Position numbers and translations under genes: made by a program. DNA of 39,189 bases from Flavobacteriales bacterium. Its GTDB lineage: Bacteria; Bacteroidota; Bacteroidia; Flavobacteriales_G; JALEGO01. Shown here piece by piece: positions 1 through 39,189 of the stretch. The notes beneath the pieces were generated by a model. The model was not told the DNA's origin. It saw only the letters and a list, made by a program, of their open reading frames with translations, and searched no databases. Position 1 is the stretch's first letter; every line of letters begins with the position of its first letter. The stretch is taken from NCBI GenBank assembly GCA_020629755.1, contig JAHDCS010000018.1:1-39189 (forward strand). Direction: 5' to 3'.

Positions 1-40
1 GCAGGCCAGCGCACTTTTGAGCGCACAATGAAAATTTTCT

Positions 41-120
41 TTTTCACTTGTGAAATCTCTAAAATTCAATGATAATAAGGTTTATGAAAGATTCGCTAAT
101 GAAAAACGGGGTAACTTCAA
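41..120 (+). repeat. Left copy of inverted ~80 bp dispersed repeat
   Basis: This stretch aligns without gaps to the reverse complement of 38994-39073. I counted about 60 identical positions of 80 by hand. The first 11 and last 13 bases are identical, and the last block contains GGGGTAACTTCAA. Read in one frame, both copies give related short peptides (FSLVK at the start, EK-x-GNF near the end) with a stop just before and soon after, so it may be the decayed 3' end of a repeated gene. The 40 bases before it hold no gene I can identify. Confidence 0.6.
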
Positions 121-168
121 AATGAGAGGCTATTGACAAAAGTCTCTTTTTTCACCAAATTTGAAGAC

Positions 169-897
169 ATGCTAAAATACTTATCCTCTTTAATTGGTGT
201 TCTCAGCACAGCTCTAATCTTAACAAACGCTTCTTCTTGTAATGATGATGGTTGTCTTGATTGCGATCAGTATGACACATATGAGTATGCTCAAGAAGTG
301 GTGGATGATGTAAACCGGGTGTATAAACACATCTTTGACACCCAATCTAATGGTGGTTACTCTAATGCTGCCATTCAATACTTTGCCTATACTACCTCTA
401 CGGGTTGTGGTTCAAATAAATCAGGTCCACTCTATTGCCCCTCAGATAATACTGTATATCTAGATTTAGCATTTTTAGATGGCTTCGAGCAAAAGGTAAA
501 TGCCTCAGGACGGCTATCGACTGCTTACATTATTGCACATGAGATCGCACATCACATTCAAGATAATCTCGGTATAGTACAATCTGTTTTCTTAGAACAA
601 GACCATCTCTCAATAACACAGTATAATGCAATGAAGAAAAATCTTGAACTACAAGCTGATTTTTTAGCAGGGGTTTATATACACCACAGTTATCTGTTAG
701 GGGGTATGGTTGACAATCTAGATGATTTAGAATCTGCCAAGCTAGCCGTTAAAATGACGGGCGAAGATTATCTTTTTCCTAGAATGCCTTCTTCACAGCA
801 CACTCATGGGTCAATGCAAGAACGTGTGGCGTGGTTTTTAAAAGGTGTTGAGACTGGAGATTTAGATCAAGGCAATACTTTTTTAGAGGTATATTAA
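169..897 (+). CDS. YpfJ-like neutral zinc metallopeptidase lipoprotein
   Basis: Probable membrane-anchored zinc protease of the putative neutral zinc metallopeptidase family (YpfJ type). The ATG at 169 gives a lipoprotein signal of about 23 residues ending ASSC. An in-frame TTG at 133 would add 12 residues that spoil the signal, so I prefer the ATG. The zinc site is HEIAHHIQ at about residues 124-131, followed by ELQADFLAG, which supplies the third ligand in this family. The C-terminal HGSMQERVAWFLKG resembles the family's conserved end. The lipid Cys is followed by an acidic and Cys-rich stretch. It is convergent with the epimerase gene, with 13 bases between them. The substrate is unknown. 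The family call is strong; location outside the cytoplasm is inferred from the lipobox. Confidence 0.82.
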   Translation: MLKYLSSLIGVLSTALILTNASSCNDDGCLDCDQYDTYEYAQEVVDDVNRVYKHIFDTQSNGGYSNAAIQYFAYTTSTGCGSNKSGPLYCPSDNTVYLDLAFLDGFEQKVNASGRLSTAYIIAHEIAHHIQDNLGIVQSVFLEQDHLSITQYNAMKKNLELQADFLAGVYIHHSYLLGGMVDNLDDLESAKLAVKMTGEDYLFPRMPSSQHTHGSMQERVAWFLKGVETGDLDQGNTFLEVY

Positions 898-910
898 CCC
901 ACTAACTTTA

Positions 911-1879
911 TCACACAGAATAGCTGTGTGTATGTACATTAAGCATTTTTTTAAGGCCTTCTTTTACAAACACACTTGGCTTATAATCTAAAGCTTCTTG
1001 TATTTTTGAGATATCTGCATATGACTCTTTGATATCTCCTTCTCGTTCTGGGCCATATTTTGGAATCACAGATAGAATAGAAGGATCTTTTTCAGCTAAA
1101 ATTTTCTGAATGTATTTAGTCAGTGCATTTAAGGTTATTTTTTCACCACAAGCTACATTATAAACGCGTGAAAACACTTCAGACTTATTTGTATCTAAAG
1201 CCAAAATATTAGCTTGTACGACATTGTCTACGTATGTAAAATCTCGAAGTTGATTCCCATCACCATTTATTTTGGGTTCTTTATGTTGCGTAAATAATGA
1301 AATAAACTTTGGAATTACGGCGGCATAGGCGCCATTGGGGCTTTGTTTAGGGCCAAATACATTAAAATATCTAAGGCCAATTAGCTCCATGTTGTATAAA
1401 TCAGCAAACACTTCTGCATACCATTCATTGGTTTTTTTACTCACAGCATAAGGAGATAGTGGCCTTCCTGTTTTATTTTCTACTTTAGGTAAAGCAGTAT
1501 GGTCTCCATATACTGAAGAACTAGACGCATACACAAAGCGCTTTACATCGCTCTCTTTGGCTGCCCATAATAAATTCAAAAAACCCGTGGCATTATTATG
1601 ATGTGTAGCCAACGGATTTTTAACAGATCTGGGCACAGATCCAAGCGCTGCTTGATGGCAAATAGCATCAATGGTGCGGCACACTTTAAAACAGGTCTCA
1701 CTATTAGTGATGTCGCCATTAATAAATGTAAATGCCTTGTTAGACATTAAGTGTGAAATATTTTGCTCAAACCCAGTAGATAGATTGTCTAAACACAAAA
1801 CCTGATCACCTCTTTTTAAAAGTGCTTCACAAATATGCGATCCAATAAACCCTGCTCCGCCCGTTACTAATACCCGCAT
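911..1879 (-). CDS. Extended-SDR NAD-dependent sugar epimerase (UDP-GlcNAc/UDP-Glc 4-epimerase type)
   Basis: A 322-residue extended short-chain dehydrogenase/reductase acting on nucleotide sugars in the cytoplasm. The Rossmann motif TGGAGFIGSH lies at residues 6-15. The catalytic set is the Ser run SSSSVYG at about 119-125 and YAVSK at 144-148. The segment VFGPKQSPNGAYAAVIPKF is typical of the WbpP/TviC-type UDP-GlcNAc 4-epimerases, but UDP-glucose 4-epimerase or a dTDP-sugar enzyme cannot be excluded. It is separated from the polysaccharide operon at 5.3-11.5 kb but probably feeds the same kind of pathway. It is transcribed divergently from the GSCFA gene, with 56 bases between the two starts. 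Confidence 0.85.
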   Translation of the reverse strand: MRVLVTGGAGFIGSHICEALLKRGDQVLCLDNLSTGFEQNISHLMSNKAFTFINGDITNSETCFKVCRTIDAICHQAALGSVPRSVKNPLATHHNNATGFLNLLWAAKESDVKRFVYASSSSVYGDHTALPKVENKTGRPLSPYAVSKKTNEWYAEVFADLYNMELIGLRYFNVFGPKQSPNGAYAAVIPKFISLFTQHKEPKINGDGNQLRDFTYVDNVVQANILALDTNKSEVFSRVYNVACGEKITLNALTKYIQKILAEKDPSILSVIPKYGPEREGDIKESYADISKIQEALDYKPSVFVKEGLKKMLNVHTHSYSV

Positions 1880-1896
1880 CTGATTTTACTTTACAA

Positions 1897-1904
1897 TAGA
1901 TTTG
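1897..1904 (+). promoter_or_regulatory. Candidate -7 box for GSCFA gene
   Basis: TAGATTTG matches the Bacteroidota -7 consensus TAnnTTTG exactly and lies 31 bases before the ATG at 1936. No TTG is present at the usual -33 distance, so the call is tentative. Confidence 0.35.
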
Positions 1905-1913
1905 TGTTCGAGA

Positions 1914-1921
1914 CAAAACTA
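1914..1921 (-). promoter_or_regulatory. Candidate -7 box for sugar epimerase gene
   Basis: Read on the minus strand this is TAGTTTTG, an exact match to TAnnTTTG, 34 bases before the epimerase ATG. It overlaps the divergent GSCFA promoter region. No clear -33 TTG. Confidence 0.35.
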
Positions 1922-1935
1922 CGTAATTTCATGCA

Positions 1936-2898
1936 ATGAAACTCAGAACATCCATCAAAGCTTACAAATCAAAGAAACTAGAGATTCAACCTAGTGATCC
2001 ACTCATTTTCTTAGGCTCTTGTTTTGCTGAAAATATCGGAAATAGATGCCTATCCTCCCAATTAAAAACCTTCATTAACCCATTAGGCATTTCATATAAT
2101 CCTATAAGTTTATTCTCTTGCATTACAAATACCTTAAACAACACTAACATCAACTCATTACACTTTGTGACGCAAGAGACTGCACATGCTGCCTTTCACT
2201 ATGATTATCACTCTACACTAAAAGGAAACTCAAAAGAAGATTTAGAAAAGCGTATCACATCCTCCCAAAAAATAATGCAAAACGCTCTAAGAAAGGCGCG
2301 CGTGCTCTTTATTAGCCTGGGGTCTTGTTTTGCTTATCGATATAAAAAAACAGGGCAAATCATTGCCAATTGCCACAAACAACCCTCAGATGTGTTTGAG
2401 AAACATGGCCTTAGTATTCATGAAATATCAGAGGCTTTTGAGTGTTGTAAAAAAGTTTTAACTGCTCATAATCCAGAACTTGACATTGTATTTACCGTGA
2501 GTCCGGTGCGGCACACTAAAGAGGGGATTGTTCAGAACACATTGAGTAAAGCGCGATTGATCGAATTTGCACACGCCCAAACTCAAAAAGAATCTAACAT
2601 ACATTATTTTGAGAGTTATGAACTAATGATTGATGATTTACGCGATTACCGCTTTTACAAAGACGATTTAATCCACCCGTCTGCTATGGCCATCGATTAT
2701 ATTTGGTCGCATTTTATGACGCGTTATTTCGACAAAAGCACACAAGAATATGTCAATGAAGCTGAAAAAATATCTACTTTTCTCACACACAAAATATTAA
2801 GTCAAAACCAAAAAGAAATAGAAGCTTTTGAACAAAAAAAGAAACAATTAATTAGCGATTTTGAGAAAAAGCACAAGATAACCTGGAGGCTTCAATAA
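1936..2898 (+). CDS. GSCFA domain protein
   Basis: A 320-residue protein of the GSCFA family. The name-giving motif is visible near the N-terminus as FLGSCFAENIG (about residues 25-35), and a second Gly-Ser-Cys-Phe-Ala occurs near residue 128. The family is thought to be related to SGNH/GDSL-type hydrolases, and the C-terminal DLIHPSAMAIDYIW would supply an Asp-x-x-His pair consistent with that. No signal peptide is seen. The last ~50 residues are Lys/Gln/Glu-rich and probably helical. Substrate is not known. Confidence 0.85.
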   Translation: MKLRTSIKAYKSKKLEIQPSDPLIFLGSCFAENIGNRCLSSQLKTFINPLGISYNPISLFSCITNTLNNTNINSLHFVTQETAHAAFHYDYHSTLKGNSKEDLEKRITSSQKIMQNALRKARVLFISLGSCFAYRYKKTGQIIANCHKQPSDVFEKHGLSIHEISEAFECCKKVLTAHNPELDIVFTVSPVRHTKEGIVQNTLSKARLIEFAHAQTQKESNIHYFESYELMIDDLRDYRFYKDDLIHPSAMAIDYIWSHFMTRYFDKSTQEYVNEAEKISTFLTHKILSQNQKEIEAFEQKKKQLISDFEKKHKITWRLQ

Positions 2899-2929
2899 AA
2901 GCGTAACGAAAAGAGGGCTTAAAAAAAGA

Positions 2930-3379
2930 TTACATCACTACGTCCCAAACGTCTTCCGACGCCCCAATCCAATCTTTAAACTGTTCTTTCCCTCCTCTGG
3001 CCTCCCAATCAGAATCAATGGTAAGTTTAGAGCTAATCCCGCCACGCGGATTACACACCATGACAATACGCAAACGCTCTGGGTTGTAGGTCTCCATAAG
3101 ATGATCGTAAAAGATATTGATTAAGCGCTCGTAAGACACAATAATATCTCTTAAATGATAGGCGTATTGCTTAAGGCTCTTAAGCTCAATGACCTTGCCT
3201 TTTGGATAAAACGTAAGGTAAATCGTGGCAAAATCTGGCTGATTATGCACCCCTAAAAAGGTAAACTCCGGAATTTTAATTTTAATCTCATAGGCACCTT
3301 TAGAAGGGTTTGGAATCGCTTTAAGAATCCCCTTGTCTATGGCACTATAAAGCTTTTTCTTTTCGGTCATGGTTTCCAT
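2930..3379 (-). CDS. QueF-like protein (preQ0 reductase fold) lacking the catalytic Cys
   Basis: About 149 residues from the ATG at 3379; an upstream TTG at 3388 is possible. It aligns well with type I QueF, the NADPH-dependent 7-cyano-7-deazaguanine reductase of queuosine synthesis: IPEFTFLG, QPDFATIYLTF, ELKSLKQYAYHLRD, NPRGGIS. However the QueF active-site Cys (in EFTSLCP-type motifs) is Gly here (about residue 43), with one residue deleted after it. The His of the HE pair is Tyr (about 83), while Asp49 and Glu84 are kept. It may therefore lack nitrile reductase activity or have another role. No other queuosine gene lies in this window. A 46-residue lipoprotein gene lies 30 bases upstream on the same strand. 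Fold assignment is strong; function is doubtful. Confidence 0.75.
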   Translation of the reverse strand: METMTEKKKLYSAIDKGILKAIPNPSKGAYEIKIKIPEFTFLGVHNQPDFATIYLTFYPKGKVIELKSLKQYAYHLRDIIVSYERLINIFYDHLMETYNPERLRIVMVCNPRGGISSKLTIDSDWEARGGKEQFKDWIGASEDVWDVVM

Positions 3380-3409
3380 ACTATTCAAAGCTACATAAAA
3401 TCAAAGGCC

Positions 3410-3550
3410 TTACCAATCTGGGCAGTCGCATTTTTTTTTCTTTTTTGGGGGGGATGAATATCCGTTTTTTTTCTGTGTTTTACATGACGCTAAGAGGCCT
3501 AAACACAAAACTACTGTTAATATTCTCTTAAAAGCCCTAGAGTTTATCAT
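3410..3550 (-). CDS. Small lipoprotein with Lys tract and CDCPDW tail
   Basis: A 46-codon gene starting with ATG at 3550 and ending TAA at 3410. The N-terminus is a clear lipoprotein signal: basic start, hydrophobic core LTVVLCLGLL, then lipobox LLASC with the lipid Cys at residue 23. The mature part is only 23 residues: KTQKKNGYSSPP, five Lys, and CDCPDW. I recall short Bacteroidota lipoproteins with similar Cys-Pro-aromatic ends, but I cannot name a family. One GGGGGGAT motif lies antisense in its Ser-Pro-Pro codons. It sits between the foldback element and the queF-like gene and may be cotranscribed with the latter. The lipobox and good spacing make it likely real. Confidence 0.65.
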   Translation of the reverse strand: MINSRAFKRILTVVLCLGLLASCKTQKKNGYSSPPKKKKKCDCPDW

Positions 3551-3575
3551 CTGTGTAAATAAAAATAGTATTTTT

Positions 3576-3745
3576 AACCCGGATTATGCATTAGAACTTC
3601 ATATATGAGCGTTTCTAGTGCAAAGCATTAGGGGTTTTAGAATTTTTAGCGTAGCATCGCTACGGTTAAAATTAAAAAAGCAGTGAACCACTCTAATGCA
3701 AAGCAATAGAAAGCGTAATAGATTTTCTAATGCATAATCCGGGTT
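3576..3745. mobile_element. 170 bp foldback (MITE-like) element
   Basis: The two ends are perfect 21-base inverted repeats: 3576-3596 begins AACCCGGATTATGC and 3725-3745 ends GCATAATCCGGGTT. The interior is also imperfectly palindromic. The centre is a hairpin with CGTAGC (3650-3655) and GCTACG (3659-3664) around ATC, extended by AATTTT/AAAATT arms with two mismatches. The halves match through most of their length (GTTTCTAGTGCAAAGCATTAG against the reverse complement of the right half). There is no ORF inside. It lies between the small lipoprotein and the mlaE-like gene. The whole unit would fold into one long cruciform or RNA hairpin, as expected of a non-autonomous transposon or a REP-like element. 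Confidence 0.75.
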
Positions 3746-3787
3746 TAAATGAGCCGCCTGATATTGATACATACAATATAACGTCGT

Positions 3788-4528
3788 TTGAAAACACTTT
3801 ATGACATAGGGAAGTATTTTTTATTGCTCTTACGGGTATTCCGATGGCCCGATAAGTTTTCTGTATTTTGGCAACGGCTGATGCGAGAGATGTATGTGAT
3901 GGGTTTGGGTTCTTTGCCTTTGGTCTCTGTAATTTCTTTTTTTGTAGGCGCGGTTATTGTGATTCAAACGGCTACTAATATTGACAGTGCTTTTATTCCA
4001 AAGTATTTGATTGGGTTTACCGCTAAGCAATCTATGGTATTAGAATTTTCTACTACGGTAATAGGCCTTATTTTAGTTGGCAAGGTAGGCAGTGCTATCG
4101 CTACTGAAATTGGTACGATGCGGATCACCGAACAAATTGATGCCTTAGAAATAATGGGGGTAAATTCCGCAAGCTTTTTAATCCTCCCAAAGGTGCTCGC
4201 CCTAGTGATTATGAATCCAATACTTATGATTTATTCTGATTTTGTAGGTATTTTATCAGGGATGTTTGTAGGTGAACTTACGGGCCTTTGTCCGTTGAAC
4301 GATTATATTATTGGCGCGCGCTATTACTTTAAATTATACGAAGTACTGTATGCGACCATAAAAGCCTTAGCTTTCGGATTTATTATCGCCTCTGTACCCT
4401 CTTACTATGGGTATTATGTCAAAGGCGGCGCGGTTGAAGTTGGTGCGGCAAGTACAAGAGCTGTGGTTTCAAGTAGTATTATGCTTCTGATTTTAAATTA
4501 TGTGATCACTCAACTCATGCTCTTATGA
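3788..4528 (+). CDS. MlaE-family lipid ABC transporter permease
   Basis: A 246-residue inner-membrane permease of the MlaE/YrbE/TrgA family, which moves phospholipid between inner and outer membranes with an ABC ATPase. About five to six hydrophobic segments are visible. The family's typical regions are present: SVISFFVGAVIVIQTATNI near the start, VGKVGSAIATEIGTMRITEQIDALEIMGVNS in the middle, and a C-terminal GAASTRAVVSSSIMLLILNYVITQLM. The start is TTG at 3788, which gives the usual MlaE N-terminus; no better ATG exists. It overlaps the ATPase gene by 4 bases (ATGA), so the two are translationally coupled. The periplasmic MCE partner MlaD is not adjacent. Confidence 0.9.
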   Translation: MKTLYDIGKYFLLLLRVFRWPDKFSVFWQRLMREMYVMGLGSLPLVSVISFFVGAVIVIQTATNIDSAFIPKYLIGFTAKQSMVLEFSTTVIGLILVGKVGSAIATEIGTMRITEQIDALEIMGVNSASFLILPKVLALVIMNPILMIYSDFVGILSGMFVGELTGLCPLNDYIIGARYYFKLYEVLYATIKALAFGFIIASVPSYYGYYVKGGAVEVGAASTRAVVSSSIMLLILNYVITQLMLL

Positions 4529-5286
4529 TTACCCTTAAAAACATATATAAGAGTTTTGGGGAGAGAGAGGTGCTTAAAGATATTTCATTGAAATTTACCC
4601 CTGGTGAAATTAACCTTTTAATTGGCGCTTCTGGTTCTGGAAAAACCACTATTGCTAAATGTATTGTTGGGCTTCATGCCCCTGATTCTGGCGAAATTTT
4701 ATTTGACGATCAAAATTTTGTGCAAATGACTTTTGATCAAAAGCGAAAAATCCGTCAAGATATTGGGTTTTTATTTCAAGGAAGCGCCCTTTTTGATTCT
4801 ATGACTGTTTTAGAAAATGTAATGTTTCCTATGCAGATGTTTTCTGATTATTCAAAAGTTGAAATGAAAGACAGAGCTTCAGAATATCTTGAAAAAGTAG
4901 AACTCTCACATGCCCATGATTTATTTCCATCAGAATTATCTGGGGGGATGATGAAACGTGTTGGTATAGCGCGCGCCATTTCGTCTGAACCCAAATATCT
5001 GTTTTGCGATGAGCCCAATTCAGGCCTAGACCCACAAACCTCAGTAATTATTGATGAGTTGATTTCAAAATTAACCTCTGAGCTTAAAACGACTACCATC
5101 ATCATTACACATGATATGAATTCGGTGATGAGTATTGGGCAAAATGTCTTTTTTATTTACAAAGGTGAGCTGAACTGGCAAGGGTCTAATAAAGAAATTT
5201 TAAACAACCCCTCAAACAAAGAGCTTTCAGATTTTGTATACGCCTCTTCATTTTTAAAAGAAGTTAGAAAGAAAATAAACCTCTAA
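4525..5286 (+). CDS. MlaF-family ABC transporter ATPase
   Basis: A 253-residue ATP-binding subunit partnering the preceding permease. Walker A is GASGSGKT at residues 34-41, the signature is LSGGMMKR near residue 138, Walker B is [13 protein letters not shown], and the H-loop is ITHDMNS. The length and the signature fit MlaF/YrbF rather than an importer ATPase. The signature Gly-Gly-Met is encoded by GGG GGG ATG and contains one of the repeated GGGGGGAT motifs. The operon ends here as far as lipid transport is concerned: the next gene, 32 bases on, is gmd behind its own -7 box. Confidence 0.92.
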
Positions 5287-5303
5287 AAGGCCCAATAATA
5301 TGC

Positions 5304-5311
5304 TATATTTG
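5304..5311 (+). promoter_or_regulatory. Candidate -7 box for gmd operon
   Basis: TATATTTG matches TAnnTTTG exactly, 7 bases before the gmd ATG at 5319, implying a very short leader. No TTG at the usual -33 position. Confidence 0.35.
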
Positions 5312-5318
5312 CCTCTCC

Positions 5319-6410
5319 ATGGGTAAAAAAATTGCACTAATCACCGGAGTAACAGGCCAAGATGGGGCCTATCTGAGTTCATTTTTATTAGATAAGGGAT
5401 ACGAAGTGCACGGCATTAAAAGAAGAAGTTCTTTATTTAACACCCACCGTATTGACCATTTGTACCAAGATCTACATGAAAAACGCGTGCAGTTTTTTTT
5501 GCACTATGGCGACCTAACTGATTCGACAAATCTGATTCGCATTATTCAAGAAGTACAACCCGATGAAATTTACAACCTAGCCGCTCAATCCCATGTAAAG
5601 GTATCGTTTGAAACACCTGAATATACTGCCAATTCTGATGCACTGGGTACGCTTAGAATTTTAGAAGCCATCCGGATTTTAAAACTTGAGAAAAAAACTA
5701 AGTTTTATCAAGCCTCTACCTCAGAGTTATATGGTAAAGTGCAAGAAATCCCCCAAAAAGAAACCACACCCTTTTACCCTAGAAGCCCCTACGGAGTAGC
5801 CAAGCTTTACGCCTACTGGATTGTTAAGAATTACCGAGAGGCTTACGGTATGTTTGCATGCAACGGCATCTTATTTAACCACGAAAGTCCCTTAAGAGGT
5901 GAAACATTTGTGACCCGAAAAATCACGCGTGCTGCTGCGCGCATTTCTCTAGGGCTTCAAGAAAAATTATACTTAGGTAACCTAGATGCCAAACGTGACT
6001 GGGGGCATGCAAAAGATTATATAGAAGGCATGTGGCTGATGCTTCAACAAAATACACCTGAAGATTATGTGCTAGCCACGGGTAAAACAACTACTGTTCG
6101 TGATTTTACCACCTCTGCCTTTAAAGAAGTAAACATTGACCTTGAATGGACTGGTCAAAAAGAAAAAGAGCTCGGTAAAGACAAAAAAACTGGTAAAACA
6201 CTTATTGAAGTTGATCCAAATTATTACCGCCCTACAGAAGTTGATTTATTAGTGGGTGATGCCACAAAAGCCAAAAATGAATTAGGATGGGTGCCAAAAA
6301 CAAACCTAAAAGAACTCATTAAAGAGATGGTAGAGACTGATCTTACATTGTTTAAAAAAGATCAAATACTAAAAGAAAAAGGACACTCTGTGTATAACTT
6401 CAATGAATAA
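5319..6410 (+). CDS. gmd: GDP-mannose 4,6-dehydratase
   Basis: Converts GDP-D-mannose to GDP-4-keto-6-deoxy-D-mannose, the first step to GDP-L-fucose and related 6-deoxyhexoses. It is 363 residues, the normal size. The N-terminal [11 protein letters not shown] (residues 9-19) is diagnostic, as is [16 protein letters not shown]. The catalytic TSE lies at about 134-136 and YGVAK at 158-162. [20 protein letters not shown] is the conserved Gmd block. It overlaps the fucose synthase gene by 8 bases and heads a run of surface-polysaccharide genes. Confidence 0.96.
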
Positions 6411-7335
6411 ATCAGATAAAATATACATTGCCGGACATCGCGGAATGGTTGGGTCAGCTATTCAGCGTAAACTACAGGCAGAAGGCTATAACAACATTAT
6501 TACTCAGTCTTCATCTGAGTTAGATTTAAGAGACCAAAATGCCGTCAAGGCTTTTTTTGAAAACCAGAAGCCTCAATACGTATTTTTAGCTGCTGCAAAA
6601 GTGGGAGGAATACATGCCAATAATGCCTACAAAGCCGATTTTATCTATGACAACTTAATGATTCAAACCAATGTGATTCATCATGCCTATTGGGCCGGTG
6701 TTAAAAAGCTTTTGTTTTTAGGCTCTTCATGTATTTATCCTAAAAATGCCAAACAACCCATCAAAGAAGAATACTTACTTTCTGATTATTTAGAAGAAAC
6801 CAATAAACCTTATGCTTTGGCAAAAATTGCTGGGGTAAATATGTGCACATCTTATAAAGAACAATACAACTTTAACTGCCTTTCTCTTATGCCCACCAAT
6901 CTATATGGGCCTAATGACAATTATGACCTTAAGCATTCGCATGTGTTACCTGCTTTGATCCGTAAATTTCACGAAGCCAAACTAAAAGAGGAAGATAAAG
7001 TTGAAGTTTGGGGCACAGGTTCGCCTAGGCGCGAATTTTTACACGTTGATGATTTGGCAGACGCTTCTTATTTTTTAATGTTACACCATAACCAGGCAGA
7101 GCCTATTAATATTGGTTGGGGAAAAGACATTTCTATTAAAGAATTGGCCGAGCTGATTAATGATATTGTTGGAGGCAACGCTCAAATTGAATTTAACACG
7201 TCAATGCCAGATGGCACTCCTCGTAAATTATTAGATACCTCCTTGCTTTCATCGCTTGGGTGGTCACCAAAAATTTCTTTAAAAGAGGGCATTAAATCTG
7301 TTTACAAAGACTATGCAAAAATGGCATTGGCTTAA
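6403..7335 (+). CDS. fcl: GDP-L-fucose synthase
   Basis: Bifunctional epimerase/reductase that turns the Gmd product into GDP-L-fucose. The 310-residue protein has the short Rossmann motif [11 protein letters not shown] (10-20), SSCIYP at 108-113, and YALAK at 137-141, plus the family block [27 protein letters not shown]. The gmd-fcl order and overlap are typical. Its last 23 bases overlap the start of the following barrel gene. L-fucose or a derivative is therefore expected in a capsule, exopolysaccharide or O-antigen of this organism. Confidence 0.95.
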
Positions 7336-8827
7336 CGGATTTTTACTCACTATTATAGTGTTTTGGGGGGATGGCATGCACAGCCAATATAACCCACTCA
7401 TACACGCATATGCTGCCGATATTTCGTTTGCCGATATTTCGTTTGCCGACTCGAGTCAGGCAGCGACCATTTATAACAGCAACGCCTTGTCTATAAATAA
7501 AAGTGATTTAGGTTTTGTAATGCCAAATAAAAAGCCTCGGTTTTTTCATGACTATATCACAGAAATCAAAGAAGATTCGGGTTTTACTATACGCATTTAT
7601 CCTTTGGCAGATTTTTCATATTTGAAAAGTTCTCGGCAAATAGATACCCTTACGCTTTACAACAACACCAGAGGATTATATATTGAAGCCCAGTTTAAAG
7701 ACAAATTTTACATCACTTCAGGTTTTGAAGAAAATCAATCTATTGACCCGGTTTATATTCAAGAATATGTCAATCAGCATCAAGTTTATCCTTCAAAAGC
7801 TAGAGTGAAGCCCTTTAAAACTTTCGGTTATGATTATGCTGTTGCCTATGGTCAATTTACCTATAAGCCACATAAGCAAATTGACCTCTCATTGGGCAAC
7901 GGAAAAAGCTTTATTGGCTTTTCACATCGGTCGCTCTTTTTATCTGATTTTGCTTCACCTTATCCTTTTATGCACATTGCCTTAAAAAGTAAAAATAAAA
8001 AATGGCACTACTCTTACAGCTATAATTGGCTAGGCACTATGCAAAGGAATCCTGAATTTAGTACTGTTGAAGCAGTATTTATTCCTAAAAACATGTCGGT
8101 TCAATTGCTAAGTTACACGCCTATTAAACCTCTTTCTATAAGTATTATTAATACCAATATTTGGTCTAAACAATCTGATTCTAAAATCACTCCTGCTCCA
8201 TTGCGATCCTTTCAGCCACTTCCTGTAGCATCAATGTTGTATAGCTCTAAAACCAATGCATGTATGGGGCTAGACGTTCAATTATTGCTCTTTAAGACGC
8301 TTCATCTATATGGCCAAGTAAATCTAAATAAACACACTGATCAAATGGCTTTTTTATCTGGCGTTAAAACATCTTGGACGGCTCCAAACTTTTACAGTTT
8401 TTTAAGAGCTGAATTTATTAACATACCGGCATTAATGTATACACATTCATCTGATCAAAGCCTGCATTTTGACCATTTCAACCAGGCCCTTGCCCACCCT
8501 TTAGGTAGAGATCTGCAAGAATTTTTTATTGGAGGATCTGCCAAGTATAATCGCCTAGGCATAGATCTTGATTTTTCTTATATCAATACCTCTTCAGACT
8601 CCACTTTTTTGCCCTTGCACTACACGATGAATCAGGTTGATCTAAACACGAGTGTTTTAAACGCTCAAAGAATCAATTTTGGAGTAGAAATGCATTACGA
8701 TATTAATCCGAAATACTTTTTTAGAGTATTTACATCCTACCGACATAGAAGCTTTGCAGGCACTCCTGAAGGCGTGTTTAGTTTAGGGCTTAAATCTACG
8801 CTTTTCCCAAAACACAACAGGCTCTAA
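7313..8827 (+). CDS. Wzi/RemB-like outer-membrane beta-barrel
   Basis: A 504-residue protein with an N-terminal signal (hydrophobic GFLLTIIVFW) and alternating beta-strand character. Two segments recall Wzi capsule-assembly and RemB gliding proteins: LGNGKSFIGFSHRSLFLSDFASPYPF in the first half and ALAHPLGRDLQEFFIGG in the second. The gene at 10090 has the matching FIGEGYRSIIHSD and PIAHPLGANFRELLGV, so the two are paralogues. It begins inside the fcl gene (23-base overlap). A 15-base direct repeat (7415-7429 and 7430-7444) duplicates ADISF just after the signal. A role in surface-polysaccharide attachment or gliding is inferred from neighbours. Start choice is moderate. Confidence 0.72.
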   Translation: MQKWHWLNGFLLTIIVFWGDGMHSQYNPLIHAYAADISFADISFADSSQAATIYNSNALSINKSDLGFVMPNKKPRFFHDYITEIKEDSGFTIRIYPLADFSYLKSSRQIDTLTLYNNTRGLYIEAQFKDKFYITSGFEENQSIDPVYIQEYVNQHQVYPSKARVKPFKTFGYDYAVAYGQFTYKPHKQIDLSLGNGKSFIGFSHRSLFLSDFASPYPFMHIALKSKNKKWHYSYSYNWLGTMQRNPEFSTVEAVFIPKNMSVQLLSYTPIKPLSISIINTNIWSKQSDSKITPAPLRSFQPLPVASMLYSSKTNACMGLDVQLLLFKTLHLYGQVNLNKHTDQMAFLSGVKTSWTAPNFYSFLRAEFINIPALMYTHSSDQSLHFDHFNQALAHPLGRDLQEFFIGGSAKYNRLGIDLDFSYINTSSDSTFLPLHYTMNQVDLNTSVLNAQRINFGVEMHYDINPKYFFRVFTSYRHRSFAGTPEGVFSLGLKSTLFPKHNRL

Positions 8828-8879
8828 CCCTTAATTTTAAGCCTTTTACCAAAAAAAGCTAACATTACAAACAAAAAAC

Positions 8880-8909
8880 TTGTAATCCTCTATAAATTCC
8901 TCAACTTTG
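8880..8909 (+). promoter_or_regulatory. Candidate Bacteroidota -33/-7 promoter for the WecA-like gene
   Basis: TTG at 8880-8882, 19 bases, then CAACTTTG at 8902-8909 (one mismatch to TAnnTTTG). The spacing is the expected one. It lies in the 91-base gap between two operon genes and ends 9 bases before the ATG, so it could give an internal transcript. Confidence 0.45.
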
Positions 8910-8918
8910 CAGTATTAA

Positions 8919-10085
8919 ATGTTTGGTGTTTACCCCATAGAACCCCTTTTATTAGCCTTGTTTACTTCAATGGCTGTAGTAGTTTTGTTTACACAAACCC
9001 TTATTAAAGTATCGCGTCTTAAAAATTTAGTAGATGAGCCAGATGATGAGCGTAAGTTACACAAACTCAGTGTGCCTTCTTTAGGGGGGATTATGATTTT
9101 TGCAGCTTGTGTATTTTCTTTCTTTTTATGGTATCCGCTCGATTTTATTTCAGAAAAAGAGTTTTATGCCTCCATGAAACACATCAAGTACATTGTAGCC
9201 TGTTTATTGATCTTATTTTTTGTAGGTGTGAAAGACGATATTATAGGCACCTCCCCTGAAAAAAAATTATTGGCGCACTTTATGGTAGCTTTTATTTTAG
9301 TGCTTATGGCTGATATTCGCATAAGTGGCATGAAAGGTATTTTTGGCCTCTATGAACTTCCGTATGCCGCTAGTGTTTTTCTTTCTGCTTTCGCGTACAT
9401 TGTTATTGTGAATGCTTTTAATTTGATTGATGGCATAGACGGGTTGGCTGCCGGAGTTGGCTCTATTGCCTCTTTGGCTTTTGGCACCTGGTTTTTCTTA
9501 GCCGAAGACTACGTGATGGCTGTTTTAGCTTTTAGTTTGCTGGGGGCGCTGCTTGGGTTTTTAGTCTTTAATTTTTCTCCTGCTAAAATTTTTATGGGCG
9601 ATTCTGGTTCGCTAACCATTGGACTTATTATTTCAGTGATGTCGATTAATCTGATAGAATACGACGCTTCCTTACTCCCAGAAAGCATGCTGCACATCTC
9701 AAAACCTGTTTTTGTGTTGTCTTGTTTAGCCTACCCATTAATAGATACTTTGCGCGTTTTTTGCCTTCGTATTCTAAAAGGGCGTTCGCCTTTTTCAGCC
9801 GACCGAAACCACATCCACCACAGACTACTCGATATTGGATTAGACCATAAAATGACTTCTATCTTCATTTACTTTTATAGCCTAATTGTTATTTTTCTTT
9901 CGTTGACCATCGATACCGGCTCAGCAAGTTTAAATTTTATCTCTATGCTTTCTTTATCATTTTTAATGCTTCAAGTGCCCTACATGATTAAGAAAAAAAG
10001 AGTCAGTATTGATGCCCAAGGTAAGTTTAAAGTATCTAAACCTATAGATGTTATTAAAAAAAGCAAAGACATTATTTCTAATTAA
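8919..10085 (+). CDS. WecA/MraY-family undecaprenyl-phosphate sugar-1-P transferase
   Basis: A 388-residue polytopic enzyme that would load the first sugar phosphate onto undecaprenyl phosphate, starting a surface glycan. About ten membrane segments are present. Family landmarks: DEPDDERKLHKLSVPSLGGI (cytoplasmic loop), KDDIIG, NAFNLIDGIDGLAAG, FMGDSGSL, and DRNHIHHRLLD. The His-rich last motif and overall length point to the WecA/TagO/WbpL group rather than MraY of peptidoglycan. It lies between two Wzi/RemB-like barrel genes and ends 4 bases before the second. The exact sugar cannot be told. Confidence 0.9.
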   Translation: MFGVYPIEPLLLALFTSMAVVVLFTQTLIKVSRLKNLVDEPDDERKLHKLSVPSLGGIMIFAACVFSFFLWYPLDFISEKEFYASMKHIKYIVACLLILFFVGVKDDIIGTSPEKKLLAHFMVAFILVLMADIRISGMKGIFGLYELPYAASVFLSAFAYIVIVNAFNLIDGIDGLAAGVGSIASLAFGTWFFLAEDYVMAVLAFSLLGALLGFLVFNFSPAKIFMGDSGSLTIGLIISVMSINLIEYDASLLPESMLHISKPVFVLSCLAYPLIDTLRVFCLRILKGRSPFSADRNHIHHRLLDIGLDHKMTSIFIYFYSLIVIFLSLTIDTGSASLNFISMLSLSFLMLQVPYMIKKKRVSIDAQGKFKVSKPIDVIKKSKDIISN

Positions 10086-10089
10086 GTCT

Positions 10090-11496
10090 ATGCGTTTTTG
10101 GATCTTTTTTATATTCTTGTTTGCGTTTAAATCCCACGCTCAAGATATCTTGCCTAATCGTTTTTCTGATTTTTTAAAAGACTCTATCCCTGACTCTTCT
10201 GCCCATAAAAACATCAGTCTTTCTGTGATGGGGCATTCTTACGTTGGTGTTGAAAACAATCAGTTATTCAATCGCTTACATCTTGGCCCAAAACTCAAGT
10301 TCTCTAAAGGGGTGTTTACAGCACAAGGCGCTTATCTGTTTTACCTTGGCGATCCGCGAAACGCTGTTAAATCTTATAATATTCACCAAAATGTGATTTC
10401 TCAAATTGGCCAAAGTAACACCTTAGGTCATTATTTTGTAAATCATCAATTTATAGGGGGGGTACGATTTTCACCTAGTCATCGCTTTTCTGTGGGGATT
10501 CAAAGAGCTAAGTTTTTTATTGGCGAAGGGTATAGAAGCATTATTCATTCTGATGCTATGTCTCCACATGTTTATCTTGACCTTCAAATGAAATTTCATA
10601 AAAACATTTCATACAGCGGATATTTTTCACACTATCGAGAACAAAACCCTTTTGTCTCTAATCCGTTTTCAAATCAAAAGTTCTCTTCAGCTCATTCTTT
10701 AACCTTTACGATTAAAAATGTATTGAAACTAGGCTTTTATGAAACCGTTATGTGGGGCGCAAAAGACACCCTATTAAACCGCGGATTTGACATTCGGTAT
10801 TTAAATCCATTTGTGTTTTACAGACCTGTTGAATATGCCAATGGATCTTCTGATAATTCGCTTCTTGGGTTTAATGGCTCACTATTAATCAAAAAAAAAT
10901 ATACCCTTTACGCACAATTTATGCTAGACGAGTTTTGGTTGCCCGAAATTAAGGCCAGAAACGGATGGTGGGCCAATAAATATGCCCTTCAAGTGGGCGC
11001 AAAAGCAGATTTTAAGATTAACCAAAAACACCCTTTAAGAATTTTAGGTGAATTTAACACCGTAAGACCTTTTACTTATTCGCACCACAGATCTTTAGAA
11101 TCTTATACAAATATGAATGAGCCCATTGCGCATCCTTTAGGCGCTAATTTCAGAGAACTTCTCGGTGTTGCTACATTTAAATTAAATAAAAAACACCTTT
11201 TTGATCTCAAGGGTGTTTTAGCGCTTAGGGGATTGTCAGATTCCGTTAATGTTGGCGAAAATCCTCTGGTAACATACACCACGCGCGCTACAGATTACGG
11301 ACACACGATTCTCCAGGGCAATCTTTCTAAACGCTTGCAACTTAATTTTAGGTACCACTACAAACTTTATGCAAAACTGCCCCTTTGGGCTTTTGTAGAC
11401 TTAGGCTACATTAAACGATCAAATAATGATTCTAGCCCTCTAATTTCTGTGGGGATTTCTTCTTTAAACTTTAATGTCTACAATGACTTTTATTGA
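10090..11496 (+). CDS. RemB-like gliding/surface outer-membrane beta-barrel
   Basis: A 468-residue barrel with signal peptide RFWIFFIFLFAFKSHAQ, starting at ATG 10090; longer in-frame starts lie inside the preceding gene. It shows the RemB pattern I know from gliding Bacteroidota: FFIGEGYRSIIHSDAMSP, RYLNPFVFYRPVEYANGSSDN, YAQFMLDEFW, and PIAHPLGANFRELLG. It is a paralogue of the gene at 7313. RemB is associated with surface movement, and related Wzi binds capsule. The neighbours (gmd, fcl, WecA-like) favour a polysaccharide-linked role. It overlaps tatD by 14 bases. Confidence 0.78.
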   Translation: MRFWIFFIFLFAFKSHAQDILPNRFSDFLKDSIPDSSAHKNISLSVMGHSYVGVENNQLFNRLHLGPKLKFSKGVFTAQGAYLFYLGDPRNAVKSYNIHQNVISQIGQSNTLGHYFVNHQFIGGVRFSPSHRFSVGIQRAKFFIGEGYRSIIHSDAMSPHVYLDLQMKFHKNISYSGYFSHYREQNPFVSNPFSNQKFSSAHSLTFTIKNVLKLGFYETVMWGAKDTLLNRGFDIRYLNPFVFYRPVEYANGSSDNSLLGFNGSLLIKKKYTLYAQFMLDEFWLPEIKARNGWWANKYALQVGAKADFKINQKHPLRILGEFNTVRPFTYSHHRSLESYTNMNEPIAHPLGANFRELLGVATFKLNKKHLFDLKGVLALRGLSDSVNVGENPLVTYTTRATDYGHTILQGNLSKRLQLNFRYHYKLYAKLPLWAFVDLGYIKRSNNDSSPLISVGISSLNFNVYNDFY

Positions 11497-12256
11497 CACG
11501 CATACTCATTTATTCTCTGATAAATTTAAAGAGGATATTGACAAAGTTGTAGATAGAGCCCTTGATGCTGGCATAGAATCTTTCATCCTCCCAAACATTG
11601 ATCTACAAAGCATCCCAAAAATGCATCAGCTTTGTGACGCTTACCCCACGCATATGTTTCCGGCTATGGGGCTTCATCCATGTTATGTCAAAGAAGACTA
11701 TACATCACAACTTCAGATTATTGAAGCTCATTTACGTAAAAAAACTTACCCTTATGTAGCTGTGGGTGAAATTGGAATTGATTTGTATTGGGACACCTCT
11801 ACATTAGCCATACAACAAGATGCTTTTGCGTATCAGGTAGAATTAGCCAAAACATTGCGTTTGCCTATTATTATCCATGTAAGAGATGCTTTTAATGAGG
11901 TTTTTGAGATACTAGATCAAATAAACGACGATAACCTAAAGGGTGTTTTTCATTGTTTTACCGGCACCTTAGATCAGGCTAAAAAGATTCTTTCATATAA
12001 CGGATTTAAACTCGGCATTGGAGGGGTTTTAACCTATAAGAACAGTGCGTTAAAAGAGGTGGTAAAGCACATCGATTTAAGTCATATTATTCTTGAAACT
12101 GACTCCCCTTATTTAGCACCTAAACCCTTCAGGGGAAAACGCAACGAAAGCGCTTATCTGGTTCATGTGGCTGAAACCTTAAGTGAAATCACAAAAAAAA
12201 AGCGCTCTGAAATTTCAAATATTACATCTGAAAATGCGAAAGCGCTTTTTTTCTAA
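11483..12256 (+). CDS. tatD: TatD-family metal-dependent DNase
   Basis: A 257-residue TIM-barrel hydrolase. Metal ligands and family motifs are all present: FIDTHTHLF at the N-terminus, GLHPCYV, GEIGIDLYWD, IIHVRDA, FHCFTGT, and LETDSPYLAP. I chose the ATG at 11483 because homologues begin just before FIDTHTH; an ATG at 11474 is also in frame. It is the last gene of the polysaccharide-containing run and overlaps remB, so it is probably carried along transcriptionally rather than functionally linked. Confidence 0.93.
   Translation: MTFIDTHTHLFSDKFKEDIDKVVDRALDAGIESFILPNIDLQSIPKMHQLCDAYPTHMFPAMGLHPCYVKEDYTSQLQIIEAHLRKKTYPYVAVGEIGIDLYWDTSTLAIQQDAFAYQVELAKTLRLPIIIHVRDAFNEVFEILDQINDDNLKGVFHCFTGTLDQAKKILSYNGFKLGIGGVLTYKNSALKEVVKHIDLSHIILETDSPYLAPKPFRGKRNESAYLVHVAETLSEITKKKRSEISNITSENAKALFF
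12194..12251 (+). terminator. Terminator-like hairpin inside the tatD 3' end
   Basis: 12194-12205 (seven A then GCGCT) pairs perfectly with 12240-12251 (AGCGC then seven T). The 12 bp stem encloses a loop of 34 bases. The T run falls just before the tatD stop, so the element uses coding sequence. The long loop lowers confidence. Confidence 0.4.
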
Positions 12257-12324
12257 CTAAAAACTAAAACATGAATTCTTTGTTTCTGTTCGTGTTTTAT
12301 TTATAGTTAAAATCTTATTCCACA

Positions 12325-12729
12325 TTACCATGATCCATTTCCTGAGGAACCATATAAAGTTTCTTTAAACAAGGCCGTAGCAAAAGCTCCACTGTCTCTA
12401 AAATCTTGCCAATTGTCTTCAACAATATTATATATTAAAGAATTTGTACATGTATAAACATGAAATTCAGTCTGCACTCTCTGGGCATTAAATACTTTAA
12501 ATACGAAATAATTCTCATCAGAATCTATCCATTTATCAGCCTTCAAAACATTTAATCCAGGAGTTTGATCTGTTTGAGCAATTACATCTGAAATCCATGA
12601 AGATCCGTCTTGATAAGTGAAATTTTCATGACAAGGGTCACCTGTTTGCGTTGACTCTTCTGTGCCGCAGCTGTATAAAGAAGATAATGCTGCTAGTGAT
12701 AGAGTATATATGTATGTCTTTATTTTCAT
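12325..12729 (-). CDS. Small lipoprotein, tandem paralogue 1
   Basis: 134 residues with lipoprotein signal ending SLYSC (Cys21). I recognise no named family. It shares its layout with the next gene upstream (12790-13164): a Pro-Cys shortly after the lipid Cys (GDPC here, LVPC there), an aromatic segment with Phe-x-Tyr, a Trp about ten residues later, then AQ, a Phe-Val-Phe strand, and the motif VYTC followed by a loop. The C-terminus here is Gly/Ser-rich (GSSGNGSW). The two genes are 60 bases apart on the same strand. Likely periplasmic or outer membrane. Confidence 0.75.
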   Translation of the reverse strand: MKIKTYIYTLSLAALSSLYSCGTEESTQTGDPCHENFTYQDGSSWISDVIAQTDQTPGLNVLKADKWIDSDENYFVFKVFNAQRVQTEFHVYTCTNSLIYNIVEDNWQDFRDSGAFATALFKETLYGSSGNGSW

Positions 12730-12789
12730 GAGTCTAATTTTATAGTTTTAACGCCTATTCAATAAAAAAGGTTTCAAAAACCAATAAAC

Positions 12790-13164
12790 TTATTTGATCT
12801 GCATAATCTCCAATTCATTATACGCAGCTAAATACCCATTGTTTTTAATCAAGTTAAAGGCATTAAGTGTTAAATTTTCTTCTACGAGCTCCCCATCACA
12901 GGTATATATAGAGAAACGATTTTCTTGAAGCGTAAGGCCCTGGCTAAACACAACAAATAAAATATCTTGTTGATTTGCGATGAATCGTTCATATTTCTGA
13001 ATGTATCTTATCTCTGTATTGTTCTGCGCTAAAATATGAAGCCAAGATGGATGTACATCATAATCAAACGCATCGTCACAAGGCACAAGTCCTTTTTTAT
13101 CACATGATTGCATAAAGATGCAAGCCAAAAAAAACACAACAGGTATAAAATAATTTTTCTTCAT
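12790..13164 (-). CDS. Small lipoprotein, tandem paralogue 2
   Basis: 124 residues with signal FIPVVFFLACIFMQSC (lipid Cys21). It resembles the downstream gene in order of motifs: VPCDDAFDYD, then W, AQ, then ILFVVFSQ, and SIYTCDGELV. Two Cys remain in the mature part in both proteins and could form a disulfide. Function is unknown. It is divergent from the DUF2480 gene; the 46-base gap contains a 7-base inverted repeat (TTACACT/AGTGTAA). Confidence 0.75.
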   Translation of the reverse strand: MKKNYFIPVVFFLACIFMQSCDKKGLVPCDDAFDYDVHPSWLHILAQNNTEIRYIQKYERFIANQQDILFVVFSQGLTLQENRFSIYTCDGELVEENLTLNAFNLIKNNGYLAAYNELEIMQIK

Positions 13165-13166
13165 CT

Positions 13167-13206
13167 TACACTTTTACTAGATTTATGTGAAATATGTTAC
13201 AGTGTA
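13167..13206. promoter_or_regulatory. Inverted repeat in divergent intergenic region
   Basis: TTACACT (13167-13173) and AGTGTAA (13200-13206) are perfect inverted copies with 26 bases between them, lying between the divergent starts at 13164 and 13211. Also present is TAGATTTA, one mismatch from the -7 consensus. Operator function is only a guess. Confidence 0.25.
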
Positions 13207-13210
13207 AACT

Positions 13211-13723
13211 ATGATTGAAAATAAAATTGAAAAAAGCGGCCTCATCACAATTGATTTAGACGATTTTATACTCCCTAAAACAGCCTTCGCTTTTTTTAAT
13301 CTCTCTGATTATTTAGAGCATGACATCATTTTAAAAGAACGTGCCTTTAGGGAGGCCTTAAAACAAACTGACTGGTCAATCTATGAACATAAATATATTA
13401 TTATAACACCTCCACCACAAGCTATTTTACCAAAGTGGACCCCTCTTTTAATCACCTCTCATCTTATGCAAATAAATAATAAAGGTGTTTTTTGGGGGGA
13501 TGAGAATGCTGCCTTAGAGTACTTTATGCAAAAAAATATTCGCGATTTAGATGTCTTAGAATACCATGACAAAAAAGTCATCTTAAAAGGATGTTCAGAT
13601 AAAAGAGTAAGCGATCAGTGTTATATGATACTGATAGAAAAATTATCTAGTGTTGTGTTTTCTCTGATGTATGGAGAGGCTTGTTCTACTGTTCCTTTGT
13701 ATAAGAAAAAAGTCAAGGGTTAA
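13211..13723 (+). CDS. DUF2480 family protein
   Basis: A 170-residue cytoplasmic protein that fits DUF2480, a Bacteroidota family of unknown function. Recognised segments are SGLITIDLDDF near the N-terminus, LKERAFREALKQTDWS, a Pro-Lys-Trp turn in the middle, KKVILKGCSDKRVSDQCY, and the conserved C-terminal MYGEACSTVPLYKKK. Its 3' end overlaps the convergent Omp28-like gene by 11 bases. One GGGGGGAT motif encodes WGDE. Confidence 0.88.
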   Translation: MIENKIEKSGLITIDLDDFILPKTAFAFFNLSDYLEHDIILKERAFREALKQTDWSIYEHKYIIITPPPQAILPKWTPLLITSHLMQINNKGVFWGDENAALEYFMQKNIRDLDVLEYHDKKVILKGCSDKRVSDQCYMILIEKLSSVVFSLMYGEACSTVPLYKKKVKG

Positions 13724-14555
13724 TCTTTACTTTATTTACTTGTACCACTCTTTGAGTGTTTGGATCATAAAAAATAGATAATGCATACATTTTATCAGAA
13801 CGCCACTCTGTATTCAGGCTACCCGTAAATGTGTAGATTGAATCTATATTGGTAATCTCTGCACCCCAAGTACCTGATAATGATTTTCTAAATACATGAT
13901 CATGTCTATAATTTGGGAGGTCTTGTGGCCCATCTTTTTGCCAATCAATTATGGAGTCTTCCATTAAAAACATTTGCATTTTATAGCCGTTGATCGGGGC
14001 TAAGACTTGGCTTAACACTGCTTCTATTTTTACCTCTTGTGTTTGGTCAGAGAAGTAACTTTTTAATTGAATTTGCACCTCAGGTTCTAAAAGGCTATTC
14101 TGGTTATAAGACGGTTCCCAGGCGCCTACCCCTAAAAGTGTTTCTCCGTTATACGCAGTTCTATTCACAAGGCATACTGGATTTAACGTAACGCCAAAAA
14201 AGTCAGCCAATTCTTCTGTGGTTTGCGTAGTGAAATCTGTACTATAGGAGCCGTCAGTATTTTGTTGAGTTTGCGCAAAAAATCCTGCATGATAGGCTAT
14301 CGCACAAGTTTGATCGGGGTAAAGACTCAAAATATCTTGCAATACTATATTGCCTGCCGGACATTGTTGACAGGTATGACCGGTAAATTCTTCAAATAAT
14401 ACAATTTGTTTGTTTTGATCGTAAATACCAACACTAGAGTCTGTAAAAATTTGAGTCGTGATTTGTTCTGTCTCTTCTAGTGGCGTGTCTATTTTATCGC
14501 ATCCCACCAAAAAAAAGAAAATTGGTATCCAAAAATAATGTATTAACGATTTCAT
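13713..14555 (-). CDS. Omp28-related lipoprotein with CxxC
   Basis: 280 residues with lipoprotein signal IFFFLVGC (Cys19). The family segment is IVLFEEFTGHTCQQCPAGN (about 51-69), a thioredoxin-like Cys62-x-x-Cys65 following Phe-Thr-Gly, then AIAYHAGFFAQ. The C-terminal half has beta-rich character (YRHDHVFRKSLSGTWG). It is the third gene of a TlpA-like / DUF6029 / Omp28 operon, with its start abutting the DUF6029 stop. The presence of CxxC in both this protein and the TlpA-like one suggests an envelope redox or cargo-folding role, which is inference. Confidence 0.85.
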   Translation of the reverse strand: MKSLIHYFWIPIFFFLVGCDKIDTPLEETEQITTQIFTDSSVGIYDQNKQIVLFEEFTGHTCQQCPAGNIVLQDILSLYPDQTCAIAYHAGFFAQTQQNTDGSYSTDFTTQTTEELADFFGVTLNPVCLVNRTAYNGETLLGVGAWEPSYNQNSLLEPEVQIQLKSYFSDQTQEVKIEAVLSQVLAPINGYKMQMFLMEDSIIDWQKDGPQDLPNYRHDHVFRKSLSGTWGAEITNIDSIYTFTGSLNTEWRSDKMYALSIFYDPNTQRVVQVNKVKINP

Positions 14556-16178
14556 TTAAAAATTAGAGGTTAAGTTTAATGTAAATCCATTGGCTGCGGG
14601 TACATTTCTACATACTCCTCCTACACAAAAAATACCCGCGCGTTGTCTGCCATACGATAGCGAAATACGATGTGCGTTCTTATTATAGCCGATCGATGAA
14701 AAATAATAATGTGTGCGCTTTGATGGGGCCGGATTAGAATAATTGTATTGATCCATTATGGCAAAAAACCAATGAGGCGACAAGGTGTATTCTACAAGCA
14801 AGGTTACCCAATCTCCTAAATCTTGTTTTGTAAACAGCCCCTGCGCTTCAATACGCAAGGTGTGTTTGGGTTTTAATTTAATGCTTAAATCATTTACCCA
14901 CACCCAAGATTTAACAAGCCCGTAACCACTTTTACCCTCTAGTACATCTTTTTGATATGCTAAATTAGCTAGAGTGAAAATTCCTTTAACCTTTTTTGAA
15001 AATTTCTTACTTACCTCTAAATGAATGTCTCTAAAATAGAGCTCTCCCGTTCCAAAAAGATCAGCCTGATAACCCAATCGATCTGTGTTTTGATCATTTA
15101 ACAGCATCGTGTCTAAGCCATAATATTGAGAGGCATTTAACAAGATCTTTGTGCCATATTTACCCCCTAAAGTGCTTGCTTTTTTGAATTTATAACTCAA
15201 TTCAAATTGCCCGCCAATCTCGCCATTTAATTGGGTGGCATACGGGTAAAGAGTCGCTAATAAATTATAGGTGTGCTGCCTTGTAAAAGAGGGCGAAAAA
15301 TTAATCATTACATCGGTAAGAAGCGCTTCTCTCTCAGAGCGAAAGCTCATATTATCAATCCGTTTTACATCTGCAGAAAAACCAAACCCTTTGGTAAAAT
15401 AACTAAACTGAGAGATAAACCCTGTTCCGTTTTTATAAATAAAGTTATTCTGAGCAGATGGATCATTTATTTTATACGCCCACTCATTGAAAAAACGAAA
15501 CTTTGAGCCTGCAATAGTGGCCCGAAAACTAGAAGCAGCTACATTTTCAGGCAGGTTGTATACCGAGCTATTATCAGACTGAAACTTACTAATAAAACTA
15601 CCCCCTAATGAAATTCGTGTTTTTAATGAGTCAAAACTTTCGTTAAGGCTCCATTCTAGATCAAGCCCTCGCACAGTGCCAGCGCTTTTATCAAAATATT
15701 TTCTTTGTTTGCCAATCATCGCTGTGAGCGACACCCCTTTAATGTGTCTTGACTTAATCATCGCGCCATCCATGGCATTGTCATAACCTAATCCTCTTTC
15801 TTCGTAGGCTCTAAAGAGTATTCCGCTGCCAAATTGGCCATAAAAATTCCCTAAATTCACATCCAACTCTTCGGTGTGTATTCCGGCATAGAGATACGGC
15901 ACTCCTGCCCCATCAAAACCCTGAGGGAAGCCCTGAAGTACGGGTAAATAGGCTTCATATCTAAGACCAGCCACCAAAATTCCTCTTTTGTAATTCAGAT
16001 TCACAAAGCTATTAGAGGCTATTTTTTCATTTGGCACTGTGGCTGAAATAACAGAATCTTGCGCATAATACTGTGCATCAATACCAATATTGCCATGCAA
16101 AGACCCTAAATCGATCGCTTGTTGAGAAAAAAGAGTGAGGACAGAACAAAACATCCCCCCAAAAAAACATATACGCAT
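14556..16178 (-). CDS. DUF6029-type outer-membrane beta-barrel
   Basis: 540 residues, signal peptide CFFGGMFCSVLTLFSQ, then many amphipathic strands ending in an aromatic (TLNLTSNF), as expected for an outer-membrane barrel. The N-terminal part (LHGNIGIDAQYYAQDS, NLGNFYGQFGSGILFRAYEERGLG, AMDGA) matches what I know as DUF6029 in Bacteroidota. It lies 3 bases after the TlpA-like gene and abuts the Omp28 gene, a recurring trio. The signal's FFGGMF is encoded through a GGGGGGAT motif. Confidence 0.8.
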   Translation of the reverse strand: MRICFFGGMFCSVLTLFSQQAIDLGSLHGNIGIDAQYYAQDSVISATVPNEKIASNSFVNLNYKRGILVAGLRYEAYLPVLQGFPQGFDGAGVPYLYAGIHTEELDVNLGNFYGQFGSGILFRAYEERGLGYDNAMDGAMIKSRHIKGVSLTAMIGKQRKYFDKSAGTVRGLDLEWSLNESFDSLKTRISLGGSFISKFQSDNSSVYNLPENVAASSFRATIAGSKFRFFNEWAYKINDPSAQNNFIYKNGTGFISQFSYFTKGFGFSADVKRIDNMSFRSEREALLTDVMINFSPSFTRQHTYNLLATLYPYATQLNGEIGGQFELSYKFKKASTLGGKYGTKILLNASQYYGLDTMLLNDQNTDRLGYQADLFGTGELYFRDIHLEVSKKFSKKVKGIFTLANLAYQKDVLEGKSGYGLVKSWVWVNDLSIKLKPKHTLRIEAQGLFTKQDLGDWVTLLVEYTLSPHWFFAIMDQYNYSNPAPSKRTHYYFSSIGYNKNAHRISLSYGRQRAGIFCVGGVCRNVPAANGFTLNLTSNF

Positions 16179-16181
16179 AGG

Positions 16182-16673
16182 CTATTTGCCTGCTAATTTA
16201 AGTAATTGCTCGTATAATTCATCTTCATCGCCCGGAGAATATCCGACATGTTGCCACACAATTTTTCTGTTTTCGTCTAATAAAAACGTATGCGGCGATG
16301 TTACCACATTCATAGCGCGTCTGAAATCCGAATTTACATCGCTTAACACATCAAAAGGCCAATCTGACGTGGCTACAAAAGGAGCCAATTTTTGAATATT
16401 TCTAGAATCATCGATCGAAACCGCATATAATTTTACACCTGTTTCTTCTTGCCAATCTTCATATAGTTCACTAATGGTATTGAGTTCTCTCACACATGGC
16501 TTGCACCAGGTAGCCCAAAAGCTAATCACAATAGGCTGGCCATTATTTTCGATAGCATTTGTGTTAAAGGTTTTTGACTCTAAAGTATGAATGTCAATTT
16601 TAGGAAAGGTGTTTTCTTGTGCCATGCAAGCAACAGAAATAAAAAGGGCTGAAAGAAATAAATAATGCTTCAT
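16182..16673 (-). CDS. TlpA-like periplasmic thioredoxin
   Basis: 163 residues from the ATG at 16673; upstream in-frame codons would put 30 extra residues before the signal. Signal peptide HYLFLSALFISVACMAQ, then a TlpA/ResA fold: VISFWATWCKPCVREL with the redox pair Cys57-Cys60, VKLYAVSIDDS, and a late cis-Pro region TSPHTFLLDENRKIVW. It probably reduces or transfers disulfides in the periplasm, and is the first gene of the operon with DUF6029 and the CxxC Omp28 protein. Confidence 0.9.
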   Translation of the reverse strand: MKHYLFLSALFISVACMAQENTFPKIDIHTLESKTFNTNAIENNGQPIVISFWATWCKPCVRELNTISELYEDWQEETGVKLYAVSIDDSRNIQKLAPFVATSDWPFDVLSDVNSDFRRAMNVVTSPHTFLLDENRKIVWQHVGYSPGDEDELYEQLLKLAGK

Positions 16674-16701
16674 TATGTTTAAGTATGTACAAAAAGTATT
16701 C

Positions 16702-16709
16702 CAAAGATA
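16702..16709 (-). promoter_or_regulatory. Candidate -7 box for the tlpA-like operon
   Basis: On the minus strand TATCTTTG, an exact TAnnTTTG match, 28 bases before the ATG. No clear -33 TTG. Confidence 0.4.
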
Positions 16710-16803
16710 GTATTTGAAATTAAATTTGTTAAAAAAAGAAAATATCTCAACAATAACTTGCATTTGCAGGTAAAAAAAAGTACTTTTTTATAAATTGTTT
16801 GGT

Positions 16804-17541
16804 ATGCGTATTGTTTATTTTTTGTCTTTTATAGTCTCTGGTTTCTTCACTTTTGCTCAAAGTATTGAAGTAAGTTTTAACGGAGATCTACTTCAAAATA
16901 ATCAAACCATTATTATTAATGGAGATGAAAACCAAACAAGCATAAAAAAAGATTTTGATGTCACATTAAATACTGCAGCCAGTAAAACCATTCGAATGAC
17001 GCGATATGAAGTCACTACTCTTCCTTCTACTTTCGATTACTTTTGTTGGTCTGTATGCGAAATACCTGCTCAAGTAGGTACCAATCCTAGTTGGTCTGAC
17101 CCAAGTGGTGTTTTGCTTGACAATCACACCACTCAAATTTTGTCTGCTTACTTTGTTCCAAATAATCAAACTGGATCAGCCCAGTACAGATATGTACTTT
17201 ATGACGAGAACAACTCGAGCGATTCTATCTCCTTAAACATTGTATTTCAATCAAATCCTACCAGTATAAAAGAAGTGTCTTTTGAAGACACCAACTTTGA
17301 ACTATACCCGAATCCTTCTTCAGGAAAACCTAACTACAAACTTACTTCATCAGCCGCAACAAGAGATTTAAATTTGCGTATCACAAATATGATCGGTGAA
17401 GAGGTTTACGTCTCGTCTTTACATACTATTGAAAAGCAATCTCAATTAGACTTATCTGGCTTAGAAACCGGGCTCTACTTCTATAGCCTTTCATCTACTT
17501 CTGGCAAAGTGATTTTAACCAAGCGCTTGATTATTAAGTGA
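16804..17541 (+). CDS. T9SS type A sorting-domain protein
   Basis: 245 residues from ATG 16804, with signal peptide RIVYFLSFIVSGFFTFAQ. The middle is an Ig-like or beta-sandwich region of unknown function containing FDYFCWSVCEIPAQ. The C-terminal ~80 residues are a type A T9SS sorting domain: FELYPNPSSGKPNYKL, LNLRITNMIGEEVY, LDLSGLETGLYFYSLSS, and a terminal KRLIIK. The protein should therefore be secreted to the cell surface by the type IX system and the domain removed. An upstream TTG would extend it by 3 residues. Confidence 0.88.
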   Translation: MRIVYFLSFIVSGFFTFAQSIEVSFNGDLLQNNQTIIINGDENQTSIKKDFDVTLNTAASKTIRMTRYEVTTLPSTFDYFCWSVCEIPAQVGTNPSWSDPSGVLLDNHTTQILSAYFVPNNQTGSAQYRYVLYDENNSSDSISLNIVFQSNPTSIKEVSFEDTNFELYPNPSSGKPNYKLTSSAATRDLNLRITNMIGEEVYVSSLHTIEKQSQLDLSGLETGLYFYSLSSTSGKVILTKRLIIK

Positions 17542-17598
17542 TTTTTAGAGTTCTTTTCAAAACTAAAATTCAAAATTTTATTCCGCTTTTAGGAATAC

Positions 17599-18312
17599 TT
17601 ATCTCCTCTTTTTAGCTTCAGGCTGAGCATTATCTGCACTAAACTGATAGCCTAGACGCTTCGCGGTGGGCATAGGGCTGTTTTTAGAAATCTCCATCAT
17701 CTCATACACAGATACTTGCTTCATAGTATCATAGGCCGGAATAAACAAATCAAAACCTAAGGCATACATCAGTACCGATTCTAAAATTTTTCTGAGTTCT
17801 TTTTTATCAATCACTGCATTTTGAAAATCGTTATATAAAAACCCCATCTGTCGCTTGCCTTCGACGAAATAATGATTGTCTTTATTTACAAAAATACGTC
17901 CAATTAAATAGCCTAAGTCACGTTGGCGTTCGTATTTAAAAGAGTCTTTTAGAAAATTATATACGTATATAATTCCGCAATATGATCGCATATCGTCTTC
18001 TTGAACATAAGAACTCTTCCACATCGAATGTGAAGTATCAAATTGAAATACATTGGTATGCATTAAAAATACAATAACATCGCCAGCAATAGTGACTCTA
18101 ATTTCATGATTATGGGTAATCTTATAGTCAATCGGGATGTTATTTTTTTCAGCCTCAGGTAAAGACTTTTTAAGCTCTTCAATGGTTTGTTTAATAACCT
18201 CTTGTAAATCTGAAAATACCACCCTAGTGTTTTCAAAGACCTTTTGTTTCATGACAGACTTTGTTGAGATGGTGTCAACTATAGTATTAAAGGGGGTTTG
18301 TTGCTTACTCAT
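17599..18312 (-). CDS. Conserved protein of unknown function downstream of proS
   Basis: 237 residues, no signal peptide or membrane segment. It appears alpha/beta with an N-terminal helix (VFSDLQEVIKQTIEELKKSL) followed by strands (YKITHNHEIRVTIAGDVIVFLMHTNVF), and ends in a basic tail (QPEAKKRR). I recognise no family with confidence. It lies 24 bases after proS on the same strand and is probably cotranscribed with it. Confidence 0.8.
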   Translation of the reverse strand: MSKQQTPFNTIVDTISTKSVMKQKVFENTRVVFSDLQEVIKQTIEELKKSLPEAEKNNIPIDYKITHNHEIRVTIAGDVIVFLMHTNVFQFDTSHSMWKSSYVQEDDMRSYCGIIYVYNFLKDSFKYERQRDLGYLIGRIFVNKDNHYFVEGKRQMGFLYNDFQNAVIDKKELRKILESVLMYALGFDLFIPAYDTMKQVSVYEMMEISKNSPMPTAKRLGYQFSADNAQPEAKKRR

Positions 18313-18336
18313 ACGCTCAAAGGTATAAAATCAAGA

Positions 18337-19806
18337 TTAATACGCTTTAGCGAATACTACTTTTTGAGTAGATGGTTTGCCCGTTAATATACACGCGCCT
18401 TGCTCCTTGATCTGTTCAAGCGGAATACAACGAATGGTGGCTTTGGTTTGTTTTTTAATCTGCTCTTCTGTTTCAGCACTACCATCCCAGTGCGCGTAAA
18501 CAAAGCCTCCTTTATCTAAAGCTGATTTAAACGCTTCAAAATTCTCAGGATGGCTTACCGTTTTTTGCATGCGCTCTTTACTTTTTTGAAGGAGCTCTTC
18601 TTGTATTTTAGGCAATAACGCTTCTATTTCAGCTACTGCAGCGGTAAAAGAAACACTTTTCTTTTCTGATGTATCTCTTCTGGTGATTTCAATGGTGCCA
18701 TTTTCTAAATCACGCGCACCAAGAGCTAAGCGAATAGGCACGCCTTTAAATTCGTACTCTGAAAATTTCCAACCTGGCTTATGCGTATCTCGATTGTCGT
18801 ATTTAACGCGTATGTTTTTTTCTTTTAGCTCTTTTATTAGGGGGGATAAAGCATCCGAAATGGTTCTAAGCCCTTCTTCTCCTTTATAAATGGGGATGAT
18901 AGCCACTTGTATAGGGGCTAATTCAGGAGGTAAAACAAGTCCTAAATCATCAGAATGCGACATAATAAGTGCACCCATTAATCTTGTACTCACACCCCAT
19001 GAGGTGGCCCAAACATAATCTTGCTTACCTTCTTTAGACGCAAATTTCACATCAAAAGCCTTGGCAAAATTTTGACCTAAGAAATGTGAAGTACCCGCCT
19101 GCAAAGCCTTTCCATCTTGCATTAGTGCTTCAATACAATAGGTGTCTAGTGCACCTGCAAAACGTTCAGATTCTGTTTTTCTGCCTTTTAAAACAGCTAC
19201 TGCCATAAATTTTTCGACAAATTCAGCATACACATCAAGCATTTTTTCAGTTTCTTCGACAGCTTCTTGTTTGGTAGCATGGGCTGTATGTCCTTCTTGC
19301 CATAAAAATTCTGCTGTTCTTAAGAAAAGACGTGTCCGCATCTCCCAACGCACCACATTAGCCCACTGATTGACCAATATGGGTAAATCTCGATACGATT
19401 GAATCCATTTTTTATAGGTATTCCAGATAATCGTTTCAGAGGTTGGGCGCACAATAAGTTCTTCTTCAAGTTTTGCCTGAGGATCAACGACCACACCTCC
19501 ATCAGGATCGTTTTTTAAACGGTAGTGGGTCACTACTGCACATTCTTTAGCGAAGCCTTCTACATGATCGGCTTCTTTGCTTAAATAAGACTTGGGTATA
19601 AAAAGCGGAAAATAGGCATTTTGATGGCCTGTCTCTTTAAACATTTTGTCTAACTGAGCCTTCATCCTCTCCCATATGGCATATCCATAAGGTTTAATAA
19701 CCATGCATCCTCTTACATCAGAATTTTCAGCTAAATCGGCACGTTTTACAATTTCATTGTACCATTCTGAATAATTTTCAGATCGCTTTGCAAAGTTCTT
19801 AGCCAT
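18337..19806 (-). CDS. proS: Prolyl-tRNA synthetase (short, archaeal/eukaryote-like type)
   Basis: 489 residues, the length of the class II ProS form without the bacterial editing insertion, common in Bacteroidota. Signature regions: [22 protein letters not shown] at the N-terminus, [57 protein letters not shown], and an anticodon-binding domain from about residue 290. The ATG at 19806 fits homologues. A GGGGGGAT motif lies on the antisense strand. Confidence 0.96.
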
Positions 19807-19819
19807 AACTATTTTTTTG

Positions 19820-19827
19820 CAAAATTA
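19820..19827 (-). promoter_or_regulatory. Candidate -7 box for proS
   Basis: On the minus strand TAATTTTG, an exact TAnnTTTG match, 13 bases before the proS ATG. No -33 TTG at the expected distance. Confidence 0.4.
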
Positions 19828-19889
19828 AGAAAAGGTTTAGTAATAGCTTGTTAGAAACTTCTTCTTAGAGCTAAACTGATAAAATCGCT

Positions 19890-20450
19890 CTAATACTCCA
19901 CATTGCTAAAGGTGCCAAAAAAATGCTTTTTTTCACCTGTTTGAGCACTATAAACAATAAAATTAAAATTTCCTGAAATAGTTCTGGCTTCTTTATCATT
20001 TTCAAATACCTCTACAAACCCCGCAGGCTCATCTGGCACATTCACCGACGAATATGAAATGCTTTCTTTAAAAAAAGACCCTATTGCTCTATCACAATAG
20101 ACGGTATCTCCATATAAAAAACACTCAGTATACACCCCATCGCCATCTGAATTAGTGTCGTAAATCTTTGTTTTCACATCAAATTCTGGCGCATCTTGAA
20201 ATTGCCAGTTGGTAATTGAAATGATAAATATACCATCATCAACACTTGATTTTATATCTAATCGCTTGCCTGTGACATCCCCCTGAAAAACACTATCTAA
20301 TGAATTTTCAAAAGCCGTAACATTGTAGCTTAGACTATCTAAGGTAACCGCGACAACATTACCTGGATTTTCGATTTCTTTGACTTTAGAACAAGAAATC
20401 AAAACGACCAATAGAAGAGCAGTTAAACTAATTTTTAGATGATTTGTCAT
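19890..20450 (-). CDS. Lipoprotein of unknown function
   Basis: 186 residues from ATG 20450, with lipobox LLLVVLISC (Cys20). Longer in-frame starts give no sensible signal. The mature part is beta-rich and contains two close Cys (ECFLYGDTVYC) that may pair, and the C-terminus reads ISGNFNFIVYSAQTGEKKHFFGTFSNV, which resembles the last strands of small Bacteroidota lipoproteins of the DUF6252 kind. That match is a recollection and weak. It is divergent from the gene at 20666, with about 215 bases between them. Confidence 0.78.
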   Translation of the reverse strand: MTNHLKISLTALLLVVLISCSKVKEIENPGNVVAVTLDSLSYNVTAFENSLDSVFQGDVTGKRLDIKSSVDDGIFIISITNWQFQDAPEFDVKTKIYDTNSDGDGVYTECFLYGDTVYCDRAIGSFFKESISYSSVNVPDEPAGFVEVFENDKEARTISGNFNFIVYSAQTGEKKHFFGTFSNVEY

Positions 20451-20613
20451 AAAAATGAAATATATCTTGACACAAAGAAACAACATAATTCTACACATGT
20501 AAAGTTCTTTGAAGTAAAAAACAAGTTTTACACTGCATAAACAACTGATTTTACATAGTTTATGTGCGTTATTCTTTAACATTACTTATCTTTACTGTGC
20601 TGAGTGGTGCGCC

Positions 20614-20633
20614 TGTGCCTTTTTTATGGCACA
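20614..20633 (+). other. Leader hairpin upstream of the aromatic/Arg-Ser-rich gene
   Basis: TGTGCC (20614-20619) pairs with GGCACA (20628-20633) over an 8-base loop, followed by CTTTTTG. It lies 32 bases before the ATG at 20666 and could be a leader hairpin or a weak terminator. The rest of the 20451-20665 gap shows nothing I can name. Confidence 0.3.
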
Positions 20634-20665
20634 CTTTTTGCAATACTTGTAACAAAATAATGATT

Positions 20666-22201
20666 ATGAAAGCTTTAAATTACATACTTTTAGGATTTTT
20701 AAGTGTTTTATCATTGAATGGGATTGCTCAAGAATATGATGACATCTATTATAATGCAGACGATCGCGTATACGATCAGAACAATGCTAACAACTCTGTA
20801 ATCAATGTCCCTGAAAGCGAATATGGGTCAAACGGAAATGCGCGTTACTCAGATGGCAACCCTTCTGAGACAGAGGTAATCGAAACAGAAGATGGCACTA
20901 CCATAGTTAATAATTATTACAATGGCGATAATTATGATTTTGATACTGACGACTACTACGATTATGCTTATTCTTCTAGAATTAGACGTTTTCATAGACC
21001 TATTGCCACTTATAGTTATTACGACCCATTTTACACTAATATGTATTGGTATAACTACGACCCTTTCTTTTATGGCTCTAGTATTTATTTAAGTTATAAT
21101 TTCTGGAGACCACGTCCGTGGAGATTTAATGCAGGATGGGGTTGGAACTCTTGGAATGCCTACAATAATTTTTCTTGGGGATACAATTTTGGATGGAGCC
21201 CCGGATGGTCTGGATACTACGCATCTAGTTTTGTAAATCCTTGGGGATTCAATAACTGGGGGTTTAATAATAACCCATGGGGATACCATGCTGGGTACTG
21301 CGCAGGGTTTTCTAATGGATATAACCTTGGGTACAACAACTTTTACTACGACAATAGCTACTACAACAGTTTTGATGCTAATAGTGTAAACAATCACTAT
21401 TACGGCCATCGTTCTAATACTACCTCTAACACAAATTACTCACACAGAGGCGTAGGTGAGGCGTATGTCAATGCCACTGGCAAAAAAGGTGTTAACACAG
21501 CATTTGCATCAAAAGATATTGCGGCTGCCACAAGAAGTGTTAATGTAAAACCAAAAACTGTTGGTACTGTGAAATCTAGAGGTACAAGCGTTAATACGCC
21601 AAGAAAAGAAGTTAATGCACCTAGAAATTATAGCACTACAACTCCTGTGTCTACTACACCTAAGGCTGTTTCAAGACCAAAGTCTACAGCTGTAACTAGT
21701 CCTGCTTCGCCAACTAGACCCAGAACCATTAATTCTAGAGATGTCAACAGACCATCTAGATCTAACGGAACTACAGCACCTAGAAATGTTTCAACACCAA
21801 AAGTTGTAACTCCGAGCAGGAACAGAAACACCTCTATTCCTAGCGGGCCAAGGTTTGAACCTTCTAAGTCTAACAGAAGTTATTCAAGACCGTCTAACGG
21901 AAGCTACAATAGAAGCTCTAGTCCTTCTTCTAGACCTAGAACGACAAGTCCTGAAAGAAACAGAAGCAAAGAGTATTCTACGCCCAATAGAAATAAGAGC
22001 TATAAAAAAGGGTCTTCTGGCAGCAGAAACTCTAACTTTTCTGGATCTAGTAGATCTAACTCTAGAAGTTACTCTACGCCTAGCAGATCATATTCGAGAA
22101 GCGGATCAAGCGGAAGCAGCTCAAGATCATACTCTAGATCTTCAGGCAGCAGTAGAAGTTCGTCTGGAACAAGCTCTGGATCAAGACGAAGCGGTAGATA
22201 A
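20666..22201 (+). CDS. Secreted aromatic- and Arg/Ser-rich low-complexity protein
   Basis: 511 residues from ATG 20666 with signal peptide ALNYILLGFLSVLSLNGIAQ. Three zones follow: an acidic Asp/Asn/Tyr stretch; a Trp/Tyr/Asn/Gly-rich zone (about residues 105-250, e.g. RFNAGWGWNSWNAYNNFSWG and WGFNNWGFNNNPWGYHAG); and from about 300 a Pro/Thr/Arg then Arg/Ser-rich basic tail ending SGSRRSGR. Similar proteins occur in Bacteroidota beside outer-membrane genes, but I know no function. The strongly cationic end could bind polysaccharide, LPS or nucleic acid. It precedes the FadL-like gene by 32 bases. Confidence 0.8.
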   Translation: MKALNYILLGFLSVLSLNGIAQEYDDIYYNADDRVYDQNNANNSVINVPESEYGSNGNARYSDGNPSETEVIETEDGTTIVNNYYNGDNYDFDTDDYYDYAYSSRIRRFHRPIATYSYYDPFYTNMYWYNYDPFFYGSSIYLSYNFWRPRPWRFNAGWGWNSWNAYNNFSWGYNFGWSPGWSGYYASSFVNPWGFNNWGFNNNPWGYHAGYCAGFSNGYNLGYNNFYYDNSYYNSFDANSVNNHYYGHRSNTTSNTNYSHRGVGEAYVNATGKKGVNTAFASKDIAAATRSVNVKPKTVGTVKSRGTSVNTPRKEVNAPRNYSTTTPVSTTPKAVSRPKSTAVTSPASPTRPRTINSRDVNRPSRSNGTTAPRNVSTPKVVTPSRNRNTSIPSGPRFEPSKSNRSYSRPSNGSYNRSSSPSSRPRTTSPERNRSKEYSTPNRNKSYKKGSSGSRNSNFSGSSRSNSRSYSTPSRSYSRSGSSGSSSRSYSRSSGSSRSSSGTSSGSRRSGR

Positions 22202-22233
22202 TCACAGATATTTCATCTATAAAAAAAGAAACG

Positions 22234-23679
22234 ATGACTATTTTTAAAAAAATATGCCCTGGGATACTTATGCTCAGTCTTTTCTCAGGGCTTGGTGCAC
22301 AAAACCAAGACGATGCTTTATTGTTTTCAAGATTTGATTTAAACGGCACTGCCCGATACAACGCGATGGGAGGTGCTTATAATGCACTAGGGGGTGATTT
22401 TTCTGCTATACATGTAAATCCGGCTGCTGTGGGGGTATTTAGAAAAAGTAGAATGGGTTTATCTATGTATTTAAATCTTAATAATACCACGGCTACTCAT
22501 TTCAATACCGATGCCTTTGACGCAAAAAACACCTTTAAAATATCCAATGTCGGATTTGTGATTGCCAACAATAGAAACAAATCTAAATGGAGAAACAGTT
22601 CTTTTGGCGTTAGCTTTTCTAAACTCACTGAATTCAACCAAAACATTCATGTAAGTGGCGTTAACCCATCAAGTTCTCTACTAGATATGCACAGAGATGA
22701 TATTGCTGATCGCGGAATTAATAACGCGGATCCATTTGGGGCTTTACTCTCTTGGGATAGTTATTTGATCGATGTGGATACTACTACTGGTGATTTTTTC
22801 TCTCAGATTCAAAATTATAATCAAAAACAAGATCTATTTGTAGAAAAAAAAGGAGATATGCGAGAAGTTGTGATTGCTTATGGCGGCAACTATGATGATA
22901 AGCTTTACATAGGAGGTAGTTTAGGCTTATTAAGCGCGCGCTATCAAACAAATGAATATTACAGTGAAACAGTTAGTGAACTCGATACTTTAACCTTATT
23001 GAATCAATTTAATTTTCAAAATAATCTTTCATCATCAGGCGGAGGAGTTCGGGCTAGTATTGGTGCCATCTATAGACCTCATAAATCTGTTCGTTTGGGC
23101 GCCAGTATAAACTCGGGTGCAAATCTTAACATTTCTGATGATTTCTTTACCTCTGTAAATGCCAATTACGACACCATCAACTACAGTTATGATGCGCCTA
23201 CCGGATCTTTTGATTATGTAATTCGCACACCATTTAGAGCCAATGCGGGTTTGTCTTATATTTTTCGTAAATATGGTCTGATAAGTGTTGATTACGGCTA
23301 TGTAAATTTCAATCGTTTGAACATGCGTTCAGACCCTAGAGAAATTTATGCTTTTCACAATGAAAACAACGCCATTAAAACCCTTTATAAAGCACAGCAC
23401 ACACTTAGAGTAGGCCTTGAAGCTCGTTTAAACCCTGTGTCGTTGCGTCTAGGGTATTCACAATTTGGCAACACCTTACAAGATGGTTTTGGGGACAATA
23501 GTTTTGAAAGATATTCTGCAGGCATTGGGTTTACAAAAAAGGTATTTTATGCCGATTTTTCTGGCTCTATTTCTTCTCAAAACAGCACATTATATCTGTA
23601 TGACCCTAGTTATATTCAGGCAAGTAGATTAACAAGTGACAACCTAAGATTTATACTCAGTTTTGGGTTTCGGTTTTAA
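22234..23679 (+). CDS. OmpP1/FadL-like outer-membrane transport protein
   Basis: 481 residues with signal peptide ending GLGAQ. The first strand region, SRFDLNGTARYNAMGGAYNALGGDFSAIHVNPAAVGVFRKS, has the FadL-family pattern in which NPA marks the hatch region. The body alternates hydrophobic strands and the last residues are FILSFGFRF, a classic barrel end. It may take up hydrophobic compounds. Its 3' end overlaps convergent engB by 23 bases, and it is probably cotranscribed with the preceding low-complexity gene. Confidence 0.83.
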   Translation: MTIFKKICPGILMLSLFSGLGAQNQDDALLFSRFDLNGTARYNAMGGAYNALGGDFSAIHVNPAAVGVFRKSRMGLSMYLNLNNTTATHFNTDAFDAKNTFKISNVGFVIANNRNKSKWRNSSFGVSFSKLTEFNQNIHVSGVNPSSSLLDMHRDDIADRGINNADPFGALLSWDSYLIDVDTTTGDFFSQIQNYNQKQDLFVEKKGDMREVVIAYGGNYDDKLYIGGSLGLLSARYQTNEYYSETVSELDTLTLLNQFNFQNNLSSSGGGVRASIGAIYRPHKSVRLGASINSGANLNISDDFFTSVNANYDTINYSYDAPTGSFDYVIRTPFRANAGLSYIFRKYGLISVDYGYVNFNRLNMRSDPREIYAFHNENNAIKTLYKAQHTLRVGLEARLNPVSLRLGYSQFGNTLQDGFGDNSFERYSAGIGFTKKVFYADFSGSISSQNSTLYLYDPSYIQASRLTSDNLRFILSFGFRF

Positions 23680-24274
23680 ATAACTGGTTTAAATCATCGA
23701 TATACTGCAGCAGTTCTTCTCGCCCATAAGAGGTTATAGAAGAGGTGGTAAATATATTGGGAAGCCCATCAAAAAACACCTTTAGTTTTTTTACATATTT
23801 GGCTTTGTTTTTTCCCCACTCACGTGACGACAACTTGTCGTGTTTGGTAAAGACAATCACAAAAGGTATTCTTTTTTGCGCCATCCAATACATGAAATCT
23901 GTATCGTTTTTTTGTGGCTCTAAACGTGCATCCACCAAAACAAAAGTACACATTAACCGCTCTCTTTTTTCAAGATAATTTTTGGTTTCTTTGATCCATT
24001 TTGCTCGGTCTTTTTTAGAAACCTTTGCATATCCATATCCTGGTAAATCAACTAAATACCAAGCATTATTCGCTAAAAAATAATTAATCAGTTTTGTTTT
24101 TCCAGGCGTGCCCGAGGTTTTGGCTAATCCCTTATGATTAAAGAGCATGTTAATGAGGGATGACTTGCCTACATTAGACCTTCCGATAAATGCATATTCA
24201 GGTAAATTCTGTTTTGGACAATCTAAAATTGATGCCGCACTTTTTACAAAAACTCCTTCAATTTTTATACTCAT
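23657..24274 (-). CDS. engB: Ribosome-biogenesis GTPase EngB/YsxC
   Basis: 205 residues with the complete small GTPase set: GRSNVGKSS (31-39, G1), G3 DLPGYGYAKV, G4 TKHDK, and a late TSSITSYGREEL. The N-terminal EYAFIGRSNVGKSSLINML is diagnostic of EngB, which acts in large-subunit assembly. It overlaps the preceding alpha/beta hydrolase gene by 4 bases. Confidence 0.95.
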   Translation of the reverse strand: MSIKIEGVFVKSAASILDCPKQNLPEYAFIGRSNVGKSSLINMLFNHKGLAKTSGTPGKTKLINYFLANNAWYLVDLPGYGYAKVSKKDRAKWIKETKNYLEKRERLMCTFVLVDARLEPQKNDTDFMYWMAQKRIPFVIVFTKHDKLSSREWGKNKAKYVKKLKVFFDGLPNIFTTSSITSYGREELLQYIDDLNQLFKTETQN

Positions 24275-25035
24275 CCCTCCAAAAAACCTCTAGACAAATA
24301 CCACTTATACAGCATTTGATTGAAAACATCAGCATGCTCCATCATAGGGGCGTGCCCACATTTATCGATCCAAAATAACTCAGAATCAGGTAATTTTTCT
24401 TCAAATTCTACAGCCACCTCAGGAGGTGTAATCGTGTCATTTTTGCCCCAAATTAAACAGGCAGGCGTCTGAATTAAAGAAAGTTGCTTGCGCATGTTAT
24501 GCCGAATAGCCGATTTTGCATAATGCAGAATCCGAATCAACTTTTCTTTATTGTTAACTACTTCAAAACAATTGTCTACCAATTCATCTGTGACCATATT
24601 TGGATCGTAGAATGTTTTTTGAATGCGTTCACGCAAAAACGATTTGTCTTCTCGCCTTGGAAAACTTCCGCCAAAGGCATTTTCATATAACCCACTACTC
24701 CCTGTAAGTACTAAACTTTTTATTTTTTGAATATCCTTTACGGCATATACAAGCCCCACATGTCCGCCCAAAGAATTGCCTAATAAATGTACTTTGGTAA
24801 ACTTTTTGTAATTGATAAAGTCTTTTAAATACTCTGCGAGTGATTTAATATTAGACGATAAAATAGGCAATGTATACAAAGGCAATTGAAGCGTATATAC
24901 TTGAAAATAATCTGAGAATTTTGACATCAAAGGACCAAAATTGCTTAAATCTCCGAACAGTCCATGCAATAAAATAAGAGGTTCGCCTTGCCCTTTACAA
25001 GAAAAGGTGAATTTATCTTCAGTGGTAACATTCAT
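24271..25035 (-). CDS. Alpha/beta-fold hydrolase
   Basis: 254 residues. Oxyanion-loop motif LLHGLFGD near residue 22, nucleophile elbow GNSLGG with Ser88, the acid probably in IWGKNDTITP, and the catalytic His in GHAPMMEH (about residue 228). There is no signal peptide, so it is cytoplasmic. The substrate is unknown. It overlaps by 4 bases both the LysM gene before it and engB after it, forming a tight three-gene operon. Confidence 0.9.
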   Translation of the reverse strand: MNVTTEDKFTFSCKGQGEPLILLHGLFGDLSNFGPLMSKFSDYFQVYTLQLPLYTLPILSSNIKSLAEYLKDFINYKKFTKVHLLGNSLGGHVGLVYAVKDIQKIKSLVLTGSSGLYENAFGGSFPRREDKSFLRERIQKTFYDPNMVTDELVDNCFEVVNNKEKLIRILHYAKSAIRHNMRKQLSLIQTPACLIWGKNDTITPPEVAVEFEEKLPDSELFWIDKCGHAPMMEHADVFNQMLYKWYLSRGFLEG

Positions 25036-25961
25036 GGGCGTAATTTAAGTCTAGTCCCTTCTGTTAAGACAGAGTATTTGGTAATAGAATTATAATAACA
25101 CAAACGTTCTAATTTAATGCCATATTTTTGAGAGATCAGCCATGGGGTTTCATTTTTTTGCACAACATGCTCTTTCTGCTTTGCTTTTCTTCGCTTTGGC
25201 TGAAGGTAAATAATCGTACCTTCCGCAATGGCCTGATCTTGTTCTAGATTGTTGTAGCGTTTAATTTGCCAAATACCCATGTTTTGACGAGAGGCTATAA
25301 TAGAAGGGGTGTCGCCTCTCTGGGCATAGGTATATTTAATGTTGTTTTTACTGACAAATACTTTTTTAGAGGTAATACCTTCTCGAGGCTTTGCGACATC
25401 ATCGAGTTTCGTATAATTATTGTTGGCTGCTCTTGAACTGGCAATGGTTTGCTGACGATCGAACGCGTAGAGTTCATTTTCTTCGATCAGTTTAATGAGT
25501 AAATCAGGGTACTTTGGATTGGTGGCGTATCCGGCCTGCTTTAAGCCATAAGCCCATGCCACATAATCAGTAGGACGCAAATCAAATAAAAACGCATAGC
25601 GGTTACGGGTGCTCAAAAACTCTGAATGGTCTTTAAAGGACTGGTGCGGATTTCTATACTTTCTGAAGCACTCATTTTTAGCATCGTCGTCTTGAATAAA
25701 GGTGGGACCATCCCAGTCGTGACACTTAATACCAAAATGATTATTGGCATACCGAGCCAAAGGGCTATTGCCGTCTCCGCTTTCTAAAATACCTTGTGCG
25801 AGGGTGATGCTTGCGGGTATACCTGTGCGGTTCATTTCTTTAACAGCCTCATCTTTATACATATTAATATACTCTGCGCGGCTGTAAACACGGTCTGAAG
25901 GTTGCCCTAAAAGCACTAGACTACTTAAAAAAATAAACGCACCCAAAAGCAGTTCTCTCAT
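25032..25961 (-). CDS. Glucosaminidase (GH73-like) with LysM domains
   Basis: 309 residues from ATG 25961, signal peptide ELLLGAFIFLSSLVLLGQ. The catalytic part (about 25-175) has the mannosyl-glycoprotein endo-beta-N-acetylglucosaminidase pattern GIPASITLAQGILESGDGNS with Glu60 as the likely acid, then NNHFGIKCHDWDG and DHSEFL. The C-terminal part carries two LysM-like repeats (YTYAQRGDTPSIIASRQ and HVVQKNETPWLISQKYGI) that bind peptidoglycan. Likely role is cell-wall remodelling or septum splitting. Confidence 0.9.
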   Translation of the reverse strand: MRELLLGAFIFLSSLVLLGQPSDRVYSRAEYINMYKDEAVKEMNRTGIPASITLAQGILESGDGNSPLARYANNHFGIKCHDWDGPTFIQDDDAKNECFRKYRNPHQSFKDHSEFLSTRNRYAFLFDLRPTDYVAWAYGLKQAGYATNPKYPDLLIKLIEENELYAFDRQQTIASSRAANNNYTKLDDVAKPREGITSKKVFVSKNNIKYTYAQRGDTPSIIASRQNMGIWQIKRYNNLEQDQAIAEGTIIYLQPKRRKAKQKEHVVQKNETPWLISQKYGIKLERLCYYNSITKYSVLTEGTRLKLRP

Positions 25962-26006
25962 AGTACAATAATACATAAAGTTTTCACATATTAACTTGAT
26001 GGGGCT

Positions 26007-26014
26007 TACCTTTG
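26007..26014 (+). promoter_or_regulatory. Candidate -7 box for the polytopic membrane protein gene
   Basis: TACCTTTG, an exact TAnnTTTG match, only 6 bases before the ATG at 26021; a transcript from it would be nearly leaderless. No -33 TTG. Confidence 0.25.
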
Positions 26015-26020
26015 TGATAG

Positions 26021-27337
26021 ATGGTCGGCGCATTACTTTATATAATTTACTTTTTTATTTTAGGAGGGATTTTGTATTTCCTTTACAAAAGAGAAACTAC
26101 AAAAAGCCTGCCATTTTATTTGCTTCTATCTGGCTTTACCTTGCGGATTTTTGCGGGCTTTATGATGTATGTAGTCTATACGCAGTTTTATGTAGGACAA
26201 GAGCGCCATCAAAGCGATATTTTTAAATTCTTTGATGATGGCATTATTTTGTACTCTGCTTTAGAACAGAACCCCGAAGATTTCTTTTCCATGCTCAGTG
26301 GTCTAAACAAAAGCCCTGAATTGTCTGCTAAATACTACGACAAAATGATGAGTTGGCATGGCGGTTTTGAAAAAGAAACCTTCAATGATGCTAAAACAAT
26401 GGTGCGCATTAATGCTTTTGTACGTTTATTCTCTGCAGGAAATTTTCATATTCACCAGCTGATTAGTGCTTTTTTGAGCTTTTTAGGCTTATGGTCTATC
26501 TTTCTTTTTTTTCAGCCTTACATCCTCCATAAAAAAACAGCGGCCACCACTCTGTTTCTTTGCCCTTCTTTGCTGCTTTGGGGGTCGCCTATTTTCAAAG
26601 AAAGTTTTGCTTTGTTTTTAATGGGTGCTATTTTTTGGACATTTAAAAAATTTACACAACATTATCACATAAAGTGGCTTGTCTGTATTATGTGTTTGTT
26701 TTTGGGGGGATATTTTTTAAAGGTCTATGTGTTTTTAATCTTATTTGTGGTGCTTTTCACCTACTTGATTTCTTCAACATATGCCATAAAGGCTTCTTAT
26801 TGTTTTAGTGGATTAGGTGTCTTTTGTATTCTTTTTTTCTTTCTCAGTGATTATTTTGGGAGTGACTATAGTCTGCCATGGATCATCACCTGGAAGCAAA
26901 AAGATTTCTTTGGGATGCTCGGCCTTCAATCGGCCGGAAGTATATTGCCTTTACATAAACTAGACTACAGTTATTTGAGTTTTCTCTATGTGCTCCCGGA
27001 TGCTCTTTATAATGTGCTTTACCATAAACACATCTGGCAGGCCAGACATTTTTTGGAATGTTTCTCTATACTTGAACAACAGGCTTTGTTGCTCTTTACT
27101 TTTTTAGTCTTCTATTTTGGCAAAGTGACGCGTGTAACCCATGTATTGTTTAGTCTAACGTACCTAGTACTACTTTTTTTATTAATTGGCTATACTGTAC
27201 CTGTTTTAGGCGCTATTGTAAGATATAAAATTCCTGGACTTGTGTTTTGGATTCTTGCTTTGTTCACTGTTAAATGGCCTTTACCTACTTGGATGCAAAC
27301 GCTTTCACATACCTTAAGAGCACCCCATAAGCCATAA
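26021..27337 (+). CDS. Polytopic inner-membrane protein of unknown function
   Basis: 438 residues with about ten hydrophobic segments, beginning at once with ALLYIIYFFILGGILYFLY. A hydrophilic loop at about 60-130 contains FFSMLSGLNKSPELSAKYYDKMMSWHGG. The middle has CPSLLLWGSPIFKESFALFLMGAIFW, reminiscent of membrane glycosyltransferase or O-antigen polymerase-like proteins, but no diagnostic motif is seen. The neighbouring convergent WaaE-like gene (53-base overlap at the 3' ends) makes a glycan role plausible but unproven. Confidence 0.8.
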   Translation: MVGALLYIIYFFILGGILYFLYKRETTKSLPFYLLLSGFTLRIFAGFMMYVVYTQFYVGQERHQSDIFKFFDDGIILYSALEQNPEDFFSMLSGLNKSPELSAKYYDKMMSWHGGFEKETFNDAKTMVRINAFVRLFSAGNFHIHQLISAFLSFLGLWSIFLFFQPYILHKKTAATTLFLCPSLLLWGSPIFKESFALFLMGAIFWTFKKFTQHYHIKWLVCIMCLFLGGYFLKVYVFLILFVVLFTYLISSTYAIKASYCFSGLGVFCILFFFLSDYFGSDYSLPWIITWKQKDFFGMLGLQSAGSILPLHKLDYSYLSFLYVLPDALYNVLYHKHIWQARHFLECFSILEQQALLLFTFLVFYFGKVTRVTHVLFSLTYLVLLFLLIGYTVPVLGAIVRYKIPGLVFWILALFTVKWPLPTWMQTLSHTLRAPHKP

Positions 27338-28031
27338 GCACACTTAACACGAATCCTCTATATCCATCCAAGAAGCCACACTCCACAATATAATGCTTTA
27401 AAAACCTGGCTATGGGCTTAAGGGTTAATCCGTATAGTTTCTGCAAGATAGAGAGCTGAGCGCTCCTCGCAAAATAGTCGGCATACCTATCTAGTTTTGC
27501 AATAAAGTGAGCAGTGTCTTTATAAGTAAAATGCAAGAGCTTTTCTTTAAGAACCCCAATGTGTTTTGTGTTTTTTATGTCTATCTCTTCATGAACAGCT
27601 ACCTCCTTGTAACGGTGCAGATCTCGCATAAATAAACGAACGACTTTGTCTTTTTTCCAGATGTGTTTTAAAGGTTTTCCTAAAAAATGGTTTTGTCTGT
27701 AAATCCAAAATGCTGTTTTCTCTTTGGGTGGCTCTTTTAAGAGTACTTCTATTTCTTTTTTCAGGGCTTCGGTAACCCTTTCATCTGCATCTAAAAGAAG
27801 GATCCACGGATGTTTTGCTTGGGGGATGATCCAGTTTTTTTGTTTGGCTGGGCTCTCATACTTGTGTTGCAGTACTTCAACAAAATCGTATTTTTTAAGC
27901 AAAGGCAAGGTCTGATCAGTACTGTATGAGTCGACTATTAAAATCTGGTCTGCAAACTTTACGGATGCAATAAGCTTATCAATGTGCGATTGCTCATTAA
28001 ATGTGGTAATAATTACAGATAGCTTTTGCAT
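27285..28031 (-). CDS. GT2 glycosyltransferase, WaaE/LgtF-like
   Basis: 248 residues with a GT-A fold: SVIITTFNEQSHIDKLIASV, DQILIVDSYSTDQT, and the DxD-type LLLDADERV. The segment FVEVLQHKYESPAKQKNWIIPQAKHPWILLLDADER is typical of WaaE/LgtF lipopolysaccharide-core glucosyltransferases, and the C-terminal half (RLFMRDLHRYKEVAVHEEI) also fits. It probably adds a sugar to LPS core or a surface glycan. It reads toward the membrane-protein gene, overlapping its 3' end. Confidence 0.9.
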   Translation of the reverse strand: MQKLSVIITTFNEQSHIDKLIASVKFADQILIVDSYSTDQTLPLLKKYDFVEVLQHKYESPAKQKNWIIPQAKHPWILLLDADERVTEALKKEIEVLLKEPPKEKTAFWIYRQNHFLGKPLKHIWKKDKVVRLFMRDLHRYKEVAVHEEIDIKNTKHIGVLKEKLLHFTYKDTAHFIAKLDRYADYFARSAQLSILQKLYGLTLKPIARFLKHYIVECGFLDGYRGFVLSVLMAYGVLLRYVKAFASK

Positions 28032-28105
28032 GGCTAAAACGTCTTTAATGCTAAGATAGATCTTTTTTAAAAAGACGCTTCAAGACGTGTATGTGCGCGT
28101 GCTGT

Positions 28106-29416
28106 TTAATTTGTAATAATCAATGAACCAGTGAATCTTACAGGCTTTTCAAAAGAGCCAAACTGTACATTTGCTTGCCACATAAATGTTTCGCCTACAG
28201 AAGCTTTTCTTGTGTTGTTTAGTAGAGAGCCGTCCCATTGTTGATCAGGATGATTAGATCTAAATACTAAAGATCTGCTTTTGGTGTACACTTCAACGGT
28301 AAAGCCTTTAGCAACTTGTGTGTTTTTCAACAACTCTGGCAACCAAAAATCGTTAACCCCATCAGAATTAGGGCTAAACGCATTGGCCGATAAAAGCGTT
28401 ATGGGGTATTCGACCTGTAATGTTTGAGTCAATTGTCTTTGACAGCCTTGTTTGTTCTCAACCAAAATTTCAATCTGATAGTCTTTGGCCTTCAAAAACG
28501 ATTTTTGTGCCGTTTTCGTAGTGGCTGAAGTGCCGTCTTCAAATTGCCATAATATTCTACTTACATCATCAGAAGCGTAGTTGAGCTGGTATACGGGCAG
28601 TTTATCTTTTTCAAAGAAATCAACCTCAATATCTTTCGAGGGAATAGGGTAAACCCTTATTTGCCTGGTATGTGTCTTAGCTAAGTGTTTGTTTGAAACG
28701 GTTAACTCAACACTATACGTACCAGGGGTCTGAAAAACATGCGTAAAGCGTTCAATTTTATATGACGTACCGTCTGAAATCTTCCAAGCGTATGTTGCCT
28801 TTTCGTCTAGATTTTTAGGGGCTCCAAACTCTACTTCTACCCCCTGACAAACAGATGATTGTGCAAAAAAATCAGCTGAAACATCAATCACTTTTTCTCT
28901 TTTGAGGCGCGCTAATGACTGATCTTGTGAAGGATTACTCCCCTGAGCTTTAGAAGGCAAAAGAGTTGACGGGGCAGACACTGTGCTTTTATGACTCTGA
29001 ATCTGTTCTTGTTCTGAAGGTTCTTGTTTATTGGACTCCTGAATTGAAGGTTCTTGACGTCTCTCTTGTGGTTTATCTTTAGATTCTTTTATCTCAACGG
29101 ATGGCAATGACTCTGCCTGAGGAGTGTTTTCAAATGATAAAGCTGGTTTTTCAGAAGGCAATACAGTATAGGTAAATGCTTTGTTGTTTGATTTTACAAT
29201 GATCTTTTTTTCGGGTGCCTCTTCTTGATTTGCAAAATAAAACCATACCCCTGCCGCTAAAAAAACCGACAACAATCCTAATACAATAGAATACGATCCA
29301 AAGCCCTTGTGATTTTGATCTAACTTTTGGCTTATTGCATCCCAAGCTTGAGGCTCGTAGGGCACCTCAAAATTTTCTAAGGACTTTTTTATGTCTTTTT
29401 CAAACTTTTGACTCAT
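28106..29416 (-). CDS. Anti-sigma-like membrane protein with PKD domains and T9SS type B-like C-terminal domain
   Basis: 436 residues. Residues 1-40 are cytoplasmic and hydrophilic (SLENFEVPYEPQAWDAISQKLDQ), followed by one membrane segment at about 41-63 (SYSIVLGLLSVFLAAGVWFYFA). Then comes a Gln/Glu/Ser/Pro-rich linker to about 160, and two PKD-like beta domains (YAWKISDGTSYKIERFTHVF and ILWQFEDGTSATTKTAQKSF). The end, from about 340, is a gliding-motility-associated domain: SANAFSPNSDGVNDFW, QQWDGSL, FTGSLIITN. There is no cleavable signal, so it should be anchored in the inner membrane with the domains in the periplasm. It overlaps the ECF sigma gene by 4 bases (ATGA), the usual sigma/anti-sigma arrangement. 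The anti-sigma role is inferred from position and topology. Confidence 0.8.
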   Translation of the reverse strand: MSQKFEKDIKKSLENFEVPYEPQAWDAISQKLDQNHKGFGSYSIVLGLLSVFLAAGVWFYFANQEEAPEKKIIVKSNNKAFTYTVLPSEKPALSFENTPQAESLPSVEIKESKDKPQERRQEPSIQESNKQEPSEQEQIQSHKSTVSAPSTLLPSKAQGSNPSQDQSLARLKREKVIDVSADFFAQSSVCQGVEVEFGAPKNLDEKATYAWKISDGTSYKIERFTHVFQTPGTYSVELTVSNKHLAKTHTRQIRVYPIPSKDIEVDFFEKDKLPVYQLNYASDDVSRILWQFEDGTSATTKTAQKSFLKAKDYQIEILVENKQGCQRQLTQTLQVEYPITLLSANAFSPNSDGVNDFWLPELLKNTQVAKGFTVEVYTKSRSLVFRSNHPDQQWDGSLLNNTRKASVGETFMWQANVQFGSFEKPVRFTGSLIITN

Positions 29417-29973
29417 CTTATGTGCTTTTGTAGACGTTGTTTTAAGTTCGCTTTAGCTTTAGATAAATTAGATTTAGAGGTGCCTTCACTAATCGATAAT
29501 TTCTCTGCTATTTCTTTGTGTGAATAGCCTTCCATCACATAGAGGTTAAAGACCATTCTGTATTGAGGAGATAAATTTTGCAACTCTTTAATAATCAGTT
29601 TCGGATCTACTAAAAAATCTTTTTCATCTTGATTGTCTTCTGCAATTTGTGCATTATCATATAAGTACTCATCAGAAGCAAAAATGAGTTTATCGCGCTT
29701 GCGCTTTCTATAATAGTCAATGGCTGTATTTGCCATAATACGGCGCACCCATCCTTCAAAAGACCCTTTTAGTGTAAAGTTTTTTAACCCGCTAAATACT
29801 TTTAAGAATCCTTCTTGCAAAATATCTTTTGCTTCATCTTCATTTCTTGTATATCTAAGGCAAACGACCATCATGTTTCCATATAAGTATTCAAAAATAG
29901 CTTTTTGGCTTTTTCTATCTCCTTGAGCTGCTAAGGCTATATGCTCTTTTATTTTAGAGGGATGTAAAGCCAT
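29413..29973 (-). CDS. ECF-type sigma-70 family sigma factor
   Basis: 186 residues with sigma regions 2 and 4 only. Region 2: CLRYTRNEDEAKDILQEGFLKVF and FEGWVRRIMANTAIDYYRKRKR. Region 4: LSPQYRMVFNLYVMEGYSHKEIAEKLSISEGTSKSNLSKAK, a helix-turn-helix that reads the -35 element. The start is ATG 29973. Eleven bases upstream ends a motif GCAACC-N15-CGTTAT, which suggests self-activation. The next gene is its probable membrane regulator. Confidence 0.93.
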   Translation of the reverse strand: MALHPSKIKEHIALAAQGDRKSQKAIFEYLYGNMMVVCLRYTRNEDEAKDILQEGFLKVFSGLKNFTLKGSFEGWVRRIMANTAIDYYRKRKRDKLIFASDEYLYDNAQIAEDNQDEKDFLVDPKLIIKELQNLSPQYRMVFNLYVMEGYSHKEIAEKLSISEGTSKSNLSKAKANLKQRLQKHIR

Positions 29974-29984
29974 AAAACAACTTA

Positions 29985-30011
29985 ATAACGACGATCATAT
30001 AAAAGGGTTGC
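29985..30011 (-). promoter_or_regulatory. Candidate ECF promoter upstream of the sigma gene
   Basis: Minus strand: GCAACC at 30011-30006, 15 bases, CGTTAT at 29990-29985, then 11 bases to the ATG. AAC-type -35 and CGT-type -10 elements are usual for ECF promoters. The same layout occurs before the adhesin gene at 32198. Confidence 0.45.
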
Positions 30012-30031
30012 CTGAAAATTAGGTATAAATT

Positions 30032-30403
30032 TTAAACCGCCAACCTTTGGCCTAGAAAAATAAGCCCAATCCCTAAAATTAAACTGAGCATCAGATATAA
30101 AGCCGCGGAGAGATAATCTTGTTTATCTATAAGTGTTAAAACCTCAAATGAAAAGGTTGAAAAGGTTGAAAATCCGCCTGCAAAACCAACCAATGCAAAT
30201 AATTTATAGTCGTGATGTAATGCAAATACACTGCTGAACTTCTCTGCACAAAAGCCTAAAAAAAAGCAAGCCGTTAGATTTATAATTAAAGTGGCTATAT
30301 ATACTTTATCAGAAATTATATTTCTAGATAACAGTGAAATCATAAAGCGCAACATCCCCCCAAATCCACTGCCAAGAAATACACAAAACAAAGATTTTAA
30401 CAA
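30032..30403 (-). CDS. crcB: CrcB/FluC fluoride channel
   Basis: 123 residues, four hydrophobic segments, the usual size for a dual-topology fluoride channel subunit. Diagnostic motifs are GSGFGGMLRF (11-20) and GFAGGFSTFSTFSFE (about 73-87). The start is TTG at 30403, since no ATG gives the conserved N-terminus. I saw no fluoride riboswitch upstream. GGM in the first motif contains a GGGGGGAT octamer. Confidence 0.93.
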   Translation of the reverse strand: MLKSLFCVFLGSGFGGMLRFMISLLSRNIISDKVYIATLIINLTACFFLGFCAEKFSSVFALHHDYKLFALVGFAGGFSTFSTFSFEVLTLIDKQDYLSAALYLMLSLILGIGLIFLGQRLAV

Positions 30404-30434
30404 ACTACTTGTCTAACTATTAATATTCAAACAT

Positions 30435-30465
30435 AAAAAAAGCGAGGAAAATTCCTCGCTTTTTT
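30435..30465 (-). terminator. Rho-independent terminator after the lipocalin-like gene
   Basis: AGCGAGGAA (30441-30449) and TTCCTCGCT (30452-30460) form a perfect 9 bp stem with a 2-base loop as written. It is flanked by A6 on the left and T5 on the right, so it can act in both directions. It stops leftward transcription from 30488-31093 before crcB. Confidence 0.85.
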
Positions 30466-30487
30466 GTTTTTAGATGATGCGTTTAAC

Positions 30488-31093
30488 TTATTGTTTCTCA
30501 AACTTCATTTCTCGGTAAGTATCATCTCTATATGAAACAGGTTCTCCGTCCCAATCAATGTCTTGAGAGGAGTATTTGTATTCATATACTAAGACCATCT
30601 CTTTATTGGTTAAACGCTTTACAATATAATTGTCTGAATAATCAATCCCATCGTTTGTTGCTTGGTAATCGCCTTCAATACTTTTTTGACCAACTAAAGC
30701 AATAGCTTCTTTCTTTTTGAGCTCTTCTTCTTTATTCTTACCAAGCCAGAACCAAGCCCCTTCATTTACAGAAGTTGAAGAAAGATTATCACTTGTGCTC
30801 ACAATTGTCTGAACATAAGTTCCGTTTTTATCAAATGTAAAATCAATGTTAATCATTTGAGTATTGCTGTAATCAGCCGGACCTGTCGTTACCCATTGTG
30901 ATTCAGATATAGTGGTTGTATAGGTACCATCTTCGTCTGTTTCTGTCATAGTGCCTTCAACGAGCTTCCAGTCACCAGCCAATCTGGCTGTTCTAGACTT
31001 TAACGATAAAAACGGATCTTCTTCTCCCTTTTTACATCCTGATACAGAAAGCCCTAAAACGAGTGCTCCAAAAAATATTGATTTATATGTCAT
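30488..31093 (-). CDS. Lipocalin-like lipoprotein
   Basis: 201 residues, lipobox LSVSGC (Cys20), then KKGEEDPFLSLKSRTARLAGDWKLVEGTM, a start I associate with Bacteroidota lipocalin-like lipoproteins in which G-x-W opens the barrel. Beta-strands continue with INIDFTFDKNGTYVQTIV and GAWFWLGKNKEEE. Ligand unknown. It is followed by a strong terminator and preceded by mdh on the same strand. Confidence 0.8.
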   Translation of the reverse strand: MTYKSIFFGALVLGLSVSGCKKGEEDPFLSLKSRTARLAGDWKLVEGTMTETDEDGTYTTTISESQWVTTGPADYSNTQMINIDFTFDKNGTYVQTIVSTSDNLSSTSVNEGAWFWLGKNKEEELKKKEAIALVGQKSIEGDYQATNDGIDYSDNYIVKRLTNKEMVLVYEYKYSSQDIDWDGEPVSYRDDTYREMKFEKQ

Positions 31094-31109
31094 GATTTAA
31101 AATTTTGCA

Positions 31110-31117
31110 CAAAAGTA
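31110..31117 (-). promoter_or_regulatory. Candidate -7 box for the lipocalin-like gene
   Basis: Minus strand TACTTTTG, an exact TAnnTTTG match, 16 bases before the ATG, in the short gap after mdh. Confidence 0.4.
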
Positions 31118-31124
31118 CAAAACT

Positions 31125-32063
31125 TTACGCAACCACACCCATGCCATCTAAGACTTCTTTGACTTTTCTGACCGCATCTTCTGAGGTTTTTAAAAGCGCT
31201 TTTTCGCTGTCGTTTAAATCAAGTTCAATGATTTTTTCGATCCCGTTTTTACCTAGCACCACTGGCACGCCTAGATACAAGTCTTTAATACCGTATTCGC
31301 CTTGCAACCAAGTACACACCGGGAAAATACGCTTCTGGTCTTTCACAATGGCTTCAACCATTTGTGCTGCTGAAGCTCCTGGTGCATACCAACCCGAAGT
31401 ACCTAAGAGTTTCACAATTTCTCCGCCCCCTTTTTTAGTGCGCTCTACAATAGCCTCTATGCGCTCTTTTGACACCAATTCTGTGACTGGAATACCGCTT
31501 ACTGTGGTATACCGAGGCAAAGGCACCATGGTGTCGCCATGCCCACCCATTAAAATAGCCTGAATGTCTTTAGGTGAAACGTTTAGCTCTAAAGCCAAAA
31601 ATGACCGGTAGCGTGCCGTGTCTAACACGCCCGCCATACCAAATACCTGAGTCGATGGTTTTTTGGCGGTTAAATACGCACAATAGGTCATAACATCAAG
31701 TGGGTTTGAGACCACCACTATTTTTGCATTTGGCGAATACTTAATGGCCTGCTCAGTCACTGTTTTTACAATACCGGCATTGGTGGCAATTAAATCGTCT
31801 CGGCTCATGCCTGGCTTTCTGGGAATACCCGAGGTAATCACTACCACTTCAGAGTCTTTGGTAAGCTCATAATTGTTGGTTGAACCCGTAATACGAGAGT
31901 CAAAATAGGTGACCGGTGAGGTTTCCCACATGTCTAAAGCCTTGCCTTCTGCAAAATTTTCTTTGATGTCGACCAATACAATTTCGTTGGCGACTTCTCT
32001 ATTAGCCAAAACATTGGCACAAGTTGCGCCTACATTTCCGGCGCCAATAACAGTTACTTTCAT
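31125..32063 (-). CDS. mdh: Malate dehydrogenase
   Basis: 312 residues from ATG 32063; upstream in-frame codons lack homology and overlap the adhesin promoter. LDH-like MDH of the TCA cycle: NAD site VIGAGNVGA at the N-terminus, acidic VLVDIKE, substrate Arg region [14 protein letters not shown], catalytic [17 protein letters not shown], and GGGEIVKLL. Oxidises malate to oxaloacetate with NAD. It is divergent from the adhesin gene with 134 bases between starts. Confidence 0.96.
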
Positions 32064-32157
32064 TTTATTACGATAATTAGGTGTGTACAATATACATTTA
32101 AAATTAAAAAATCCTACAAGCTGATTTCTAAAAATTGTATATCTTTCAAATATTATA

Positions 32158-32185
32158 GCAACCCTTGAGTGCATTTGAGCGTCAT
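32158..32185 (+). promoter_or_regulatory. Candidate ECF promoter upstream of the adhesin
   Basis: GCAACC at 32158-32163, 16 bases, CGTCAT at 32180-32185, then 12 bases to the ATG at 32198. It closely mirrors the motif before the sigma gene. The predicted leader is only a few bases long. Confidence 0.5.
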
Positions 32186-32197
32186 AAAAGAAAAACC

Positions 32198-35100
32198 ATG
32201 TATCGTAACGTCTTTTTATACCTGCTATTATTCTTTTTTTTCGGGGGGATGGCCCACGCACAACCCCAAGGTTTAGATTGTATTGATGCTATACCCTTGT
32301 GTGATTTAAATGGCTCTGGAAAGATTTTTCAAAATGCTAGCCCTATAAATAATGATGGCACAATAAGCAACGGTGGTTTAGTTACAGGTGGAGGTAGTGT
32401 TGAATATAGTTTACCTGGATTTTCTTGCAATTCTGCCACCATACCTCCAGTGCTTCATTTTGGTTATGAACCTTATGGAGAAAGATGGTTTTCATTTGAA
32501 GTATTTCAAGCTGGTGAACTTTGTATGAATATCATACCAGATGTAAATACAGATAACTATGACTACATACTTTTTAATGTTACTAATAGTACTTGTGCTG
32601 ATGTTCTTTCAAATTCTGCTGCGCTAGTAGAATCATGTAATTTCTCTGCTGGGACAGGAGCAACAGGGTTTACCGGAATAAATGTTGGTGCAACTGGTAG
32701 CACAAATAATGAATGCATTACCGTTGCAGTTGGTCAAAAATTTTTACTCTACGTATCTGTTAATGATGCGGTAACAGTATCAAACTCTGGGGTTACTATT
32801 GAACAAAACAATTTTGGTGACCCGGGAGCGGCTGATATCTTTGATTTAGTGCCTCCTACGTTAACCACTGCGTCTATTCCTGATTTAACCTGTGGCGATA
32901 CTCAAATTGATGTTAGTTTTGATGAAGACGTCCCTTGTGTGGGCACTAACTCTATTGGCAATGCAACCGTAACAGTGACTGACCCTGTGGGCAACACCAT
33001 CCCCCCAGCAAACATCACCTTTACCGGCGCGTCATGTTCAGCAACTTCTGCCTTTAGTAAAGACTTCACTATTAATTTTGTGGCGGCTGATGTAGGGCTT
33101 GTAGGCGAATACACCATTGAAATTGTAGGCGCTCCAGATTATTGTGGCAATGGCTCTGTAAGTAAGACGCTTACCTTTGAAGTGCTTCCGCCTTATACCT
33201 ACGATTTAACCACCACAGGCAACTCAAAATGTACCGGAACAGGTGACGGAACCGCTACTGTTTCTGTTACCAATACTGGACCTAATCCCCCCATAACATA
33301 CGCATGGAGCACTAGTGTAAATACGTCAGCTACTGAAACTGATTTATCAACCGGCGGACCATACTCTGTAACACTTAATGATGCAAACAGCTGCATGATT
33401 GTTGAAGAATTCACTATTGACCAGGTGCCTGGCTCTCAGCCTGTAGCAGCAACCAATCCTGTTTTAAATGCCAAAGATACCTGTCCGGATAATATTGCCG
33501 GCACAGGCGCCATTGATTTAACCATTGCAGGAGGTGCTTCACCATACACCTATAGCTGGACGGGGCCTAACGGATTTACCTCTGCTGCAGAAGATCTTAC
33601 TGGTCTAGTCGCAGGCGACTACACGGTAGATGTGATAGATGCCAACGGATGTGCCCCTGCTAATGGCGCTGCAACCTTTACGGTGCCTTCCTACATGGCG
33701 CAATACACCATTTCAACATCTTCTATTGACGATACTTGTGGTAATGGCCTTGGGTCTATTAAAATTACGTCAATCACCGATCAAAACTCAGGATCTTATA
33801 GCCCTTTTACTTATTCTTGGGATAATGGCCCGTTTATGGCAGGAGCAGATGAAATTACCGGTTTAAACTCTTCATCGCACCTGGTTGAAATTATAGACAA
33901 ATACGGGTGCTCTGCAACAAAAACAAATATTGAAGTTTTAAATTTTGTGCCAGAAATTAACTTCTCTACTACAAACATTCCGGATACTTGTGCCGGTCAA
34001 GGCGCAGGCCCTGTTGGCTCTTTTACAGTGAATACTGCTACTGTTGATGCCGCTAGCGAAGGCAACTTAACCTCTCCGTTCTCTTATGGCTATGATTTAT
34101 CCGCTCCTACACCTGGCAATGGTATTTTTACTGATATAGCAGCGGGACATAATATTGAAATTATCTTTGAAGACGCCAAAGGGTGTAGAGATACTATTTT
34201 TGATCAGATACAAGATTATCAACCCAATTTTCAGGGCATCTTATTTACCAACGATGACACGTGCTTATCAGGCAAAGGGAGCATCTTTCTACAAGTAAAC
34301 CCAGGCAACGAATTCACCTTTCCGTTAGTCTATCAGTGGAATAATGACCCCTTATTAACAGATAGTTTTTTAATTAATCAAACGGCAAGTTCAAATGCAT
34401 ACAGTCTAAGTGTAGAAGACAAATACGGGTGTACCACTATTTTAAGTGATCAAATTGACAATTTTGAGCCTACTTACAGCTTTAATCCAGCAATAGCACA
34501 TGACACCTGTTATGCGCCCGCTGGGCCTTTTTATGGTAGTATTGAAGTAACTGTAAGCGCTTCAGATGCTGGATTTGATCCTGGTACAATTGATTATGCT
34601 TGGACAGGCACCAATGTTCCTGCACCAGCACCTAACAGCAATATGCTTGATGAAATAGCAGCAGGCAACGACTATAATTTAGAAATAACAGATCAGTATG
34701 GTTGTACGGCCAATGAAACATTTGTAGTAAATGATTTTAAAGTTCAATATACAGTGGCCACAACGCCTGTTAACGCCTTATGCACAAGCAGCACGGGCTC
34801 TATAACGGTTGATCAAATTACGGCTAATTTTCCAGATTTAACTTCTGCTAATGTTGATGTGAATGACCCAAACATTAGTTATGCTTGGAGTATTGTAACT
34901 GGCACAGATGATCCGTTTTTAAACGACATCCCTTCTGGAAACTATACGGTAGTGGTGACAGACAATTATGGCTGTTCTAATACACCTATTAATATTCCGG
35001 TTAATCAAACCAATGACCCAGACTTAACATTAGAGGTTGTGTCAAATACTATGGTATCTTGTGTGGGGTCTGTTGATGGTGAAGCTACTGTAAATGCTTC

Positions 35101-36604
35101 TGATATTTCAGACCCAGCGGGTGGCTATATGTATGAGTGGGATGCTGCCGCTTTAAATGCAACTACAGCAACAGCCAGTGGTTTAGCGCCTGGTTTGTAC
35201 AATGTATCTGTAACCGACGCCAATGGCTGTGAAACCTCTACATCTGTGACTATTGGCGAACCCAGCCCAGTAGAATTATTGCCATTATCTGATACCACCA
35301 TTTGCATTGATGGCAATGCATTATTTACAGCCGAAGCCAGTGGCGGAACGACAGATCCTGCTTGTGTAGGCAATCCAGCCTTATGTTATGACTATTTTTG
35401 GCAAGATCCGGGTGCTACTCCAGGAGATGCTAGCTTTTTAGGTTCTCCAACAAATGACACGACTATTTATCAGGTATTTGCTGAAGATGACAACGGATGT
35501 AAATCAGATACCCTAGAGGTGTCTGTGTTTTTGTATGATTCGCTTACCCTTATGTTTGATCAGCCTGAATATTCTATTTGTGAGGGCGATTCGCAAGACA
35601 TCACAGTAATTGTAGAAGGTGGCAATGGCGATAATCAGTTTGTGTGGAGTACTGGCGAAACCGATTCTATTATCAATATAAAACTGGGGCTTTTAGATGA
35701 TCCTAACTTTTCGGTGACCGTAACAAATGGCGCTGGGTGTTCAACTCCTGCCGTAGACATACTTACCACGATTGGGGTTGACCCGTTAGCCGAAGTAAAC
35801 TTTACACCATCTAATTACGCGGCTTGTCCAGGCGACACGATTGAATTTACCATTAATGGCTTCGACCCAGATAACCTCTATCAAATTGGCTTTGGAGACA
35901 ATACGTCATCTTATACAGACACTAGTGTGCTTGCGCACCAATACAACACCTCTGGTCATCAAACCGTGACCATGGAAATTGTAACGCCTGCAGGATGCGT
36001 GACAAGAGATACTCTAGAGCCTAGTGGTATTTTTGTGCATCCCACTCCAGAAGCTCTGTACACCTACGAGCCCAATCCCCCCACAAACATAAACCCTAAT
36101 GTGGTCTTCTCTAATTTAAGCGAAGGCGACCCCACCTGGTGGATCGACAACCAAGCGTTTACCAATGATTTGGTTGAATACGAATTCTTAACGCCTGACT
36201 CTACCTATTTGTGTACCTTGGCCACAATGACTACATACCCTAATCCTTTTGGAGGTATAAGCACCTGTGTAGATACGGCCTTTTTTGAAATACGCGTACA
36301 AACCACCACTATTCTTTATGTGCCTAGCGCCTTTACACCAGATGCGGATAATGTAAACGACTTATGGGGCCCTGAAGGTGAAGGCATCACCAGTAATTGT
36401 GGTTATCACTTGCGTGTGTATAGCCGTTGGGGTGTTTTAGTTTTTGAAACCACTGACTTTGAAGAAAAGTGGAATGGCAGATTAAACAACACCGATGAAT
36501 TAGTTCCGCAAGGTAAATACCACTATATAATCGATTACATTGACCATGCCGGACGTGAAAAAGAATTGGCTGGATATGTTTTTGTGATTAATCCGACTGA
36601 GTAA
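32198..36604 (+). CDS. Giant SprB-repeat adhesin with T9SS type B C-terminal domain
   Basis: 1468 residues from ATG 32198, signal peptide [21 protein letters not shown]. The N-terminal domain begins [18 protein letters not shown], common to large Bacteroidota type B cargo. An Ig-like domain follows (about 215-330, [19 protein letters not shown]). Then come many SprB-type repeats of the form [15 protein letters not shown]...[13 protein letters not shown], with regularly spaced Cys. A PKD-like part is near 1260-1290. The C-terminal ~95 residues are the type B sorting domain: [46 protein letters not shown]. It should be surface exposed and could act in adhesion or gliding, like SprB. A two-gene tail follows closely. 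Confidence 0.9.
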
Positions 36605-36633
36605 CCCCTCTTACTTTAAAAAATAATTTCTTG

Positions 36634-37251
36634 ATGAAGAATATATTTTCTCTGTTTTTATTTGTTTTAGCTAATTTATCGTTGATCAGCCAAACCTCTG
36701 TTGATGATGCTTTAGACGACGGCGGCATGCAAGACGCTAAAAACATTATAAAATTTGATGTCATAAGGCCGTTTGAAGGGATTATTGGACTTGGATATGA
36801 ACGTGTGTTGTTTGATTTTTTCTCAACTGAAGTGTCTTTTGGCTATACGCCAGGGTATTACTTATTTGATGCTGTTTCAAGCTCTGATAATTTGTATCTT
36901 AAAGAACAAGCATTCAATGGCTTTGCTTTTGCTATACAGCCTAAATTTTATTTTGCTAGTAACGCACCGGAACTTAATAGTTTTGGCCCTATGTATAAAC
37001 AGCGTTATTATGATTTTGGCAATGCAAAACAAATTACAGAAAGAGATATTCTACTTAATTACGAAATACAATTACGCTCAGGTGAGCGATTTATTTTTAG
37101 TTACTCTGCCGGTATGGGGATAAGAAAACGAGTCTATTCTAGAGCCTTTCACAACGACCCCTCTTTAAGCTCAATTGTAATATCTGGACTAGAAGATAAA
37201 ATTGATTTAATTGTGCCTTTTTCACTAAAGATAGGTTATCTCCTTTTTTAA
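36634..37251 (+). CDS. Predicted outer-membrane beta-barrel protein
   Basis: 205 residues from ATG 36634 with signal peptide NIFSLFLFVLANLSLISQ. Strand-rich sequence (FDVIRPFEGIIGLGYERVLFDFFSTEVSFGYTPGYYLF) ending VPFSLKIGYLLF suggests a small eight-strand barrel. It is not a PorP/SprF protein, the usual partner of SprB adhesins, being shorter and lacking the expected N-terminus. It lies 29 bases after the adhesin stop, so cotranscription is likely. Confidence 0.75.
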   Translation: MKNIFSLFLFVLANLSLISQTSVDDALDDGGMQDAKNIIKFDVIRPFEGIIGLGYERVLFDFFSTEVSFGYTPGYYLFDAVSSSDNLYLKEQAFNGFAFAIQPKFYFASNAPELNSFGPMYKQRYYDFGNAKQITERDILLNYEIQLRSGERFIFSYSAGMGIRKRVYSRAFHNDPSLSSIVISGLEDKIDLIVPFSLKIGYLLF

Positions 37252-37274
37252 AATAACTCTATAAATTATTACTC

Positions 37275-38894
37275 ATGATTCGCTATTATTTATTCCCAAT
37301 TTTAGCTTCTTTATTTATCAGTTTTAACACCCTGAGTCAAACTAAAAAGGCCGACAACATAAGTGTTGAATGGGGCGAAGAGAATCCCGCAAAAGCCGGG
37401 CGGTTGCCCTTAAAAATTGTAGGTGAAGATGGCTCTTCTACATTTCTTTTAAAACGAAGAGCAAAAATGGGTAAGTATATTTACATATTAGAACGTTACG
37501 ATCAAAAGCTACATCGAACGCATTCTCAAGACATTGATTTAGAAACTAACGGAAAAAAACTAGCCTTTGAAGAATGCATATACTTAAACAATAAAATCTA
37601 TTTTTTTAGTTCTTTTTACAACCAAAAATCTAAAAAAATGTTTTTGTTCTCACAATCAATTAACCCTACAAATCTTACGTTAAATAATGATTTAGCCCCT
37701 CTTATTGAAATTACAAATCTTGAACGAAAAAAGTCATTATTTTTCGGGCAAGCTCAATCATCAAACTTTAACTCTAAATTATCTGAAGACAAATCAAAAC
37801 TTGTGTTTTTTTATGAGGCACCGACCTCTGAATCTGAAGTCGTTGTGCTTGGTGCTAGAGTATTTGATCAAAACATAACCGAATTATGGGGCAAAGACAT
37901 TACATTACCTTATAAAAACAATCTCTTTCATACTAAAGATTATATTATAGATAATCACGGAAACTTACATCTTCTTAATAAGATATATAAAGAAAAACAA
38001 AAAACAAAAAGCAGAAAAGGCACTCCTAACTATAACTACCAGTTACTGTCTATTAATAATGAAGGGTTAAATCAAAAAAAGACGCCAATCTCATTAGGCG
38101 ATCAGTTTATTACGGATATGAAAGTGCGGGTTGACAAAAATAAGCTAACATGTAGCGGCTTTTATTCAGATGAAAACTCTTACCAAATTAAAGGAACCTA
38201 TGTACTGCAATTAGATCTTGAATCACAGGGTATATTAAGTGAAGACAAAAAAGATTTTGATATTGATTTCATTACACTTAATATGACCGATAGACAAAAA
38301 AATAAAACTGAAAAAAAAGCAGAAAAGGGTAAAAATGTAGAATTATACGAATATGATCTCGATGAGATTATAGTGTGTGAAGATGGTAGTTTTTACATGC
38401 TTGCAGAACAGTATTATATTAAAATAACCACCACCACAACTACAACAAATGGACAAACCTCCACTAGAACAACTGTAACATACTATTATAATGATATCAT
38501 TGTTGCTAAGGGCTCAAAAGAGGGTAAAATATTATGGGTCGATAAAATACCCAAAAGACAAAAAACATCAAACGACAAGGGCTCAACTTCATCGTATGTA
38601 GCCTTAGAAAAAGATGGTGAGCTCTTTATTATTTTTAATGATCATAAAGATAACTTAAGTTATACTGGACAAGGCAAACTAACGTATTATAACAAAAAAA
38701 GAAAGCAGTCTGCAGCAGTTTTAGTACATGTTAGTGCAGACGGGAAATCAAAGAAAAACGTACTTTACAATTTAAAAGAAGAAGACGTTTATGTCTATCC
38801 TTTATTCTCTTTTACAAGCGAAAAAAATAAAGAAATTCTTCTTTATAATAGAAAAGGAAAAATTGAAAAATTAGTGCGCTGTACTCCTAAATAA
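37275..38894 (+). CDS. Secreted protein of unknown function
   Basis: 539 residues with signal peptide IRYYLFPILASLFISFNTLSQ. No family recognised. The sequence alternates short strands and charged turns (e.g. YIYILERYDQKLHRTHSQDI, IYFFSSFYNQKSKKMFLFSQ), which may be a beta-propeller. It also has a Lys-rich segment at about 340-350 and a Thr-rich stretch (ITTTTTTTNGQTSTRTTVTY) at about 388-407. No T9SS sorting domain is visible at the C-terminus. It is the third gene after the adhesin, 23 bases from the barrel gene. Confidence 0.75.
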   Translation: MIRYYLFPILASLFISFNTLSQTKKADNISVEWGEENPAKAGRLPLKIVGEDGSSTFLLKRRAKMGKYIYILERYDQKLHRTHSQDIDLETNGKKLAFEECIYLNNKIYFFSSFYNQKSKKMFLFSQSINPTNLTLNNDLAPLIEITNLERKKSLFFGQAQSSNFNSKLSEDKSKLVFFYEAPTSESEVVVLGARVFDQNITELWGKDITLPYKNNLFHTKDYIIDNHGNLHLLNKIYKEKQKTKSRKGTPNYNYQLLSINNEGLNQKKTPISLGDQFITDMKVRVDKNKLTCSGFYSDENSYQIKGTYVLQLDLESQGILSEDKKDFDIDFITLNMTDRQKNKTEKKAEKGKNVELYEYDLDEIIVCEDGSFYMLAEQYYIKITTTTTTTNGQTSTRTTVTYYYNDIIVAKGSKEGKILWVDKIPKRQKTSNDKGSTSSYVALEKDGELFIIFNDHKDNLSYTGQGKLTYYNKKRKQSAAVLVHVSADGKSKKNVLYNLKEEDVYVYPLFSFTSEKNKEILLYNRKGKIEKLVRCTPK

Positions 38895-38910
38895 TGTAAC
38901 CTGTTTTTTT

Positions 38911-38918
38911 GGGGGGAT
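38911..38918 (+). repeat. GGGGGGAT octamer, intergenic copy
   Basis: The only copy clearly outside genes; T7 precedes it and GG follows. Other plus-strand copies start at 3448, 4942, 7365, 9084, 13494, 18840, 26704 and 32243. Minus-strand copies occupy 16153-16160, 30354-30361, 32999-33006, 33285-33292 and 36075-36082. Confidence 0.7.
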
Positions 38919-38993
38919 GGATGAACAAGCCTTATATTCTTATGATTCTACTACTACAAAAAGCAGAAGCTTATTCAACTACGTTCAGGATTA

Positions 38994-39073
38994 TTGAAGT
39001 TACCCCATTTTTCATGGACTAATCCTCTGTAAGTATTGTTATTATTGAGTTTTTTATGTTTTACAAGTGAAAA
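38994..39073 (-). repeat. Right copy of inverted ~80 bp dispersed repeat
   Basis: Reverse complement of the repeat at 41-120, equal in length. In the minus-strand frame it reads FSLVKHKKLNNNNTYRGLVHEKWGNF with a stop soon after and an upstream TAA in the A/T run near 39080. It lies in the gap after the last complete gene, which holds nothing else coding that I can support. Confidence 0.6.
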
Positions 39074-39121
39074 TCCTCTTTTTTTTTAAAAAAATGGGGG
39101 ATGTGTTTTTAGGAATAAAAA

Positions 39122-39167
39122 AAGCGTTTGAACTTTGTAATTCTCATATAACAAAAGACAAACGCTT
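39122..39167 (+). other. Inverted repeat abutting the last start codon
   Basis: AAGCGTTTG (39122-39130) and CAAACGCTT (39159-39167) are perfect inverted copies around 28 bases; the right arm ends directly at the ATG at 39168. A stem here would bury the translation start. It could equally be a terminal repeat of an element continuing beyond the window. Confidence 0.4.
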
Positions 39168-39189
39168 ATGAACTATTCACTAATTGCAA
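39168..39189 (+). CDS. Possible start of a gene cut by the window end
   Basis: ATG followed by codons for NYSLIA and then the end of the sequence. Too short to identify. Confidence 0.25.

Follow-up and report, generated by a model that had tools for sequence, protein, structure and literature searches.

An ECF sigma factor coupled to a putative Dma-like anti-sigma factor with a divergent type B-like C-terminal domain in Flavobacteriales

The partner of an ECF sigma factor encoded by a Flavobacteriales bacterium is probably a variant of the Dma-like anti-sigma factors. The variant is widely distributed, and in its present form, with two PKD domains and a type B-like C-terminal domain (CTD), we found no description of it in the literature searched (in which subscription journals are poorly covered). 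From the computed architecture of the pair, its promoter and the association of the promoter motif with particular genes, we propose, at a probability of roughly one half, that the partner senses the type B branch of the type IX secretion system (T9SS) through a decoy CTD and so controls the expression of cargo; it would do this by binding the sigma factor, by docking of the CTD and by a signal that runs from secretion to transcription.

Both genes lie on the minus strand of the window (the whole stretch of 39,189 nucleotides that was analysed), the sigma gene at 29413-29973 (186 aa) and the partner gene at 28106-29416 (436 aa), and they share the four bases ATGA, as the original prediction had stated. 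The 186-aa product is a short protein with sigma regions 2 and 4 (Sigma70_r2 and Sigma70_r4_2; PF04542 and PF08281) that scored 98 bits on TIGR02937 (cut-off 42.9), which identifies it as an ECF sigma factor. Its putative anti-sigma factor matched the PKD family in two stretches (PF18911, 6e-22) and CHU_C (PF13585) at 36.6 bits (cut-off 27). An AlphaFold model based on a 39-sequence alignment (mean pLDDT 77) begins with two short helices and a membrane helix, continues as a disordered linker of very low confidence and ends in three beta domains, which are modelled with high confidence (mostly pLDDT >90). Together with hydropathy, these results bear out the layout originally described, i.e. a short N-terminus, one span, two PKD domains and a type B-like CTD, and the amino-acid motif quoted at the time, SANAFSPNSDGVNDFW, was found in the partner. 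Residue 1 is here the start methionine; the model and alignments A1, A4 and A6 omit it and open with residue 2, and their W24, C189 and C324 correspond to W25, C190 and C325 of the protein. A search of solved structures with the partner sequence returned PKD domains only, and a fold search with the model gave nothing beyond generic PKD/Ig/FnIII matches. FecR-type cell-surface signalling was considered for the pair and rejected because no FecR domain was matched in Pfam or NCBIfam.

Residues 1-37 of the partner (29306..29416, minus strand) form a predicted cytoplasmic, anti-sigma-like module of two short helices (alignments A5 and A6, AlphaFold), in which W25 is invariant among 39 aligned PKD-CTD partners, against a mean column identity of 27% elsewhere. 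Hydropathy places one hydrophobic span directly after this start, at residues 38-63 (29228..29305), and the model renders it as a single membrane helix. The linker that follows (residues 64-180; 28877..29227) is rich in S/E/K/P/Q and disordered, with pLDDT < 50 over most of its length. An alignment of seven homologues, inspected by eye, showed no conserved cleavage site behind the span, and the conserved cytoplasmic start precedes the span; as judged from hydropathy and conservation, the partner does not have the cleavable Sec signal peptide expected of type B cargo. That the anti-sigma-like protein stays in the inner membrane, as first proposed, is supported by the analysis.

The two PKD domains occupy residues ~182-339 (28400..28873), where the model is confident, and the type B CTD-like domain residues 340-436 (28109..28399). 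On the NCBI type B model TIGR04131 this CTD scored 28 bits, below the cut-off of 35, and ranked 34th of the 35 such domains in its own genome; 24 of 39 family members matched TIGR04131 at E <= 0.01. As CHU_C is above its cut-off and TIGR04131 reaches only 28 bits, we regard the domain as real but divergent. The comparison with cargo rests on an RWG motif of type B CTDs, which we defined here from 30 CTDs of the same genome. It is present in 27 of these 30 cargo CTDs and in 0 of 66 sigma-linked CTDs (Fisher p 8e-21, with kinship ignored). In other genomes, it was found in 11 of the 12 non-redundant cargo CTDs encoded next to related loci. The sigma-linked CTDs mostly keep F-x-P-N-x-D-G-x-N-D, W-[DN]-G and the final G, and show new landmarks, for example P-x-x-L following the first motif and a W that replaces the second Y of Y-x-Y. 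By its sequence, the sigma-linked CTD is not an ordinary cargo CTD, and the missing RWG together with the absence of a cleavable signal sets the partner apart from ordinary cargo. A minimal partner in a record titled Chlorobiota (L124:4048-4713; 222 aa) lacks PKD domains and consists of the N-terminus, the span and the CTD.

The gene pair is not a product of chance, as the same pair with the same architecture recurs in dozens of other genomes. In each of the first six genomes, drawn from the same genus, the same family, the same order and a further family within the class, a close sigma homologue precedes a partner of 419-438 aa. The suggested survey of sigma neighbours in Bacteroidota for the same fusion did find it: a sigma-profile scan yielded 80 loci, 79 of them with a readable partner, which divided into 36 PKD-CTD, 18 outer-membrane barrel and 25 short proteins; these proportions are not phylum-wide figures, because the loci are the 80 best matches to this sigma factor. 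All three classes share one N-terminal plan. Barrel-class partners match outer-membrane beta-barrel families, and their N-terminus is homologous to the N-terminal module of our partner (hhalign probability 96.5, E 8e-10). A search with this module gave matches in 181 of 396 genomes of the class, and the loci retrieved from it, together with 20 further regions, again showed sigma plus partner. A full-length profile search at phylum scale detected the partner in at least 2 of 394 genomes; as only the best 4 candidates per genome were scored and cargo swamps the list, this figure is not evidence of rarity, and it was replaced by the sigma and N-terminus searches. On the sigma tree, which does not place the CTD, PorP and barrel classes in an order, PKD-CTD partners are clustered (3 changes vs 43 in shuffles). 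Cultured carriers of the CTD-form pair include Cryomorpha ignava (L085) and Lishizhenia tianjinensis (L094). Five records (L070, L071, L073, L087 and L101) bear titles (such as Chitinophaga pinensis, Chryseobacterium gleum or Candidatus Kuenenia) that do not fit their Flavobacteriales-like sigma loci and are probably mislabelled metagenome bins. A type B cargo gene adjoins 7 of the 36 PKD-CTD loci vs ~3% expected, a modest excess among loci that are not independent.

The partner is therefore not the lone oddity it first appeared to be; it is one branch of a large Bacteroidota anti-sigma family, the barrel branch of which is known as Dma. Dual membrane-spanning anti-sigma (Dma) proteins occur in Bacteroides with sigma partners of group ECF21, and the described members Dma1 and Dma2 are reported to control the sigma factors with which they are paired (PMC13088901). 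Our partner shares with them an N-terminal sigma-binding region (predicted here), one membrane helix followed by a long disordered tether, and a gene beside that of an ECF sigma factor (PMC13088901), as well as a C-terminal domain suited to reaching the outer membrane. It differs in that two PKD domains and the CTD stand in place of the C-terminal outer-membrane beta-barrel, and we therefore file it as Dma-like rather than as Dma; the predicted targets also differ, being T9SS cargo genes here and vesicle or glycan-use genes in Dma. Since the N-terminus is homologous to that of the barrel class, whose architecture is that of Dma anti-sigma factors, the prediction that it binds the sigma factor is well founded.

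A second line of evidence came from a sigma-linked family in which PorP/SprF occupies the position of the CTD. In this family (f68; genomes G444, G510, G536, G582, G601 and G619, and record L101, whose sigma factor is identical to that of G536), the partners carry three to five tandem copies of the N-terminal anti-sigma motif, a membrane helix and a PorP/SprF barrel (PF11751, E 6e-12 to 6e-24), and the following gene encodes a lipoprotein-type signal plus CHU_C, likewise without RWG. Type B CTD proteins are bound directly by PorP-like proteins (PMC9143113), and type IX substrates and shuttles form cognate pairs (PMC12618676). With the PorP/SprF fusion, it follows that at the sigma-linked position either a CTD or its outer-membrane partner is tethered to an anti-sigma module, and this argument from fused and neighbouring genes is the strongest hint that contact between CTD and shuttle may be what is sensed. 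Our partner has the PKD plus CHU_C tail of type B cargo served by PorP/SprF shuttles (SprB/SprF, PG1035/PorP), but differs from such cargo in being without signal peptide and RWG, anchored in the inner membrane and coupled to a sigma factor. Its own genome encodes SprA and has 10 PorP/SprF matches; in the window, no porP/sprF gene adjoins the sigma pair, which counts against a sensor of the type B route. Tandem repetition of the anti-sigma motif before the membrane helix was seen in G444, G510, G601, G536, G560, G582 and G619 (L177-L183) and in L101.

The third line of evidence is the promoter. An exact match to GCAACC-N15-CGTT (29987..30011, minus strand) lies 13 bp before the sigma start codon and is a predicted ECF-type autoregulatory promoter. 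-35 and -10 boxes of this kind are typical of ECF promoters. Its consensus, GCAACC-N14/15-CGTY, is near-universal before related sigma genes. Within 120 bp upstream, AAC-N15..18-CGT was found for 36 of 62 CTD-class sigma genes vs 5.2 in dinucleotide shuffles, almost always with a spacing of 15 or 16, and for 7 of 7 PorP-class sigma genes vs 0.4 in shuffles. With both classes combined, 59 of 68 sigma genes have, within 160 bp upstream, a GCAAC-type box with CGT at that spacing, a count of non-independent events, as many loci are related; a match at L166 was considered spurious and is not included. In Flavobacterium, an ECF-type motif reported to be associated with T9SS genes also has a CGT box at -10 (PMC9723704).

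Elsewhere, exact copies of the promoter motif stand before type B cargo genes in clear excess over expectation. In the own genome and its two nearest relatives, we counted 22 copies of the motif vs 9 of the reversed pattern, and 20 of the 22 vs 1 of the 9 were in promoter position, i.e. intergenic and no more than 250 bp from a start codon (p 5e-5). Three copies precede the sigma genes themselves, which leaves 19; five of these stand before complete type B cargo genes (L258, L259, L264, L265, L268; p ~1e-5, for a background of 1.7% estimated from 35 CTDs in roughly 2,100 genes, the backgrounds used overall being 1.7-2%). Four of these five pass the TIGR04131 cut-off, and L264, an own-genome target, falls below it at 30 bits. 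The motif also precedes gldL, encoding the T9SS motor, in G001 (TIGR03513, 229 bits), a PKD lipoprotein gene in the own genome and in its sister genome (L262, L267), a gene for a protein with a type A-like end (L271), and genes with no obvious T9SS role (algH/DUF179 and an rpoD-like gene).

Two genomes of another family, G007 and G009, contain 28 copies with a spacing of 14 or 15, five of them before complete type B cargo genes (L274, L275, L276, L278, L279). The motif count was clearly above the reversed-pattern control in four of eight genomes, including G007, and not above it in G009, G086, G510 and G601. We inferred no targets from G086, G510 and G601, as the pattern is not enriched there; in G009, where the count equals the control, the support is limited to how often the gene that follows the motif encodes cargo. 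Copies were also seen before a rimP-like gene in two genomes of the PorP-type family (L228 in G601, L254 in G510) and before the rpoD-like sigma gene in G001 (L209). Within the window, a one-mismatch match at 28339 is expected by chance. At 2.2 kb from the sigma gene, a plus-strand gene (32165-36604) encodes a protein of 1479 aa whose type B CTD is canonical (SRWG); no exact sigma promoter motif precedes this gene.

These observations suggest the following model. The ~37-residue N-terminus would hold the sigma factor at the inner membrane, and the linker (~110 residues, up to ~40 nm fully stretched) would be long enough for the PKD-CTD tail to extend to the outer membrane, where the CTD, devoid of RWG, could act as a tethered decoy: it would not be secreted itself but would dock to a PorP/SprF-type shuttle or to some other component of the type B route. 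When cargo competes for shuttles or when secretion stalls, this docking would change and free the sigma factor to transcribe its own operon and T9SS-linked genes, including those of large type B cargo proteins. Of the original suggestion of a secretion sensor, the link to the type IX system is supported (RWG loss, PorP/SprF in place of the CTD in one family, the sigma motif before type B cargo genes), and the sensing itself is retained as a proposal. The closest functional comparison is PorXY-SigP with PorA in Porphyromonas gingivalis, where an ECF sigma factor likewise controls T9SS genes (predicted here) and a CTD protein feeds signalling (PMC7712824). However, SigP is driven by a two-component system and PorA is at the cell surface, whereas here the CTD-like domain is within the anti-sigma factor itself; SigP is also missing from the list of sigma genes with a candidate downstream anti-sigma gene (PMC7712824). 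PorXY-SigP is the known route by which Bacteroidota match the production of very large surface proteins to type IX capacity. If the model is true, the sigma pair would be a second, widely distributed route with a sensor built from the secretion signal itself. The pair also accounts for a class of sigma-linked PKD/CTD proteins that might otherwise pass as cargo, and GCAACC-N14/15-CGTY is predicted as an ECF promoter, with its targets.

The main rival to the tethered decoy is sensing of another ligand: the PKD and CHU_C domains may be plain beta domains, recruited as a beta-sandwich sensor of envelope state (peptidoglycan, periplasmic redox or outer-membrane damage) with no T9SS contact, which we regard as possible, if somewhat doubtful. 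The link to T9SS is not a property of the whole family, since the barrel and short classes, most without a T9SS domain, share the N-terminal plan, and the loss of RWG also speaks for this reading. In addition, the sole cysteines of the partner, C190 where the first PKD domain begins and C325 near the end of the second, are invariant in 39 of 39 homologues; they may act as a redox switch or link the two PKD domains by a disulfide. Against envelope sensing stand the family in which PorP/SprF replaces the CTD and a CTD gene lies next door, and the promoter motif before type B cargo genes.

It is improbable that the T9SS recognizes the CTD and moves the PKD-CTD tail to the surface, giving one polypeptide from cytoplasm to surface that senses the outside, as Dma does with its barrel. 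The linker is long enough for this, Dma provides a precedent and most other CTD landmarks are retained, but RWG, near-universal in cargo, is absent in all 66 sigma-linked CTDs, and this loss makes export less likely. Moreover, mutation of any single one of five conserved motifs in the SprB CTD abolished secretion (PMC12618676, where it is unstated whether RWG is among the five). An ordinary cargo protein that lies beside a sigma gene by chance would explain the cargo-like PKD plus CHU_C tail and the best same-genome match outside the locus, itself a cargo-like tail, but this reading is very unlikely and was rejected on the sigma coupling conserved in dozens of genomes, on the topology (a conserved N-terminus before the span and no cleavable signal seen) and on the loss of RWG.

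Returning to the genome that encodes the tethered-decoy candidate, we noted further loci of related type. A second sigma/anti-sigma pair (G000:C42:75000-80500; L061:2047-4136) has the N-terminal module, a membrane helix and a C-terminal part that resembles an outer-membrane barrel (Dma-like); it is preceded by a gene for a PKD protein with a type A-like C-terminus. Two other sigma genes, on contigs C22 (L062:1338-3496) and C65 (L063:1899-4364), are followed by genes for ~540-aa proteins with a ~43-residue start and one span, a different type of partner, and after each of these a small exported protein is encoded. Finally, at G000:C4:6879-9435, the gene for a PglZ-domain (PorX-like) protein adjoins genes for a PorP/SprF protein and for a small protein with a type B CTD.
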